Positions 1 through 64,000 of a DNA stretch of 64,000 bases are shown here, piece by piece; within the stretch, counting starts at the first letter, position 1, and every line of letters starts with the position of its first letter. The notes below the pieces were generated by a model that saw only the letters and a list, made by a program, of their open reading frames with translations, was not told the origin of the DNA and ran no database searches. Source of the stretch: an uncultured Clostridia bacterium (lineage in GTDB: Bacteria; Bacillota; Clostridia; Christensenellales; UBA1242). The stretch spans positions 21,928 to 85,927 of the forward strand of contig CALWTD010000032.1 of assembly GCA_944384395.1 (NCBI GenBank), in the 5' to 3' direction. Made by a program: the position numbers and the translations under genes.

Positions 1-3000
1 CCATCTTTTTTTGTTGATGTAATAACATTGTTTAAAGTATAGTATCCACTTTCGCCATAGTTAACTCCTTCAACATCCCCGTTAAATGGATAATTTTTTG
101 TTCCAAGTGGTAAGACGTTGTCTAGTGATATGTTTGTTCTTCCATTGTTTGAAACAAATTTTATTGTGTATGATGGTTCATCACTATTTTTTATAATTTC
201 ATATAAAACTTCTAAATCTTTGTTATAAGAAATATTTGTTGTATATTCATTCCAAAATTCATTTAATCTTGAAGAATCTTCTTCAGGTAAATCATTTATT
301 AAAACTTCAAGCATTCTATAGTCTTCAATGTTTGAAACTTTTATTGTTGCTTCATTTTCGTCTTGGGATATTTCTATGTTATTTGTAAACATTGTGCTTA
401 AATCAGTTTTTTTCACTTCAACAGAGTCTCTTGGTACCCATGTACCATCTGCACATTGCTCCCAACCTTTACCTTTTAAGACGTCAATATCTTCATCTTC
501 AATTTTTGTATTTTGTGTTATGTTGTTATAAGTGGCATCATCTAAACTATACACTAAACCATACTTATTAAATACATTACCTTGTCCGTTAACACTACTA
601 TTGTCATTTGCACCATAATATGTTGTTGTTTTAGTAACGCCTTCTACTTCTTTACTTATCTTAATTTCTTCAAGTGCTTGACCAGCCGTTGAATAAACTT
701 TACCGTTTGTGTCATTCGCAGAAGCCCCTTTCGCAGAAGTTCCTATTGAATCAAAGTAAACTTGTTTAATATAAAGCAATCCATCTTCTGTGTAATAATA
801 ATCTTTTTCTCCACTTGAATATTTTTGAATGTCCATCCAAATGCCGTTTTTAACATTGTTTTTAACAATATCAAATCCTTCACCACCTAAACTATATGTA
901 GGATATCCTGCTGGGAACATAAATGGTTTATAATCGCCATAATACCACACTCTCTCCCATGCAATAGGTGCTATTGCATAAATTTTTGCAAAATAATCAT
1001 CAGTGTTTTTATAATCATAACCATTACCACTAAAATAATATAAATTCACGTCTATTCTAGGTGCATTTAAAGCAATTAACAATAAAACATAACCAGGTAA
1101 AGGAGTTAAAATAATAGATTTGTGAGCAGTAAATGCAAGAAAATCATATAACAATACCATCCAACTGTTCACATCATAATACGAATACAAGTTTCTAGAT
1201 TCCATTCCACCTTGAATGTTATCGCAATAGTTTACAACAGTATTTAAACTATCATAATCATTCGCAATTCCCGCTACATGTGCTTTTTGAGTTACAGTTC
1301 TATAAATTGCTTTTTTATATCTATCAAATCCAAGCCCACTTTCTGAATAAATGTTTCGTACACTACTATGAAAATTATCGCCAATTGATATTCCATCACT
1401 TTTTTGTGCTTGATCTTTATCAAAGTCACTTACAGAATATGTTGCGTGACCAATTATAGAACGTGCTTTGCTATAACAATTTGATATGTTTCCACCATAT
1501 CCACTTATGCCACCCAAATATGTTGTGTCGAAAGCAAAACTATTTCCGGCAATGATTTCAACATTACTTAAAATATAACAACTATCAATAATTTTTTCAC
1601 TTTCATCATAAGATGTATTGTTTGTTATTACATCACTGCATGAGCCAACAATACCACCTGCATATAGTTTTAATTTTGATATATCTGAATATAACTTACC
1701 CAAATTACTTAATTTGTCTTGATATGATATTGAGTCCGAATTTAAATTATGCAATTCTCCATCAAACAAATGTATTGATTGATTGATATAAGAATTTTCA
1801 ATGCTTCCATAGTTTTGTAGTCCAACAATTCCACCAAATATGATTGTTTTATCTGACATTTTTACATTTTCTGCAAAATCAACATATATTGGTTTTGTTA
1901 AACTTGAATTTTCAACAGTACCACCATTTAATACTCCAACCATGCCACCAATTATATAGTTAATGTTGTAGTTAGACAATTTCAATACATATTCAGTTCT
2001 ATCTTTTGTGGAAGTAATTGAACTTAAATTACAACTACTTAAAGTTGAATTATCTCCTAATGAACCTACAACATTGCCAAAAGTTAAGGTTTTAATTTTA
2101 GTATCGTCAAGTTTTATACTCGCAGTAGTATTATAAATAGTTCTTATTTCTATATTATTTATATTTGACATTCCTGTTACTTTATTTGCTAAAAATCCAA
2201 CGGTTCCATCCCCGATATAATTTTCTGACAAATCAATAGTTATATTTTCAAGTATAAGCAATGAAATTGTTGAATTTTCAACATTAGCAAATAATCCACC
2301 ATTTAATGTTGATAAATTTTTAATATAATGCAACTCAGATATGCCGTCATACCCAGATAGGTTTATGTTTGAAATATCCTTGCTTTGCCAATCTATAGTT
2401 TTGCTTATATATTCCGCATTTATATTATTTATTAAAACATAATAAGTTGTCTCATCTTCTTGTGATGATGGCAGTTGTTGAAGTTTTCCAAGATTTGGCA
2501 CTTGATATGGATTATCTTGCGAGCCAACACCTGTACTATGCCACATATATTCAATATTTGTATAAGCACCATCAATAAATGAACCATAACCAAAGTTGTA
2601 ATTTTTATTAACTTTTAAGTTGCCATCATAATTATCGCTAATTGTATTGATTTCATTTTCTTCATATTTTTCATAACCGAGTGCAATATTATTTGTCTTT
2701 TCTGCTTCACCACCATTGCTATTTGATAACATTGCTTCACAAGCAAATGCATCATAGAAACAATTAGACGAAGATGAGTCAAAAGCAAATCGTTTTTTTG
2801 CATCTTTATCTCTTATATCCAAATCCACCAACCTAGTATTTGAAAAACTATCATACACGTTTCCCGGTCCAAATAAATACATTTTTCCGTTATAGTCTCC
2901 ATCTGTTTCGTTTGGATTATAGTTTTGAATTGAACCTGATGAATAACAATTATAAATTAGTCCATCGTTTGAAATAACAAATCCGGCAACAACAACATTA

Positions 3001-6000
3001 TTCTCATCTGTTTGACTATCATAAGAAACAACATCAACACTTGTATAACATTCTTTAATGAGTCCACTATTTGAAAATACAAAAGCGCTTGCTCTAAGGT
3101 TTGTTGTGATTGATCCTGTTATTTTTTGGTTTCCGTTTAATCTTCCCCTAACATTGCACGAGTAAATAATTCCAGCATTTGTTTCAACAAAACCTGAAAT
3201 AACTTTGTTTTCACTTGAAATATTTTCATCGCCATTATAGTTTGCAAGAACAACAACACCACTAACTATACTGTTATTATCCAAACTTGCAATAGGACTA
3301 TTTTTTGCATTGTCTTCTACATTAGATTCCTTTTCAAATATAATTTGTGCACCATCGCTGACAACAACTGTATTTGTCAATTCTTTAATTTGGAAAGTGT
3401 AACTACTATCTTCTGTTCCTAAATAATAATATTCTTTTCCACTATCCCAAGATGAAGCACCATTTGGATAAGTATATGGATAAAGTTTAGTTCCATCTTT
3501 ATCTTCACCGAAATAGTTTTTGTCCAATACATTATAGTCGCTGTTGTTTAATGAAGTTATAATACTATTTAGTATTGAATTTAACATCATATTCTCGCCA
3601 ACTGCGTCGTCAGTTGTAAGTGTGTATACATGAGCGTATTTGTTTGTTGAAACCGTATTTTCATTATTAGTGTCAATAACACTAGCATTTTCACTTGTAT
3701 TTCCAACTAGTGCATTTGCAGAATAAGTCTCGGCTAATTGTCTATCAAGTTTATTAAACAATGTGTTTATTGAGATGTTTGAAGCAAGTTGAACTTCACC
3801 TTTTGCATTTCCAACAAGTCCACCATAATAGAATATATTTAATTTTGTAATATTAGTTTTTGATTTTGTAATTATTTTTGAGCCATCGTTTTCTTCTTTT
3901 ACTTCATATGATGGATAAACATTGCCTGATGCAATAGAATTTTTAATTTCACTTTTATTTTCGCCACCATCTAAGTTTGCAACAATTCCACCTATTGTTA
4001 ATGTTAATTGAGTTTTTTCATCAATGTTTGCATTGTTTGTTATATCACCTGTTGAGTAAACATTCGCAAGTGACAAACTTATACCACTGCCAACAAGTCC
4101 ACCAATACTTGTGGTATCTACTAAATCTTTTGTAGTATCTGACGCATTTCTACTACTATAATTTATATTTGCATAATAAATTGCGTTTGAAATATTGTAT
4201 TTTTTAACATTTCCAACAAGTCCACCAATGTTATTTACAATTTCACCTTCGCTATCTTTGTTGCATATTGAAACAACTAAATCTATATATGATTTAACTT
4301 TATCAATATTATTTTTTTCACTAGCCACTGCATAACCAATTAAAGAACCAATATTATTTTCGTTAGAATAATCAATATTTAAAATGCTAATTTTATTTGT
4401 TGATTCTTTTATTATGCCGTTTTTACTTGTTTCATTTATTGCCTTTACTTCACAATTAGATATGTTTCCAGATTCAAAACGACCAGCAACCCCACCTATA
4501 TTAATGATGCGTGATATTGCATTAATGTTAATTTTAGGATATATTACAACATCGCTGATATTTGAATTTGATGCTTTCCCAACAATACCACCAATATTGC
4601 AATTATATAATAATGAGATATTTTCTTCATTCCAAATTGTAATGCTAGGTTTTAGTTCGTTTGTTGTTGTCGTTTGTTCATCATTAAAGTTAGAACTTAT
4701 ATTTATTCCTGATGTGTAACCAAACAAATAACCTACATTTGCTTGTATTAGACCACATTTAACGTTGATTGTTCCTGAAATTTCATTATTGATAACAGAA
4801 GGCATAACAGTTCCATCACTAGTACTATTTTGTAAATTTCCACCAATAAGACCAATTGAACTTTCATTGCGTCCATTTACAATGCCCTCAAATTTTCCTT
4901 CAATAAATATGTTTGAACTTTGAATGGTGATGTCAAAAATACCACCACTTTTGGTTTGTGATGTTGTGATTGTTCCTGTACCGAACAACATTCCAACATT
5001 TATTGTTTCTTCACTCTCATTTTTATAAAATGTTGAAATATTCATATCGCAATATGATATCTCAATATCGCTAAACACCGTTGTGCCTTTTGCATTTGCT
5101 GTTACAATTCCAATTGTAGCACTTGTGTTTAGTGTAGCATTTAACGTAACATTTTTAAATTTTAATTTGTTAAATGTTGTATCGTTTGCCGTTCCAACAA
5201 GTATTGCTGTTGTACTCAAAGAACTATTAAATTCTATATTTGTGTTATATTTAACGATAAAGTTATAGAAAGTCGCACCATTGGTTGAACTAAATAGTGC
5301 TCTATTTTGATTTGTTTTAAACAAAAATCCTGATGGATTTAGATTATCTAAACTTCTTAGTGTTCCAGAGAAATTTGTGATTGGTGCAATTCTTTTTGTT
5401 ATGCCAATCAGTCCATCTTCATTTTCTATGCTATTGTCTGGGTCAATTACAAATATATCGTCGTTTGTTGAAACTCTTAACAAATCTATATCATCTTGAT
5501 TTCTTATATATCTTATTTTTGTTATGTAACCAAAAAGTATATGAGGGAATAACTCATCTTCATCTCTCTCCCAAGATTGTTTTTCCCAACCATTTCCAGT
5601 AAAGAAGCCGTCATATAACTCGCCATCATCTCCAACACCTGTTATATTTGATAAACTTGTTATGTTAGAAACATATTCATCATCATAAAAATTTGTGGAA
5701 GATACCGATGTACCATTAAATTTTATAAGAGATTTGCACAATGCAGTAGATGTTTTATAACTGTTATTTGCATTTTCGTTCAATGAAACTGCGTATGTCT
5801 TATTAAAATAGTTTTCATCAATTAGTTTATTTGACCAGTAATTTACTGCGTTAACTTTGTCAAAATCAAATCCACCTTTATTTAATCCAATTATACCACC
5901 AGCAACACTTGCACTTACATCGCCAAAAGCGTAAACTTCGTTTAATGATAATTTAATGTAATCAGTTTGTGAAGTTGTAGGTTTTTCATTTATACCGACA

Positions 6001-9000
6001 ATACCACCTGCATAAGAATTTAATGCGTCGGTTATAACATTTAATTTTGAATATGATTTCTCAATTTTTCCACTAACATTAAGTCCAACAAGTCCACCGA
6101 TTGCAATAGGGTTATAAGATGAGCCAACAAAGAGTTGTTCATTTCCTCTGTCAACAGAATAATTGCCCTTATAATAATCGTCAACACCATCTTCAATAAT
6201 GTTTATTTGCCAATTTTCTTCATGCTCTGAACGAACTTGTCTTAAATATCCTTTATTATATCCAACAATACCACCAGCAAAACCATTATAAGAATATAGA
6301 CCTTGCATATTTCGGTTTTGAGTATCTACATACGACAATTCATAAAGAGCATCTTGAACAATTGTAAGTGGTCCAACATAACCAATAACGCCACCAACAG
6401 TACCTGCGGCAATTTGACTTGTACCTATTGTTTTAAGCATAATGGCGTTTCCATTTGTTGATATAATTGAATCAGCAAACATTTCTTGAGTAATGGAATC
6501 ATCATTATATGTATCAATAATACCAACAATACCACCAGCATATGAAATATTATTATTTTGAGTTTCGTTTAATCTTGAATATTGGTTATATGTTGTATAA
6601 CTTGCCCCACTTGTGTAATAATCAGGGAATTTAGCTGCTGTTACACTTACATTTGTTGATGACAAATTGAAAATATACGAATTTCCAATAACTCGTCCAA
6701 TTAAACCTCCAACAATATTTTTTCCTCTAACCGTTACTGTGTTTGTGTTTTCAAAAGCCGAGACTAAATTTACATTTACTACTTTAGAATCATAAACCGT
6801 TCCAGCAATTGCTCCGACATATTTAATATTTTTTGCTTCAACACCCAAAACTTCGCTTTCTGCATTTGTAGTTCCAATAATTACATTTACATTCATAACT
6901 ATTGCACCTGATTCAATGGTTGCAAACATACCAAAGTTATCTGCAGTGCTTTCAACATATGAATCTGAAAGTGCAAAACCAGAAATAGTAAATCCATTTC
7001 CGTCAAATTTACCAATTCCGTTTCCGTTACCTTCTTCTCTGTAAATTCCTGTTAGAGTCAAGTTTGAAGATGCCAATCTATAAGTTTGTTCGTCATCACT
7101 AGAAACAAGTTCTTGTAAATCTATATCATTTATAAGTCTATAATTGCCAAATGCTTGTTTTTTGTCTAAATTAACAAATTTAGATGCACTTGTTCCACTA
7201 ATTCCACTAAATACACTGTTAAATTCTTGTGCATTTCTAATTAGTATAGGGTTGTTTAATGAACCATACTCATAGTTTGTTGCATAATTAAGCATTGGCA
7301 TATCTTCATCACTTGATTGTTGACTGTAATATCTCAACGAAACAGTTTTTGTGTTTGCACTAATAAGTTCAGGTCCTGTTGTTGTCATAACCCAGATACC
7401 ATCATCGTTTTGTTCATTAGTTGCAAAACTATAACCATAGAAATATTCTTCAAGAGTAACTGAAGAAACAAGTGATGCACTCTCTCCGTATGCTTCTTCA
7501 ATTAAAATGTTTGAATTTTCAAGAGCCACTGCATCATAGTAATAAGAATTTTCAATTGTGCCAAAATTTTGCCAATTACCCCAATCATCAACACCTGAGA
7601 AATTCATTTGCGTTGTAGTTGCACCAATTATTCTAGACAACGATAAAGATGTTTTTACAACACCACTAGATTGGTTGTTATAAACAAAACCTGCACTTGT
7701 TCTTCCTGGATTATCTCCAAGATTAGTAAGCGTTATGTTTGCATAACTATCACTTATATTTCCTGAGTTTGAGTAAACAAACCCTGCACTTATTCCAGAT
7801 GTTTCAATTCCATATTTGGTTGCATGAATATCTTGACTATTTTCTTTTACACCTTTTGCATAACTCATGCTTATTCTGCCAGAGTTTTCAATTACAAACC
7901 CACTTGTTATTGTTGTATAATCTATATTAGAGTTGTTTATTTCTCTTAAATTTGAAACAAAACTGCTTGAAATTCTTCCTGTATTTGTGTGAACAAAACC
8001 ACTTATTTCTCCAAATGAAGAAATAACAAATGGCTCCAAATATATTGTTTCATAAGTAACTGAACCTTTATCGTTTACATTATAAACATTTATACTCTCT
8101 CCACCAACCCTGCTGTTTGTTATAATTCCAGAGTTATTCAAAACAAAACCAGAAGTTTGAGCCGAAACATTTAATGTGCTATTGGCTTTAATGTTTAGTC
8201 CACTTATTTGAGGAGTTATTTGATTTGCCAAATATCTATAACTAACAACTTCTGTATTTGTTATAATTCCTGAGTTATTTATTGCAATTGGTGCAATATT
8301 AACTTGATTCGTAATGTTTGAATCAATTGTAATTGCGTCCACATGATAAATGTTTAGTCTTAAATTCTTGATTGTGGTATTACTGCTAACATTTTGGAAC
8401 AACGACAAACTAACGGTGCTTTGATTTAAAACACTGTCGCTAAAACTTCTAATAATTATTTGATATCCGTTTCCGTCTAAACTTTTTATTTTTGATGTAT
8501 CTTGAATTGGTGAAAAATCATACAAAATTATATCGTTTGTTAAAATATAATCTTGTTCAATATCTCCAGTAAATGCATTTAAAAACTCATCTGCATTTGA
8601 TATTTCTTCTGGTTGCTCTTCTGTTACATAATTTGCTATTACTATGTCAAAGAAGTATTGATATGTTCTTATGCTTCCATCTGGCATTTTTGCTTTTATT
8701 TCCAAAAGCATTCTTTGAGTGCCAATGTTTTTACCTAAAAACTTAATTACTTTTTGAATTTCGCCGTTTACTGTTTGCTCTTCAATCACAAAATCAGCAA
8801 TTATATCGCTAGACACAGTAGAGTAAGTGCCATCATTATTTTTAACAACTATAGGTGTGTATTCATTACCATTTACATAAAATAAGTTTTCAATTAAAGT
8901 ATCTTTGTTTTTAGTAGAATAATTAACTTCGTATCCCGTTTCATTATTTAAATAATAATTATTTTTGATAAATGTGTTATATGCTCTTTCACTTGAAGTT

Positions 9001-12000
9001 ATTAGTCCATTTTCGCCTTTAACATATTTACCTGCGATTTTAAATTCTAATGAGTTGTAAAAATATTTGTCTCCATAAACAACATCACTGCCTGTTTCGT
9101 TGTTTAAGTGTGTATTTTCAAAATCTAATTCAAAATCAATTACGTAAATTTTTAGAATTGAATAAACTTCTTCTTTAACACCATTTACATATCTTGACGT
9201 TGTTACTTGAATATCAACATTGCCACAATTTTCGCCAAGAGTTATACTTAGTGTACCTTTAAAATATTTTGTTGCGTAACTTGAAAAATCTTGATTGTTT
9301 ATTATAGTTACATTTTTATTTACATTTGTTGTATTCATATCGTAAGCGATAATGCTTTCAATTTGTTGAGTTTGTTCATAAACAACATCTGCCGTTATTG
9401 TATCACCTTTAACAGCAAAAATTTTATCTTTGCCTTCAACAGTAACCCCTGCTTTTTCTTGTGGAACAATCAAAAGTGAATAAACTTCTGTGTAAACTTT
9501 CTCATTGTTATTATAGATGTCTATATATATATTATAAGAAGTGTTTACATTAACAGTAGAAGGAACAACAACCCTAACATAATATCTTCCAACTTCGCTA
9601 GCTGTTTCTTTTGCATAAATTTTTACACCATTTTCAATAAACTCAAAGTTTGTTGCAAGGTCTATGTCGTATGTTGCATTGTCATTTTTCTTCATTGCAA
9701 TAAGAGATACGCTTTGATTATTTACAGGTTGTGCAGTAACATTTATATGAGTATAATTTGCATAAGATGGATAAACCATAATATCCAAAAGTCCACTTGT
9801 GCCTGGTGATAAAACATTGTTTGGAAAATAATTGTACGATGAACCACTTAACGAACTTTCTTTTTGTGCGTAATTGTTTACATCTACTCTTAATATTTCT
9901 TGTGCTAAAACATTGATTTTTACATCTGCATAAACATATTCGTCCGATATAAATCTTATTGTGTAACCATTTAAGTCAATTTTTGATGAATTTAAAGACT
10001 TGTTAATTTTTATTGTTGCACTAAATTTAATTGTTTCTGTGTTGTTATTATTTTGTGTTTCACTAATTTTTGACAATGTTATGTTTTCAAAAATGTTAAG
10101 CATTGAAACATCATTCCATTCACTGTTATATATTTCTATATTTACAGTTTTATTTAATGCTTTTTCGTCAAATATAGCAGTTATACCGATATCCAATTCA
10201 TCACTTGCCGAAATTGTTGCACTATTTATTGTTGAACTTATTGACAAAGCACCATGAGTTCTAAACACATTAAGTCTTTTTAATGTATTCTGTTTTATAA
10301 TTTGTTGAATTTTATTACTATTTTCAGTGTCTACAATTGTATCAATCAGTTTTAAGTATATGTCAAAATCAACACTGTCTAAAATTGTACCATCTTCTTG
10401 TTCAAATTTTGAAACAATGGTATGTGTTCCAATGTTTTTACCAACAATAAATTTAGACTCTTCATCATTCACATCAAAAATCACTTCAAAATTGTTTTGC
10501 ATAAGAGGAATTTCTCTGTTTGATAAAACTATTGTTGAAGTTATTGATGATTGCAAACTATCGCTAACACCATTTTTTATAGATATTGTAGCATCGTTTA
10601 AAAGGTTTTGACCTTTGTAACTTAATGTGAAGTTATTTGTTGCATAAATTACATATACAATAATAGTTTTTGGCGCAACACTTAAATCATATTTTGACTG
10701 AAGTGTCAGTTCTGCCATTCCTAAATTTTTTACTTGAATTTCACTTGTTTTACAGTCAATAACATTTGAGTTGTTAGACGAAACAATAAGTCCGTCAACC
10801 TTATCAACACCAAATAATTCATTTAAACTTATTGTGTTTATCATGTTAAGAACTTGTTTTTCGTAATCTGTAAGCACATAACCGTTTGCCTTGTATAAAT
10901 ACATTACAGCAACACCATTATCTTCTGCAAGTGATAATCTCGAATTTTGAATTTGTATATTTTGTAAATCTTCACCCGTTAATGCTTTTAAAGTAACAAC
11001 TTTTGTTAAATATGGAAAACCATAGTTGCTTGTTGAATTTCTATTCCAAATTTGAGAAGTTCCCATTGAAACATTTAAGAATACTTCACTTGTGTTTTGT
11101 GTTGTTCCAAAAACGTATTTACCATTATTTTGAGTCATAAAATAACTAAATTTAATTTGCAAACTTTCTTGTTCGTCAACATTTTGTGTAAATTTACTAA
11201 TAATGTAACTATTTTTAATTAAATTCTCGTCATTTTTATTAACACTTGCATTTTTTGAAACATAAAAACTAGATGTTTGACCAATTTCGGCAAAACATTG
11301 TTCAATAACTATATTATTTGATAAAATCATACCAACTAATGCGCCCATAACTTTTGTGTCAAAATTTGCATCAGTGCTAAAATTATAGATATAAGATTTT
11401 TCAAGGCGTGAATTTTCAGTCATCTCCCCAACAAGTCCACCAATAATTTGTCCATCAAAATTCATTTGAGAATCGGCTTGCATGTTGTATATAAGAACAT
11501 TCGAATTAGAAACTGTGCCATAATTTATTGCACAAATTCCACCAACAACACCATTTGGTGCAATTATTGAACCGGAAAACGTACTATTTTCAATTTTTCC
11601 ATAGTTTATATTTACCAATCCACCTGCGCTTGATTGATCTGTTTCTACTTTACTTGCAACATATTTACCATTTTGATTGTATATATCTACAGTTATATTT
11701 TTTATTAAACCGTTGTTTGTATTTACAAGCATTGCTTGTGATGTTACTTGTCCACAAACTATCAAATCCTCTAATAATCCATTAATACCTAAAGTATTAA
11801 ATAAACATTCGTCATTAAGTGTTATTGTTGCAATAAAATCATTACCTTCTATTTTTCCATATAATCCACCATTAAATGTGTCTGGCTTGTTATTCCATAC
11901 TTGTGGATAACTAACACTATTTACTAGTGTATAATGGAAAGAACCATCAACAATTTCATTTAAACTTTGAATTCTTATTGATGTTTCTCTTGTTGTTCCA

Positions 12001-14996
12001 TCTCCAATAGTAACAGGAATGTCACAGTAAACAATGTTATCTCTATAATATTCGTTGCCTAAATCATCAACAAATATTCCGTCCTTTGGCAAAATTCTAA
12101 TTATTCCACTTCCACCATAGTTTCCAACAACACTAATAAGACCATCATCAGATATATTTAAAACATTGCTTGGTGTTCCAACATTTGGAATAAATCTAAA
12201 TGCTACATCTTTATTTAAAGCGTTATCAGGTTCTACTTTTGTTAATATTTTAAAAGATGTTTCACCGTTAACAATACCTTTTAAATTTTGAGTTATAAGA
12301 TATATTCCATTATCTGCAACATTAGAAGCAATAATATTTTCAACAAGTATTGGTTCTTTGATTACTATATTTATAGAGTATTCAATGATATTTTTATCAA
12401 GACCTAAATCCTTTGCAGATATCGATAATGTTGTAGGCATAAATATAGAATCTTCATTATCAGCATTTCTTGTAAGGGCTGTAAACTTAAATTTACCACC
12501 ACCTAAATTTTCCACAGTAAAGTAGACAACATTTGAATTTGTTGCTTTAAATTCATAAACAACATTTTGTTCTAGTTTTATGTCTCCCCAAAAATCCCAA
12601 TAAATATCATCATAAGTTGGACTTGTGAGCCCATTGTTAAACAATATATCAATGGTTGTTGTTGATAGATTTTTGTTGAATTCACCAACTTCATCATATG
12701 CATAAAGTTCTATTGTTTTGCTTGATGCGTTAAATGATGTTATTGGCACATAGATTTCAACAAGAAAATATTTATCAATGATTTTATCTGCATAAATATA
12801 TTCTAATCCATTATCACTAAGTTTTATTTCTTTGCCTGTAAAAGAAGCCTTTACCCAAACTTTTCCAACTCTTATTGGCGAAATATAACTCATTGCTCTT
12901 AAATAATTTGCACTTATAACATTTGAATTAGAAGAATATAAATCAGCACTCGTTGGAGGAACCAATCCATCTTCAATATCAAAGTCTGCATCTATGTCGT
13001 AAAATCCATAAGATACAGAGTTGTATGTTGCGTTTGAATTAAATACAAGTGGCAAAGATTGTCCCATTTTCACAGCCAAATAATTTATGCTACTTTCATC
13101 ATAGTTAATATTTCCAACAGCAGATGATGTGTTAAAAGTTGGGTCGATGTTAACTTTAACATCACTCAATTCTTCAACGACAATAATTCTGCAAGATACT
13201 TCTTGACCAGATTCAAATTTAATCGTTATTAAACCTTCACCAGTTTTCCCTTCTACAGACTGAATTTTTAAATCATATTTGTAAGCCTCTTTAACCATAC
13301 CTTTTTCAATTAAGTATACAAGTTGTCCATCGCCTGCATCTTGTTCGGCGAAATTAAACATGTCTCCGCTTGCACTTATGGTAAAAGTTGAATATTTTAA
13401 AATTTTGTTATTTGAGTTATTTTCTATGCTTTCCAAATTTATATTATCAATTTTTGGATTTACAACAAAACTTAAAACAACACTTGAAAATTGGCTATTT
13501 GCGTCATTGTTTAAATAATAATTTCTATTATTTTGAATATTGACACCATCGTAAACAAATCCAAATTCACTTATTCCTTTTTTAAATACAAAATTTATAT
13601 CTTTTTGAATAAGTTCGTTTTCTTCACTCTTTACTGTTATTGTAATACCAGTATTATCGTTAAAACCTTCTTTTGCAATGAAATAAAATTCTTCTCCACT
13701 TTCAAATAAATATTTACCATTTACAAATACAATTTCATTTCCCATTGAATTTTTAACAGTTAAAAATTTCAAATTTTCATCAGCAATGTTTACATTTAGT
13801 GATAATTTATTTGAAGTTGCAGTTGTTGGTATTGCTTCAAATTTAATTGAATAACCTTCAATTTTGTTTTGAGAATAATATTTTGTATACAAATTTATTG
13901 GTGTATCCAAATTGATAAACCCTTCATCAGTTTTGCAAGAAATATCGGAAATTTCATCAAAAGTTGTTATTTTTATCTTGCCATTCGTTTTGTCGACTGT
14001 GCTAGATTTAACATCAGGATAATCAGGATAATATAAATCAAAATACAAAAAGTCTGTACCGGCAGTTGTATTTTTTTCATCAACAATAAATGTGAATAAA
14101 TATTGATAATATCCACCTATTTCATCTTTTGAAATTATTGCATCATTTTGTTGTAATAAGCCTTTGTCTTGATATGTAAATTTAGGTTCAACAGCAATAG
14201 GTTCATTTGCCACACTAAAAGGAACACGAACAATTAAAGATAATATTGCAGTGTCTGGATTATTTCTTGATATGTTAAATTCTAATTTGTCATCATCAAG
14301 TTCATTTCCAGATTCGTCACAAATTTGTATATTTTCTACATCAATAACCCTAACTACATCAATATCAATAGTGGTTTTAATTGTTTCTTTATAAGCAGAA
14401 ATAACCTCAACACTTACTGATGTTACAGAAGTGCTAAGGTTGGAAGACAACACTAATTTGTTATTTATAATAGAAACGCCTTCAATGGCATTTAAGAGTC
14501 TGTACTCTAATTGTGTTTGATTTGTACCCTGTGGTAAAATATTAAACAAAGAATTACTTAAAACAAACTCGCCACCTTTTGTTTTGTCATAGGCTACATG
14601 ATATTTTAACTCTTTGGGAGCAATTGAAGAAATAGGCAATGTAGCAGACACAAAAAAGTGTGCCGATTTTTTTATACCTTTAACTGTTACATCAACATTG
14701 GAGCATTGTCTATATGCAACAATTTTAATTTCTGTAACACCATCACCAACATAATTTGTTGTTATTTTTATATCAGAAGAATCGTACAAAACAATAACAC
14801 TATCATCAGTTGCATCTTTAACGGTTGCAGTAATAGTTTGTGTGTTATCGTTTTCTCCTAAAACGATTTGAACATTATCACTGCTTAAGGTGATTGTCAT
14901 TTTATCGTTGTTATTATCGCACGCAGAAAAAACAACACTTGTTAGCGCAACAAGAACAAAAAGCATCGATGTAATAATTTTTTTTATTCTTTTCAT
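1..14996 (-). CDS. Giant surface lipoprotein with Ig-like and GLUG-type repeats (3' end outside window)
   Basis: The frame is open from the ATG at 14996 to the left edge, so at least 4,998 residues are encoded and the stop lies outside the window. A good ribosome site (GGAGAAAAGG) precedes the start. Residues 1-26 form a lipoprotein signal with a basic start, a hydrophobic core and a lipobox-like FSAC (Cys26), so the mature protein should be lipid-anchored outside the membrane. Residues about 30-1000 are beta-rich and Ig-like. About 1000-1230 and 2130-4700 contain many GLUG-type repeats (variants of GGLVG or GGIVG after 'N-x-G-x-I-x-x-S' strands). About 1230-2130 is another beta-sandwich stretch. 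Near residue 2140 a module opens with the 'ISNADEFLNAF...YILTNDI' pattern usual at the start of such beta-helical regions. An adhesin or matrix role is inferred from this architecture; no catalytic motif was seen. Confidence 0.9.
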   Translation of the reverse strand, partial: MKRIKKIITSMLFVLVALTSVVFSACDNNNDKMTITLSSDNVQIVLGENDNTQTITATVKDATDDSVIVLYDSSDIKITTNYVGDGVTEIKIVAYRQCSNVDVTVKGIKKSAHFFVSATLPISSIAPKELKYHVAYDKTKGGEFVLSNSLFNILPQGTNQTQLEYRLLNAIEGVSIINNKLVLSSNLSTSVTSVSVEVISAYKETIKTTIDIDVVRVIDVENIQICDESGNELDDDKLEFNISRNNPDTAILSLIVRVPFSVANEPIAVEPKFTYQDKGLLQQNDAIISKDEIGGYYQYLFTFIVDEKNTTAGTDFLYFDLYYPDYPDVKSSTVDKTNGKIKITTFDEISDISCKTDEGFINLDTPINLYTKYYSQNKIEGYSIKFEAIPTTATSNKLSLNVNIADENLKFLTVKNSMGNEIVFVNGKYLFESGEEFYFIAKEGFNDNTGITITVKSEENELIQKDINFVFKKGISEFGFVYDGVNIQNNRNYYLNNDANSQFSSVVLSFVVNPKIDNINLESIENNSNNKILKYSTFTISASGDMFNFAEQDAGDGQLVYLIEKGMVKEAYKYDLKIQSVEGKTGEGLITIKFESGQEVSCRIIVVEELSDVKVNIDPTFNTSSAVGNINYDESSINYLAVKMGQSLPLVFNSNATYNSVSYGFYDIDADFDIEDGLVPPTSADLYSSNSNVISANYLRAMSYISPIRVGKVWVKASFTGKEIKLSDNGLEYIYADKIIDKYFLVEIYVPITSFNASSKTIELYAYDEVGEFNKNLSTTTIDILFNNGLTSPTYDDIYWDFWGDIKLEQNVVYEFKATNSNVVYFTVENLGGGKFKFTALTRNADNEDSIFMPTTLSISAKDLGLDKNIIEYSINIVIKEPILVENIIASNVADNGIYLITQNLKGIVNGETSFKILTKVEPDNALNKDVAFRFIPNVGTPSNVLNISDDGLISVVGNYGGSGIIRILPKDGIFVDDLGNEYYRDNIVYCDIPVTIGDGTTRETSIRIQSLNEIVDGSFHYTLVNSVSYPQVWNNKPDTFNGGLYGKIEGNDFIATITLNDECLFNTLGINGLLEDLIVCGQVTSQAMLVNTNNGLIKNITVDIYNQNGKYVASKVETDQSSAGGLVNINYGKIENSTFSGSIIAPNGVVGGICAINYGTVSNSNVLIYNMQADSQMNFDGQIIGGLVGEMTENSRLEKSYIYNFSTDANFDTKVMGALVGMILSNNIVIEQCFAEIGQTSSFYVSKNASVNKNDENLIKNSYIISKFTQNVDEQESLQIKFSYFMTQNNGKYVFGTTQNTSEVFLNVSMGTSQIWNRNSTSNYGFPYLTKVVTLKALTGEDLQNIQIQNSRLSLAEDNGVAVMYLYKANGYVLTDYEKQVLNMINTISLNELFGVDKVDGLIVSSNNSNVIDCKTSEIQVKNLGMAELTLQSKYDLSVAPKTIIVYVIYATNNFTLSYKGQNLLNDATISIKNGVSDSLQSSITSTIVLSNREIPLMQNNFEVIFDVNDEESKFIVGKNIGTHTIVSKFEQEDGTILDSVDFDIYLKLIDTIVDTENSNKIQQIIKQNTLKRLNVFRTHGALSISSTINSATISASDELDIGITAIFDEKALNKTVNIEIYNSEWNDVSMLNIFENITLSKISETQNNNNTETIKFSATIKINKSLNSSKIDLNGYTIRFISDEYVYADVKINVLAQEILRVDVNNYAQKESSLSGSSYNYFPNNVLSPGTSGLLDIMVYPSYANYTHINVTAQPVNNQSVSLIAMKKNDNATYDIDLATNFEFIENGVKIYAKETASEVGRYYVRVVVPSTVNVNTSYNIYIDIYNNNEKVYTEVYSLLIVPQEKAGVTVEGKDKIFAVKGDTITADVVYEQTQQIESIIAYDMNTTNVNKNVTIINNQDFSSYATKYFKGTLSITLGENCGNVDIQVTTSRYVNGVKEEVYSILKIYVIDFELDFENTHLNNETGSDVVYGDKYFYNSLEFKIAGKYVKGENGLITSSERAYNTFIKNNYYLNNETGYEVNYSTKNKDTLIENLFYVNGNEYTPIVVKNNDGTYSTVSSDIIADFVIEEQTVNGEIQKVIKFLGKNIGTQRMLLEIKAKMPDGSIRTYQYFFDIVIANYVTEEQPEEISNADEFLNAFTGDIEQDYILTNDIILYDFSPIQDTSKIKSLDGNGYQIIIRSFSDSVLNQSTVSLSLFQNVSSNTTIKNLRLNIYHVDAITIDSNITNQVNIAPIAINNSGIITNTEVVSYRYLANQITPQISGLNIKANSTLNVSAQTSGFVLNNSGIITNSRVGGESINVYNVNDKGSVTYETIYLEPFVISSFGEISGFVHTNTGRISSSFVSNLREINNSNIDYTTITSGFVIENSGRISMSYAKGVKENSQDIHATKYGIETSGISAGFVYSNSGNISDSYANITLTNLGDNPGRTSAGFVYNNQSSGVVKTSLSLSRIIGATTTQMNFSGVDDWGNWQNFGTIENSYYYDAVALENSNILIEEAYGESASLVSSVTLEEYFYGYSFATNEQNDDGIWVMTTTGPELISANTKTVSLRYYSQQSSDEDMPMLNYATNYEYGSLNNPILIRNAQEFNSVFSGISGTSASKFVNLDKKQAFGNYRLINDIDLQELVSSDDEQTYRLASSNLTLTGIYREEGNGNGIGKFDGNGFTISGFALSDSYVESTADNFGMFATIESGAIVMNVNVIIGTTNAESEVLGVEAKNIKYVGAIAGTVYDSKVVNVNLVSAFENTNTVTVRGKNIVGGLIGRVIGNSYIFNLSSTNVSVTAAKFPDYYTSGASYTTYNQYSRLNETQNNNISYAGGIVGIIDTYNDDSITQEMFADSIISTNGNAIMLKTIGTSQIAAGTVGGVIGYVGPLTIVQDALYELSYVDTQNRNMQGLYSYNGFAGGIVGYNKGYLRQVRSEHEENWQINIIEDGVDDYYKGNYSVDRGNEQLFVGSSYNPIAIGGLVGLNVSGKIEKSYSKLNVITDALNSYAGGIVGINEKPTTSQTDYIKLSLNEVYAFGDVSASVAGGIIGLNKGGFDFDKVNAVNYWSNKLIDENYFNKTYAVSLNENANNSYKTSTALCKSLIKFNGTSVSSTNFYDDEYVSNITSLSNITGVGDDGELYDGFFTGNGWEKQSWERDEDELFPHILFGYITKIRYIRNQDDIDLLRVSTNDDIFVIDPDNSIENEDGLIGITKRIAPITNFSGTLRSLDNLNPSGFLFKTNQNRALFSSTNGATFYNFIVKYNTNIEFNSSLSTTAILVGTANDTTFNKLKFKNVTLNATLNTSATIGIVTANAKGTTVFSDIEISYCDMNISTFYKNESEETINVGMLFGTGTITTSQTKSGGIFDITIQSSNIFIEGKFEGIVNGRNESSIGLIGGNLQNSTSDGTVMPSVINNEISGTINVKCGLIQANVGYLFGYTSGINISSNFNDEQTTTTNELKPSITIWNEENISLLYNCNIGGIVGKASNSNISDVVIYPKININAISRIINIGGVAGRFESGNISNCEVKAINETSKNGIIKESTNKISILNIDYSNENNIGSLIGYAVASEKNNIDKVKSYIDLVVSICNKDSEGEIVNNIGGLVGNVKKYNISNAIYYANINYSSRNASDTTKDLVDTTSIGGLVGSGISLSLANVYSTGDITNNANIDEKTQLTLTIGGIVANLDGGENKSEIKNSIASGNVYPSYEVKEENDGSKIITKSKTNITKLNIFYYGGLVGNAKGEVQLASNISINTLFNKLDRQLAETYSANALVGNTSENASVIDTNNENTVSTNKYAHVYTLTTDDAVGENMMLNSILNSIITSLNNSDYNVLDKNYFGEDKDGTKLYPYTYPNGASSWDSGKEYYYLGTEDSSYTFQIKELTNTVVVSDGAQIIFEKESNVEDNAKNSPIASLDNNSIVSGVVVLANYNGDENISSENKVISGFVETNAGIIYSCNVRGRLNGNQKITGSITTNLRASAFVFSNSGLIKECYTSVDVVSYDSQTDENNVVVAGFVISNDGLIYNCYSSGSIQNYNPNETDGDYNGKMYLFGPGNVYDSFSNTRLVDLDIRDKDAKKRFAFDSSSSNCFYDAFACEAMLSNSNGGEAEKTNNIALGYEKYEENEINTISDNYDGNLKVNKNYNFGYGSFIDGAYTNIEYMWHSTGVGSQDNPYQVPNLGKLQQLPSSQEDETTYYVLINNINAEYISKTIDWQSKDISNINLSGYDGISELHYIKNLSTLNGGLFANVENSTISLLILENITIDLSENYIGDGTVGFLANKVTGMSNINNIEIRTIYNTTASIKLDDTKIKTLTFGNVVGSLGDNSTLSSCNLSSITSTKDRTEYVLKLSNYNINYIIGGMVGVLNGGTVENSSLTKPIYVDFAENVKMSDKTIIFGGIVGLQNYGSIENSYINQSIHLFDGELHNLNSDSISYQDKLSNLGKLYSDISKLKLYAGGIVGSCSDVITNNTSYDESEKIIDSCYILSNVEIIAGNSFAFDTTYLGGISGYGGNISNCYSKARSIIGHATYSVSDFDKDQAQKSDGISIGDNFHSSVRNIYSESGLGFDRYKKAIYRTVTQKAHVAGIANDYDSLNTVVNYCDNIQGGMESRNLYSYYDVNSWMVLLYDFLAFTAHKSIILTPLPGYVLLLIALNAPRIDVNLYYFSGNGYDYKNTDDYFAKIYAIAPIAWERVWYYGDYKPFMFPAGYPTYSLGGEGFDIVKNNVKNGIWMDIQKYSSGEKDYYYTEDGLLYIKQVYFDSIGTSAKGASANDTNGKVYSTAGQALEEIKISKEVEGVTKTTTYYGANDNSSVNGQGNVFNKYGLVYSLDDATYNNITQNTKIEDEDIDVLKGKGWEQCADGTWVPRDSVEVKKTDLSTMFTNNIEISQDENEATIKVSNIEDYRMLEVLINDLPEEDSSRLNEFWNEYTTNISYNKDLEVLYEIIKNSDEPSYTIKFVSNNGRTNISLDNVLPLGTKNYPFNGDVEGVNYGESGYYTLNNVITSTKKD

Positions 14997-15035
14997 TCCT
15001 TTTCTCCTTTTTCTATTGTCTTCAATTGTCGCATT

Positions 15036-15120
15036 TTTATTATATAATAATAAATAAATTCAAGATTATTATATTATTATCTAAATCTCGTGTCAAATAA
15101 TTTATTATATAATAATAAAT
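15036..15120. promoter_or_regulatory. Twin 20-bp direct repeats, each holding a 14-bp palindrome, around the giant-gene promoter
   Basis: The 20-bp sequence TTTATTATATAATAATAAAT occurs exactly at 15036-15055 and 15101-15120. Each copy contains the perfect palindrome TTATTATATAATAA. One lies just upstream of the -35 box and the other in the untranslated leader of the giant lipoprotein gene. Paired operators for a repressor are a natural reading, but AT-only palindromes arise easily in such AT-rich DNA. Confidence 0.5.
15068..15096 (-). promoter_or_regulatory. Consensus sigma-A promoter of the giant lipoprotein gene
   Basis: Read on the minus strand, TTGACA (15096-15091) and TATAAT (15073-15068) are separated by exactly 17 nt. 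Both hexamers match the housekeeping consensus at all positions. Transcription should begin near 15061, giving a leader of about 65 nt before the ATG at 14996. Confidence 0.8.
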
Positions 15121-15245
15121 TTTTTAGCAATTTTCGACATAACAAAAAAAAGAAATAAAAAATAAAAAAATATTTTATTAAATAAAAAAAATAATTCATA
15201 TTTTAATAAATTAAAATATGAAAAATTAAATAAAATATTTTATTT

Positions 15246-15497
15246 TTAATTATTTTTAATTTTTAAATATTTTTGTTTTGTAGATTCTCCACCCCTTATA
15301 TGTTTTTCCAAAAAATTATTTTCTAATATTATTTTTACTTTAAAATATAAATCGCTATTTATTTTTTTTAATTTTTTTTGAATATCATTATGAACAGTAC
15401 TTTTTGAATAGCCAAAAAAAACTGCCGTTTTTCTAATGGTTGAATTGTTATCAATAATATAATTTGCAAAATCTATAACCCGATTATTTTTAGACAC
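15246..15497 (-). CDS. spoIIID: Sporulation transcription factor SpoIIID
   Basis: This 83-residue protein is a small helix-turn-helix regulator of the SpoIIID family, which in endospore formers acts in the mother cell to switch SigE-dependent genes on or off. The family pattern is clear: YIIDNNSTIRKTA, then the recognition region FFGYSKSTVHND at about residues 28-39, a KKINSDL stretch, and the diagnostic basic tail HIRGGESTKQKY. The start is GTG with a well-placed GGAGA ribosome site 6 nt upstream. Its position near a SpoIIQ-like gene recalls the spoIID-spoIIQ-spoIIID order common in clostridia, but here acpP lies between them. Confidence 0.93.
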   Translation of the reverse strand: MSKNNRVIDFANYIIDNNSTIRKTAVFFGYSKSTVHNDIQKKLKKINSDLYFKVKIILENNFLEKHIRGGESTKQKYLKIKNN

Positions 15498-15603
15498 AAC
15501 TTTAATCTCCTAACAAAAACAATGTATGAACTATAATTCCAAAATATGTCATAATTTGTCGGTTTTTAAAATGTGTTTATATCTTACTATTAAATTTATA
15601 CAT

Positions 15604-15632
15604 AAAAAAAACACTTTAAAAGTGATTTTTTT
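15604..15632 (-). terminator. Rho-independent terminator after acpP
   Basis: On the minus strand an AATCACTTTTAAAGTGTT-type hairpin is followed by a run of T. It lies directly downstream of the acpP stop at 15645. Confidence 0.7.
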
Positions 15633-15644
15633 ATTAAACAAAAC

Positions 15645-15872
15645 TTAATTTTTTGAATCAATTAAATCCACAATAGATTTTACAGTACTTAATTTCATCG
15701 CTTCTTCGTCTGGAATAGCAATACCAAACTCATCTTCAAGCGTCATTAGCATTTCAACTGTATCCAATGAATCTGCACCTAAATCTTCAATAAGTCTTGA
15801 ATCTTCTGTTATTTTGTCTTCAGAAATATTTAGTTGATTTGCAATTAACTTTTTTACTTTATCTAGTGTCAT
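15645..15872 (-). CDS. acpP: Acyl carrier protein
   Basis: This 75-residue acidic protein carries the acyl chain in fatty-acid synthesis on a phosphopantetheine arm. The attachment motif GADSLDTVE places the modified serine at Ser35, and the four-helix pattern with DEFGIAIPDEEA is typical of AcpP. The ATG at 15872 is chosen because GGAGG lies 5 nt upstream of it; an ATG four codons earlier (15884) would put that ribosome site inside the gene. No fatty-acid synthesis genes adjoin it. It sits alone between spoIIID and the spoIIQ-like gene, with its own terminator. Confidence 0.95.
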   Translation of the reverse strand: MTLDKVKKLIANQLNISEDKITEDSRLIEDLGADSLDTVEMLMTLEDEFGIAIPDEEAMKLSTVKSIVDLIDSKN

Positions 15873-15998
15873 ATTTTCCTCCATAACACTAAAAATGTAA
15901 CACTTTTTTAAAAAAATGTAAAGTATTTATTTGACTATTAGCATAAATACAATTTTGTGTGTCAAAGAAAATAATTGATTATTATAAAAATTAAAATA

Positions 15999-16052
15999 AA
16001 AAATGCCATTTTACACATTAACCTTTTTAACAATGTATAAAATAGCAATTTT
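15999..16052 (-). terminator. Long imperfect hairpin terminator after the spoIIQ-like gene
   Basis: The arms AAAAATGC-ATTTTA-ACATT and AATGTATAAAAT-GCAATTTTT pair almost completely. The hairpin starts 2 nt after the stop of the M23 peptidase gene. Confidence 0.6.
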
Positions 16053-16053
16053 T

Positions 16054-16626
16054 TTATTTATCAGATAACGTCAAATAATTTGCAGGATCTACTTTTTGAC
16101 CATCTTTATAAAGTTCAAAATGCAAATGGTTGCCACTTAAAAGTTCATCTGCTGCAGATTGTGACATTGTACCAATCTTTTCCCCTGATTTAACTTCATC
16201 GGATATAGTAACATCAGTTTCTTCTCCTAATGATGAGTACTTGCTCACAAACCCATTTTCATGAGTAATTGTAATTGTTGTTCCATCTTCATATGTCGTT
16301 GTAACATCTGTAACCACACCATCCAAAACAGAATATACATCTAAGGTTTCCGATGTCATATCTATCGCCATATGACTTTCCCATTGTTTTAGTGTTTCGT
16401 TATACATAAGTTCACTATCACTATACCATTTAATTACGCTTGGCGAATTAACGGGCAACGAAAACACCACGGGTGTTACATCTGTTTCAACATCTTGATT
16501 TGGTTCTTTTGTTGGAACAGTTGAAAACACAACTCCCAATGTAATACCTAAAACAAGAACAAATGCCATCATATAGTATCCATATTTTTTTATGAAACTA
16601 AGTACCTTTCCTTTTTTATTTTCCAT
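16054..16626 (-). CDS. spoIIQ: SpoIIQ-like membrane-anchored M23 (LytM) peptidase
   Basis: This 190-residue protein has a single N-terminal membrane anchor (about residues 19-36) and an extracytoplasmic LytM/peptidase M23 domain. Zinc ligands are complete: HMAID supplies His85 and Asp89, and HLHFE supplies His167 and His169. SpoIIQ is the forespore half of the SpoIIQ-SpoIIIAH channel linking forespore and mother cell; Bacillus SpoIIQ has lost the active site, while clostridial forms often keep it. The size, the single anchor and the nearby spoIIID support this name over a vegetative hydrolase, but that is inference. The ATG at 16626 is preferred because GGAGG stands 5 nt before it; an upstream in-frame ATG at 16653 has no such site. 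Confidence 0.78.
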   Translation of the reverse strand: MENKKGKVLSFIKKYGYYMMAFVLVLGITLGVVFSTVPTKEPNQDVETDVTPVVFSLPVNSPSVIKWYSDSELMYNETLKQWESHMAIDMTSETLDVYSVLDGVVTDVTTTYEDGTTITITHENGFVSKYSSLGEETDVTISDEVKSGEKIGTMSQSAADELLSGNHLHFELYKDGQKVDPANYLTLSDK

Positions 16627-16686
16627 TTTTACCTCCACACGAATTATTGACAAATTTAAATTTGTTATACATATAAATTTAAAGAT

Positions 16687-17157
16687 TTAATAACTTCCAA
16701 GAAGAAGTGGAGTTCCAATGTAAATTTTACCCTTGTTATAATATCCTTGAACATTAACTTTTTTGCCATTATAAGAGACACTGCCAGTAAATTTATTTGA
16801 ATAACCAACAAAATTATCGTAGTTATTTTCTAATAAAGTAACATTTAGTTTTTCAATTACTTCTAAATACAAATTTTTGTTGCCTTCAAAAATAAAAGTT
16901 ACACCACTAATGTTTTTAATTGTGCTACTTATGTCTTTGTATTTGTCGTAATCACAATAAATAATTTGGCCTTGTCCATTATCAATAACACTGACATTGT
17001 CAAAACAAATATCTTGTTTGTTTGATGTAAACACTTGAACTTCTAAATTGTTATAGTTAGAAAAATCAAATTCACTTTTAAAAAGTGATGCACTAAATAA
17101 AAAAACACACAACATAAAAAAAACAATAAATTTTTTCATACAAAACTTATTGCCCAT
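16687..17157 (-). CDS. Small exported protein of unknown function
   Basis: The protein has 156 residues, an N-terminal hydrophobic segment (about residues 8-25) that looks like a signal peptide or anchor, and a polar beta-rich remainder ending in GTPLLLGSY. No catalytic or metal motif was seen. It lies just upstream of the spoIIQ-like gene on the same strand (60-nt gap), so the two may be co-transcribed. Its size and place beside spore genes weakly recall the YwmB/DUF1779 proteins found near spoIID in other Firmicutes; this was not confirmed. No clear ribosome site precedes the first ATG, and a second in-frame ATG at codon 7 is possible. Confidence 0.6.
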   Translation of the reverse strand: MGNKFCMKKFIVFFMLCVFLFSASLFKSEFDFSNYNNLEVQVFTSNKQDICFDNVSVIDNGQGQIIYCDYDKYKDISSTIKNISGVTFIFEGNKNLYLEVIEKLNVTLLENNYDNFVGYSNKFTGSVSYNGKKVNVQGYYNKGKIYIGTPLLLGSY

Positions 17158-17173
17158 ATTTTATTTTTTAAAA

Positions 17174-17203
17174 CAAAAAAAATTAGGTTGCCCTAATTTT
17201 TTT
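17174..17203 (-). terminator. Terminator after the dehydrogenase-like gene
   Basis: The hairpin AAAAATTAGG-TTG-CCCTAATTTTT lies 9 nt beyond the stop codon at 17212 and is followed by an A/T tract suited to intrinsic termination. Confidence 0.75.
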
Positions 17204-17211
17204 AATTAACA

Positions 17212-18411
17212 TTAAAAAGCATTTACAAATCCAAGTCCCCCCAAAAGATTAACAATAAAATTATTTTCACACACATACGGCAAAATGTTTATAGAGCTAA
17301 ACACATCGCTAACCTTTGGTGTTTGATATGTAAAAATATCATCATAATTTTTGATAGTTGCAAGCAAATTATTTTGTTCATCAATTCTTTTATTACATTG
17401 AAATAAAAATTCTTCTTTTAAGTTATTTAACCTTATTAAAAGTTCTTTTTTAGTTAAAATATTATTAAAAAACGCTAAATTGTTAATTTTTTTATGAAAA
17501 ATTGAATATTTTTCTATATTTTTAACAATTTTTGGAAAATTTGGTAATTCCAATTGTTTAATTTTTTTCTGCATAAATAAATTTTTGTAACAAAGTAACA
17601 GCGTTTTTGATGCTAGTAAATAAATTTCTCCACTACCAGTTAAATCACCCGAATTTAACAAAACTTTTTGCAAAATTGTATATAAATTAAAATTAGCATT
17701 TTTAAACAAATCTATTTTGTCTAATTCAAATGATAAATCTATTATTATATCCATTAATATCAATTTACTGTCTACATCTCCCGACATTATGCCTTTTATT
17801 TCTTTTTGTAATTTGTTAATTATTTTGCTTATTTGCGACATATCAATATGTTTATCAAACAAAATATTTTCAATGGTTGATACTGCCAACATTTCTTCTA
17901 TTGCCATAACAAAAAAAACACCTTGTTTTAAAAGTTTTCTTGGCATTGTTTTTATAACACTTTCATTTATATAAATTTTTTGTGGATAATCACATTTAAA
18001 ACTTCTTGTGCTATCATATGGGTTTATACAAATATTAGAAAAAAATGAAGAATTTGAGCAAGCAGATGGACAAACAATATATGGAACACAAAAAATATTT
18101 GCAAAATATTTTGTAACCATTGTTGCTCTGCCTGCTCCAAAAACAACATACAAATCAAAGTTTTCAAGTGTTAAAATTTCACTTATTTGCTTTAATTCAT
18201 AATTAGAAAAATTATTTTTTGCAATAAAATGTTTAAAACTGCACCCAGAAATAGAAATCATATTCATTATTTCTGTTAAATGAACATTTACTAAACTTTT
18301 TGTTGATATAAGCAAAATTTTTTTATCACTATAATTTTGTGTTATAAAGTCTTTTAGTTCTAAAAAAGCATTTTTTCTATAAACAATCCTATCATAAAAT
18401 TCACTTTCCAT
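17212..18411 (-). CDS. Degenerate glycerol-1-phosphate dehydrogenase-like protein
   Basis: The 399-residue protein resembles the iron-alcohol-dehydrogenase/glycerol-1-phosphate dehydrogenase superfamily (EgsA/AraM type). The nucleotide-binding section VVFGAGRATMVTKYFA (about residues 89-104) and the following VPYIVCPSACSNSSFFSN align with the family's GxGxxxDxxKYxA and PTAxSxDGxxS. Aspartates normally found in those motifs are replaced, and the usual metal-binding Asp/His pattern further on was not found, so activity is doubtful. The C-terminal third is helical and lysine-rich. A GAGGTAAAT ribosome site precedes the ATG. It has its own terminator and stands upstream of the spore-gene cluster. 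A redox-dead structural or regulatory role is possible but unproven. Confidence 0.6.
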   Translation of the reverse strand: MESEFYDRIVYRKNAFLELKDFITQNYSDKKILLISTKSLVNVHLTEIMNMISISGCSFKHFIAKNNFSNYELKQISEILTLENFDLYVVFGAGRATMVTKYFANIFCVPYIVCPSACSNSSFFSNICINPYDSTRSFKCDYPQKIYINESVIKTMPRKLLKQGVFFVMAIEEMLAVSTIENILFDKHIDMSQISKIINKLQKEIKGIMSGDVDSKLILMDIIIDLSFELDKIDLFKNANFNLYTILQKVLLNSGDLTGSGEIYLLASKTLLLCYKNLFMQKKIKQLELPNFPKIVKNIEKYSIFHKKINNLAFFNNILTKKELLIRLNNLKEEFLFQCNKRIDEQNNLLATIKNYDDIFTYQTPKVSDVFSSINILPYVCENNFIVNLLGGLGFVNAF

Positions 18412-18485
18412 ATTTACCTCAAAAATGTTATATCACAAATAATTACACTTGTTTTTATATTATTTTGCTATTTTTTGGCAAAATA

Positions 18486-18515
18486 TTGTTTATTTTATAG
18501 AATTTATATCATACT
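18486..18515 (+). promoter_or_regulatory. Possible promoter giving a near-leaderless transcript
   Basis: TTGTTT (18486-18491) and CATACT (18510-18515) are separated by 18 nt. The ATG of the deacetylase follows only 6 nt after the -10-like box, and no Shine-Dalgarno sequence lies between. Confidence 0.4.
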
Positions 18516-18521
18516 AAAAAT

Positions 18522-19586
18522 ATGAAAAAAATTATATTTATATTTTTAATATTATCACTATTCATTGTTTGCAGTGGATTTTCTGCATCAACAATAAAAA
18601 ATGAAGAATATTATTTCACATCAACGGTTGAACATTTATTCACCCATTGTTTAATTGCCTACCCTGATATTGCCTTTCAAAAAAACAATCCTATGCGAGA
18701 AAACTATAACATAGACTGTATCACAAAAGACGAATTTACAAAAATATTAAATTCGCTTTACGAAAACAACTATGCTCTAGTAAACATAAACGAAACATTT
18801 AAAAACAATAATGGTAAAATTGAAAAACAACAAATAAAAATGCCTGTTGGTAAAAAACCACTTATACTTTCTTTTGATGATGTAAACTATGACCATAAAA
18901 AAATGGGTATGGGTATGGTTGATAAAATAATATTGGACGATAATAACAAATTTGCAACATCAACAGTCATTAATGGCAAAGAAGAAATTTCTTATTCAAA
19001 TGAGTTTATTCCAATTCTTGAAGACTTTGTTGAAAAACATCCGTCATTTTCTATTCGTGGAGCAAAAGCAACGCTAAATTTAACCGGATACGATGGAATA
19101 CTTGGATACAGAACTCAATCAAAAAATCTAGTGAATAGACAAGAAGAAATTAACAAAGTTAAACCTATTATAAAAAAATTAAAATCAAATGGTTGGAATT
19201 TTGCTTGTCATTCATATGGTCATTATCATATGAATAACATATCATATGAACAATTTTGTGAAGAAATTGAACTTTGGCAAAACGAGGTTGAACCACTTAT
19301 TGGCAAAACTAAGATTTATGTTTACCCTTATGGAGAATGGGAAGTATACAAAAATGGCAAAAAAACACAAAAACATCTTGCCCTGGAAAATGCAGGTTTT
19401 GAACTTTTTTGTGGTGTTGGAATGAAAACTTTTTACTCGTATCTTCCAACAAAAAACACCAATAAAGTTTTATTTATGGACAGAAAAGTAATAGATGGTA
19501 CGACACTAAGAAAAAAAGATGCAAACTTATATCCATTTTTTAATCCAGAAATAGTTTACGATTACAAATTTAGACCATCAACATAA
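18522..19586 (+). CDS. Exported polysaccharide deacetylase (NodB domain)
   Basis: The 354-residue protein has an N-terminal signal peptide or anchor (about residues 3-20) and a NodB-type deacetylase domain, which removes acetyl groups from cell-wall or exopolysaccharide sugars outside the membrane. The signature motifs are present in order: SFDD (Asp119-Asp120) for the catalytic base and metal, HSYGH (His230 and His234) for the metal site, and YPYG (268-271). Between motifs 1 and 2 lies an insert of about 100 residues, longer than in the minimal domain. It is transcribed alone on the plus strand. Its last 25 nt overlap the tail of the convergent gene behind it. The substrate cannot be told from sequence. 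Confidence 0.88.
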   Translation: MKKIIFIFLILSLFIVCSGFSASTIKNEEYYFTSTVEHLFTHCLIAYPDIAFQKNNPMRENYNIDCITKDEFTKILNSLYENNYALVNINETFKNNNGKIEKQQIKMPVGKKPLILSFDDVNYDHKKMGMGMVDKIILDDNNKFATSTVINGKEEISYSNEFIPILEDFVEKHPSFSIRGAKATLNLTGYDGILGYRTQSKNLVNRQEEINKVKPIIKKLKSNGWNFACHSYGHYHMNNISYEQFCEEIELWQNEVEPLIGKTKIYVYPYGEWEVYKNGKKTQKHLALENAGFELFCGVGMKTFYSYLPTKNTNKVLFMDRKVIDGTTLRKKDANLYPFFNPEIVYDYKFRPST

Positions 19587-20065
19587 AAAAGTTCTATAAT
19601 TATGTTAATAAAATATATTGTATTTTTATCTAAAATTAAGTCATTAGGAATTTGTATTTCGTTTGATAATCCAAGTGTTTGATTTTTAAACATTTCGCCA
19701 TCAAAATAGTAATAATCATCATCACTGAGTTGCCAAAAATCAAATCCATTAACAGTTACAAATGTATCGTTTAAAATAATTTTCGCTCTTAAAACCAAAT
19801 TTGTTGTATCAATATTAGGCAATGTTATTTGTATATTTTGTTTTATTGTATCATTTGGCAAACTTGCACCACTAATAGCCAAGGTTTTACTCTCTGCCCC
19901 AATACCATTTAATTTTATTGAAACGTCATCTCCAACAACTGCATTCATTTCCATTAAATTATCAAACTTAAACCCACCCATAAAATTATATGTTGCACTT
20001 ACAATTAAAAGAAATGCCAATATACAAATTGCAAAAACATAATTTCGTTTACTATTTTTAGTCAT
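19562..20065 (-). CDS. Small membrane-anchored extracellular protein, unknown
   Basis: The 167-residue protein has a short basic cytoplasmic start, one transmembrane segment (about residues 10-30) and an extracytoplasmic beta-rich domain. No known motif was recognised. The start ATG has a GAGGTAAAA ribosome site upstream. It is downstream of the flippase-like gene on the same strand, but a hairpin terminator lies between them, and it converges with the deacetylase so that the two coding regions overlap by 25 nt at their 3' ends. A role at the cell envelope alongside its neighbours is an inference from position and topology only. Confidence 0.7.
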   Translation of the reverse strand: MTKNSKRNYVFAICILAFLLIVSATYNFMGGFKFDNLMEMNAVVGDDVSIKLNGIGAESKTLAISGASLPNDTIKQNIQITLPNIDTTNLVLRAKIILNDTFVTVNGFDFWQLSDDDYYYFDGEMFKNQTLGLSNEIQIPNDLILDKNTIYFINIIIELFYVDGLNL

Positions 20066-20094
20066 TTTTACCTCATTTAATTTTTAACATAAAG

Positions 20095-20122
20095 AAAAAA
20101 ATTAAACTCTCGTTTAATTTTT
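20095..20122 (-). terminator. Terminator after the flippase-like gene
   Basis: The perfect hairpin AAAAAATTAAAC-TCTC-GTTTAATTTTTT lies about 50 nt beyond the stop at 20170. Confidence 0.75.
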
Positions 20123-20169
20123 TCCAATATCAAAAAATATTAATTTAAAATAATTTTTACTATAAATAA

Positions 20170-21555
20170 TTATTTTTGCAATTTATTTAGTGATTTTTTG
20201 CTATTTTTTCGTTGTTTATTATATTTTTTTATCTGTTCTTCTTTAAAAAGTGCACTTTCAGTTTCAAGTTCCCACTTTTTTTGAAGCCACTTAAATTTTT
20301 TATTTCCAACAAAATAATCATAAATGACAATACTAATGCCTTGTAAAATATAAATATAATATGTCATAAATCTCCAAAACAGAAGTCCCCAAAACACTGT
20401 TCCTTCTGGAAATATACTAGCAAAAATAAATGTAAAAGATATTTCATTCATTCCTGTTCCACCTGGAAGTGGAATAATGCTTGATGCAAGTTCAATTATA
20501 ACTGAAAAAACAAGCATATTGGCCCATACACCATAATTTGTTCCACCAAGCATTAAGTAAATAATATATGGCATTGTATAAGTTAAAATATAAATTAAAA
20601 TAGACAATAAAAGTGTATACAAAAAAAACCATTTGTTTTTTGCGTATGTCGTCATTGTGTTTTGATAATTTACAACAACTTTCATAACCTTGTCATATTG
20701 TTTTTCATAATGTTTAACCACATGTATTTTTTGTAAAAATCTTAAAACTTTAACAACCAATTTATTACCAATTTTCTTACTCATAGAAAGTAATAAACAA
20801 ATTGAAAGTAAAGTAATGTTTGCAGCAAATCCCAAAAGTCCAACCACTAACACAACACTGACGTCCATTACGTTTGTAAAAATGATACAAATAACAGCAA
20901 CAAGTCCTATAATCATCCACGACATTTGCGAAACAACATATCTTGCCATTGGGACAGATATTGAAGAACTTGCATTAAGCCCCCTGTGGCTCATATAAAA
21001 AATCTGTGATGGTTCGCCACCTGACGACATTGGTGTTATATTGTCATAATATCTGCCTATTGAACACATTTTATAACACAAGTATGGCCTCGACCTGTTT
21101 CCAGATTTTTTTAAAAACAAATTTGTTCTATAAGCATCAATAGTCATAATTGCAACAAAAATAAACAATAGAACTGGTATATAATAAAATTTTAAACCTT
21201 TTAATTCCGAAAATGAAGAGATGTTTTCATGCGTCAACTGATAGTATAAAATTCCACAAACAACAACAATATTTATAACAAAAAAAATTGCATTCCAAAT
21301 TTTCTTCTTTTTGCCCTTTTGTTTTGAAACACTCTGTTCTGCATCTTCAAGTTGTTCTTTTTCGCTATATCCTACATTTTCAATTTCACTATTTATTTCA
21401 TTATTTATTTTTTTTGTATTATTTAAGTCTAATTCTAGTTGTTCTATATTGCCTTTTTCTTTGACGTTTTTTGAGTTTTTTAAACATGAAAAAACTTTGG
21501 GACTTTTTCCCAATTTTATAGATTTTTCAATTTTTTTTAAGACTACTTTTTTCAT
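20170..21555 (-). CDS. Flippase-like membrane protein (LPG synthase TM/UPF0104 family)
   Basis: About 461 residues. A charged, lysine-rich cytoplasmic N-terminal region of about 80 residues precedes six to eight membrane segments. The family's conserved patches are visible: YDNITPMSSGGEPSQ after the first membrane pair and IPLPGGTGMNE later. These are typical of the transmembrane domain of MprF-type lysylphosphatidylglycerol synthases and of YbhN/AglD-like proteins, which move lipid-linked substrates. No aminoacyl-transfer domain is attached, so it is not a full MprF. The ATG at 21555 is chosen; a TTG six codons earlier is possible, but the best promoter places transcription start next to the ATG. 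A terminator follows the gene. Confidence 0.85.
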   Translation of the reverse strand: MKKVVLKKIEKSIKLGKSPKVFSCLKNSKNVKEKGNIEQLELDLNNTKKINNEINSEIENVGYSEKEQLEDAEQSVSKQKGKKKKIWNAIFFVINIVVVCGILYYQLTHENISSFSELKGLKFYYIPVLLFIFVAIMTIDAYRTNLFLKKSGNRSRPYLCYKMCSIGRYYDNITPMSSGGEPSQIFYMSHRGLNASSSISVPMARYVVSQMSWMIIGLVAVICIIFTNVMDVSVVLVVGLLGFAANITLLSICLLLSMSKKIGNKLVVKVLRFLQKIHVVKHYEKQYDKVMKVVVNYQNTMTTYAKNKWFFLYTLLLSILIYILTYTMPYIIYLMLGGTNYGVWANMLVFSVIIELASSIIPLPGGTGMNEISFTFIFASIFPEGTVFWGLLFWRFMTYYIYILQGISIVIYDYFVGNKKFKWLQKKWELETESALFKEEQIKKYNKQRKNSKKSLNKLQK

Positions 21556-21563
21556 GCCGTTTA

Positions 21564-21592
21564 ATTGTATCAAAATATAATATAATTGTAAA
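21564..21592 (-). promoter_or_regulatory. Promoter of the flippase-like gene, leaderless geometry
   Basis: On the minus strand TTTACA (21592-21587), a 17-nt spacer and TACAAT (21569-21564) form a good sigma-A promoter. Only 8 nt separate the -10 box from the ATG at 21555, and there is no ribosome site, so the transcript would start at or next to the start codon. Confidence 0.55.
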
Positions 21593-21620
21593 GATTATTT
21601 AATATTATTGACAGCAAAAC

Positions 21621-21653
21621 AAAAAAATAAAGGTTATTACGCCTTTATTTTTT
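21621..21653 (-). terminator. Terminator after the PrsA-like gene
   Basis: The hairpin AAATAAAGG-...-CCTTTATTT is followed by a T-run on the minus strand, 5 nt after the stop at 21658. Confidence 0.7.
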
Positions 21654-21657
21654 GCTT

Positions 21658-23322
21658 TTATAAGTTTTCATATACACTTTTATGTTTTTCAATTTTTAAG
21701 TCTTTTTTCAAAACATTTAAGTTCATATTTTCAAAAATAGAATAATTGTCATCACTTAAAAGTTCAAACACTTTATCAAATACTGTTTTATTGTTAAGTA
21801 AACTTAATTTTGCATTTGTAAGTACTTCTATATCGCTATCATTTAAAGTAAATGTTGATACATCTGAAACAGTGAAAAGATTTTCAACTTTTCCACCATA
21901 AAATAATATATGAACTCCATATTCTGATGCAACAAGTTTTGTGCTTATATCTCCAAAAGTGCCTTCTTCATTTAATTTTCTTGCATCTTCTGTAAAACTT
22001 TCAACCATTTGACTTGACTGTGTTCCAACAATATACATATATTCTGCATTAACTGTTCCTGTATCTTCGCTATATTTATACATATAGTCCCTAAATATTT
22101 CGGCTTTCTTTTCATCTGTGTTTGCTGATTTTAAATCTAATGCCAAATCAGAAAGAACTTTGCTTGCACTTATCGTATCTTCTGTTTGTTCGCCTTTTTC
22201 ATTTCTAACTTTTGCTTGCACACTATTTGCAAGTTCAATTAATTTTTCTTCATAAACTTTTTTTGATATATATCCGTTTTCATATTCCGTTTTTAGGTTA
22301 TCATATTGTTGTTTTTGACTGAGTTGTCCAGCGATACTTGTTTCATCATATTTCATTAAAATGTGTGATACAAAGAAATAATTGTCATCAACAACATAAT
22401 ACACATCTTTAAATGATTCAAGCATTGCCTTATCATAGTTTTCAGCATTTGCTTCATACTTGAATTTTGATTGAAGAAGTAACGCCTTATATTTGTTTAA
22501 AACTTGTGAAACTGAAATTGTTGAATAACCATCTTCAGTTTTATAATAATCTTCCAATTTTGTGATATATAAATTTTCTTCTGTACTTTTATATAATTTT
22601 TCAACATATCTTTGTAAAATACTTTCATAATCTGTTGAAAGATTAAGATTTTGCTCGTTCTTTTTTAGTATAGTTAAAAATCTTCTATACGCTTCTTTTC
22701 TAACTTTTGTATTGGCTGTATTATCATTGTAAGTAGCATAGTTTGTAAATTGATCTATTACAGCATCAAGAGAAGCAAAATTTGTTGTTTGTTTATCTTC
22801 TGTTGTATTTAGAAGTTTAATTTTGTATTGTCCGTCAATATAAACAACTTCTGCTGTTGGAACATATGGTTCATATAAAACAATTTCACTTTCTTCATCT
22901 TCTTGTGAACTTGGTTTATCCATATCCCACTCATCACGAACTTCGGTTTCATATGTTTCTAAATTTGATTTAAGTGAAGTGTAAACATCGTCATATATTT
23001 CTTTTTTGTCATCTTCATTTAATGTGATTACACTTTTTGCGTGATTTAACAAAACATATCTGTTTATTAAAACTTCAATAGTTTGTTCTGCTGCTTCTTC
23101 GTATGTTGAACCATTTTGTACCAAACTCGAACCATAACTATTGAAAGCATTTATATACGCCTCTGTTGTAATTTCTTCTTTTTCGCCGTCAGCATATGTT
23201 ATTGTGCAAACTGATTTGTTTAAATACGCAGCGTAATTTTTAGGAAACAAATCACAACCACTTAATAAAACAACAAATGCTAAAAGCATACATAAAACTA
23301 AACTTGATATTTTTCTTTTCAC
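21658..23322 (-). CDS. prsA: PrsA/SurA-like foldase lipoprotein with parvulin-type domain
   Basis: The 554-residue protein begins with a lipoprotein signal ending in the lipobox LLSGC (Cys23), so it is anchored on the outer face of the membrane. An N-terminal SurA-like helical region (about residues 45-300) is followed by a parvulin-type section marked by VSHILMKY (about residue 318) and, after a long helical insert, EYGVHILFY. Such proteins help fold secreted proteins after translocation. The gene is the last of a minus-strand group (pth, mfd, this gene), an order common in clostridia. The helical insert splitting the parvulin motifs is longer than usual, so isomerase activity is uncertain while chaperone function is likely. 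Many giant secreted proteins in this window are plausible clients. Confidence 0.8.
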   Translation of the reverse strand: MKRKISSLVLCMLLAFVVLLSGCDLFPKNYAAYLNKSVCTITYADGEKEEITTEAYINAFNSYGSSLVQNGSTYEEAAEQTIEVLINRYVLLNHAKSVITLNEDDKKEIYDDVYTSLKSNLETYETEVRDEWDMDKPSSQEDEESEIVLYEPYVPTAEVVYIDGQYKIKLLNTTEDKQTTNFASLDAVIDQFTNYATYNDNTANTKVRKEAYRRFLTILKKNEQNLNLSTDYESILQRYVEKLYKSTEENLYITKLEDYYKTEDGYSTISVSQVLNKYKALLLQSKFKYEANAENYDKAMLESFKDVYYVVDDNYFFVSHILMKYDETSIAGQLSQKQQYDNLKTEYENGYISKKVYEEKLIELANSVQAKVRNEKGEQTEDTISASKVLSDLALDLKSANTDEKKAEIFRDYMYKYSEDTGTVNAEYMYIVGTQSSQMVESFTEDARKLNEEGTFGDISTKLVASEYGVHILFYGGKVENLFTVSDVSTFTLNDSDIEVLTNAKLSLLNNKTVFDKVFELLSDDNYSIFENMNLNVLKKDLKIEKHKSVYENL

Positions 23323-23383
23323 GATATTTCTCCAATTTAACTAAGTTATTATATATTATCAAGAATTAAAAATCAATCAAAAA

Positions 23384-26300
23384 CTAATTATTTGTAGCGT
23401 TTAATAAAAATTTAATAATAAAATCTAATTTTTCTTGAATTGTCATATTTTTTAAATCTAAAACAATTATTGGCACATCTTCAAATTTTAAAACACAAAT
23501 ATCTTTAAACTTGTTTATTGTTTCAGCACATTTTTGAGAAATTATTTCTTCCTTTTTATATAAATATATTTTGGTGTTTACGGCATCACAAATTATTCTC
23601 TTTGCTTCAAGTTTAACACACAAATTTTTTATAAGAGCAATTTTAAACAAGTTTAAAAGTTCTTTTGGAAGTTCACCAAATGCTTCAACGGTTGTTTTCT
23701 TTAAGTCTTCAAGTTGAGAAATCGAAGATATTTCACTAATTTGAGAATATAATTTAATTCTTTCGCTATCGCCTTTAACATAATCATCAGGAAGAAATGC
23801 AGGGCACGAAATATCCACTTTAAGAGGTAATTCTTCTTTTTGTTTTTTGCCTTTTAGTTCGTTTACTGCTTCTTGCAATAGTTTACAATACATTTCGTAT
23901 CCAACTTTTTCCATATGTCCGTGTTGTTCTTTGCCAAGTACATTGCCTGCACCCCTAATCTCCAAATCTCGCATTGCAATCTTAAACCCACTTCCAAGTT
24001 CAGTAAATTCCAAAATTGCATCAAGTCTTTTGTATGCATCTTGTGAAAGCACCTTTGAAGGACTGTAAGTAAAATACGCATAAGCAAGTCTATCACTTCT
24101 ACCAATTCGCCCCTTTAATTGATATAGTTGTGAAAGTCCAAGTCTATCTGCGTCAATTACAATTAAAGTGTTTGCCATTGGCAAATCTATGCCGTTTTCA
24201 ATAAGTGTTGTTGCAACTAAAATATCAAACTCGCCATTATATAGTTTTAATATAACATCTTCCAAAACTTTTTCGGGCATTTGACCATGTGCAATACCAA
24301 TTCGTGCGTTTGGTAGCATAAAACCGATTTGTTTAGCAAAATCATAAATTTTTTCAACTCTGTTATAAACAATTAAAACTTGTCCTTGACGTGAAAGTTC
24401 TCTATTACACGCATCAACAATAAGTGCTTCACTTTCTTCGAGCACATAAGTTTGCACAGGCAGTCTGTTTTTGGGTGGTGTTTCAATAACTGAAATATCT
24501 CTTATACCCGTCATCGCCATATTTAACGTTCTTGGTATTGGTGTCGCACTTAGAGTTAAAACATCAACATCTTTTTTTAAATTTTTTATTTTTTCTTTAT
24601 CGGCAACACCAAATCTATGTTCTTCATCTAAAATTAAAAGACCTAAATCTTTAAAAACAACATCGTTTGACAAAAGTCTGTGCGTTCCAATTAAAATATC
24701 AATTTTTCCATCTTTTAAATCTTTTAAAATTTGTGTCTGTTCCTGTTTTGTTTTAAATCTGTTTAAAACTTGCACATTACACATAAAGTCTTTTGTTCTA
24801 TTTACTGTTGTTTTAAAGTGTTGAACAGATAGTATTGTTGTTGGACACAAAAAAGCAACTTGTTTCCCTTCTAACACAACTTGATATGCTGCTCTTAGTG
24901 CCACTTCCGTTTTACCATATCCAACATCTCCACAAATAAGCCTGTCCATAATCTTTGAAGAATACAAATCTTTTTTTATGTCATTTACTGCTTCGTTTTG
25001 GTCGTAAGTCAGTTCATACTCAAAAGCGTTTTCAAATTCGTCCATAAGATACGAACCTTTTTCATATCTATGACCTTTTAACTTCTCTCTTTCGGCATAA
25101 AGTTTTGAAAGGTCAAAAGCCAGTTGTTTAACACTTTGTTTAACTTTTGCTTTTATTTTTGAAAATTCTTGACCACCAATTTTATTTAAAGTTGGTTTTT
25201 TATCACTGCCCATAAAAGCAGAAATCATATTTGCTTGCTCTGTTGGAACATATAAAATATCTCCACCTTTATATTCCAAAATAAAGTAGTCTTTTTCAAA
25301 ACCATTTAGATTTAATTTTTTAATATCAACACACTTTCCAATTCCGTGAACTTCGTGAACAACATATTCACCAATTTTTGGCAAATAAAGTTTTGTTGAT
25401 TTTTTTAGGTTTGTACTTTGTTTTCTTGTTCTTTTTATTAAATCATTAGTACCAATAAAAATTATGCCTGCTTCTAAAAAACTAGCAGAAAGTTCCAAAT
25501 AGTCTTCAATCAAAATAACTTGTGCTTTGTTGTTAGGCTTGTATTCAAGTTGATAATTAACATTATTTGAAAGCAAAAATGTTCCTATACTATTTAAACT
25601 TTCTTTTGTTCCACAAAACAAAAACACCTTATAATTTGACGATAAATAAATATTGATATCACTGCAAAGTGCTTTATAATCAAAAACATATTTTCTTGTT
25701 CCAATTGTTCTAAAATTAATTGTTTTTTCGCAATTTAAAAATGAGTTGTTATAATTGTCAAATAAACAATAATTTTTTATATTTAAAATTTCATTTAATT
25801 CAAAATTAAATTTGCTATGAATTGGCAACAATTCACCATTTTTTATTAAATTATTTATACTGTCTAAATTATTATTATAAATTAAATTAAAATCATCAAA
25901 AATCTTTTTTGGTTCGTCAAAATAAATTAAATTTTCATTAAATAATGATAATAAATTATCATTAAAATTAAAAAATGGTAAAATAAATGCATTATTTATT
26001 GAAAGCGAATTATTTTCAAAATTAACTAAATAATATGATTTTATATCGTTTATTTTTGAATAATTATCATTATTTATTTTTATTTTTTTTATTTCATTGT
26101 TAAAACTATCAATTATTTTATTTTTATTTTCATCAAAAATAAAAATTGTTGCTGGATATATTGTAACATCATCTAGTTCGTCAAATGCTTTCATCGTGTC
26201 CAAACTAAATTGTGATATTTTTTCAAGATTATCTCCAAAAAAATCAAGTCTAATTGGATTATCTTTATTTATTGGAAAGATATCAACAATATCGCCTCTT

Positions 26301-26800
26301 ATGGAAAATTCGCCTTTTTTTGTTGCATACTCATTTCTTTTATAACCAATTTTTGTAAGAGTGTACTCTATGTTTTGAAAGTTGTAATCATTTAATTTTT
26401 TAAAAGTTAAATAACTATTTAAAAACTCTTTATTTGGCAATCTTTGAAGCAAACTCTCACACAAAACCAAAAGTACATCAATTTTATTCAAGTAAAAATC
26501 AAAAATGTTTGATATAAATTCCAGCATGGAACTATTATCTTGATTATAAGAAAAAATTGGTGAATTTAAACCATAGTTTATAATGCCAACTTTGTGTCCA
26601 AAACTTGAAAGTGATGCTTTAAGTTCGCTAAGCGAAACAAAATCTCTGCAAACAATTATACATTTTTTATTGACATTATGGACAAGTAGACTCTTTTCGC
26701 CACTTCCCATTCCAGACAAAGACAAGCGAATGCCATTATTAATACATTCACTTGCGTTTTTCATATTTACAGAATTTTGTATAATTCTTAATATATCCAT
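23384..26800 (-). CDS. mfd: Transcription-repair coupling factor Mfd
   Basis: The 1,138-residue DNA translocase removes stalled RNA polymerase and recruits UvrA to damage. The UvrB-like N-terminal part contains GEFSIRGDIVDIFP. The RNA-polymerase-interacting domain begins near 'GEYVVHEVHGIGKCVDI'. The helicase core has Walker A in CGDVGYGKTEVALRAA (about 620-635), the DEEHRFGV box (about 720), TLSATPIPRTL, and the late helicase motif QLKGRIGRSDR. The C-terminal TRCF domain follows. Length matches the family. The ATG shares one base with the pth stop (TAATG), so the two are translationally coupled. The N-terminal half is unusually Asn/Lys/Ile-rich, as expected in this AT-rich genome. Confidence 0.98.
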   Translation of the reverse strand: MDILRIIQNSVNMKNASECINNGIRLSLSGMGSGEKSLLVHNVNKKCIIVCRDFVSLSELKASLSSFGHKVGIINYGLNSPIFSYNQDNSSMLEFISNIFDFYLNKIDVLLVLCESLLQRLPNKEFLNSYLTFKKLNDYNFQNIEYTLTKIGYKRNEYATKKGEFSIRGDIVDIFPINKDNPIRLDFFGDNLEKISQFSLDTMKAFDELDDVTIYPATIFIFDENKNKIIDSFNNEIKKIKINNDNYSKINDIKSYYLVNFENNSLSINNAFILPFFNFNDNLLSLFNENLIYFDEPKKIFDDFNLIYNNNLDSINNLIKNGELLPIHSKFNFELNEILNIKNYCLFDNYNNSFLNCEKTINFRTIGTRKYVFDYKALCSDINIYLSSNYKVFLFCGTKESLNSIGTFLLSNNVNYQLEYKPNNKAQVILIEDYLELSASFLEAGIIFIGTNDLIKRTRKQSTNLKKSTKLYLPKIGEYVVHEVHGIGKCVDIKKLNLNGFEKDYFILEYKGGDILYVPTEQANMISAFMGSDKKPTLNKIGGQEFSKIKAKVKQSVKQLAFDLSKLYAEREKLKGHRYEKGSYLMDEFENAFEYELTYDQNEAVNDIKKDLYSSKIMDRLICGDVGYGKTEVALRAAYQVVLEGKQVAFLCPTTILSVQHFKTTVNRTKDFMCNVQVLNRFKTKQEQTQILKDLKDGKIDILIGTHRLLSNDVVFKDLGLLILDEEHRFGVADKEKIKNLKKDVDVLTLSATPIPRTLNMAMTGIRDISVIETPPKNRLPVQTYVLEESEALIVDACNRELSRQGQVLIVYNRVEKIYDFAKQIGFMLPNARIGIAHGQMPEKVLEDVILKLYNGEFDILVATTLIENGIDLPMANTLIVIDADRLGLSQLYQLKGRIGRSDRLAYAYFTYSPSKVLSQDAYKRLDAILEFTELGSGFKIAMRDLEIRGAGNVLGKEQHGHMEKVGYEMYCKLLQEAVNELKGKKQKEELPLKVDISCPAFLPDDYVKGDSERIKLYSQISEISSISQLEDLKKTTVEAFGELPKELLNLFKIALIKNLCVKLEAKRIICDAVNTKIYLYKKEEIISQKCAETINKFKDICVLKFEDVPIIVLDLKNMTIQEKLDFIIKFLLNATNN

Positions 26801-27324
26801 TATTCTCCAAGTTCTTGATGTAAAATTTGAATTGCTTGCATAACAGAAACATCTAAAATTTCTTGCTTTTGTTTTGGTATTTTTGACAAAACAAAATCTG
26901 CCAAATCTTTAAACTTTTCATCTCTACCTATGCCAATTTTAATACGATTAAAATCCTCGCCAATGTTAAGCACAATATTTTTTAGTCCGTTGTGCGTTCC
27001 TCCACTGCCACTATGTCTTAATCTTATTTTTCCAAGTGGCAAATCTATATCATCGCAAAAAACATAAATATCACTATTTTGTAGTTTGTATTTTTGTTTT
27101 AATTCTCTAATACTTTCGCCAGATAAATTCATATATGTTTGTGGTTTTGCAAGAATTAGTTTTGTGTTTTTTAAGTACACACTGCAAGTTTTTGCCTTAC
27201 ATTCACTTTTTGTGAAATCAAGTCCATATTCATCGCTAATTTTGTCCACGGCAAAAAAACCTATGTTGTGATAGGTTTTTTCATATTCTTTTCCTGGATT
27301 TCCCAAGCCAACAACAAGTTTCAT
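26800..27324 (-). CDS. pth: Peptidyl-tRNA hydrolase
   Basis: The 174-residue enzyme frees tRNA from peptidyl-tRNA that has dropped off ribosomes. The signature VVGLGNPGKEYEKTYHNIGF contains Asn9 and the catalytic His19; KPQTYMNLSGES holds the conserved Asn66; CDDIDLPLGKIR holds the acidic partner of the catalytic His; and SGGTHNGLKN holds the last substrate-binding Asn. Length is normal for the family. An AGGGAAAAAT ribosome site precedes the ATG. It lies 9 nt after the GlmU-like gene and overlaps the start of mfd by one base, a tight operon. The order matches the glmU-pth-mfd arrangement of many Firmicutes. Confidence 0.98.
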   Translation of the reverse strand: MKLVVGLGNPGKEYEKTYHNIGFFAVDKISDEYGLDFTKSECKAKTCSVYLKNTKLILAKPQTYMNLSGESIRELKQKYKLQNSDIYVFCDDIDLPLGKIRLRHSGSGGTHNGLKNIVLNIGEDFNRIKIGIGRDEKFKDLADFVLSKIPKQKQEILDVSVMQAIQILHQELGE

Positions 27325-27333
27325 ATTTTTCCC

Positions 27334-28149
27334 TTAATTAGATTTATTTATAACGCTTTCAAATGGTCCAACAACAATATTTTCAGAAATTCTGCTCTCT
27401 TCTATATATGAATATTTAACAACGCAATTATTTGAAATTATACTATCTTTAATTACATTATTTGGTTCTAAAACACAGTTTTTTCCAATATAAGTAAGTC
27501 CGTATAGAGCATTGTTTTGTTTAATGACGGTTCCACTTTCAATAACTACATTTGCATCAATGTGCACAGAATTTTTATCGTCAATAATTATTCCGTTTTT
27601 TATGTGAAAATCTATTATTCTGTTTTTAATAATGTTGTTCACTTCATATAATGATGTTGAATTGTCAACAACAAAAAAATCTTGCTTTGTCCCAAATTCA
27701 GTTGATGGCATACCAATTAAACTTTCTGCATTTTTAATGTATTCTGTATTAAACACATAACCCCTTTGAAGTTTTAAAACATTGACTTGTTTTGCCCTAA
27801 CATATTCTAGTGCACTAATAAAAGTTGAAGTTGAAAAAAGTGGTGTATCGCTATACAAAACAAAAGTCCATTTTTTGTTGTTTAAATATGGTTTAATTAG
27901 TGTTAATATATCGCTTTCTTCTGTGCAAACTGTTGTTTTTATTTCACAATCAAGGCAACTAAGAGCAACCCATTCCCACATTTTTTTTCCACAAATATCA
28001 ATGTCATATGGTGTTCGTGTTGCAACAAAATCAAAATTTTTGTTTAATAAGATAATAACCAAAACATCATTTTTAATCCAAGAATCTTCTTCTTGATTTT
28101 TTGGTAAAGTGCCAATCTCATTTTCTTTTTCTAATATCATTGTTTCCAT
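27334..28149 (-). CDS. GlmU-like nucleotidyltransferase/hexapeptide protein, degenerate
   Basis: The 271-residue protein has the layout of GlmU (sugar-1-phosphate uridylyltransferase plus acetyltransferase) but is far shorter than the usual ~450 residues. The N-terminal Rossmann-like half keeps VLYSDTPLFS, matching the GDxPL box, yet the nucleotide-binding LAAGxGTRM signature is missing and is replaced by VIILLNKNFDFVATRTPYD. The C-terminal part (about 190-268) has only a few left-handed hexapeptide turns such as ISNNCVV and ISENIVV. Its position directly upstream of pth is where glmU sits in many Firmicutes, so it may descend from glmU. UDP-GlcNAc synthesis by this protein is doubtful. An alternative start three codons downstream is possible. 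Confidence 0.65.
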   Translation of the reverse strand: METMILEKENEIGTLPKNQEEDSWIKNDVLVIILLNKNFDFVATRTPYDIDICGKKMWEWVALSCLDCEIKTTVCTEESDILTLIKPYLNNKKWTFVLYSDTPLFSTSTFISALEYVRAKQVNVLKLQRGYVFNTEYIKNAESLIGMPSTEFGTKQDFFVVDNSTSLYEVNNIIKNRIIDFHIKNGIIIDDKNSVHIDANVVIESGTVIKQNNALYGLTYIGKNCVLEPNNVIKDSIISNNCVVKYSYIEESRISENIVVGPFESVINKSN

Positions 28150-28166
28150 ACTTTTAGTTTAATGCT

Positions 28167-28201
28167 AAAAAAAAGTGTTGTCAATCAAACAACACTTTTT
28201 T
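28167..28201 (-). terminator. Terminator after the first LRR surface-protein gene
   Basis: The hairpin AAGTGTTGT-CAATCA-ACAACACTT is flanked by A and T runs. It separates the surface gene from the GlmU-like gene and could work in either direction. Confidence 0.8.
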
Positions 28202-28217
28202 GCAATTTATACATTTT

Positions 28218-29780
28218 TTATTTATCTACAACAACGTAAGTACATCCACTTTCCAAAATATAGCAAGCCGTTTGTAAACTATCACCATCTTTGTAATATT
28301 TATCAACCAACAATTCATTTGTTGCTCTTGAATAAGAGTATGGTAGTCCGATTTTTAAATTGCCAATATTTTTTGGTGCAATTATTTTGTTTATATGTGT
28401 AAAGAATACATTATCTGCTGCGCATCTTGCTCCACCACCCGATTGAATACCAGAATTATGAATTAAATAAGCCAAATTATAAATTTTTTGTTCCAAATTT
28501 TGAGCATTTATAATTGCCGAAGCATAACTTCCTAATGTTTCTTCCAAATACGCATCATTAAATCCTATCATTCCAAGCAAAGATAAATCTTGAATATTTG
28601 AATTAAAAGTAAAAGATGATAAATCAAGTTCTTTTAAACTATCACAACCATAAAACATTCCTGCAAAATTTCCCACATTAACAGTGTTAATATGATTGTG
28701 TGCATATATATATTCTAAATTAACTAATCCACCAAACATTGCAGAAAAATCACGAGATTTTGATGTATCAAAACTTTTTAAATTTATATATCTCAAATTA
28801 TTTTGTTCCCAATACACTTCGTAGGAGTCTGCTTCTATAGAATTTGTACTATAATAAACATAATGTGAAAAAAATCCAAAACAATTCTCTGGTGCATATA
28901 TAAGTGATACGGGTGCATATACAAAGCAATCATACAAATTATTATTCTCTATTAAATATGCAACAACATCACCTTTTTTTGTACTATTCTCACCATAATA
29001 ATCTCCAACATCAATAGTCATACTAGCATTACTTATTTCAAAATCGGCTTTGTTGTTAGTAAATGTAAAACTTCTTAATCTATTACTTAATTCCGTTTGT
29101 TCACTTAAAAGTGCTCCTTCTCTGACATTAAATTCCCCATATGTATAAGGTTCCAAACAAGAAAACTCCAAAGAAAACGAAAAACTTTCATTATTGATAC
29201 TTTTTGTAAAGTCAGCAATCGAATAACCAAAAACTATGCTTTGACCATCTGTTTCATCTTTAAATATTCTTAAATACGAATCAGTTGCGCATAAAGCCAT
29301 TCCATCAATACTTTCAGTTTTTTGAGATATTTTTGTATAAACAACATTGTCAGCCAAATTTTTTATATTAACCACAACAAAATATGAATATGCATTGCTA
29401 TCAAAAGTCAAATCTAGCGAATTTGTTTTTGATGCATTAAAAATATTTCCTTCTTCTAATTCATCAATAAGAGAATTATAATCAAAAACATCGTTGTATT
29501 TTGAAACTTCAACAACATTATATTTTCCATCTTCTAATGTATCAGGTATTTGATTGACAAAATTATTTGAATAATTTAACAATTTTTCATTTGTTTGAGC
29601 AATAGCATTTGACGCATATACTTTTGTTGTTACATCAACAAACACATCGTTTACAACATAAACAACACTTCCCCCTAGTGTATATGAAACAGATGTTGCT
29701 GCGTACACACCAAAGCACAACACAAAAATTGAAAAACATATCGATAATAATGTGCAAAATAACTTAACTTTTCTTTTCAT
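28218..29780 (-). CDS. Secreted surface protein with DUF285-type leucine-rich repeats (module 1)
   Basis: The 520-residue protein has a signal peptide (about residues 7-27, ending FGVYA) and an N-terminal beta-rich domain of about 190 residues that is clearly related to that of the second module near 58-59 kb (shared CFGVYA, LGG/VGG, VDV/VDI, and YFVVVNIKN). The C-terminal half holds a DUF285-type leucine-rich repeat, seen in MFYGCDSLKELDLSSFTF and the preceding MFGGLVNLEYIY. No sortase motif or C-terminal anchor was seen. It is divergent from an XRE regulator, with a strong promoter whose spacer contains a palindrome, so regulation by that neighbour is likely. Binding to host or other cells is inferred from LRR proteins generally. 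Confidence 0.85.
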   Translation of the reverse strand: MKRKVKLFCTLLSICFSIFVLCFGVYAATSVSYTLGGSVVYVVNDVFVDVTTKVYASNAIAQTNEKLLNYSNNFVNQIPDTLEDGKYNVVEVSKYNDVFDYNSLIDELEEGNIFNASKTNSLDLTFDSNAYSYFVVVNIKNLADNVVYTKISQKTESIDGMALCATDSYLRIFKDETDGQSIVFGYSIADFTKSINNESFSFSLEFSCLEPYTYGEFNVREGALLSEQTELSNRLRSFTFTNNKADFEISNASMTIDVGDYYGENSTKKGDVVAYLIENNNLYDCFVYAPVSLIYAPENCFGFFSHYVYYSTNSIEADSYEVYWEQNNLRYINLKSFDTSKSRDFSAMFGGLVNLEYIYAHNHINTVNVGNFAGMFYGCDSLKELDLSSFTFNSNIQDLSLLGMIGFNDAYLEETLGSYASAIINAQNLEQKIYNLAYLIHNSGIQSGGGARCAADNVFFTHINKIIAPKNIGNLKIGLPYSYSRATNELLVDKYYKDGDSLQTACYILESGCTYVVVDK

Positions 29781-29799
29781 ATTATCTCCTTTTTTGTCA

Positions 29800-29839
29800 A
29801 TTATATCCTACATTTTGTAGAAATGTCAACAATTTGTAG
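29800..29839 (-). promoter_or_regulatory. Surface-gene promoter with operator in the spacer (module 1)
   Basis: On the minus strand a perfect TTGACA (29829-29824) and TATAAT (29805-29800) are 18 nt apart. The spacer holds the palindrome CTACATTTTGTAG (29808-29820). A second, imperfect copy, CAACAATTTGTAG (29827-29839), overlaps the -35 box. A repressor bound here would block RNA polymerase directly. Confidence 0.75.
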
Positions 29840-29863
29840 GAACATATTTAATAATAAATTGAG

Positions 29864-30076
29864 ATGAAAAATAATTATTTTGGAAAAACATTAAAATCTT
29901 TAAGGATAGAAAAAGGACTTTCCCAAAGAAAACTGGGAGAAGCCCTTAAAGTTGTCAATCAAACAATAAGTTTTTGGGAAAATGGAAGCCGAGAACCTGA
30001 TTTAGATACATTGTTAGAAATCGCACGCTATTTTGAAGTTCCTGTTTCCTATCTTATTGATGAAAATTCTATTTAG
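29864..30076 (+). CDS. XRE-family repressor of module 1
   Basis: The 70-residue protein is almost only a Cro/C1-type helix-turn-helix domain: LRIEKGLSQRKLGEALKV, then the recognition helix region NQTISFWENG and the closing helices DLDTLLEIARYFEVPVSYLI. It lacks any ligand-binding domain. It is divergently arranged with the LRR surface gene across an 83-bp gap that carries palindromic operators, the normal geometry for a local autoregulated repressor. Its last 8 nt overlap the 3' end of the convergent metallopeptidase gene. No strong ribosome site precedes the ATG. Confidence 0.9.
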   Translation: MKNNYFGKTLKSLRIEKGLSQRKLGEALKVVNQTISFWENGSREPDLDTLLEIARYFEVPVSYLIDENSI

Positions 30077-31547
30077 CAACAATTTGCACTTTGCCTTCTA
30101 GGTATGAATTAAATAAATTTTCTAAATTTCTACCTGTACCCCTTGAAAAGCATTTAATCACATCAGTCGGTGTTACAATTTCATATAAATTATTTGAGTA
30201 ATAATATTTTAGTGCACTATCAAATTTTTTTGCTCCAACAAGTTCGTATACTGTTGAAAACAAAAGTGTACCTTTTACATATGTATTATAAACATACTCT
30301 GGTTCAGTATTAAATTCGTCTAGTGCCCTGTTCATACTTGTATCAACCTGACCTTGAACATCGCTATAAACCTTCATAAATGTTGTGTATGAAAAAGTTG
30401 CCGACCTTATCATGTTTTCCATTGTTCTTTCATACTCTGGATAATTATCAAAGAAGTAAACTGTGCAAAATTCGGTTAATCCTTCATCAATCCAACCATA
30501 ATCAAACTGATTGTTTCCAACAACTCCATACCACCACTGATGACAAAGTTCATGCACAATAACAAGCCTATATGTTGAATAATCTTCAACATCATCACTA
30601 ATTAAAACTAAATTTGGATATTCCATTCCACCATGAACAAAATTTGTTTCAACAACGCTTATACTTTCATATGGATACTGCCCAATCTTTTCTTCAAAAA
30701 AATTTAGTGCGTTTTCTATTAAAAGCATAGTATCATCAGCATTGTCATCGCTTGTATAGAAATAACTAATATTTACTCTTTCATCATATTTTTTTGTTTT
30801 TGTTTCAAATTTATTTGACAAAACCAAGCCAAAATCTCTAACACAAAAAGCATTTATTTTTGTTGTTTTTGTTGTGTCATTTTCTATGTCTTCAATTTTG
30901 TTTCCACTTGATGCCAAAATGTAATTTTTAGGGTATGTTATTTGAACATCATAGTTGCTTACTTCACTATAAAAAGGGTCGCCGTTTGAGTTATATAAGT
31001 CACAAACAAAGTCGCCGCCTTCATATACGCACGCTATTGGATAAAAATTGCATAAGTTTACAGCATTTTCACCATAACCAAGTCTGTGATTGACATTTGC
31101 AAGCGTAACAATAAAGTCAATACAAATTGTAATTCTGTCGTTTGGAAATAATTCATTAGTAAGCGAAATTTCAAGTATGTTCTCATCTTCGCCACCAACA
31201 ACAAATTGTGCATCACTTTCACCGATTTTTACGCTTTCAATTTGAATATTACCATAACTTTTTCCGTTTGGATATGCTTTTTGAGTGTTTGCTAAACTCA
31301 CAACACTAGCCTTTGCACCTTCTCTAAACGCATTTGCATACAAGTGAAATTTTATTTCACTGAGTGTATTATCACTGGTATTTAAATAATCTACGCACTG
31401 CGTTGCATCTAATGTTTGAGTTGTTTCATCATAAACCAAATTTAAACTATATGATGTAAGATTTTTCTTGTATTCATAATTTGATGAACACCCAACAAAA
31501 ATAAAAATTGATAAACCAATTAAAATAAGTGACAAATATTTTTTCAT
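30069..31547 (-). CDS. M1-family zinc metallopeptidase lipoprotein
   Basis: The 492-residue lipoprotein has the lipobox FVGC (Cys20), placing it on the outer membrane face. The M1 aminopeptidase catalytic core is intact: HGGMEYP corresponds to the GxMEN substrate motif, and HELCHQWW followed 18 residues later by the Glu of DEGLTEF is the zinc-binding HExxHx18E. An N-terminal beta domain of about 200 residues precedes it, as in other M1 enzymes; the C-terminal helical domain is short. It probably trims peptides outside the cell. The gene stands alone on the minus strand and touches the 3' end of the XRE gene by 8 nt. Confidence 0.92.
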   Translation of the reverse strand: MKKYLSLILIGLSIFIFVGCSSNYEYKKNLTSYSLNLVYDETTQTLDATQCVDYLNTSDNTLSEIKFHLYANAFREGAKASVVSLANTQKAYPNGKSYGNIQIESVKIGESDAQFVVGGEDENILEISLTNELFPNDRITICIDFIVTLANVNHRLGYGENAVNLCNFYPIACVYEGGDFVCDLYNSNGDPFYSEVSNYDVQITYPKNYILASSGNKIEDIENDTTKTTKINAFCVRDFGLVLSNKFETKTKKYDERVNISYFYTSDDNADDTMLLIENALNFFEEKIGQYPYESISVVETNFVHGGMEYPNLVLISDDVEDYSTYRLVIVHELCHQWWYGVVGNNQFDYGWIDEGLTEFCTVYFFDNYPEYERTMENMIRSATFSYTTFMKVYSDVQGQVDTSMNRALDEFNTEPEYVYNTYVKGTLLFSTVYELVGAKKFDSALKYYYSNNLYEIVTPTDVIKCFSRGTGRNLENLFNSYLEGKVQIVAK

Positions 31548-31607
31548 AACTCTCCTGCATTATAATCTATGTGTAAGCAAACTAAATTATGTTTGGTTTA
31601 AAAATCA

Positions 31608-31636
31608 TTGTAAAATAATTTAGTATATGCTAAAAT
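31608..31636 (+). promoter_or_regulatory. Promoter of the dnaD-dnaI pair
   Basis: TTGTAA (31608-31613), a 17-nt spacer and TAAAAT (31631-31636) precede the DnaD-like gene by about 25 nt. Confidence 0.6.
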
Positions 31637-31661
31637 GTACTAAGTTTAAAATGAGGATTTT

Positions 31662-33116
31662 ATGAGTTTTTGCAGTTATTCATCACAAATAATAATAGAC
31701 AACAAAACACCAATAGACAATATGTTTATAACATCTTTCATGCCATACGCACCTAGTGATTGCGTTAAAGTTTATTTATATGGACTTTTTGCTTGCAATG
31801 ATGCAAATAGTGCACACAACACAATAGAAGAATTTGCAAAGGCACTTAATATGTCAACACAAGACATTGAAAGTTCATTTTTATATTGGCAAGAGCAAGG
31901 ACTTGTGCAAATTCTTGACACAATACCTTTTCAAGTTAAATATATGCCAATTAAAAATGCAATGATAAAACATCCAAAAATAAGTCAGCAAAAATATGCC
32001 TCTTTCAATGTTTCGGCACAAGAAATTTTGAGTGGAAGAATGATTACACCAAACGAATATTATGAATATTATGCCACACTTGAAAGTTTGCACATGGAAC
32101 AAAGTGCTCTACTTATGATAATGAAATATTGCACTGACCTTAAGGGCAACAATGTTGGCTATCCATATATTTTAACAGTTGCAAAAAATTGGGCAAAAGA
32201 TGGTGTATTGACTTCTATGGCAGTAAACGAAAAATTACTTGGCTATGAAAAACAAAATGAAGACTTATATCTTGTTTTAAAATCTATGGGAATAAAACGT
32301 AATGCAGATATAGACGAACGCGACTTATACGAAAAATGGCTTGCAATGGGATTTTTGAATAATGTAATAATTTATGTTGCAAAATTAAACAAAAAAGCAA
32401 AAAAATCAGTTAATTTTAAATATTTAGATGCTATATTTGAAAAATATTACACAATGCACTTGTTTTCTATATTAGAAATTGAAGCGTATGAAAATCATAA
32501 ATCTGCACTATTTAATTTAGCAAAAAATGTATGCAAAAATCTTGGTGTATACTATGAAGACATAGAACCTGTTGTTGAAAATTATATAATAAATTGGACA
32601 AACATGGGCTATGACGAAGAAACTTTGTTAAAAATAAGCAATTATTGTTTTAAAAGTTCCATTAGAACACTTGAATATATGGATAAACAAATTTTAAAAT
32701 TTTATAAACTTGGAATAATAAACATTCAAAGTTTAAATGAGTATTTTGATGAAGTTTTAAATTTTGAAGCACAAATTAAACAAATTCTTGAAAAACTTGG
32801 ACTGAGTAGAAATGTGAACAACATGGACAGAGAATTTTATAGAAATTGGAAAAATAATTGGAATATGCCAAACGAACTAATAGATTATGCGACTTCTCTT
32901 GCAAACGGCAAAACACAACCACTTGTTTTTGTGAATAAAATTTTAAGCACTTGGCACGAAAAAAACATCACAAATGTTGAAAGTGCAAAACTTTGCCAAG
33001 TTAAACAAGATAAAAAAGAAACAAATAAAAAGACTTCAACGAATTATGAAAATAGAACATATACAAACGAAGAAATAAATTCACTTTTTACAAATCTTGA
33101 AGAGATAGAAATTTAA
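31662..33116 (+). CDS. dnaD: DnaD-like replication initiation/primosome protein
   Basis: The 484-residue protein resembles Firmicutes DnaD/DnaB primosome proteins, which remodel the origin and help load the replicative helicase. The N-terminal 110 residues form a winged-helix-like part ('IEEFAKALNMSTQDIESSFLYWQEQGLV'). A DnaD C-terminal domain is marked by LKGNNVGYPYILTVAKNW, and a second related helical segment ends in 'ELIDYATSLANGKTQPLVFVNKIL'. An AGGATTTT ribosome site precedes the ATG. It is followed after 9 nt by the ATPase gene below, so the two form an operon and probably a functional loader pair, as in related clostridia. It is longer than typical DnaD (about 230 residues) and closer to DnaB in size. 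Confidence 0.87.
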   Translation: MSFCSYSSQIIIDNKTPIDNMFITSFMPYAPSDCVKVYLYGLFACNDANSAHNTIEEFAKALNMSTQDIESSFLYWQEQGLVQILDTIPFQVKYMPIKNAMIKHPKISQQKYASFNVSAQEILSGRMITPNEYYEYYATLESLHMEQSALLMIMKYCTDLKGNNVGYPYILTVAKNWAKDGVLTSMAVNEKLLGYEKQNEDLYLVLKSMGIKRNADIDERDLYEKWLAMGFLNNVIIYVAKLNKKAKKSVNFKYLDAIFEKYYTMHLFSILEIEAYENHKSALFNLAKNVCKNLGVYYEDIEPVVENYIINWTNMGYDEETLLKISNYCFKSSIRTLEYMDKQILKFYKLGIINIQSLNEYFDEVLNFEAQIKQILEKLGLSRNVNNMDREFYRNWKNNWNMPNELIDYATSLANGKTQPLVFVNKILSTWHEKNITNVESAKLCQVKQDKKETNKKTSTNYENRTYTNEEINSLFTNLEEIEI

Positions 33117-33125
33117 GGAGATAAA

Positions 33126-34049
33126 ATGATTAGTAAAAATGTTTTAAATAAAGCATTAGAAAAAATTAAACAAAGCAAAAAAAATGCCGATTTAATTGCT
33201 AATAACAACTTGCAATCTGCTCTTAAGAATAATGAATTTAACGAAATTTATAAACTAGAAAAACAAGCACAAATTGAAACGGCAAGATGTGAAGTTTATG
33301 GATTAAATAACAGTTTCAATCTTGACGAAATAGCAAAGCAAAAAAGTGAAATTTTAAAAAAGTTAAATATTGACGAAAGCACTCTACTACCAAAATATAG
33401 TTGCAAAAAATGTGATGATACAGGATATGTAAACGGCAAAATGTGTTCTTGTTTAAAAAAATTGATAAATGAAGAATTATATAAACAAAGTGGACTTAAT
33501 CACAAATTAAATAGTTTTAATAAAGACGATTGCAAAATTTTTGACGACACAAAAACAATGCAACAAATATACAAAACTATGCAAAAATGGTGCAACTCAC
33601 CTACTTCAAATTATTTAAACATTATTTTAACTGGCAAAACAGGTGTTGGAAAAACGCATCTTATGGAATGTATGGCAGACGATTTAATTAAAAATGAAAA
33701 TATAGTATTTTGGACAAGTGCTTTTAATTTGAATCAATTACTGTTAAAATATCACACAACTTTTGATGAAACAAAATTAGAATACATTTCAAATTTACTT
33801 GATGCTGATTATTTGTTTATTGATGACCTTGGCACTGAACCAATACTTAAAAATGTTACAATTGAAGGTTTATATAACATAATCGCCGAAAGAGTTGAAA
33901 ACAATAAAAAAACTATAATTTCAACAAACTTAAATCCAGAAGATATTCAAAACACATATGGCGAACGCATTTTTTCAAGACTTTTAAACAAAGCAAATTC
34001 ACTTTGCATAAACATTGAAAACAAAGATTTAAGACTAATAAAAAAATAA
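33126..34049 (+). CDS. dnaI: DnaI/DnaC-like helicase loader ATPase
   Basis: The 307-residue AAA+ ATPase loads the replicative helicase onto origin DNA. A helical N-terminal part is followed by a zinc-binding cluster, CKKC...CSC (Cys93, Cys96, Cys107, Cys109), as in Bacillus DnaI. Walker A is GKTGVGKT (170-177), Walker B is LFIDDLG (Asp233-Asp234), and the sensor region STNLNPEDIQ is followed by the arginine-finger stretch GERIFSRL. The AAGGAGAT ribosome site lies in the short gap after dnaD. A strong terminator follows, so the operon is just these two genes. Confidence 0.93.
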   Translation: MISKNVLNKALEKIKQSKKNADLIANNNLQSALKNNEFNEIYKLEKQAQIETARCEVYGLNNSFNLDEIAKQKSEILKKLNIDESTLLPKYSCKKCDDTGYVNGKMCSCLKKLINEELYKQSGLNHKLNSFNKDDCKIFDDTKTMQQIYKTMQKWCNSPTSNYLNIILTGKTGVGKTHLMECMADDLIKNENIVFWTSAFNLNQLLLKYHTTFDETKLEYISNLLDADYLFIDDLGTEPILKNVTIEGLYNIIAERVENNKKTIISTNLNPEDIQNTYGERIFSRLLNKANSLCINIENKDLRLIKK

Positions 34050-34067
34050 AAGTTATGTTAATATTGC

Positions 34068-34110
34068 AAAAAAGATAATGTATTAAATTGTGTTGCATTA
34101 TCTTTTTTTT
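34068..34110 (+). terminator. Terminator of the dnaD-dnaI operon
   Basis: The 13-bp arms AAAAAAGATAATG and CATTATCTTTTTT enclose a 15-nt loop and are followed by more T residues. Confidence 0.8.
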
Positions 34111-34131
34111 TACTATCAATTTTTAGATTTT

Positions 34132-34584
34132 TTATAATAGGTTAATTATATCAATATTTAAACCCATTTTTTTAGCTTTTAAAATCGTTGATTTCGTGCC
34201 ACCTGAATGTCCATTAAATAAAGCAATAACCTTTGAAGAATTTTTTAGCATATAATCGTTTCTTTCTAACATACAAGTTTTTGTATATTGTTTATCAATG
34301 TATCTTATAATGTCAGCTTTACTTAAAATTTTTCTATATCTATTCTTATATTCATTACTCCACAACTTATTTTGATTTTTACAAGGAATTGCACACACTA
34401 ACTTAATATGATTATATTTTTTTTTATAATCTAAAACAATTTCTGCACAAATCATATCAAAACCTAATGCCATGCCAGATATAAAATAAACATAGCCATC
34501 TATAATTGATTGCTCTATTTTATCTTTTAATATCTTTATCATTTTAACACAACGACAGTCTTTTTCATTAAATTTCCAAGGCAA
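34132..34584 (-). CDS. SLOG-family (YpsA/DUF1273-like) protein with broken N-terminus
   Basis: A Rossmann-like SLOG protein of at least 150 residues. Recognisable parts are LPWKFNEKDCRC, ISGMALGFDMICAEIV (the glycine loop region), CAIPCKNQNKLW and IALFNGHSGGTKSTI. SLOG proteins bind or act on nucleotide-derived ligands. The family's opening TGHRPxKLPW motif is present just upstream in the same frame (AGHRSQKLPW) but has no ATG, GTG or TTG before an in-frame stop at 34627-34629. The only possible start is a TTG inside the motif at 34584. A different frame upstream is open and ends across this point, so a frameshift or decay is likely. An XRE gene lies divergently upstream. Confidence 0.65.
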   Translation of the reverse strand: MPWKFNEKDCRCVKMIKILKDKIEQSIIDGYVYFISGMALGFDMICAEIVLDYKKKYNHIKLVCAIPCKNQNKLWSNEYKNRYRKILSKADIIRYIDKQYTKTCMLERNDYMLKNSSKVIALFNGHSGGTKSTILKAKKMGLNIDIINLL

Positions 34585-34760
34585 TTTTTGACTTCTGTGC
34601 CCTGCAGGGGCATAATGTAACTTGTTTTAAATCATCAAATATTTTTTCACATTCATTTTTAACATATTCAATTTTATTTTTTTTGTTTAAATACACTTTA
34701 ATATCCCTTTCAAATATTTTACATTTATTATAACATATTTTTTTATAATAAATAAAATAT

Positions 34761-34828
34761 TTGAGTGTTTTTACGACATAATATTATAAACAATGAGTGT
34801 TATTATATACATATATTAAAACACTCAA
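34761..34828 (+). promoter_or_regulatory. Operator-like inverted repeats before the XRE gene
   Basis: TTGAGTGTTTT (34761-34771) and its perfect reverse complement AAAACACTCAA (34818-34828) flank a further GAGTGTT (34795-34801). The first overlaps a likely -35 (TTGAGT, with a TTATAA-type -10 about 17 nt on), and the last abuts the ribosome site. This suggests autoregulation by the encoded XRE protein. Confidence 0.6.
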
Positions 34829-34837
34829 GGAGAAAAT

Positions 34838-35080
34838 ATGACATTAGCTTATGCCGTTTCAAAAAGGATTAGAAAAATTTTAGCCGAGAAGAAAATGACT
34901 CAATATAGATTAGAACAAAATGCAGGCATTTCTCATAGTACTATGAATTGTTTTTTAAATGCAAGATATAAGGCTTGTAATTTAACAACTGTAGTTTTAA
35001 TTATTCGTGCTTTAGGCATGACGATAGCAGAATTTTTTGACGATCCAATTTTTGAAAGTGATGATTTAATGGTTGAATGA
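34838..35080 (+). CDS. XRE-family transcriptional regulator
   Basis: The 80-residue protein is a single Cro/C1-type helix-turn-helix domain: RIRKILAEKKMTQYRLEQNAGISHSTMNCFLNAR, followed by the family's last helices TTVVLIIRALGMTIAEFFDD. It has a strong AAGGAGAAAAT ribosome site. Inverted repeats based on GAGTGTT surround its promoter. Its divergent neighbour is the broken SLOG gene, so the target may have been lost or may be the regulator itself. It is distinct from the two regulators paired with LRR surface genes but shares their compact, ligand-free design. Confidence 0.9.
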   Translation: MTLAYAVSKRIRKILAEKKMTQYRLEQNAGISHSTMNCFLNARYKACNLTTVVLIIRALGMTIAEFFDDPIFESDDLMVE

Positions 35081-35380
35081 ACCAATATAATAATATAAAG
35101 AGATAATTTATATTTCACTTGTACAATACATTTTTAAGTTAAAGTAGCAATAAAAATGAGATATTTCTTTATCTCACCTATAAATATTATTCTAGTTTAA
35201 ATTACTTAACAGAACCGATTTGTTTGATTATAAAAATTCATACAAAACTAATTAAAATATTTTATTTTGTTTTAAGGTTTAATTTTTTTTGCATAAACAA
35301 AGTATTATTACGTTTTTATGTAGAGCGATAAAAGTTTTTAACCTATAAAAAAACAAACAAGTTAATGCTTTATAACAAAA

Positions 35381-35508
35381 AAACTTACAAAAAACAAGCA
35401 AGACAAGGCTCGGAAAATGAGCACACGCAGGAGTGTATTTTGTACATGACTGTGTGTGCTCGTTTCACAGTAAACGAAGTACTATGAAGTTTTATATAAA
35501 TTTTAAGG
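35381..35508 (+). repeat. Structured repeat element, copy A
   Basis: This and the next entry are near-identical units offset by 172 nt. A 12-bp stem, GAGCACACGCAG (35419-35430) with CTGTGTGTGCTC (35450-35461), contains one G.U position and encloses GAGTGTA-TTTTG-TACATGA. It is preceded by ACAAGGCTC and followed by GTTT-N6-AAAC. The same core with different but still complementary stems occurs three times near 62.5-63.3 kb. Around it, 35081-35380 holds no recognisable gene. Confidence 0.75.
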
Positions 35509-35549
35509 TTTTAACTAATAAAAAAACAAACAAGTTAATGCTTTATAAC

Positions 35550-35678
35550 AAAAAACTTACAAAAAACAAGCAAGACAAGGCTCGGAAAATGAGCACACGC
35601 AGGAGTGTACTTTGTACATGACTGTGTGTGCTCGTTTTACAGTAAACGAAGTATTGCGCCGTTTTTTGTAAGTTTTTT
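35550..35678 (+). repeat. Structured repeat element, copy B
   Basis: Core stem GAGCACACGCAG (35591-35602) pairs with CTGTGTGTGCTC (35622-35633). This copy also has a clear closing inverted repeat: AAAAACTTACAAAAAAC at 35551-35567 and GTTTTTTGTAAGTTTTT at 35661-35677. The right arm touches the stop of the HD-domain gene. The whole unit could fold as a closed multi-branch structure. Confidence 0.75.
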
Positions 35679-36267
35679 ATTTGGTTATTCTTTCATCTAG
35701 ATAAGTCGCCTCCACATCTGCTATGTGAAATAAGAGTGCGAGTGGATATTTATAGTAGATATCTGTTAAACTAACACCTGCTTTTGCACGCATATCATAT
35801 TCGCCCATATGCCAATTTATGCACATTGCTTCTTCACGTGTTAGTCGAATAAAGCCATTTACAATATACACTGATTTTTCACCATGACCATATGGCAATT
35901 TGTCATTTACTGCATAGTACGGTTTTTGTATCCATACGCCATTTTCTTTAACATTTCTAAATTCTGTTGTGTATGTATCGACTTTACAAATGTCATGAAA
36001 CAGTGCTATTATTGTTGCACTTTCAAGAGAGCAATAATCTTGCCAATTTTTTCCATATTCACTTTCGAGTATTTTTAAAAACCTATTATAAACATTTAAT
36101 GTATGCAAACAAAGTCCACCTTCAACATTGGAATGGTATTTTGTTGATGCTGGCGAAACAAAAAAATCTGTTTTGTTTAGCCATTCAACAAGATTTTCAA
36201 TTCCTTCTCTTTTTATATTATTTTTAATAAGATCCAAATATTTTATTTTATTTTCATTTGTTTCCAT
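35677..36267 (-). CDS. HD-domain phosphohydrolase-like protein
   Basis: The 196-residue protein has the HD-superfamily metal residues in order: His in STKYHSNVEGGLCLHTLNV, the His-Asp pair in ALFHDICKVDTY, His in YGHGEKSVYIV and His in NWHMGEYD. HD proteins usually hydrolyse phosphate esters of nucleotides. The likely start is the ATG at 36267 (METNENKIKYL), preceded by GGTGATTTT; a longer frame upstream to 36417 has no ribosome site and an unlikely composition. It lies alone on the minus strand next to structured repeat copy B. The substrate is unknown. Confidence 0.85.
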   Translation of the reverse strand: METNENKIKYLDLIKNNIKREGIENLVEWLNKTDFFVSPASTKYHSNVEGGLCLHTLNVYNRFLKILESEYGKNWQDYCSLESATIIALFHDICKVDTYTTEFRNVKENGVWIQKPYYAVNDKLPYGHGEKSVYIVNGFIRLTREEAMCINWHMGEYDMRAKAGVSLTDIYYKYPLALLFHIADVEATYLDERITK

Positions 36268-36337
36268 AAAATCACCATTTTTATTATAATTATAACAATA
36301 ATTCACTTTGCTTGCAACTTTAATCATAAATATATAT

Positions 36338-36502
36338 GTGAAAGATTTATCTCCCGAAGAACTTACATCAATTGCAACACTATTTAGTGTTGAACTTTCT
36401 AAAAACTGCACAACCAAAGAACTTCAAACATACAGGTCCTTTTTTCTTGCTGTGTCTAATAATCTTTTAACTATAATATCTGAAAGATTAAACACAAAAT
36501 AA
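36338..36502 (+). CDS. Small hypothetical protein
   Basis: A short reading frame of about 54 codons with an acidic then hydrophobic helical composition, beginning VKDLSPEELTSIATLF and ending ISERLNTK. The regular helical pattern and charge look like a real small protein of the kind common in clostridia (DUF6774-like), but this was not confirmed. The start is uncertain: GTG at 36338 is the most sensible, TTG at 36308 is possible, and no Shine-Dalgarno sequence is visible. It stands divergent to the HD-domain gene. Confidence 0.45.
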   Translation: MKDLSPEELTSIATLFSVELSKNCTTKELQTYRSFFLAVSNNLLTIISERLNTK

Positions 36503-36599
36503 AATTCAGACTTTTGAACATTTTATGAGTCTAATCTCACTTATTTTTCAACCGTCTAATAATTTTATTATATAATACAAACATTCAATTTTTGATGTC

Positions 36600-36797
36600 T
36601 TATTTGTTTTCTTCGTTTAGTTTTTTAAGCAAAAAATCTATATCAACGCCGTGAACTTCTGCTGCTTCTTCCAAAGTTTCCATTTGACTCAATGGGCAAC
36701 TAAAACAATGCATACCAAAGCCCATTAAAACATCTGCAAGGTCATCATTTTCTTGTATCACTTCCCCCAGTGTCCACTCTTTTGTTATCTCGCTCAT
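36600..36797 (-). CDS. DUF1858-family small protein
   Basis: The 65-residue protein matches the DUF1858 pattern, a small domain often linked to disulfide or redox proteins: TLGEVIQENDDLADVLMGFGMHCFSCPLSQMETLEEAAEVHGVD. The two cysteines in HCFSC are the family's conserved pair. A strong AAGGAGAAAAAT ribosome site precedes the ATG. It follows the SPFH gene by only 13 nt and is probably translated from the same transcript. A role in electron or sulfur transfer is known for some relatives but cannot be assigned here. Confidence 0.9.
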   Translation of the reverse strand: MSEITKEWTLGEVIQENDDLADVLMGFGMHCFSCPLSQMETLEEAAEVHGVDIDFLLKKLNEENK

Positions 36798-36810
36798 ATT
36801 TTTCTCCTTT

Positions 36811-37839
36811 TTAATCTAATTTGTTTTTGCATATTTCGCACGTGGTTGCATCTTCTTTATTTATGTATCCACACAATTTACATTCTTTTCCTTTTTTATC
36901 TTGTTTATACAAGTTATCTAAATTAAGGTCAACAAATTCTTGTTCTTTTTCTTCATCACTTTGCGTTTCTTCAATCTCATTGTTTTGATTAGAATAATCT
37001 ATTGCAATATCGTCTTTTGATGCTTGTTCAATTGTTATATTTCCAAAAGGCACATATTCTTGTTCTGTTGTTGTTTTGTCCTTTTCATTATTATTGTTGG
37101 CGTCTTCTATTTTTTCTTGTTTTTTTGTTTTAAGATTATTTTCATAATCTTTTTGATATTTTTTGGGCAATATGTATTTAACTTCATTAATTTGCAAAAG
37201 CATTATACCTAATTTTGATAACTTTTGAGATAGTTCACCAACTAAATTTTGTTCAATTATTGGATTTGAATAAATAAATTCCGACAATGCAAAATTATAT
37301 TTATTGAGTATTGATACAACAAAATCTGATACAAACGAAACCAAAATTTTTTCTGCTTCGCCTTGTTTTAAATATGAATACTCATATAAAAGTGAATCCA
37401 TAAGTTTTTTAGCATCTATAACTTTAAATTTTAATGTTGCACAAAGTCCAACTTTAAAAATTCCTGTTGCACGCCTTCCAAGTTCGGCTTTTTCTTGTGT
37501 TTTACAATGTAGTTCGTATTCACCTATATTCACAAAATACGCTTCTGCCTTAAATGATTTTTTTATATTATTGTTTTTGTCGGTTTTATGTATTTTTAAT
37601 TTTTTGCAACAGAGTGGAAGTGTTGCTGGGGATAGATAATATTCACCTTCTCCAAAATGGTCAAGTGCCTTGCCGTTATGACCTATAACAAAAACATATC
37701 CGCTTGGAACTTTTACTTTTGAGTTTATTTTTATTTTTGAATGTTTTAGTGCATACGGACAAACAAGCCCACTTAAATTATTTTCTGTGGGTACTATATC
37801 ATTTGAAAACAAATTTTTAAAACTCTTAAAAATTCCCAT
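36811..37839 (-). CDS. SPFH/Band-7-like protein with C-terminal zinc ribbon
   Basis: The 342-residue protein has an SPFH-like domain (about residues 15-225) beginning with KVKVPSGYVFVIGHNGKALDHFGEGEYYL, close to the YdjI/'virion core' branch of the family. A low-complexity acidic linker (about 230-310) follows, and the end is a four-cysteine zinc ribbon, CKLCGYINKEDATTCEICKN. There is no N-terminal membrane segment. Relatives scaffold membrane domains or bind membrane stress proteins, and zinc-ribbon fusions are common in that branch. DUF1858 lies immediately downstream. Its partner is not evident in this window. Confidence 0.8.
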   Translation of the reverse strand: MGIFKSFKNLFSNDIVPTENNLSGLVCPYALKHSKIKINSKVKVPSGYVFVIGHNGKALDHFGEGEYYLSPATLPLCCKKLKIHKTDKNNNIKKSFKAEAYFVNIGEYELHCKTQEKAELGRRATGIFKVGLCATLKFKVIDAKKLMDSLLYEYSYLKQGEAEKILVSFVSDFVVSILNKYNFALSEFIYSNPIIEQNLVGELSQKLSKLGIMLLQINEVKYILPKKYQKDYENNLKTKKQEKIEDANNNNEKDKTTTEQEYVPFGNITIEQASKDDIAIDYSNQNNEIEETQSDEEKEQEFVDLNLDNLYKQDKKGKECKLCGYINKEDATTCEICKNKLD

Positions 37840-37925
37840 GCTCTAAAAAGTATATCATGTTTTACTAAATTATGCAAACATGAATAATATTGTTTTATGT
37901 TTAATAAATTATTTTAGGAGGAAAA

Positions 37926-38624
37926 ATGAAACTATCTGAAATAATTGGAAAACAAGTTTTTGTTATATATGATGCAAAGTTTTTAGGCACTGTGCATGAT
38001 GTTGCATTTGATGACAAATATAAAAAAGTGTTGGGTTTTTATTTTTTTGACCAAGATGAAAATGAATATTACTTAAAAACACAAAATATTTTTGGATTAA
38101 ATGACTACATAACAATAAAAAACTCTTCAAAAATAACAAATAATTTTTTATTGGACAAACCATTATCTCCACTTGGCAAACAAGTTGTTGGAATAAATGG
38201 TGCAAACTATGACTTTTTAAGCGATATTGAAATTGATGAAAATTATAATGTGCAATTTTTTGTAACCAACAAACAAAAATTTTCTATGGACAAAATTATA
38301 CACATTTCACATTCAATATTAGTAGGTGAAAATGTAAAAATGCAAAACTTTAAACCTAAAAAATCAAAACAAGATGAAAAAATTTTAAACAATCTTACTG
38401 TAAGTATAATGAAAATGGAAGAATTAAGTCCCTCTCCTATAACCCTTATGCCACCAAAAATTACAGTAAACAGCGATATATTACTCGGCAAACGTCTCAC
38501 AAAAGACATTGTTGGAAAAAACAACGAACTAATTTTAAAACAAAATCAAATTATCACACCAAAACAAATTATGATAGCAAAACAGCACGAAAAATTAAAC
38601 GAACTTTTTTATAGCGTATATTAA
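37926..38624 (+). CDS. PRC-barrel domain protein
   Basis: The 232-residue protein contains an N-terminal PRC-barrel-like fold: LSEIIGKQVFVIYDAKFLGTVHDVAFDDKYKKVLGFYFFD. A second related segment (about residues 80-135) includes PLGKQVVGINGANYDFLSDIEID, and a lysine-rich linker leads to a C-terminal 'LGKRLTKDIVGKNNELILKQNQIITPKQI' motif resembling a SAF-like or beta-clip end. PRC barrels occur in RNA-processing and spore proteins. No membrane segment is present. An AGGAGGAAAA ribosome site precedes the start, and a shared terminator lies at its 3' end. Confidence 0.75.
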   Translation: MKLSEIIGKQVFVIYDAKFLGTVHDVAFDDKYKKVLGFYFFDQDENEYYLKTQNIFGLNDYITIKNSSKITNNFLLDKPLSPLGKQVVGINGANYDFLSDIEIDENYNVQFFVTNKQKFSMDKIIHISHSILVGENVKMQNFKPKKSKQDEKILNNLTVSIMKMEELSPSPITLMPPKITVNSDILLGKRLTKDIVGKNNELILKQNQIITPKQIMIAKQHEKLNELFYSVY

Positions 38625-38652
38625 AAAACAAGACCGGTTGGTCTTGTTTTTT
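38623..38652. terminator. Bidirectional terminator
   Basis: The hairpin AAAACAAGACC-GGTT-GGTCTTGTTTT has A and T runs on both sides and separates two convergent genes. Confidence 0.85.
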
Positions 38653-40850
38653 TATTCTTTTTTACCTAAATCCATTACCTGTTGAGCTTGATTAGCTTTT
38701 TTCCTTTTTACAAGTCTCATTTTTGCATTTAAGGTTTTTTGAGTTTCTCTTTCCATCTCTTGTATTGCCTTTTGTGCAAGTTTGTCTCCCTCATCTGCAA
38801 CACCTTTAACCATTTGATCCATTACTTCTTTTCTACGTTTTTCAACATAATCTTTTTTGAGACCCATTTGTCTTTCTACATCTCCAAAGGTGGCATTTTT
38901 ATTGTCGCTAATACCTTTGTCTGATTTTTTTAATTGCCTTCCTTCATCTTTCCAATTAGAAAACTCTGAACTTCTTCCTGGATTATATGTTTCATGATAT
39001 TCTTTTAAGAAATCATTTTTATTTGAATAATGTGATCTTTCTTGACTACTCATTGTTTCCCATCTATGGTCAGCATCTATATATGAACCTTTTTTGGTAT
39101 TTTCAAAGAAATCTTGTTGTGACATAGTTCCGCCACGACTTTGATAATCTTGATATGCTTGATTGGTTTTATTTTGGAAATTATTGTTATATTCGTTTTG
39201 AATATCTTTCTCAACCTTGTTTAATGTCTCTTTTTTAATTTGAGAATCTGTTTTCGATGCTTGCTCAACATTTTTTTGATCTCTTTTTGAAAGTGTGCCA
39301 CGATCCTTTCCATCATTTGGCATGTTACCTGAAACTTTTGCTCCAAATAATCCACCAAGTTTGCTTGCTATCGACCCACCTCCTGAACTTGCAAGTGATG
39401 CTCCTCCTGTTGCAATAGCCATTCCAGCACCAACAGCAAAATCAGCAGTTGTTTTTATTCCTTTTGCAATAGGTTGTACAAATGTATCATTAACTTGTTT
39501 GCTTAAATCTCCACCTTCTTTATATAAAGAACCCGAGTGTAACGATTTTGCAACAATTTCATCAACTTTTGAAACAGCCAACAATCCTGCCCCTATTAAA
39601 AGCATTTGAATTACAAGGTCAACAAATCCCCAACCTTCAAAACCCGGTCCAAACATTTGAAATGTTTGAAATATTGGAATTATCATAAACAAAATGTTCA
39701 TTGAAAAGATTGCCGTGTACGCACTTATCGCCTTTTCAACAAAACTTTTGCCCCAAGACGATAACCCTGAGCCTCCATCAAGTGGCATCATTGCCATAAC
39801 AAGTGGTCCAATCATCAAAAGTGCTAGCATACTAAAAATACGAGTAATAAGTCCAAAAGTAAACGTAATCATGGTTTTTGCCAATATCCAAACAAAGAAT
39901 ATTGCAACAATCCAGTTATAACTTTTTAAATCATAGTAATAATTAACAAGACCTATGTCATATCTATTAAAATACTCAATTTGCGTTGTAGGTGTTGACC
40001 ATATAAAGCTAGATGTTGGTGCCTTGCTTGAGTCAAGAGTTTGAGGTGTTTTTAATTTTGCATTCATAGCAAATAACGCATCAATTAAATTTGCCGCTTC
40101 GTCTTGATTGTCCGGAACATTAAAAATTCCAAAATTTGTTGTCAAACCTTCTGCACTTTCTTCATATAACACAACAGATTCATAAAAGTTTTTGTCATTT
40201 CTTACTCTATTTGCACTATATAATGCAACTCTATTAGCAAGTCCTGCTATTGGAGTTGTATTCGCAGGTGCAATCTGACCAAAAAATATATTAAATATGT
40301 ATGTATCGTTTTGACTTTCTATTTTATTATAAATATTTGCATCAACACTAATAAGGCTAGTAGTAGTTGTATTGGTTGCAGAATCTATTGCGAATAAAAC
40401 TGAATTACCTAAAAACAAACCAAAATAACAGGCAATTGGAACAATAACAAACGATATTATCGCTTTTAAAAAATTTCCAATGATTTTACCTTTGCTTGTA
40501 CCTTTGCTTTTTGGCTCACCTGGATTTGCTTTATTAGGAGAATACTCAACTCTAATAATTGCTGCAATGGTTGTTACAAACAATAAAATTGACGCTATTA
40601 TAACAATGCTCCAAAAAGTGACAGCAATTACACTATATTCATTGTTTTCACCACTGAAAAAAGTTTTTTTAATGATTTGCAAAACAAGGTCGCCAGACTT
40701 TTCAATTTTTTCTCCGTTTAAATAATATGTATCAAGACCTGCTAATTTTCTAAACAAAAATTGAAAAATTTCTACCATCATTAAAGCATTTGACACTAAC
40801 CAATAAAATGCATGGGTAAATGTAAGAAAAAGACTTTCAAAAAAATTCAT
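38652..40850 (-). CDS. VirB6/TrbL-like type IV secretion membrane protein
   Basis: The 732-residue polytopic membrane protein has hydrophobic segments near residues 10-35, 75-100, 130-155, 310-335, 340-370 and 415-440. It includes a 'LALLMIGPLVMAMMPLDGG...WGKSFVEKAISAYTAIFSMNILF' stretch typical of the VirB6/TrbL-like inner-membrane channel component of conjugative and mycoplasma-type secretion systems. The last ~270 residues are a highly charged cytoplasmic tail. It lies downstream of the pilin-like gene, with a terminator between. A GGGAGAAAAT ribosome site precedes the ATG. The assignment rests on architecture; sequence identity to named families was not measured. Confidence 0.75.
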   Translation of the reverse strand: MNFFESLFLTFTHAFYWLVSNALMMVEIFQFLFRKLAGLDTYYLNGEKIEKSGDLVLQIIKKTFFSGENNEYSVIAVTFWSIVIIASILLFVTTIAAIIRVEYSPNKANPGEPKSKGTSKGKIIGNFLKAIISFVIVPIACYFGLFLGNSVLFAIDSATNTTTTSLISVDANIYNKIESQNDTYIFNIFFGQIAPANTTPIAGLANRVALYSANRVRNDKNFYESVVLYEESAEGLTTNFGIFNVPDNQDEAANLIDALFAMNAKLKTPQTLDSSKAPTSSFIWSTPTTQIEYFNRYDIGLVNYYYDLKSYNWIVAIFFVWILAKTMITFTFGLITRIFSMLALLMIGPLVMAMMPLDGGSGLSSWGKSFVEKAISAYTAIFSMNILFMIIPIFQTFQMFGPGFEGWGFVDLVIQMLLIGAGLLAVSKVDEIVAKSLHSGSLYKEGGDLSKQVNDTFVQPIAKGIKTTADFAVGAGMAIATGGASLASSGGGSIASKLGGLFGAKVSGNMPNDGKDRGTLSKRDQKNVEQASKTDSQIKKETLNKVEKDIQNEYNNNFQNKTNQAYQDYQSRGGTMSQQDFFENTKKGSYIDADHRWETMSSQERSHYSNKNDFLKEYHETYNPGRSSEFSNWKDEGRQLKKSDKGISDNKNATFGDVERQMGLKKDYVEKRRKEVMDQMVKGVADEGDKLAQKAIQEMERETQKTLNAKMRLVKRKKANQAQQVMDLGKKE

Positions 40851-41000
40851 TATTTTCTCCCGACATTGTTATATTTTCGTTGTTAGTATAACAAATAATT
40901 CATAAAATGTACATAGTTTTTTAAATTTTTGTAAAATAAATATTATTTATTAACAAAAACTGAAACTAAAAATTTAATTAAAACATAAAATAAAAATAAA

Positions 41001-41030
41001 AAAAACTCGAAAATTTTCGAGTTTTTTTTA
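41001..41030 (-). terminator. Terminator after the pilin-like gene
   Basis: The hairpin AAAAACTCGAAAATTTTCGAGTTTTT lies 13 nt downstream of the pilin stop. Partial read-through into the VirB6-like gene is possible. Confidence 0.75.
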
Positions 41031-41042
41031 TTCATATTTTTA

Positions 41043-41408
41043 TTAAGCACCAGTTCCTGTTTCTGGTTCAACGGGATCAACAAATGCTGGCAAAATTTGG
41101 TCAATAAATAATTTAAAGAACAATATAAGCGCTATAATTATTGCAAGACCAACCACAACATTTATAAGTCTCTTTTTTGCTTCTTCTCTTTTTTCAGTAG
41201 AATCAGCTCTTGCCATGTTGACACCAATAACAACTGCGTATATCATACCAAAAGCACCAACAACAATTAAAAGTGGGTATAAAAGTGTGTCGACCGCCTT
41301 AACTATGTCTTTAACCCAACCCCAATCTTCTGGTAAACTATCAACACCAGAAAGTGTGTTGCCCATGCCAAGTAGATATGTAGTCATTTTTGTCAAAAAT
41401 AAATTCAT
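41043..41408 (-). CDS. VirB2-like pilin/small T4SS membrane protein
   Basis: The 121-residue protein has two hydrophobic segments (about residues 42-66 and 85-110) joined by a short basic loop, 'ARADSTEKREEAKKRLIN'. That loop, with its alternating acids and bases, is typical of TrbC/VirB2-type pilins in Gram-positive conjugation systems (Mbov_0395-like). The N-terminal part has a weak signal-like stretch. A strong GGGAGGAAGAT ribosome site precedes the ATG. It is the first gene of the leftward T4SS arm, and the VirD4 gene runs away in the opposite direction from the shared 290-bp gap. Confidence 0.78.
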   Translation of the reverse strand: MNLFLTKMTTYLLGMGNTLSGVDSLPEDWGWVKDIVKAVDTLLYPLLIVVGAFGMIYAVVIGVNMARADSTEKREEAKKRLINVVVGLAIIIALILFFKLFIDQILPAFVDPVEPETGTGA

Positions 41409-41629
41409 AATCTTCCTCCCAAAATTAAATTATTTATTTGCAAAAAATATAAATATTATGCATCTTGCAAATTAATTTACGAATTTATAGTATCACATAT
41501 TTTTTAAATAGTAAAACATTTTTTATATATTTTTTGTTTTTTTTATTATTTTTTTAAAAAAAAGAATAAATGCAAAAAAAATAAAATTGAATTTATAATT
41601 ATTTATTTTAATCCATGAATATAATTTAA

Positions 41630-41658
41630 TTGACTTATAATTAAAAATAAAGTAAAAT
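41630..41658 (+). promoter_or_regulatory. Promoter of the VirD4-like gene
   Basis: TTGACT (41630-41635), 17 nt and TAAAAT (41653-41658) precede the start at 41699, with a GGGGGAAT ribosome site in between. Confidence 0.6.
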
Positions 41659-41698
41659 TCTTTTTGAAATAATTGCACAAAATATCTTGGGGGAATAA

Positions 41699-43669
41699 AT
41701 GAAAAAATTAAAAAATTCAATAATAGCACTAGTAGTTTTGTATGTTGTTGGTGTTATTGCATCTATGATTATAAACAAAGTTGATTTTGTTTCAGCATTA
41801 TCAGACACAATAACCTTAATAGTTCTTGGTTTAGGAATTTTAGGTATTCTTCTTTATGTTGCCTCAACAAACAAAACTTGGGTTGATGACAAAGACGGTT
41901 TTACAGGAAAAACACAAAGTGGTCAAAATATGAGTCAACACTATGAAGCGAGGTTTGTTACCGAACAAGAACTTTTAACAAATCCTGCTTTTATGCCAAC
42001 AACATGGCGACAACTCCCAAAACTTAAAAAAACCGGCGTAATGATTAGAAGCCTATACAAAAATGGTCAAATGCACATAAATATGTATAACCCTATTCAC
42101 ACACTGATTATAGGTACAACAGGTTCTGGTAAAACTACTTTTGTTTTAGACCCAGCAATAAGAGTTTATGCACATTCGGCAGAAAAACCTTGTATGGTTA
42201 TTACCGACCCAAAAGGCGAACTTTATAACAATCATTCTATTCAACTTAGAGAAGAAGGATATAGATTAATTACGATAGATTTAAGAAATCCATACGCTTC
42301 AACAAGATGGAATCCAATGGAACATTCGTTTAACATGTACACCCGTGCTCATCACCTAGAAGAAGAAGTAAAAGTTTATAAAGGTGCAAGTCCAAAAGAA
42401 GTTGGTGGTTATAAAATTATATCTGACAAATATGGTGAACAATGGTATGGGTTTAATAAAATTGCGTATCCCGACAAAGAAAAACTCATGCAAGACCTAG
42501 AAGCAAAAAAACAATCACTTATAAACGAAGCAGAAAATGAACTTCGTGAAATATGCAGTACAATTGTCACAATTGAAAGTAAAACCGACCAAGGTTGGGA
42601 GCGTGGTGCACAAGACTTTTTGTATGGTCTTATGCTTGCTATGCTTGAAGACAGTTTAAACCCAGAACTTGGAATGACAAGAGAAAAATTCAATTTTTAT
42701 AACCTTGTAAAAATTGCAACATACAGAGACACAGATGGCGATAACATGATGAAAACGCTTCAACAGTACACAACAGGAAGAGGCGACTTTTCAAAAGTTC
42801 CTGCCCTAACCAGCACCGTTGTCAACAATGCACCAAACACAACACGAAGTTATTTGGGTGTATTGCAACCAAAAATAGCAATATTTCAAGATATGGGTAT
42901 TTGCTACTGTACTAGTGGAACAGATGTAAACTTTGAAGACTTTGTAGACCAACCAACAGTGCTATTTATTAAAGTTCCCGACGAAAAAGAAAGCAGACAC
43001 AGCATTGCAACAATGTGTATATCTCAAATGTATAAAACTTTGATTGATGTTGCTTCTCAAAGACCAAATTTGCAACTTCCAAGACCTGTTTACTTCCTTC
43101 TTGATGAATTTGCAAACTTACCAAAAATTGAAAAGATGGACACAATTATCACGGTTGCCCGTTCAAGAAGAATTTTCTTTGAACTTGCAATTCAATCTTA
43201 TAGCCAACTTGACAACAAATATACAAAAGAAGTTGCTGATACAATTAAAGGTAACTGTAATATTCAAATATTTATTGGAACGGAAGACCAAAAAACAAGA
43301 GAAGAATTTTCTAAAATGTGTGGTGAAGTTACTTTAAAAACAAAAAATGTTTCACAAAATCAATCAGAGAGAAATGATAAAGAAAGCACAAAAACAATTG
43401 GAAGTCAAATTGTTACAAGACCACTCATAGAACCATATGAACTAGGACAACTTCCATATGATGTAAATATTGTAAAAATTTATGGTCAACCACCAATAAA
43501 AACAAAAATGACACAATACTTTAAAAATCCTGTGCTTGACCAAAGAAAAGCAGCCGAAGAATATGTGCCAAGCAAACACCTTGATGAAAGAAAAATATTT
43601 TATGATATTAAATTAAGAAATTCAAAAGTATTTAAACGAAGTAGTATTTTAGACGATTTTGATTTTTAA
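41699..43669 (+). CDS. virD4: VirD4/TraG-family coupling ATPase
   Basis: The 656-residue protein has two N-terminal membrane segments (about residues 5-25 and 36-55) and a TraG/VirD4 motor domain. Walker A is GTTGSGKT (139-146); TDPKGELY follows; and the Walker B region is VYFLLDEFANLPK (about residues 462-475). The helical all-alpha insert lies between them. Coupling proteins feed substrates into type IV secretion channels. No relaxase or VirB4 ATPase gene is in this window, so the substrate may be protein rather than DNA. It is divergent from the pilin gene and followed by a terminator. Confidence 0.92.
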   Translation: MKKLKNSIIALVVLYVVGVIASMIINKVDFVSALSDTITLIVLGLGILGILLYVASTNKTWVDDKDGFTGKTQSGQNMSQHYEARFVTEQELLTNPAFMPTTWRQLPKLKKTGVMIRSLYKNGQMHINMYNPIHTLIIGTTGSGKTTFVLDPAIRVYAHSAEKPCMVITDPKGELYNNHSIQLREEGYRLITIDLRNPYASTRWNPMEHSFNMYTRAHHLEEEVKVYKGASPKEVGGYKIISDKYGEQWYGFNKIAYPDKEKLMQDLEAKKQSLINEAENELREICSTIVTIESKTDQGWERGAQDFLYGLMLAMLEDSLNPELGMTREKFNFYNLVKIATYRDTDGDNMMKTLQQYTTGRGDFSKVPALTSTVVNNAPNTTRSYLGVLQPKIAIFQDMGICYCTSGTDVNFEDFVDQPTVLFIKVPDEKESRHSIATMCISQMYKTLIDVASQRPNLQLPRPVYFLLDEFANLPKIEKMDTIITVARSRRIFFELAIQSYSQLDNKYTKEVADTIKGNCNIQIFIGTEDQKTREEFSKMCGEVTLKTKNVSQNQSERNDKESTKTIGSQIVTRPLIEPYELGQLPYDVNIVKIYGQPPIKTKMTQYFKNPVLDQRKAAEEYVPSKHLDERKIFYDIKLRNSKVFKRSSILDDFDF

Positions 43670-43685
43670 TTTTAATAAAAATATT

Positions 43686-43712
43686 AAATCCCTTTTTAAA
43701 AGGGATTTTTTA
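43686..43712 (+). terminator. Terminator after the VirD4-like gene
   Basis: The hairpin AAATCCCTTTTTAAAAGGGATTT is followed by a T-run, 16 nt after the stop. Confidence 0.8.
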
Positions 43713-43772
43713 ATTTTTTTTTATTATTTAAATAATAATAAAATAATTATTAAATAAATATACACAATATAT

Positions 43773-43800
43773 TTGTCAAAAAGACTAAAAATATGATAAT
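43773..43800 (+). promoter_or_regulatory. Promoter of the 2,522-residue surface protein
   Basis: TTGTCA (43773-43778), 16 nt and GATAAT (43795-43800) lie just upstream. The ATG at 43793 would fall inside this promoter, which supports the start at 43829. Confidence 0.5.
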
Positions 43801-43828
43801 ATTTTTAATGAATTGTAGAGGTGTTTTT

Positions 43829-46800
43829 ATGAAAAAAAAATATTTAATAAATTTATTATTTAGTTTTTTTGTTTTTTCATTATCTTTTTGTGGTATTTAT
43901 TTTTTTAATAATTCACAAAATAAAATCATTTATGGTGCTGGTGAAATTCCAGAATATTTTTCGGTTATTCAATATCAAAATGACGGAACAACTCCTATTA
44001 GCAAAATAGATAATAATGGAGTTGCTTATGTTTTACCAACTCATAGTGTAGAGGCAAAATTACAAATTGATTCCGGCTCATCACCAAACCCAATTAAGCA
44101 TATATCCCCTTATTTTACACTTAATGGACAATCATATGATAATAGTGAATTAAGTCAAGTGTACGGAATAAATATTTCTTATTCAACAGTTTCCTTCACA
44201 CTAAACGCATCATTTACAGGAACACAAAGTCCTTGTGGTAAATATGATTTAACAATAAATTACATAATAAATGAAAATGGTGTTGACCAAACAAAAACTT
44301 TTACATTTACATTTTATGTAGTTTTAGACACAAATTATTATAATGGTCAAACAGTGAACACTTCTATTGCAAACGCAAATAAAGTAAATTCTTCTCTTTA
44401 TGATAGAGCATATCAATACCAATATCAATATCAAAACGATGATAGTATAACAACAAATCAAGTACCTTATTTAACATTCAACAAAACTAATATAAATTTA
44501 CAGATTACAAAAACTTTTCAAAAAACAACTCAAACTCAAAATATTACATATAATGGAATTGAACTTGTTAGCGATAACAACATCGTTACAGTTGTTGAAA
44601 GCGATAACAATGTTGTTACTATATACTTTAATGATTTGGGATTTTATTCAATTAAATACAATTTTATTTATGTTTATAATCAAAATGTTGATGCCATAAC
44701 ACCAAAACCCTCATCAATATCTCAAGCCAAACTTTTGGATTGTATAGATATTTTTGGATACCAAGCATATTATTCAGATGTGAATAGTGGTACAACCCAA
44801 GAATTTAAAAGTTATGAAAATGGACAAATCGGCGATGAATATAGTGATATAACCTATCTGTCAGGTAATAATTATAACCAAACATTAAATCGTACCGAAA
44901 CAAAAGTCCTACAAAGTTTATTAAATCAAATAAATAGTGGAACAATTTTAATACCATCAACAAATCAAGCTCCTGTTCAATTTAAATATAATGTTGAAAT
45001 CTTTAATGAAGACAACAGCACAATTTCTGATACACAAAGTGGTTATTATATGCTCACAAAAAATGCCGAAGGCTACGTTACAGGAACAAAACAAAATTAC
45101 GATAATAGTCCACTCACCCAAAGCGGTGTATATTTATTAAAATTAGTTTATAAAAATAACTCAAACATTCCAGGTTTTTCAGATGATGGTTTTCAAACAT
45201 CAAATATCAATGAAACAGAAACAGAATTTTTAAGATGTCAATGGTTTATTTTTGAAATAAGCAAAGAAACTGAACAATTATCCATTGTATCAAAAGATGA
45301 AACATCATCACAAATTCTTGATGGTGCATATACAAATAAAGATGTTGAAATTTCAAAATTTAACACAAATTCACTTAAATCGTCAATATTTAATGCTAAA
45401 ACAAAACTAATTGTGTATAAACAAACAAACTACACAGGAATGTACTCTGAAGTTGCAACAATATTAAATCAAGAAACATACACAGCAACTGACAACGGAA
45501 ACTATATAGCAACATTATATTTTGGAAAAAATTACAGCAGAAGTTATTCATCAACATTTACAATAGATAAACAATCAATAGAAAATATTCAGATTTTTGC
45601 TGTCAATGCACAATCAAACTCTACTTATTATACAAGAAACAAGCAAATTGAATTTTTAACCAACCAACCCGTTATAATTTCTTGGAATGAAAAAAATAGT
45701 GGGAGCGAAACATTTGCAGAGTATAAATATATTCCAATAGTTGCAAATCACACAAATTCCTTTTCGTCTGCCACACTTAAAGAATATTATAGTTATGGTT
45801 GTGTACCTACCGACTACTATTTTGATTATGACAATTCATCGCTAGCAACTGTTAATTATTTAAATGCACAAAGTTATAACTATATTCCATCATCAAATAT
45901 ATTATCACAAAGTGGAATGTATATATTTAGAATATACGACAGTGCTGGAAATGAAAAATACTTTGCATTTATAATTGACACAACAAATGCGCAAATTTTA
46001 CAACAAATAAATGAAGAATTTGTTGAAGTTAGTGAATTAAACATCATTTCACAAGATGCAACAATTGTTTGGGGTGAATATAAAGTAATAAAATTTAACA
46101 ATCTCACATATGACAGTTCTAGTGCTCAATTTAATTGCGGTGATGAATGGTTAAATTTAATATTAAACACACAAGACATATATAACAACTATTTTACAAA
46201 TATGTCAATAAATACAAAAAATACATATTTTACAAAAATACAAATATCTCAAAACGTATTAAAATCTTCAAACGGTATTAACCAAATTATTAATGGCAAA
46301 GAAGATACAATAGAATTTTTAACACAATCAAATGGTCAAACTCTTGCAGTTGAAAAAGATTATAATTATTACATAATAGACCAGGCAAATACAAAGGTAA
46401 ACTACCAAAATCCAACAATAGAAGATTACACTAAAAACTATTCTGGAACGCACGATGTAAGAATATCATCAGATGCTTCAAGGACATTGCTTTTATATGA
46501 AAACACAAAACGCCTTGAACTGGACGCTTACTCCCCTGACCCACACGATAGCACAAAAGAACAATACTTTATTCCAACAACAATAAAAACACTTGCAAAT
46601 AGCAATGAAATATTAACATTACAATTTAATCCAACACCAGATGATGGAGTTGTTGAAGTTGAAAGTATAACCTATACTTTTAGTCCATTTATTGCACAAG
46701 AAAAAGTAAATCCTTCAACTGGTATTGTTTCTGCGTATTCATATATTTTTGGAGAAACATCAAATCCAATCACTATATATTCAAGAACAAATACAGCAGA

Positions 46801-49800
46801 AAACAAAAATCTAATTTTAAATAATGACGGCTCTTATTCTTGGGAAATAAACAAAGAATATGTTTATAATGGAAGTTCATATGTAAATCAAACTCAGGCA
46901 GGAAGGTACACCATTACCAGAACATATGCAAATTTATCACAAACACAAGCACAAGTTGACAAAACATATGACTTTATGACAAGAACTTTCACATTTATTG
47001 TGGATAGAAATGGAATAATTTCTTCTCCAACAGTTGTTGACGAAGAAGGTTCAACTTATAGTTATATTGGGGAATCTATTAAAATACAAGTTCTTGAAGA
47101 AGAAAACAATAAAATGTTCTTTAAAGACATTTACCTTGCAAACAATTCACAAGCACAAAACACACCAATCCTTACAACAAATAAACTTCCAGTATTTGTT
47201 TACATACCTGTTGTAAAATATGGATATTCATATACAGATGGTGGAACGTTTAACAAAGAAAACTCAATAAACTACTATAATTATGACCCTAACAATATTA
47301 GTCAAACTAACGCTTCTCAGATATCAACATATGCTCTTAAAGCACAAATAAAATTTAGTACTGAACTTTCAACCATAGACAACGCAACAACAGTATATAA
47401 TAGTGTTGACCCAGAAATATCAAGCAATCGTGGATATTTAAGATTTTCAGACGACCCAAATACTTCTGGTATCTCATTCACACAAATTGGATATTATAAA
47501 GTTATAATCACTCAGGGTTACACAAAATATGGCGAAAATACAATAAGTTTTATTTTTGAAATAACAGAACAAGAACCATCTTTCAGTATTGTTGATCCTG
47601 TGAATAATGAAGAACTTCAAAAAGATACAGCCACAAATACATATTATACAAATAAAGATACAATAAGACTCTCATGGACAGACTCTACAAATGATTTTAT
47701 GGCAAAAATCAATCAAGAAGAAATAACTTACACAATAAACAATTCCAGTGAACAAAAAATTGATGTAGATTCAATTCAAACCGAAGGCAAAACTCATTAT
47801 GTTGATTTAAATTTAAAAGAACTAAAAGCATACAATCACAACACAATAATAACAGTTAATATGCAATTTGAAGGCAAAGAAACTGATTATAATGTGGGTA
47901 AATTTAAAACATCAAGAACAGTTATTATAGACACAACAGCACCACAAGCTAATATAAACAAATTGGTAGCGTTAAGTGGAATAGGTCCTAACCTACTAAG
48001 AAATGTTCAGTTAAAATATAACACATCTGTTGCAAGTGGATTATATAAATATTTTGCGTACGCAGTTGATGTAAACAATATAAATAACATAATTGATTTC
48101 ACATCTCATGAAGATGGCGAAGCATACACAATAATGTATAGATTGTTTAGAACACAAGGCGAAGATGGTAAATTGATTTCAACAAAATATAACGAAATAT
48201 ATTCACAAGAAACAATGCCAAGTATTGTGGAAAATTCTAATAGCAACTTTGAAATAATTAATGATTTCACACTAAATGAAATGTTAAGTCAAGACAACTA
48301 TAATAGTTATATAGAAATTGTTGAAAAAGACCTTGCAGGAAACATCACAATCTATACAATATATTTAACTAATATCAGTGCCATGGAACAAACTTCCTCC
48401 CTTCCTATTGAATATATTAGCAACGGCTCACAAAAATCACTTACATATAGTCAATTAAATTCAACAACAAATATCAATGCGAAAAGCGATTTAACATTAA
48501 CAAATGTAAATATGTTCAATTTTGATTGGAATCAAATAACATTAAACGGCACAACATATTTAAAAACTCCATATTCAAATTCAAACTACTATAACCTATC
48601 AACTTACGATGTTAATAATCCTTCAAAAAGTGAAACAATTCTTTCAGATTTTGCAAATTTAAAATCAAGTACTAAAAAACAAAACATAGTTATTTCATTA
48701 GTTCCATATTACAACAATATAACATTATCGTGTTCAATTTTAAATACTTCTTTGTCAGTAATACACACTGGCGAAACTTCTAGTTATACAAACGAAGAAG
48801 GAGTTTTAATCAAAATACCTTCTTCCTCAAACGAACAAGACGCAACAATTTATGCTACAAGTGTTGTAATAACTGAATATGTAAAAACAAATGACATATA
48901 TAGTGAAAACATAATTTACAATATAACAGACGATAATTACTTTAAAACAACTGGAAGCGAACTTATAAATAATAGTATTATTTCATCCAATTATGTAAAT
49001 TATCTCGGAAATACATATATTAAAATAAATGTTAAATCCCCTGTTAAAGATAGATTTTATAGATATACAATCATTGACAATTTCCAAGACAAATATGCAA
49101 AAACAAATATATATGGCGCAGAAACAATTGAAAACGAAATATCAAGCGAAGTTAAATTAGTTGAAAATTATGAAAATGGCGAATTATATTATTATTCAAC
49201 AAAAGAGATAAGATACCAGTACAATGATAAAAAAGATAAACTAATCTTAAATGTAACAACGTCATTAACATCTTATAAATATGACTTATCCTTACAAAAA
49301 GATAGAGAAAGACTAAGAACCGATGGTATTGGCAATGTACTTGAACCTGTTTCAGGTAGTTCAATTTATACTCTTGTTCTATATGCTCCAAAACAAGACA
49401 TGGCAGAAGGATTAATTGGTGGAGAAATTAGATTTAATATTGAACTATATGAAGCAATAATGAATGTTTTAGATAACCCATACAAAACAGTGAATTTGGT
49501 TATTTACAACATTATTCCAAACATAACACTTCTTGGGATTGAAAATGAATCGCAAAATGATTTATTTAACAAAGGAACAATGTATGGAAATGAAATAAAA
49601 ATCACATTTAATCAAAATACGGGAAGAATTCCTTGCCTTGTATATCTTGAATACGAAGACGGAACAGTTGAGCAAATAACTTCTGGTAAAATTGTTAAAG
49701 AGCCTGCAACCTATTCTATCTTAATAAAATATACAAACATATTTACAGATAATCAGTACGACACATACCTTGACTTTACTATTGTTGACAACGACCAGGA

Positions 49801-51397
49801 ATTTTATCAAGTTGTATATAAAAATGGCAATGACTATGTATATGCAAAAGACACAGGAAATGCATTTTCATACACAGAAGGAAATTACACACATTATGTA
49901 ACAAAACATTACATTTTAAACACAAGTGAATTTGAAATTTTGTTTAACACCGAACAAGGAATACAAGTTTCAAAACCAAGTATTGTTACCACAAACGGTT
50001 ACACAACATACATTTATGAAATAAGCAATTTAACCAGCGAAAATGTTACCAAATACTATAAAACGATAGCCATAACAGTTATTCCACAAAGCACAAGCAT
50101 TCTTGCAAATTACTCACATTACACAAACGAAGGTACTCGTCAAGATTTAACTGGAACGCTAATTACCTTTGCAGTTAGCACAGAAGAAAACAATGCTTCA
50201 ACAAAAACAATTTCATGGAAATCGTATTATGGAATAAAAGAAAACTTGGTTACAGTAAGCATAAAATACAACGACAATGCAACATCATATATTCCAAAAC
50301 TAAGAACGGAAAACGATATGACCTACTTAACATTGTCAACATCGGGAACTTATTATTTAACATTTAGCGATCTTGCAGGAAATGTACATATGTTCGACTC
50401 ATCGCTTAGCACTTATACAATTAGATATTTAAGAAGTGTTATATATACAGTAAATGGAGAATCGCCAATAAATAATGCAGTATATAATGACAAAGTGGAA
50501 ATCAATATTCCAACATCAACAAAAAAATACTATGACACAAATGCACAACCACAAATTCATGTACTAAGAAACGGTGAAGAATACACACCAAGTGTAAACA
50601 GCGAAAATAATTCATATGTATTTGAGCAAACTGGACTTTATAAAGTATGGTTTAGAGCATCAATAACAATTTCAGGCACAGTGACGCAAATAAATGAAGA
50701 ACCTTTATACTTCTTAATTATAAAACCAAAAGAATCGAGATACGCTTTTGAATTTTCTGAATATGCTGATTACTATGTTAAACAAATAATAAAAAACAAT
50801 GAAGATGTAACTAGTATTTTAACAAATGAAAATATGGGAAAACTCACAAACAAAACAATAATAAATGAAAATGGCACTACCGAAACTAAAACATATCTTA
50901 AAAATTTCTTAATAAGCGTCAACGATGCAATAACAGGAAACGGAATGTACACAGTTACAATTTGTACAGATAACGAGTTTAATCAAGAATTTACTTTTAG
51001 TTTCTGGATAAACAACACTACTCCACCTATTTTAGTGTCAATACCTGAAAATACATCAACAACAAGCAATATAACCGTTTCATTTAACACAACAGATCTC
51101 ATTGAAGATGTTGGAGATTGCATACTTAAAATATCTGGCAATGCAGATTTACTTCTAACTGAGCAGTTATTACAAGATGGAAGTCTACAATCTTCATATA
51201 ACATAACACTATCATCTGCAAGAACATACTTTGTTCAATTATACTCCGAAAGTGGCAAACTTTTATACTCATATAGAGTTGTAAAAAATGAACCACTAAA
51301 CACAGTTTCAATAATATTGATTGTTGTATCTTGTTTAGTAGTGATTGGACTTACTGTTATGTTCATACTACTAAGAAAGAAAATGAAAGTAAGATAA
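43829..51397 (+). CDS. Giant cell-surface protein with Ig-like repeats and C-terminal membrane anchor
   Basis: The protein has 2,522 residues. A signal peptide (about residues 4-25) is followed by a very long beta-strand-rich ectodomain with repeated Ig-like units, marked by recurring patterns such as 'YxFxIDTTxAxI', 'GxYxFRIYDSAGN' and 'SGTYYLTFSDLAGN', typical of bacterial Ig-like modules. A single membrane segment near the end, 'VSIILIVVSCLVVIGLTVMFILL', precedes a short basic tail, so the protein is membrane-anchored with its bulk outside. The ATG at 43829 is chosen for its AGAGGTG ribosome site. It stands behind VirD4 with its own promoter and terminator. A link to the T4SS-like locus is suggested by position only. 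Confidence 0.9.
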   Translation: MKKKYLINLLFSFFVFSLSFCGIYFFNNSQNKIIYGAGEIPEYFSVIQYQNDGTTPISKIDNNGVAYVLPTHSVEAKLQIDSGSSPNPIKHISPYFTLNGQSYDNSELSQVYGINISYSTVSFTLNASFTGTQSPCGKYDLTINYIINENGVDQTKTFTFTFYVVLDTNYYNGQTVNTSIANANKVNSSLYDRAYQYQYQYQNDDSITTNQVPYLTFNKTNINLQITKTFQKTTQTQNITYNGIELVSDNNIVTVVESDNNVVTIYFNDLGFYSIKYNFIYVYNQNVDAITPKPSSISQAKLLDCIDIFGYQAYYSDVNSGTTQEFKSYENGQIGDEYSDITYLSGNNYNQTLNRTETKVLQSLLNQINSGTILIPSTNQAPVQFKYNVEIFNEDNSTISDTQSGYYMLTKNAEGYVTGTKQNYDNSPLTQSGVYLLKLVYKNNSNIPGFSDDGFQTSNINETETEFLRCQWFIFEISKETEQLSIVSKDETSSQILDGAYTNKDVEISKFNTNSLKSSIFNAKTKLIVYKQTNYTGMYSEVATILNQETYTATDNGNYIATLYFGKNYSRSYSSTFTIDKQSIENIQIFAVNAQSNSTYYTRNKQIEFLTNQPVIISWNEKNSGSETFAEYKYIPIVANHTNSFSSATLKEYYSYGCVPTDYYFDYDNSSLATVNYLNAQSYNYIPSSNILSQSGMYIFRIYDSAGNEKYFAFIIDTTNAQILQQINEEFVEVSELNIISQDATIVWGEYKVIKFNNLTYDSSSAQFNCGDEWLNLILNTQDIYNNYFTNMSINTKNTYFTKIQISQNVLKSSNGINQIINGKEDTIEFLTQSNGQTLAVEKDYNYYIIDQANTKVNYQNPTIEDYTKNYSGTHDVRISSDASRTLLLYENTKRLELDAYSPDPHDSTKEQYFIPTTIKTLANSNEILTLQFNPTPDDGVVEVESITYTFSPFIAQEKVNPSTGIVSAYSYIFGETSNPITIYSRTNTAENKNLILNNDGSYSWEINKEYVYNGSSYVNQTQAGRYTITRTYANLSQTQAQVDKTYDFMTRTFTFIVDRNGIISSPTVVDEEGSTYSYIGESIKIQVLEEENNKMFFKDIYLANNSQAQNTPILTTNKLPVFVYIPVVKYGYSYTDGGTFNKENSINYYNYDPNNISQTNASQISTYALKAQIKFSTELSTIDNATTVYNSVDPEISSNRGYLRFSDDPNTSGISFTQIGYYKVIITQGYTKYGENTISFIFEITEQEPSFSIVDPVNNEELQKDTATNTYYTNKDTIRLSWTDSTNDFMAKINQEEITYTINNSSEQKIDVDSIQTEGKTHYVDLNLKELKAYNHNTIITVNMQFEGKETDYNVGKFKTSRTVIIDTTAPQANINKLVALSGIGPNLLRNVQLKYNTSVASGLYKYFAYAVDVNNINNIIDFTSHEDGEAYTIMYRLFRTQGEDGKLISTKYNEIYSQETMPSIVENSNSNFEIINDFTLNEMLSQDNYNSYIEIVEKDLAGNITIYTIYLTNISAMEQTSSLPIEYISNGSQKSLTYSQLNSTTNINAKSDLTLTNVNMFNFDWNQITLNGTTYLKTPYSNSNYYNLSTYDVNNPSKSETILSDFANLKSSTKKQNIVISLVPYYNNITLSCSILNTSLSVIHTGETSSYTNEEGVLIKIPSSSNEQDATIYATSVVITEYVKTNDIYSENIIYNITDDNYFKTTGSELINNSIISSNYVNYLGNTYIKINVKSPVKDRFYRYTIIDNFQDKYAKTNIYGAETIENEISSEVKLVENYENGELYYYSTKEIRYQYNDKKDKLILNVTTSLTSYKYDLSLQKDRERLRTDGIGNVLEPVSGSSIYTLVLYAPKQDMAEGLIGGEIRFNIELYEAIMNVLDNPYKTVNLVIYNIIPNITLLGIENESQNDLFNKGTMYGNEIKITFNQNTGRIPCLVYLEYEDGTVEQITSGKIVKEPATYSILIKYTNIFTDNQYDTYLDFTIVDNDQEFYQVVYKNGNDYVYAKDTGNAFSYTEGNYTHYVTKHYILNTSEFEILFNTEQGIQVSKPSIVTTNGYTTYIYEISNLTSENVTKYYKTIAITVIPQSTSILANYSHYTNEGTRQDLTGTLITFAVSTEENNASTKTISWKSYYGIKENLVTVSIKYNDNATSYIPKLRTENDMTYLTLSTSGTYYLTFSDLAGNVHMFDSSLSTYTIRYLRSVIYTVNGESPINNAVYNDKVEINIPTSTKKYYDTNAQPQIHVLRNGEEYTPSVNSENNSYVFEQTGLYKVWFRASITISGTVTQINEEPLYFLIIKPKESRYAFEFSEYADYYVKQIIKNNEDVTSILTNENMGKLTNKTIINENGTTETKTYLKNFLISVNDAITGNGMYTVTICTDNEFNQEFTFSFWINNTTPPILVSIPENTSTTSNITVSFNTTDLIEDVGDCILKISGNADLLLTEQLLQDGSLQSSYNITLSSARTYFVQLYSESGKLLYSYRVVKNEPLNTVSIILIVVSCLVVIGLTVMFILLRKKMKVR

Positions 51398-51409
51398 AAA
51401 TAAGATACA

Positions 51410-51441
51410 AAAAAAGAACACCTTTTGGTGTTCTTTTTTTA
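51410..51441. terminator. Bidirectional terminator
   Basis: AAAAAGAACACC-TTTT-GGTGTTCTTTTT lies between convergent genes, with A and T runs on both sides. Confidence 0.85.
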
Positions 51442-51448
51442 TTTTAAT

Positions 51449-52573
51449 CTAACTCTTTATAATTGTCAGCAAATCATTATATTCATTTACATATTGATTT
51501 TTTTGATAATCATAAAAAAGTACAATATTTGAAATGCTTGATGTTTTTGACGATTTAGCACTTCCCAAAAGTTTTCTTATTAAATATTTTACTTGCTCGT
51601 CGTGAAAAATCGAATTGCTTTTATAAACAGCGTCTAAAACTCTGTACAAACTCATTGCATCAAGAACAAACAATACAACATTTTTATTGTGATAAAACAT
51701 TGAATTTGCATGATTAATCGCATCTAAAATTTTATCATAACTAAAAGATGCTTCATCTTCAATTAAAGAAACAATCTCTGTTATATTTTCTATTCTGTCC
51801 AATTTTAGTTTTGTTTCTATTGATATTTCAAGTCCCAATACAATACTTTTAAACCCTTTTTGCTCATATTCTTTTGACTTTTTTTCAATGTAGTTTATTG
51901 AACCATCAACGCCATCAACAAAATCAATTTTGCATCTTCCTTGTTTTAGCGTTTCATCTAAATATTTTTCTGGGATAATAAGTTCACAGTCTAAATCATA
52001 TATATTGTTTTCTTTTACTTCGCCGTTTATATATTGAATGTTGTTTAGTTTTGCATATGCTTTGCTTGAATGCATATATGCCGAACCTTCTAATAAATCT
52101 CCAACGATTAAGTTAAATTTTTTTACTTGTGCATCATCAATCAAAACATATGTTTTTGTGCCAATTTTTAAATTGTTTAAGGCATAGTAAGAACCTTTTT
52201 CAGTTTTTCTTACAATGCCTTTAAAAGTAATAAGATTATAATTCAAGGGATTGTCATCACTATCAAAATTTTGTTGAAATACTATATACTCACTCTCGTC
52301 GTTTTCTTCTTTTTTTATTTTGTCTTCTAGTTCTTTATCTCCATTTATAATAAGATGGCTTAAAAGTTCATTTTGATTGCTTAATTTTTTTACTGGCCTA
52401 CCAAAGTTATTAAATTGTGGTTTAAGTGTTCCGCTTTGTATATCTTTTATTGCACTGATAAGTTCTTCCCTTTTCTTGCTTGTAGGACTTTGAACCCCCA
52501 TGCTACGCGCCAAACTTCTAAGTTCATATATACCTAATTTTTCAATTTGTTCACTGAGCAAATTTTTATCCAT
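51449..52573 (-). CDS. Degenerate Rho-like protein
   Basis: The 374-residue protein has the domain order of transcription terminator Rho. First comes a Rho_N SAP-like helical domain (residues 1-50, 'EKLGIYELRSLARSMGVQS'), then a charged linker, then a Rho-like RNA-binding part (about 115-180, with 'TYVLIDDAQVKKFNLIVGDLLEG' matching DVYVSPSQIRRFxLRxGDxVxG). The C-terminal half keeps a RecA-like outline ('NVVLFVLDAMSLYRVLDAVY' resembles the Rho DSLTRLARAY region), but the P-loop is absent and the domain is short. It is therefore unlikely to hydrolyse ATP. RNA binding without translocation is the natural guess. It lies downstream of the spore germination genes on the same strand, 60 nt away. Confidence 0.72.
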   Translation of the reverse strand: MDKNLLSEQIEKLGIYELRSLARSMGVQSPTSKKREELISAIKDIQSGTLKPQFNNFGRPVKKLSNQNELLSHLIINGDKELEDKIKKEENDESEYIVFQQNFDSDDNPLNYNLITFKGIVRKTEKGSYYALNNLKIGTKTYVLIDDAQVKKFNLIVGDLLEGSAYMHSSKAYAKLNNIQYINGEVKENNIYDLDCELIIPEKYLDETLKQGRCKIDFVDGVDGSINYIEKKSKEYEQKGFKSIVLGLEISIETKLKLDRIENITEIVSLIEDEASFSYDKILDAINHANSMFYHNKNVVLFVLDAMSLYRVLDAVYKSNSIFHDEQVKYLIRKLLGSAKSSKTSSISNIVLFYDYQKNQYVNEYNDLLTIIKS

Positions 52574-52632
52574 ATTATCCCTACCTTTAACGATGTTAGT
52601 TTATCATAGTTTTGTAAAAAAGTAAAGATAAT

Positions 52633-54045
52633 TTACAAAAGCAAGTTTCCGTTATCTGTTTCAACTGTTTTTAAAATATTTTCAACAATTCCACTAATTG
52701 CGTTTACATAAACATAATATGTGTCGCCGTCCTTTGTGCATGTTGTTTCATAACACAAAACCTCTCTATTATAATCAAGTGGTGCTAAAACAAGTCTTGT
52801 TTGTTCTTTGCTATAAATGTTAGGAACTTTACTTTCGGCAACTTGTTTTGAGATTTGTGCTTTGTCTAATTGTCTAGAAGTATGATTTGTAAAATATGAA
52901 CTCGCTTCATATCCAACAACATTTCCACTATACAAATCTACTTTAACTTTAATCAAATCTGGATACAAAATTATACCATCTTTAATTGGTGCCAAATTTA
53001 TATAGGCATCACCAGAAACAACATCACTCCACACACATTCCATTGAGTCAATTCCTGCAAGTTTTGTGAAATTCTTTGCAATATCTTTTGCATCGTCTAT
53101 TGTATAATTTTGCTTACTATTGCCATCAGCACAACTCATTGTTAAGAGTTCTGCACCATTTTGAGTAACTTGAACATAAATAGAATGGTCTTCATTTGTC
53201 AAAAGTTCATAGTCGTAAGTTTTAAATTTACCATTTGTTTCTCCCAAAAATTCAAAGTTTGATGAAGCAATATTTTTAAATATATTTTGAAGTTTTTCAA
53301 GAGCAACTTCTTTTGATACAACACTTTTTGTCATATTTTTAATTTCTTTGTTTATTGTACTATCAGAAAAAGGTCCATCGTATATCATTGTTGGATAATC
53401 GACATCACCGGCTTTGATATTTTGTAGCTTAATTGTAAAGTTGTTATAATCGCCATCTAATTTGTTGCTTTCACTATAAATATTACCACTATATATGTCT
53501 TTTGATAATTTGTTGATATTGTTTTTTAAATCGTCAAAAGCACCTTTTAATTCTGTTAGTGTGGTTATATCTTCTTCTGATAAACTTTCGCCTTTTTCCA
53601 TTTTATTTGCCAAACTTTGAGTGTATCCACTAACTTGATTTATAAACTTTATTGTTTCGTCAATTCCATTAATTGAAACAGGAAGTGAACTTAAATTATT
53701 AGATGCCATGCTTGTATTTTTACTTATTTCGTTTAACATCTTTTTTGCATACGAATTGTAATCTGACACAAGAACTTTTGACAATTTTATTTCGCTGTTG
53801 TTTACATTGTCCACAAGTTCGTTAAAATTTTTTTGATAAATGTTTTCCAAGTCTATTTTAAGCTGAGTTTGTCTTGACATTGAAATTGCGTATAAAACAA
53901 CAAAGGCAATTAAAGCAACGCCCAAAATTAAAGCAAGAAGCATAAGCCTTGTATTATTTTTCTTTAAACTTTTTGTTTGTGCAATCACATTAGTATCTTT
54001 TGCACTAGTATCTTCATTTACATTTAAGTTGTTATAATTATCCAT
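52633..54045 (-). CDS. ypeB: Germination protein YpeB
   Basis: The 470-residue protein has one N-terminal membrane segment (about residues 30-50), a long helical coiled region and two or three C-terminal PepSY-like modules (YTIDDAKDIAKNF and ISKQVAESKVP), matching YpeB. YpeB is needed to localise and stabilise the cortex-lytic enzyme SleB in dormant spores. It directly follows sleB, the standard pairing. The ATG at 54045 is preferred because AAGGAGG lies 5 nt upstream; an ATG at 54048 is nearly as good, and a longer frame would overlap sleB. Confidence 0.9.
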   Translation of the reverse strand: MDNYNNLNVNEDTSAKDTNVIAQTKSLKKNNTRLMLLALILGVALIAFVVLYAISMSRQTQLKIDLENIYQKNFNELVDNVNNSEIKLSKVLVSDYNSYAKKMLNEISKNTSMASNNLSSLPVSINGIDETIKFINQVSGYTQSLANKMEKGESLSEEDITTLTELKGAFDDLKNNINKLSKDIYSGNIYSESNKLDGDYNNFTIKLQNIKAGDVDYPTMIYDGPFSDSTINKEIKNMTKSVVSKEVALEKLQNIFKNIASSNFEFLGETNGKFKTYDYELLTNEDHSIYVQVTQNGAELLTMSCADGNSKQNYTIDDAKDIAKNFTKLAGIDSMECVWSDVVSGDAYINLAPIKDGIILYPDLIKVKVDLYSGNVVGYEASSYFTNHTSRQLDKAQISKQVAESKVPNIYSKEQTRLVLAPLDYNREVLCYETTCTKDGDTYYVYVNAISGIVENILKTVETDNGNLLL

Positions 54046-54055
54046 CATTCCCTCC

Positions 54056-54721
54056 TTATATTGCAAATACGTGTTTGCCAATTGTTACAACTGTTTGTCT
54101 AGACCATATCCACTGACTTGTTGCAGTTTCAGGATTGTAATAGTACAAACAGCCATAACTTGGATCCCAACCATTGAGTGCGTCTTTTGCAGCACTATAA
54201 GCAGTATCGTTTGGCTCTAAATTTATTTGGCCATCATTAACTGCCGTAAATGCCCAAGGTTGATAGATTACACCTGCTATAGTATTTGGAAATTCAGGGC
54301 TTTTAACTCTGTTTAGTATAACTGCTGCAACTGCCACCTGTCCAACATATGGCTCTCCCCTTGCTTCTGCGTGTACACATTTTGCAAGCAAGTATAAATC
54401 AGATGATGAATATGACGATGAATTATTAAGTCCTAGTGCTTTTAAAGTGTTTGGACCAACAATTCCATCAACAGTAAGTCCATAATCTCTTTGAAAATTT
54501 TTAATTGCTGAAATACTTTGACTTCCTATTATTCCGTCAATGTTGCCGTAGTAATATCCTAAATCTTTTAACTTTTGTTGAATTTGCTTGTTTTCACTAG
54601 ACGTAGCAACATAAATACTCTCTGCGTTTGTTGGCGAAAATACTTGCAAAAGTGAAAATGCTGAACCATAACAAATAGCAAAAATTAAGCAAAGAATTAA
54701 AAAAATCTTTCGTTTTTTCAT
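54056..54721 (-). CDS. sleB: Spore cortex-lytic enzyme SleB
   Basis: The 221-residue protein has a signal peptide (about residues 5-27), a peptidoglycan-binding domain (about 46-98, 'QQKLKDLGYYYGNIDGIIG' to 'VDGIVGPNTLKALG') and a Hydrolase_2/SleB catalytic domain beginning with CVHAEARGEPYVGQVAVAAVILNR, with Glu119 as the likely acid. The end is WIWSRQTVVTIGKHVFAI. SleB is a lytic transglycosylase that degrades spore cortex during germination. The ribosome site lies in the last codons of spoIIR, and the gene is followed at 11 nt by ypeB, so spoIIR-sleB-ypeB are probably one transcript. Confidence 0.95.
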   Translation of the reverse strand: MKKRKIFLILCLIFAICYGSAFSLLQVFSPTNAESIYVATSSENKQIQQKLKDLGYYYGNIDGIIGSQSISAIKNFQRDYGLTVDGIVGPNTLKALGLNNSSSYSSSDLYLLAKCVHAEARGEPYVGQVAVAAVILNRVKSPEFPNTIAGVIYQPWAFTAVNDGQINLEPNDTAYSAAKDALNGWDPSYGCLYYYNPETATSQWIWSRQTVVTIGKHVFAI

Positions 54722-54722
54722 A

Positions 54723-55250
54723 CTAATCTCCTTGTTTTAAAATCGATTTTAGTATCTCCAAAATTCTAGATTTATACAAAATATCTTGACTATTATTTGA
54801 AATAAAGCAAAGTGGTGGATAAACAACGCACCACCAATTATCCCCTTCTGCAGTTCCAAGTTCAACAATAATAGAGTCATAAACTCCACTTTCAAGAACA
54901 ACACCGTCATAACTTCTTGTTGGAAAATTTTCTTGGCAAAATTTTACTTTTGCACCATACGAAAAGCCTTTTTCTTGTAAAACATCATTGGCAATTTGTT
55001 CCAAATTATTAAGATTGTTATTAATTATAACAACAAAATCTTCCCTTGTATTACAATTTGCTACTTGTGGAATTAAATCTGAAACTATTTTATCTTTAAT
55101 TTCATACTTAACATTTTGGTCAACACTAAGGTTTGAATTTGCTCTTACATGAATTCTTATGTATTCCTGCTTGTTTTGCTGTGAAAATATGCCAAATCCC
55201 ACCAAAACGCAACACACTAAAATAATAATTATTGATACTATTTTTTTCAT
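54723..55250 (-). CDS. spoIIR: Stage II sporulation protein R
   Basis: The 175-residue exported protein signals from the forespore to activate SpoIIGA, which processes pro-SigE in the mother cell. An N-terminal membrane segment (about residues 4-22) is followed by the diagnostic IRIHVRANSNLSVDQNVKY, NFPTRSYDGVVLESGVYDSIIVELG and NWWCVVYPPLCFI. The ATG at 55250 has a GGAGAAATT ribosome site; a longer frame upstream to 55295 is unlikely. The stop is one base from the sleB start. Confidence 0.96.
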   Translation of the reverse strand: MKKIVSIIIILVCCVLVGFGIFSQQNKQEYIRIHVRANSNLSVDQNVKYEIKDKIVSDLIPQVANCNTREDFVVIINNNLNNLEQIANDVLQEKGFSYGAKVKFCQENFPTRSYDGVVLESGVYDSIIVELGTAEGDNWWCVVYPPLCFISNNSQDILYKSRILEILKSILKQGD

Positions 55251-55292
55251 AATTTCTCCGTTATGATTATTTCCATATTTTTGATAGTTAAA

Positions 55293-55329
55293 CAAAAAAA
55301 ATTAAAGTATTTAAACTTTAATTTTTTTT
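55293..55329 (-). terminator. Terminator after the SipL-like gene
   Basis: The hairpin AAAATTAAAGT-ATTTAA-ACTTTAATTTT followed by a T-run lies between the SipL-like gene and spoIIR. spoIIR therefore probably has its own promoter or depends on read-through. Confidence 0.7.
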
Positions 55330-55356
55330 ATAATAACTTAACAATTTTTATTTATT

Positions 55357-56886
55357 TTACTTTTTTTGATAATAAATTGCCAATTTTTCATCTTGCTCTA
55401 ATACTTCATTTATCTGTGGGTTTTGACTATAAATTTCTTCGGGTTTAACAAATAATTTTTTTGCTATATCCCAAATTCGTTCGCCAGTTTTTGCAAAATA
55501 AATTTCAATTGCACAATCTTTTTGTGGAACGGAATCTTCAAAAACAAGTTCGCTTATAACTGCTCCTTGCTCTTTCTTGCATACATTAGTTCTAACTTTT
55601 ATTAAAGCATCAACATAAACATCTCTACCTTTTTTAACCATAACATCAACATCTTCAACAACAACTGATAAATCTGTTAATACTTCGCCTTCATAATCTG
55701 TTTTTGTGCTCACAACAAAAGGCACTTCAACATCAACTGAATTTACATTGTTATCTTCGTCGTTAAAGTATATTAAATTGCTGGTAATAACACCACTCAA
55801 ACTATATTCGCCGTCATCTATATATTCGTTTGTAACAATAGCCTTTGAATAGTTTACAGCAAGTAATTTGTCTATCCTTGGTTCTTCTTCTGTAAGAGTT
55901 AAACTTCCTTCTATTTTTTTCTCAAAACAAATAGGTTCACAAACAACACTGTTTTCATAACTAGCACTTGTTGTTTCGGTTAAACTTTCAACCGAATATA
56001 AATCTGTGATAAGATTTACACTTTTTGTTTCAAAAATTCTAACACAAACATCTAGTGGAATTTCTAAATTGATTTTTATTTCATTCTCTTTTTCGGTTAT
56101 TGTGTTTTTAACATCGCATTTAAAAACATTTAAATCTATTTCCAATTTTGATTCTTTTGTTGCTTCTTTACATTCCACTTCTTGTTTTACATCACTCTTT
56201 GTGTAAACTGATTTTATTTGTGGTGTTTCTTCATCTGTTAAATACATAACTTTGCTTACAAGTTCACAAGATATGCTAACAAATGCATCTGCACTGGTTA
56301 CGTCTTTTACATACACATCACAACTTGACGACAAAATTTGCCTAACAGGTTCTTTAATATTTATCTCAACATTTTCTATCCACTTTGAATTTGTAGAGCC
56401 TGTAAGTGTTTCAAATGTGGTTTGTTCTTCCATTGTGCAAACATCACTAGAAACACCATTAAGATAAGATATTTCTTCGTTATTTAAGCAAAATGTATTT
56501 AGTTTTATTAAACAATCAACTTTGGCTGTATTGTTGTTTAAAGACTGTACTTTTGCATCAGTGCTTGCAATTTTGGAATAAATTTTTGAAGTTGGACTAA
56601 TACAAGAATCAGAAATCTTTGTTGAAAAAGGCGAAGAATAAACGGAGTTTCCAACAAGTCCTTGTTCTGTAAGATAAACAAGACTTACTAATATATTCCC
56701 ATTTACATTCGCTTCCCCTGTAAGAGCCTCAACCTGTGTGCAATTTCCTTCCACATTTACAGCCAAAATTTTGCTTACTGATTCAGTTGTATCTAAGTTC
56801 ACCGAACATTCAAGTGCTACATCTAAGTCTTTTAATCTTCTTTTACAAGCCACATTAAACTTGTCATATGAATTGTTATTTGTCAT
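55357..56886 (-). CDS. sipL: SipL-like spore coat assembly protein (SPOCS/DUF3794 plus LysM)
   Basis: The 509-residue protein holds repeated SPOCS (DUF3794) domains, seen in recurring segments such as 'VSKILAVNVEGNCTQVEALTGEANVNGN' and 'RIDKLLAVNYSKAIVTNEYIDDGEYSLSG', and a C-terminal LysM domain ('YFAKTGERIWDIAKKLFVKPEEIYSQNPQI', about residues 463-505). This is the plan of C. difficile SipL, which binds SpoIVA and tethers the coat around the forespore. The ATG at 56886 has GGAGG 4 nt upstream; an ATG six codons earlier is less likely. Its neighbours are other spore genes. The assignment is by domain plan, not by measured identity. Confidence 0.85.
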   Translation of the reverse strand: MTNNNSYDKFNVACKRRLKDLDVALECSVNLDTTESVSKILAVNVEGNCTQVEALTGEANVNGNILVSLVYLTEQGLVGNSVYSSPFSTKISDSCISPTSKIYSKIASTDAKVQSLNNNTAKVDCLIKLNTFCLNNEEISYLNGVSSDVCTMEEQTTFETLTGSTNSKWIENVEINIKEPVRQILSSSCDVYVKDVTSADAFVSISCELVSKVMYLTDEETPQIKSVYTKSDVKQEVECKEATKESKLEIDLNVFKCDVKNTITEKENEIKINLEIPLDVCVRIFETKSVNLITDLYSVESLTETTSASYENSVVCEPICFEKKIEGSLTLTEEEPRIDKLLAVNYSKAIVTNEYIDDGEYSLSGVITSNLIYFNDEDNNVNSVDVEVPFVVSTKTDYEGEVLTDLSVVVEDVDVMVKKGRDVYVDALIKVRTNVCKKEQGAVISELVFEDSVPQKDCAIEIYFAKTGERIWDIAKKLFVKPEEIYSQNPQINEVLEQDEKLAIYYQKK

Positions 56887-56961
56887 AGTTCCTCCATTTA
56901 TCACTGCTATATTGTACTTAGCAAGTTTGTATTTTAGAACTAAAAACCAAATAAAAAAAAT

Positions 56962-56986
56962 AAAACTAGCAAAAAATGCTAGTTTT
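56962..56986 (-). terminator. Terminator after the zinc-ribbon gene
   Basis: The hairpin AAAACTAGCA-TTTTT-TGCTAGTTTT (minus strand) abuts the stop at 56989 and is followed by a T-rich tract. Confidence 0.75.
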
Positions 56987-56988
56987 TA

Positions 56989-57507
56989 TTAGTCGTCATC
57001 TTCGTCATCATCATCGTCTTCGTTGTCATCGTCATCGTCATAATCATCATCGTCAATGTCGTCAATGTCGTCTAAATCGTCAAGGTCGTCATCTTCGTCT
57101 TCATCTTCGTCTTCGTCTTCGTCGTCTAAATCAGTTTCATCACTAAAAACAATGTCATCATCATCAAGATCCGAATCTAAATCATCGTCATCCTTAATAG
57201 ATGCGTCCCCAACTTCGTCGTCTTGTGTGTCGAAATCGTCAACTTCATCACGATTTACATAATTTACCCAATCATCGCTATCTTTATCAATACTTTCAGG
57301 ATCAATATTTCTTTCTTCCATGCATTGTGAGCACATTATTTCATCGGGTCCGATATAATTTGTTTTACAAATTGGGCAGAGTTCCAATTCTTCATTTTCT
57401 CCACCACCAACTTGCATTTCTGCCTTACATACACTGCAGTATTTATCTTTTTTTAAAATATAATTTAATTCACATCTTGGACATCTTATATATTGTTGTT
57501 TTGCCAT
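56989..57507 (-). CDS. Zinc-ribbon protein with poly-acidic tail
   Basis: The 172-residue protein starts with two CxxC zinc-ribbon units: IRCPRCELNY with YCSVCKAE, and LCPICKTNY with MCSQCMEE. It then continues as a long Asp/Glu tail (about residues 95-172), almost only D and E. The acidic tail recalls the delta subunit of RNA polymerase in composition, but the N-terminal domain is different. It may bind basic or nucleic-acid-binding partners. The ATG at 57507 has a GAGGTAAAA ribosome site; a longer frame to 57555 is unlikely. No function can be assigned. Confidence 0.8.
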   Translation of the reverse strand: MAKQQYIRCPRCELNYILKKDKYCSVCKAEMQVGGGENEELELCPICKTNYIGPDEIMCSQCMEERNIDPESIDKDSDDWVNYVNRDEVDDFDTQDDEVGDASIKDDDDLDSDLDDDDIVFSDETDLDDEDEDEDEDEDDDLDDLDDIDDIDDDDYDDDDDNEDDDDDEDDD

Positions 57508-57653
57508 TTTTACCTCTTGTTTTAAATTCCCCCTTATTATATGTATAAAGAACATATATGTCTACTAATTTTAACAAATATTTTTAATATTTTTTTGCCT
57601 TGTTTTTTTTATGTAATTTAAAATATTTTATGCAAAAAATTACAATATGACAC

Positions 57654-57731
57654 AAATGGCAGTTTGGAGAAAACAAAAGGTCAAATATGTCAAAAACCTT
57701 TTCACACACTGTTTTCTCCAAACTGCCATTT
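57654..57731. repeat. Long perfect inverted repeat, MITE-like or terminator
   Basis: AAATGGCAGTTTGGAGAAAACA (57654-57675; 22 bases, split here into AAATGGCAGTT and TGGAGAAAACA) is repeated as its exact reverse complement at 57710-57731. An inner pair, AAAAGGT with ACCTTTT, extends the fold. It lies 17 nt beyond the stop of the second surface-protein gene. Confidence 0.75.
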
Positions 57732-57747
57732 GGTTAATATTTTTAAA

Positions 57748-59307
57748 TTATATTTTTATAAATGTTGCGTAGCCATCAACAACACTGCTTGGTTGAATAA
57801 AATCAGACCCTTTTAGATATGTACTTGTTATATCACTTAAATTAGAACATTTAACTGTAACCGTTCCACCTGATTGAATGTAATTAACTAAATATCCTTG
57901 ACTTGTACTAGATGTAATATTATTAGCAATACTTAAATTTTCTATTGTTACATAATTTAGTTTTTTACAACTTTCAAAAGCATATGTTCCTATACTGATA
58001 ACAGTTGATGGAATGGTAATATGCTCTAAACTTGAACAATATCTAAAACTATTCGTTCCAATTCTTTGAATATTGCTAGGAAATACAATTTTTAAAATGA
58101 TTTGTGAAATACATTTTTTATACCATTGATAATTATTAATATCAGTACTTTCTTTTAAATTTATTATTTCTATTTTCCCATTTGTATAAGCATAATCTGT
58201 ATTAGATGTAGTATATATAACAGTTTTTAAATTTGTATTTGAAAAGGCAGATGAACCAATACTCGTCACAGAATTAGGTAATTTAATATAATTTAAAGAT
58301 GTGCACCCATAAAACGCATATCCAGACAAAGAAGCCAGAATATTAGGACAACTAGCTTTTACTAATTTTGTACTATTAGCAAAACAATTACCATCTCCTG
58401 GAAAATTTCCACCATTTATGGTAGTGATACCTATACAATTAGACAAATCAATTATTTGAAGTTCATTTATTTTTATAAAACCTTTATTTGATAGTCCTGT
58501 TATAAAATGATTTGTTCCACTAACATCTCCACAATCTTCTAAACAATACACATGCGAGATATTTTTGCTTTGCGATGAAAGTTGTAAATTTGTCGCAGTG
58601 CTTAAACCTTTGCCAATAATAACAACACCAGTTGCATCGCTATTTATTTTTAATGTCTTTGCTGTTTCATCAATCGTATACTTTGTTGTTGTTGGTTTAA
58701 GTTCTCCCAAATCTATATCTATTTGAAAATTAAATGATGTGCTTGCAATTTCAATTCCTGCATCATCTAAACCAAACGCAATAATCATATTATTATTTGT
58801 TGTGCTATTATCAAAACCTGTTAAGTATCCCGTGTGAAAAACCCAACTATTTTGTGGCAATGTTATGTTATCACTTATTATTGCACTAACCAATTCAGGT
58901 GTTTTGTTTTTAATGTTTACAACGACAAAATATGCATATCCATTAGTACTAGAATAGCTTATATTATTTAAACTTGTTGCAAGTGAACTATTAAATTGTT
59001 CTCCTAAACTTGTCTGTTTGTGCGTGCTTTTTAAAGTTAGTCCATTAGAACTTGCCATTGAAGATAAATCACTTAAATTTACATCTTGAAAATTTATGGC
59101 AATTTGAGCACCATCAGCGTAATCTAAAAGTTTATTCGAACTGTAAACTCTTGTTTCAATGTCAACATATGCGTTGTCAATTTCATAATGAATATTACCA
59201 CCAACATTATATGTTACTTTTATGCTTGCATAAACTCCAAAACAAAGTGCAAAAATTGCAAAACAACTTGTAAAAATACTAAAAAACAACTTTAACCTTT
59301 TTTTCAT
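57748..59307 (-). CDS. Secreted surface protein with BspA-type leucine-rich repeats (module 2)
   Basis: The 519-residue protein has a signal peptide (about residues 7-27, ending FGVYA) and an N-terminal beta-rich domain (to about residue 200) homologous to the module-1 surface protein. The C-terminal half is a BspA-type (LRR_5) repeat region, with units such as YAFYGCTSLNYIKLPNSVTSIG, SSAFSNTNLKTVIY, NSFRYCSSLEHITIPSTVISIG and YAFESCKKLNYVTI. No anchor or sortase motif was seen. Such repeats mediate binding to host proteins or other bacteria in known relatives. The divergent XRE gene and three operator palindromes between the two suggest tight local repression. A long inverted repeat follows the stop. 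Confidence 0.87.
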   Translation of the reverse strand: MKKRLKLFFSIFTSCFAIFALCFGVYASIKVTYNVGGNIHYEIDNAYVDIETRVYSSNKLLDYADGAQIAINFQDVNLSDLSSMASSNGLTLKSTHKQTSLGEQFNSSLATSLNNISYSSTNGYAYFVVVNIKNKTPELVSAIISDNITLPQNSWVFHTGYLTGFDNSTTNNNMIIAFGLDDAGIEIASTSFNFQIDIDLGELKPTTTKYTIDETAKTLKINSDATGVVIIGKGLSTATNLQLSSQSKNISHVYCLEDCGDVSGTNHFITGLSNKGFIKINELQIIDLSNCIGITTINGGNFPGDGNCFANSTKLVKASCPNILASLSGYAFYGCTSLNYIKLPNSVTSIGSSAFSNTNLKTVIYTTSNTDYAYTNGKIEIINLKESTDINNYQWYKKCISQIILKIVFPSNIQRIGTNSFRYCSSLEHITIPSTVISIGTYAFESCKKLNYVTIENLSIANNITSSTSQGYLVNYIQSGGTVTVKCSNLSDITSTYLKGSDFIQPSSVVDGYATFIKI

Positions 59308-59337
59308 TTTTTCTCCTATATCTCATTTGTTATTTAA

Positions 59338-59399
59338 TATATATCACATTTGTGTAGTATATGTCAACACATTTGTGGTTTATATTTATCACAAATGTG
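59338..59399. promoter_or_regulatory. Divergent promoters with three identical operators (module 2)
   Basis: CACATTTGTG occurs at 59345-59354 and 59368-59377, and its reverse complement CACAAATGTG at 59390-59399. On the minus strand a perfect TTGACA (59367-59362) is followed by an 18-nt spacer containing the first operator and an AT-rich -10. The second operator abuts the -35. The third lies in the likely spacer of the regulator's own plus-strand promoter. Confidence 0.8.
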
Positions 59400-59433
59400 T
59401 AATAAACTATTATAAAGATATAGGGAGAACAAA

Positions 59434-59739
59434 ATGGATATTCTTGGAAAAATAGAATCACTTAGGAAACAAAGAGAATGGTCTATCTATAAACTCGCAG
59501 AACAATCGGGAGTTATGCAATCAACTCTTTCAAATATGTTTGCGCGAAAGACAATGCCATCAATACAAACTTTAAGTATGCTATGCTCGGCCTTTGGAAT
59601 AACCATGTCGGAATTTTTTGAAGAAGATACAAATAATATGGTTTTAAACGAAAACGAAAAAAATCTAATAAAAGACTATCGACTTTTAAATAATAAAAAT
59701 AAAGATATTGCATCAAATATAATAAAATTATTAAAATAA
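59434..59739 (+). CDS. XRE-family repressor of module 2
   Basis: The 101-residue protein has an N-terminal Cro/C1-type helix-turn-helix domain (about residues 5-65: IESLRKQREWSIYKLAEQSGVMQSTLSNMFAR, ending SAFGITMSEFFEE) and a short helical C-terminal extension, 'LNENEKNLIKDYRLLNNKNKDIASNIIKLL', which may dimerise. A GGGAGAAC ribosome site precedes the ATG. It is divergent from the BspA-type surface gene, and one of the three palindromes lies over its own promoter, so it probably represses both genes. It is only distantly similar to the module-1 regulator. Confidence 0.92.
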   Translation: MDILGKIESLRKQREWSIYKLAEQSGVMQSTLSNMFARKTMPSIQTLSMLCSAFGITMSEFFEEDTNNMVLNENEKNLIKDYRLLNNKNKDIASNIIKLLK

Positions 59740-59770
59740 AAAATCACACATTTTTAATTGTGTGATTTTT
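59738..59770. terminator. Bidirectional terminator
   Basis: AAAATCACACA-TTTTTAAT-TGTGTGATTTT separates the XRE gene from the convergent veg gene. Confidence 0.8.
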
Positions 59771-59790
59771 ATATAGTATTTGAATATAAT

Positions 59791-60024
59791 TTATTTTTTA
59801 TCTTTTAATACTACATTGCCACAAAGCACATCAAAATACGAAAATGTTTGCAATTTTTCATTTGCCAAGATTGTAAAAACACTTGGATAAGCATTGTCTA
59901 TTACTCCAACAAAAGTATCAAATTTTTTTCTTCCACGATTTACACAAAGTTCAACACTATTACCCTTTAAAGCAAAAATTTGAGATTTTATTTGTTCAAG
60001 TGCTTGTGTATTTACTTTAATCAT
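59791..60024 (-). CDS. veg: Veg-family protein
   Basis: The 77-residue protein has the Veg signature: LKGNSVELCVNRGRKKFDTFVGVIDNAYPSVFTI and the closing SYFDVLCGNVVL. In Bacillus subtilis Veg is abundant and stimulates biofilm matrix genes, apparently by acting against SinR; its biochemical action is not settled. The ATG at 60024 is preferred because GGAGG stands 7 nt upstream; a longer frame to 60051 would include the ribosome site. It is a single-gene unit here. Confidence 0.9.
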   Translation of the reverse strand: MIKVNTQALEQIKSQIFALKGNSVELCVNRGRKKFDTFVGVIDNAYPSVFTILANEKLQTFSYFDVLCGNVVLKDKK

Positions 60025-60077
60025 AATCTCCTCCAAATAAGTTATTGACAAAAAATATATTTTTAATCAAAAGAATA

Positions 60078-60106
60078 TTGAAAATAATATAAGTATATGA
60101 TATATT
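60078..60106 (+). promoter_or_regulatory. Promoter of the unknown gene at 60122
   Basis: TTGAAA (60078-60083), 17 nt and TATATT (60101-60106) precede a GGAGATT ribosome site and the ATG. Confidence 0.6.
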
Positions 60107-60121
60107 TACTATGGAGATTAT

Positions 60122-60952
60122 ATGAATAAGGAATTAACACCTAAAATTAAAGAAAAAATAAAATCTTTAACTACTAAACAAAAAGCATATATATATTTAA
60201 GGGCTTTGATGGTTGAAAAAAATAAACAATTATCAACATTTTTACACAAAATATTAACCAATGAGCAATACACTATAATCAAAGCTGAACTGTTGCATTT
60301 TTTATATGATGGCAATACAAATTATGGAAATTCATATAGGTATAATAGACTTTTAAGTTTGTTTCAAAACAGGCAAAATGTATATGATTTAATGGATAAT
60401 TATGCCTTGTGTTCCTATATTTTGTTTTATGATTCATTTATAAAAAATTCATTTGATGCACATAATTATGAACAATTAAAAAGAGAAGCTACATATACTT
60501 ACAACAAAATTTTAAATTTAATTGAAAGAGACAGAATACATTTTAATAGTTTTAATGATACAAATATAAATTTACAAACTTATTTAAAATCAGAGTATAG
60601 ACAATCCATACTTAAATTTTTAAAAAATGAATTAAAAATAGAAAAAAATATTGATTTAATAAATAAATATTTGCAAACAGATTTTGATTTTATGTTAGAC
60701 GATGATATTGAAGAAAGATATAAAAAATTTTCCAAACCAATATCTCAAAAAAATGTTGAACAAGATAAAATATATGCAAACCAAGTTGAAGAATATTTTG
60801 ATGAAAATGGCAACGCCTATTATTTAGACCACGAAGGAAATTTAATTCAAATCAGCGACATAGAAGATTTTAAATACGAAAATGAAATTATAAAAGCAAC
60901 AAAAAAAGGCTTAAAAATTTCCTATACATATAGTGATGAATATATAAAATAA
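60122..60952 (+). CDS. Hypothetical helical protein
   Basis: The 276-residue protein is rich in Asn, Lys, Tyr and Ile and is predicted by eye to be largely helical. No signal peptide, membrane segment or known motif was recognised. The C-terminal ~60 residues form a separate acidic piece, with FDENGNAYYLDHEGNLIQI recalling short beta-hairpin repeats. It has a good promoter and a GGAGATTAT ribosome site, and is followed by a strong terminator shared with tRNA-His. Position gives no hint of function. Confidence 0.75.
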   Translation: MNKELTPKIKEKIKSLTTKQKAYIYLRALMVEKNKQLSTFLHKILTNEQYTIIKAELLHFLYDGNTNYGNSYRYNRLLSLFQNRQNVYDLMDNYALCSYILFYDSFIKNSFDAHNYEQLKREATYTYNKILNLIERDRIHFNSFNDTNINLQTYLKSEYRQSILKFLKNELKIEKNIDLINKYLQTDFDFMLDDDIEERYKKFSKPISQKNVEQDKIYANQVEEYFDENGNAYYLDHEGNLIQISDIEDFKYENEIIKATKKGLKISYTYSDEYIK

Positions 60953-60980
60953 AAAAACGCAATAAATATTGCGTTTTTTT
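60952..60980. terminator. Bidirectional terminator for the unknown gene and tRNA-His
   Basis: The hairpin AAAACGCAATAAATATTGCGTTTT has A and T runs on both sides. Confidence 0.85.
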
Positions 60981-60981
60981 C

Positions 60982-61059
60982 TGGGGTGAATAATGGGACT
61001 TGAACCCATGGTCTCCAGAGCCACAATCTGGCGCGTTAGCCAACTACGCTATATCCACC
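60982..61059 (-). tRNA. tRNA-His (GTG)
   Basis: The minus strand folds as a tRNA: the acceptor arm GTGGATA pairs with TATTCAC (one G.U), the anticodon arm is CCAGA-TTGTGGC-TCTGG with GTG as anticodon, and the T-arm contains GGTTCAAGTCC. The extra G at the 5' end opposite the discriminator C is the hallmark of tRNA-His. CCA is encoded. Confidence 0.96.
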
Positions 61060-61145
61060 ACAAAAGCATATTAAGTCTATCATGACATATTTTTTTTGTC
61101 AATAATAATTTGTTATCTTTTAACAAATATCACAAACAAAAATAT

Positions 61146-61173
61146 AAAAAAAACATCATAATGATGTTTTTTT
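61146..61173 (-). terminator. Terminator after the unknown gene at 61175
   Basis: The hairpin AAAACATCATAATGATGTTTT with flanking A and T runs lies 2 nt beyond the stop. Confidence 0.8.
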
Positions 61174-61174
61174 A

Positions 61175-62026
61175 TTAATTTAATTCAAGTTCCTCATTTT
61201 TATTTAATATATTGTTTGCTATTTTTTTTGCAATATCAAACTGTTGTAAATCTTTTATTTGTTCATCTTTTGGTAATTTTTCAAAAGGAAGAGATAACAC
61301 AGGATCATCTTTTGCCCATTGATTTCTTTTTAGCCATTCATTATGAATTTCTTGACCAATTTTGTTTGTGTCTAAGTGCTCTTTTTTATCTTTTATTACC
61401 AATCCAGCAACGACTCTGGCAGCCTCATAATTTTCTTTTTGCCAATCAAAACTTAGTTGATTGTACGAAGAATTTGCAATATCAATTTCGTATCCATTTT
61501 CAGTAAGCCTTACATTTGAAGGTAATTTATTTTTATCTAATTTGTTGATGTAATTAACATCGTTTATCTTTTTCCATCTTGGCTCATAAGTTCCATCTTC
61601 TTTAAGTCTTGTTTTTCTCCATATCTCATGCAAACTTTCTGCAACGCTATTTGTAATATTTTTTTCCAACTTATTTGTCTTATCAAGATTATTAAAAAAT
61701 GTTGTATTTTCTACACCGTTAGCCAAATCAGGTTCTAAGAATTTTACAAACTCAACTCCATGATTGGAAAATCTTAATACTATATTATAAATATTATAAT
61801 AACCACCACCACTTAAATTAGCATCATCTATAGATTGTTTAATTGTATCAAAGTCAATTCCTTCTTCTAATAATTCCATAATATGGCAAGCCAATATAAC
61901 ATCTTCACCTTCAAAAATACCATCAAAGCATGCATTTATGCATTTTGCCCAATTTTCTTTTTTTGAATAATTTATAAACTGCATACCTTTATCAAAATAA
62001 ACTTTTTTTAAATTTGATTGTTCCAT
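61175..62026 (-). CDS. Hypothetical protein, possible RyR-like C-terminal repeats
   Basis: The 283-residue protein has no signal or membrane segment. An N-terminal helical part (to about residue 110) contains a Gly-rich LSGGGYYNIYN. The C-terminal half has two related helical patches, 'VAESLHEIWRKTRLKEDGTYEPRWKKIND' and 'IGQEIHNEWLKRNQWAKDDPVLSLPFEKLPKDEQ'. Both follow the 'xxHxxWxxxR...P...L' plan seen in RyR-type domains, although the match is loose. A GAGGTTATT ribosome site and a good promoter precede it. It is the last gene before the tandem array and rRNA operon. The function is unknown. Confidence 0.65.
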   Translation of the reverse strand: MEQSNLKKVYFDKGMQFINYSKKENWAKCINACFDGIFEGEDVILACHIMELLEEGIDFDTIKQSIDDANLSGGGYYNIYNIVLRFSNHGVEFVKFLEPDLANGVENTTFFNNLDKTNKLEKNITNSVAESLHEIWRKTRLKEDGTYEPRWKKINDVNYINKLDKNKLPSNVRLTENGYEIDIANSSYNQLSFDWQKENYEAARVVAGLVIKDKKEHLDTNKIGQEIHNEWLKRNQWAKDDPVLSLPFEKLPKDEQIKDLQQFDIAKKIANNILNKNEELELN

Positions 62027-62041
62027 AATAACCTCACAAAT

Positions 62042-62070
62042 ATATTACAATATATTTAATAAAATGTCAA
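62042..62070 (-). promoter_or_regulatory. Promoter of the unknown gene at 61175-62026
   Basis: On the minus strand TTGACA (62070-62065), 17 nt and TAATAT (62047-62042) form a near-consensus promoter 16 nt before the start codon. Confidence 0.7.
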
Positions 62071-62525
62071 TATATAGTTTTTTTAACAAATTAAATTAAG
62101 TTTTATTTTCAATTTAAACATATATCATAAAATAATATAAAAGATTGTATTTTAGAATTCTGTGAGCAAAACTATTAAGAAAGAAAATAAAATTTTACAT
62201 TTATTATTTCTATTTATCAATTTAAACCGTAATATTAGATAATAAATACATTATTTTACAATAATTTACCATACAAATAAAACAATATTTAAGACTAGAA
62301 ATAATTAGTAAAATATAATTGGCAGTTAAAAACAAACTATTTGACTATATGCGACGATGTAACAGGACATTGCTATTTTTGTTAAAAAATAACACATATG
62401 CGTTTGCATATGTGTAAGAAAACATAAAAAAGACCAATTCTATACTTAATTTCTATAATTATATTAATTTGGGCAATGACTATATTACATTCTCATAATT
62501 TAATAATTAAAACCTTTTTGAATTT

Positions 62526-62648
62526 CAACTTAAAAATAAACTCAATAACAAGGCTCTTTAAATACTCACTCGTAGGAGTGTAGACACCTACATGACTATG
62601 AGTGAGTGTTTAAAAGTAAACACAGTTAGTGAGATTTAATTTTAAGTT
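62526..62648 (+). repeat. Structured repeat element, array copy 1
   Basis: Closing arms are CAACTTAAAAATAAACTCA (62526-62544) and TGAGATTTAATTTTAAGTT (62630-62648). Inside, ACAAGGCTC precedes a 12-bp stem, ACTCACTCGTAG (62564-62575) with CTATGAGTGAGT (62596-62607), around GAGTGTA-GACACC-TACATGA. GTTT-N6-AAAC follows. The core equals that of the copies near 35.4-35.6 kb while the stems differ. Confidence 0.8.
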
Positions 62649-62844
62649 AAAATATGGACTATTTGACTATATGCGACCGACATAACAGGACATTGCTATT
62701 TTTGTTAAAAATAACACATATGCCCTTGCATATGTGTAAGAAAACAAAAAAAACAATTCTATGATTAATTTTTATAATTCTATTTATTCTGGCAATGACC
62801 ATATTACATTCTTATAATTTAATAATTAAAACCTTTTTGAATTT

Positions 62845-62968
62845 CAACTTAAAAGTAAACTCAATAACAAGGCTCTTTAAATACTCACTCGTAGGAGTGT
62901 AGACACCTACATGACTATGAGTGAGTGTTTAAAAGTAAACACAGTTAGTGAGATTTATTTTTAAGTTG
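62845..62968 (+). repeat. Structured repeat element, array copy 2
   Basis: Same structure as array copy 1, with identical core stem ACTCACTCGTAG/CTATGAGTGAGT and closing arms CAACTTAAAAGTAAACTCA and TGAGATTTATTTTTAAGTTG. Confidence 0.8.
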
Positions 62969-63162
62969 AAACAAGGACTATTTGACTATATGCGACGATG
63001 TAACAGGACATTGCTATTTTTGTTAAAAAATAACACATATGCAAACGCATATGTGTAAGAAAACAAAAAAACCAATTCTATGATTAATTTTTATAATTCT
63101 ATTTATTTTGGCAATGACCATATTACATTCTTATAATTTAATAATTAAAACCTTTTTGAATG

Positions 63163-63289
63163 TCAACTTAAAAGTAAACTCAATAACAAGGCTCTTTAAA
63201 TACTCACTCGTAGGAGTGTAGACACCTACATGACTATGAGTGAGTGTTTAAAAGTAAACACAGTTAGTGAGATTTAATTTTAAGTTGAA
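63163..63289 (+). repeat. Structured repeat element, array copy 3
   Basis: Same structure as the previous copy; closing arms are CAACTTAAAAGTAAACTCA and TGAGATTTAATTTTAAGTTG. The fourth and fifth array units lack this element. Confidence 0.8.
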
Positions 63290-63574
63290 ACAAGGACTAT
63301 TTGACTATATGAGACGATGCAACAGGACATTGCTATTTTTTTACAAAAAAAATAACACATATGCAAATGCATATGTGTAAGAAAACAAAAAAAAGACCAA
63401 TTCTATACTTAATTTCTATAATTATATTAATTTGGGCAATGACCATATTACGAGGAGCAGAGTGTCAAGCAGTCCGAAAGACTATTTGACTATATGCGAC
63501 GATGTAACAGGACATTGCTATTTTTGTTAAAAAATAACACATATGCAAACGCATATGTGTAAGAAAACAAAAAA

Positions 63575-63600
63575 AAGACAATCCGAAGATTGTCTTATTT
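63575..63600 (-). terminator. rRNA operon terminator
   Basis: On the minus strand AAGACAATC-TTCG-GATTGTCTT is followed by a run of T. The very stable UUCG loop and the position just after 5S rRNA fit a ribosomal terminator. Confidence 0.9.
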
Positions 63601-63606
63601 TAGTTT

Positions 63607-63722
63607 TCTGGCAATGTCCTATTTTACCAGGCCGTTTCCAACCAAGTATCGTCGGCGATGAGAAGCTTAACTTCTGTGTTCGGGATGAGAACAGGTGTAC
63701 CTTCTCTCTATTGTCACCAGAA
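63607..63722 (-). rRNA. rrf: 5S ribosomal RNA
   Basis: The minus strand contains the conserved 5S segments CCTGTTCTCATCCCGAACAC, AGAAGTTAAGCTTCT and CGCCGACGATACTTGG. The ends TCTGGTGACAAT and AAATAGGACATTGCCAGA pair to form helix I. Length is about 116 nt; end points are accurate to a few bases. Confidence 0.96.
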
Positions 63723-63887
63723 ATGGTATATTTAGTGGAAAACCACGAAATATTGAATTATTTTTTACAGTACCCTGACAACTGCATATTTTAGAAAAAG
63801 GGTTAAATTTATAAGCATATTTTGTAAGCTAATCACAGTATATACCAATTCGTATATATTTTGCAAACGAATTCACAAAATATTGTG

Positions 63888-64000
63888 ATTAAGCCCTCGA
63901 CCTATTAGTATCGGTCAGCTACATACATTACTGTACTTCCACCTCCGACCTATCCACCTGGTAGTCTTCCAGGGGTCTTACTAACTTGTGTTATGGGATA
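63888..64000 (-). rRNA. rrl: 23S ribosomal RNA, 3' end (partial)
   Basis: The minus strand carries the conserved 23S 3' end: AAGACCCCTGGAAGACTACC, GGTGGATAGGTCGGAGGTG, GAAGTACAGTAATGTATG, and finally GACCGATACTAATAGGTCGA followed by GGGCTTAATC. The rest lies beyond the right edge. A 165-nt spacer separates it from 5S, with no tRNA in it. Confidence 0.95.

Follow-up and report, generated by a model that had tools for sequence, protein, structure and literature searches.

REP and REPIN sequences are palindromic and intergenic and are believed to move as a folded strand with RAYT transposases. Integron attC sites are recognised by structure as a folded single strand, and their stem sequence is free. 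ERIC repeats (IRU, RU-1) are a standard typing target. In the passages of the papers cited here, ERIC was described in 1990-91 (references in PMC2229807), its host range is given as Enterobacteriaceae and Vibrionaceae (PMC10969869), and it is present in E. coli, Y. pestis and V. cholerae (PMC2267715; a further passage cited alongside these papers is PMC5896051). The same excerpts state that ERIC in Yersinia changes mRNA stability (PMC10969869, PMC2229807) and that insertion produces a TA duplication (PMC2759123). The mechanism is described there as not elucidated (PMC2759123), and the way in which such elements move as yet without experimental support (PMC2229807). The ERIC1 and ERIC2 primers cover a tip of the form GGAG-stem-loop-stem-TGAC (PMC2947995). 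RUP, Correia/NEMIS and YPAL are listed as bacterial MITEs in the passage used (PMC2229807). Here, a stretch of 64,000 nucleotides from an uncultured Clostridia bacterium (the window) was analysed for a repeated hairpin with the same tip. Its copies are probably a non-autonomous mobile hairpin of an ERIC-like superfamily that spans several bacterial phyla.

Hairpin copies in the window

In the window, the motif GGAGTGTA-N5/6-TACATGAC starts at 35430, 35602, 62575, 62894 and 63213, five sites in all and each on the plus strand. As a control, 100 shuffles contained no occurrence. The tandem spacing is 172 bp for the pair at 35 kb and 319 bp for the set at 62-63 kb. Five copies in two places had been reported in a preliminary description of this DNA, and this count and the tandem layout were confirmed. 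Each hairpin type forms one long hairpin (z -9.25 at 35 kb and -8.78 at 62-63 kb), and none of 200 shuffles folded as well.

Copy 1 extends from 35378 to 35506 on the plus strand (ends approximate). It is a direct repeat with copy 2 (repeat D5, 35378-35504), and its 3' outer arm diverges from the 5' arm. Copy 2 folds with complete outer arms over 35550-35678 on the plus strand. By motif search, the tip was located at 35430-35450 in copy 1 (GGAG-TGTA..TACA-TGAC) and at 35602-35622 in copy 2 (GGAG-TGTAC..GTACA-TGAC), both on the plus strand. The lower internal loop has ACAAGGCTC on its 5' side (35403-35411 in copy 1, 35575-35583 in copy 2) and CAGTAAACGAAG on its 3' side (35468-35479 and 35640-35651), again on the plus strand. 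Folding placed copy 3 at 62522-62653; copies 4 and 5 lie at 62841-62972 and 63160-63291, with ends taken from the 319-bp period of repeat D1 (all plus strand). The shared ACAAGGCTC, the two different but paired 12-bp stems and the outer inverted repeats that had been described are all visible in the window sequence. A GTTT-N6-AAAC segment, also described as shared, is present in the window copies, but other copies of the own genome (L030, L031) lack it and only the letters CAG(T)AAAC..AG are left.

Further features were observed in the window. Downstream of a 5S gene, at 62332-63575, the three hairpin elements alternate with a second repeat, present as five units of about 99 bp with GACTATTTGACTATATGCGACGATGTAACAGGACATTGC. 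It contains a ACACATATG..CATATGTGT hairpin whose loop letters vary from copy to copy. Positions 41699-51397 span a gene for a type IV secretion coupling protein (PF02534) and then a reading frame of 2534 aa, for which no Pfam match was found at E 0.001. A run of GTC/ATC-type triplets at 56983-57166 overlaps a minus-strand ORF (56989-57555), whose predicted product across the run should be acidic.

Covariation and spread of the family

Two covariance models were built from 28 rows (R1) and 33 rows (R2), none of which came from the own genome or from Enterobacterales-titled records. Four rows of R2 are from host-unassigned viral contigs (L005, L010, L014, L019), and a Clostridia row may share the window's genus. 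Both models found all five window copies, at 35.5-39.3 bits with R1 and 39.6-44.9 bits with R2. The R2 matches cover 35408-35472 (copy 1, 39.6 bits), 35580-35644 (copy 2, 44.9 bits) and, at 42.5 bits each, 62553-62618, 62872-62937 and 63191-63256 (copies 3 to 5). R2 also matched the ERIC copy L155 of E. coli 120899. Its score of 31.5 bits is below those of the window copies (E 1.7e-7 in 65 kb; after a short calibration these E-values are rough). L155 was absent from the matches of R1 searched at E 1.

Covariation was scored in two alignments against shuffles that ignore kinship. The score was 0.293 in A1 (0.118 shuffled) and 0.418 in A2 (0.154 shuffled), and none of 500 shuffles reached either value. 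In A2, both sides had changed in 172 cells, compared with 71 after shuffling (0 of 500 shuffles). As a control, the partner was slid by 1-3 columns in A2, and the score fell to 0.184 or less. Other measures were unexceptional, namely the pairs changed in A1 (267 of 500 shuffles) and the pair types in A2 (106 of 500). The innermost stem also covaries (TGTA, CGTA, CATA, TTTA), and CGTAC, TTTAC, CATAC and CGATG are found as paired inner-stem variants. That a fold is maintained, as had been proposed, is supported, and the suggested covariance-model search of related genomes found many covarying copies.

The own genome (G000) is a draft of 1.04 Mb in 37 contigs, 86% complete. It holds the exact core 11 times, with none for the reversed core as a control, and 15 (R1) or 16 (R2) copies by model. 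Copies were present in all 17 genomes sampled from the own genus (2-28 each), in 6 of 19 from other genera of the family and in 8 of 24 from other families of the order, which gives 31 of 60 with the genus included. Wider samples contained few carriers, 9 of 299 genomes in the own phylum (own genome counted) and 9 of 296 in Bacteroidota (centre genome counted). Thus the family distribution is patchy but deep. Relatives were found in Pseudomonadota, Bacteroidota, Clostridia, Desulfobacterota, Campylobacterota and Lentisphaerae. When genome contigs were searched for the exact core, at least 114 stretches were returned. Among the matches listed, these came from Gamma- and Alphaproteobacteria, Bacteroidales, Vicingaceae, Clostridia and Desulfobacterales, and further from Sulfurospirillum, Lentisphaerae, Seleniivibrio, Bdellovibrionia and others. 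An archaeal record with the core (L153) has almost no arms. All 48 core-holding genomes had model matches, 1-62 each with R1. With R2, copy numbers were 95 in Regiella, 84 in Vicingaceae (G020), 65 in Lentisphaerae (G035), 26 in Barnesiella (G022) and 23 in Fukatsuia.

The genome and viral scans demanded the exact 16-base core, and therefore core conservation in the collected set arises partly by construction. The hairpins could then be unrelated and alike because the search pattern picked their tips. In line with this, nine viral core matches, which were excluded from the models, have 0-9 of 45 bases paired (L001, L008, L012, L013, L015, L018, L026, L027, L028). However, the arms were outside the pattern. 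Arm pairing was measured, among the matches listed, in 130 distinct core matches with full flanks from the own genome and from viral and genome contigs. In 111 of the 130, 20 or more of the 45 upstream bases had a partner across the core, a level that 49 of 260 shuffled flanks also reach; 30 or more had one in 86 of the 130, compared with 8 of 260. The arms themselves have almost no letters in common. A looser scan for GGAG-paired stem-TGAC, in loci preselected by the core, gave 186 matches against 7 on reversed sequence, and 108 against 1 when at least 9 paired arm bases were required. Besides ERIC, the models also detect inner stems of other sequence, and the AGGC/AACG and GA/GA enrichments described below are also outside the pattern. 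The idea of unrelated hairpins is thus largely refuted already and appears very improbable.

Five viral contigs carried an R2 match above 34 bits (L005, L010, L014, L019, L029). BLAST of the window element against phage and plasmid records returned no relative. Two further viral contigs (L006, L025) contain a near-perfect hairpin, TTGACAAACA.CCTCTTGGAG..TACATGAC..CAAGAGGTTTGTTGTCAA, in a shifted register (L025 scored 21.1 bits with R2); this hairpin could represent either an operator or a distant relative.

The conserved tip and the folded strand

Pairing was analysed in 82 rows, of which five are from the own genome (two window copies and L030-L032). The set was obtained from 90 rows by removing L002, L003, L006, L007, L009, L025, L147 and L089 by hand. 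All eight had passed the arm filter of at least 20 bases, and L002 (24.2 bits) and L025 later matched R2, so the removal was a matter of judgement.

The tip is built, in order, of a G-C pair, G.A and A.G, G.T and a five-pair stem. GGAG and TGAC are invariant in both alignments, in part because of how the set was selected, and AGAG or GGAA tips are present in some copies. The G-A opposite G-A noticed earlier was confirmed at the tip, where, judged from the letters, the pairs would adopt a sheared geometry. Positions -2/-3 and +2/+3 were both Watson-Crick or wobble in 22 of 82 rows (5.7 shuffled) and GA/GA in 21 (11.0 shuffled). Half-paired states were rarer than after shuffling (12 against 31.4), and 27 rows showed other states. 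A single G.U pair at position 9 (-3/+3 from the core) had been described as kept; it is found in the window, but the pair is G.A in many other lineages and G.U there is therefore not a family trait. About 20-25 nt from the tip, AGGC was found in 31 of 82 5' flanks (7.9 shuffled) and AACG in 27 of 82 3' flanks (9.6 shuffled). Thus the AGGC/AACG internal loop is common, not universal. What the copies have in common is the GGAG[stem]TGAC tip with its tandem G.A, frequently accompanied by AAGG/AACG at a distance of about 20-25 nt; the other stem letters are free but paired.

Copy 2 was folded on both strands. The plus strand was the more stable one both as RNA (-60.1; minus strand -53.6) and as DNA (-36.5; minus strand -30.0). 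The minus strand also folds far better than its own shuffles (z -9.54, RNA), yet less stably than the plus strand. The plus strand was the better folder as RNA in 79 of the 82 rows, in agreement with the strand favoured in the preliminary description. Beyond position 3, the arms of the 82 rows hold 425 mismatches. A.G was observed 217 times (103 expected), C.T 9 (43), A.A 57 (50), T.T 4 (16), G.G 14 (52), C.C 3 (31), G.T 60 (56) and A.C 61 (74). With a wobble-favouring aligner, G.T rose to 66 and A.C to 70. The purine-purine excess on one strand points to the plus strand as the folded one.

The hairpin could work in transcripts as a structured RNA, for instance as a 3' UTR stability element, an RNase site or a terminator, with mobility being secondary. 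The folds are very stable, the window copies adjoin gene ends, and an ATG, by eye a putative gene start, soon follows at least 7 of 20 copies in G035 and 3 of 5 in G022. The reported effect of ERIC on mRNA stability in Yersinia would also agree with such a role. An RNA helix should, however, show G.U well above A.C. This was the case in tRNA acceptor stems at the same loci (36 against 4, where the tRNA finding itself favours G.U), and it was not seen in the arms. A plus-strand DNA hairpin therefore fits better than a non-coding RNA. Old copies that decay neutrally would also give G.T equal to A.C, so the counts oppose RNA-level selection on the arms and are not proof of a DNA mechanism.

Neither transcript strand was clearly preferred in the gene context. 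By the stricter gene caller, 27 copies were codirectional with opposite orientation and 16 with the same orientation, which is not significant (p 0.13); 14 were convergent, 6 divergent, 9 inside genes, 14 at an edge and 9 far. The looser caller gave 33 opposite, 15 same, 18 convergent, 5 divergent, 17 inside, 13 edge and 6 far. The orientation bias suggested by these latter counts was dropped, as it was insignificant with the stricter caller. In the window, Rfam searches at the gathering score returned only rRNA and tRNA, without a match to the element; in 18 related loci, a SAM riboswitch was the sole addition to these two classes. A permissive search (371 bases, E up to 10) gave sub-gathering matches only. 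The earlier remark that the element was not recognised as a known RNA class agrees with the absence of an Rfam family. Taken together, a function as structured RNA is unlikely, and of the two alternatives offered before, a non-coding RNA or a mobile hairpin element, it is the second that fits.

Ends, mobility and comparison with known systems

Copy number differs between sister species. At the locus orthologous to the 35.4-kb array (97% identity over 1526 bases), G348 has three units and the window two. The middle unit of G348 keeps the outer unit, and its inner hairpin is swapped (TTTA..TAAA tip). Beside the same right-hand gene in G359 and G357, no array was found in the 400 bp inspected, and the left neighbour differs. 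Arrays of the own genome end in a complete 3'-most copy, preceded by several copies that are 5' halves and stop at the tip loop. Such arrays are seen at L030, L031 and L035 (contigs 12, 13 and 23), with upstream copies as if cut or copied to the hairpin tip. In the G033 arrays, the terminal 3' arm is absent except in the last unit.

The own-genome copies have terminal inverted repeats only, and no target duplication was readable. Together with the other multi-copy sets, they show the terminal inverted repeats and the many copies that the MITE definition asks for. In Regiella and Fukatsuia the copies end in TATACCC/GGGTATA, and repeat and duplication are indistinguishable there. In G020, 10 of the 12 readable copies were flanked by TANTTA at both ends, three of them non-palindromic (7 of 9 by script; L399, L403 and L270 by eye). 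Five G020 copies have an end other than the palindromic TAATTA, and a match was seen for L408, L409 and L270 but not for L401 or L402. TNA ends matched in 6 of 10 copies in Paramuribaculum (G041), in 2 of 4 in Prevotellaceae (G009) and in 1 of 4 readable copies in Barnesiella. One further Barnesiella copy was unreadable, and the other three readable ones have TAA/TTA, as if the inverted repeat ran on. Overall, 3-bp ends matched in 9 of 18 copies; these counts omit a double-strand count of L266 (G009) and a false 256-bp pairing in L052. With 9 of 18 matches and three of five informative G020 copies, short target duplications in some lineages are suggestive only.

In Lentisphaerae (G035), the hairpin sits off-centre in elements of about 270 bp that end in TGTCTCA..TGAGACA. 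Four elements chosen for a shorter end-to-end distance (L438-L441) have the same ends without the hairpin, and two of them share one junction. Hence the hairpin is not needed for spread there. A separate mobile unit bracketed by GCAA inside these elements was considered and rejected, since a slip deletion between GCAA repeats explains L439 and L440 equally. At L441, L389 and L445, the hairpin site either holds another small unit (CTTGTC..GGCGTAG..), borders on it or is split by it; several small elements are thus nested in the same Lentisphaerae MITE. In contig 16 of G041, two hairpin elements adjoin in opposite orientation (L254), with differing ends and inner stems (GGAGCGATG, GGAGTGTAG). 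A transposon with matching ends was found neither in the draft genome G041 nor among the 100 listed of 204 end matches in the draft G035. Same-end candidates in G041 were discarded as other hairpin families or as matches without a recognisable transposase. The ERIC site between ybhJ and ybhI of E. coli was uninformative as an empty-site test, as 5273 of 5426 genomes hold most of it.

The hairpins might be ordinary MITEs in which the tip is a transposase binding site and the arms are complementary only through palindrome-templated DNA correction and gene conversion. In favour of this, G.T and A.C are equally frequent, as under neutral decay, a whole inner hairpin is exchanged in G348, and 5' half copies that stop at the loop occur in arrays. 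Correction would, however, erase G.A, yet GA/GA was above and the half-paired state below the shuffled level, and a single transposase implies conserved ends, whereas the terminal repeats differ by lineage. This explanation is hence improbable.

What was observed is a shared tip, an often-shared loop, free-but-paired arms, a change in copy number between sister species and lineage-specific ends. The variation in end sets, G035 included, shows that the tip is not tied to one set of transposon ends. Terminal repeats vary by lineage and are accompanied in some by apparent target duplications, so that transposon-like elements with unlike ends carry one and the same hairpin; examples of such ends are TATACCC, GAGATTGTC, GTGATGGTG, TTAGAGTTTGTCC and TGTCTCA. 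For a mobile hairpin of an ERIC-like superfamily, we propose that copies would be moved in trans by a transposase fitting the ends of each lineage. The tip would be kept because the plus strand, once single-stranded, forms a hairpin that a binding partner common among bacteria recognises, and gene conversion may explain why copies have swapped their whole inner hairpins (G000 compared with G348). More tentatively, the hairpin may be a plus-strand DNA module that crosses phyla with a tandem G.A near its tip, rides unrelated MITEs and is kept through a protein shared by many bacteria that binds the folded single strand; we consider this possible but not the likelier case. If such an independent module were real, ERIC would represent the one branch already known in 1990, and the question of ERIC movement and upkeep would turn into a search for a tip-binding protein.

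A multi-phylum superfamily provides scores of diverged sequences that reveal what is conserved, and it shows ends and tip evolving separately. Genomes with near-identical copies in high number (the Paramuribaculum, Vicingaceae and Lentisphaerae records) are places to seek the mobilising enzyme, and mismatch types may separate DNA-level from RNA-level constraint.

Among known systems, REP and REPIN sequences share with the window hairpin its palindromic and intergenic character, and a folded strand with a free stem sequence makes the hairpin comparable, by analogy, to integron attC sites. The window hairpin is several times longer than REPs, which are 20-40 bp with GTAG or CGTC at one end (PMC3733652), and its conserved letters are at the tip; by eye, no shared GTAG or CGTC tag was seen at the feet of the inspected copies. 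BoxC triplex repeats were set aside, as the motif in the passage cited is a different one (PMC4666352). MITEs are likewise small, palindromic and multi-copy, with terminal inverted repeats and, in some lineages here, apparent short duplications. In contrast to MITEs, it is the internal tip that is kept across phyla and not the ends, and no parent transposon was found in G041 or among the listed G035 matches.

The closest likeness is to ERIC, a single long imperfect hairpin of about 127-150 bp that is intergenic and multi-copy. Its GGAG[stem]TGAC tip, seen in the ERIC1/ERIC2 primers, in L155 and by R2, is also that of the window copies. L155 is laid out as GGAAGGCG, GGAG-CTTAC..GTAAG-TGAC and AAACGCAG. 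The AAGGCG/AACGCAG loop of ERIC, GGAAGGCG with AAACGCAG in L155, is matched in part by AAGGCTCG with AAACGAAG in the window. The term undescribed element is therefore unsupported in its strict sense, because the tip and, in part, the flanking loop are those already known in ERIC, although the observation behind it is real and extends further than was described. Relative to ERIC, the window copies have another host phylum, other arms and ends and another inner stem (TGTA; CTTAC in ERIC), and they occur in tandem arrays with 5' half copies. ERIC has TATACTC-like ends and a TA duplication, whereas the window and own-genome copies end in other repeats; the TATACCC/GGGTATA ends of Regiella and Fukatsuia resemble those of ERIC. 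A 44-base ERIC centre matched 283 plasmid records, and all ten named genera were enterobacterial. The window family is not confined to Enterobacteriaceae and Vibrionaceae, the hosts given for ERIC in the passage cited above. As neither these ends nor this host range apply, the copies belong to an ERIC-like superfamily and not to ERIC in the strict sense. ERIC-like elements outside Gammaproteobacteria were unreported in the titles and abstract openings searched, so that any claim to priority is provisional. In summary, the window element is ordinary in kind, a MITE-like repeat, and unusual in reach. Its relatives in several phyla suggest that ERIC forms a single local branch within a larger family that is poorly understood.
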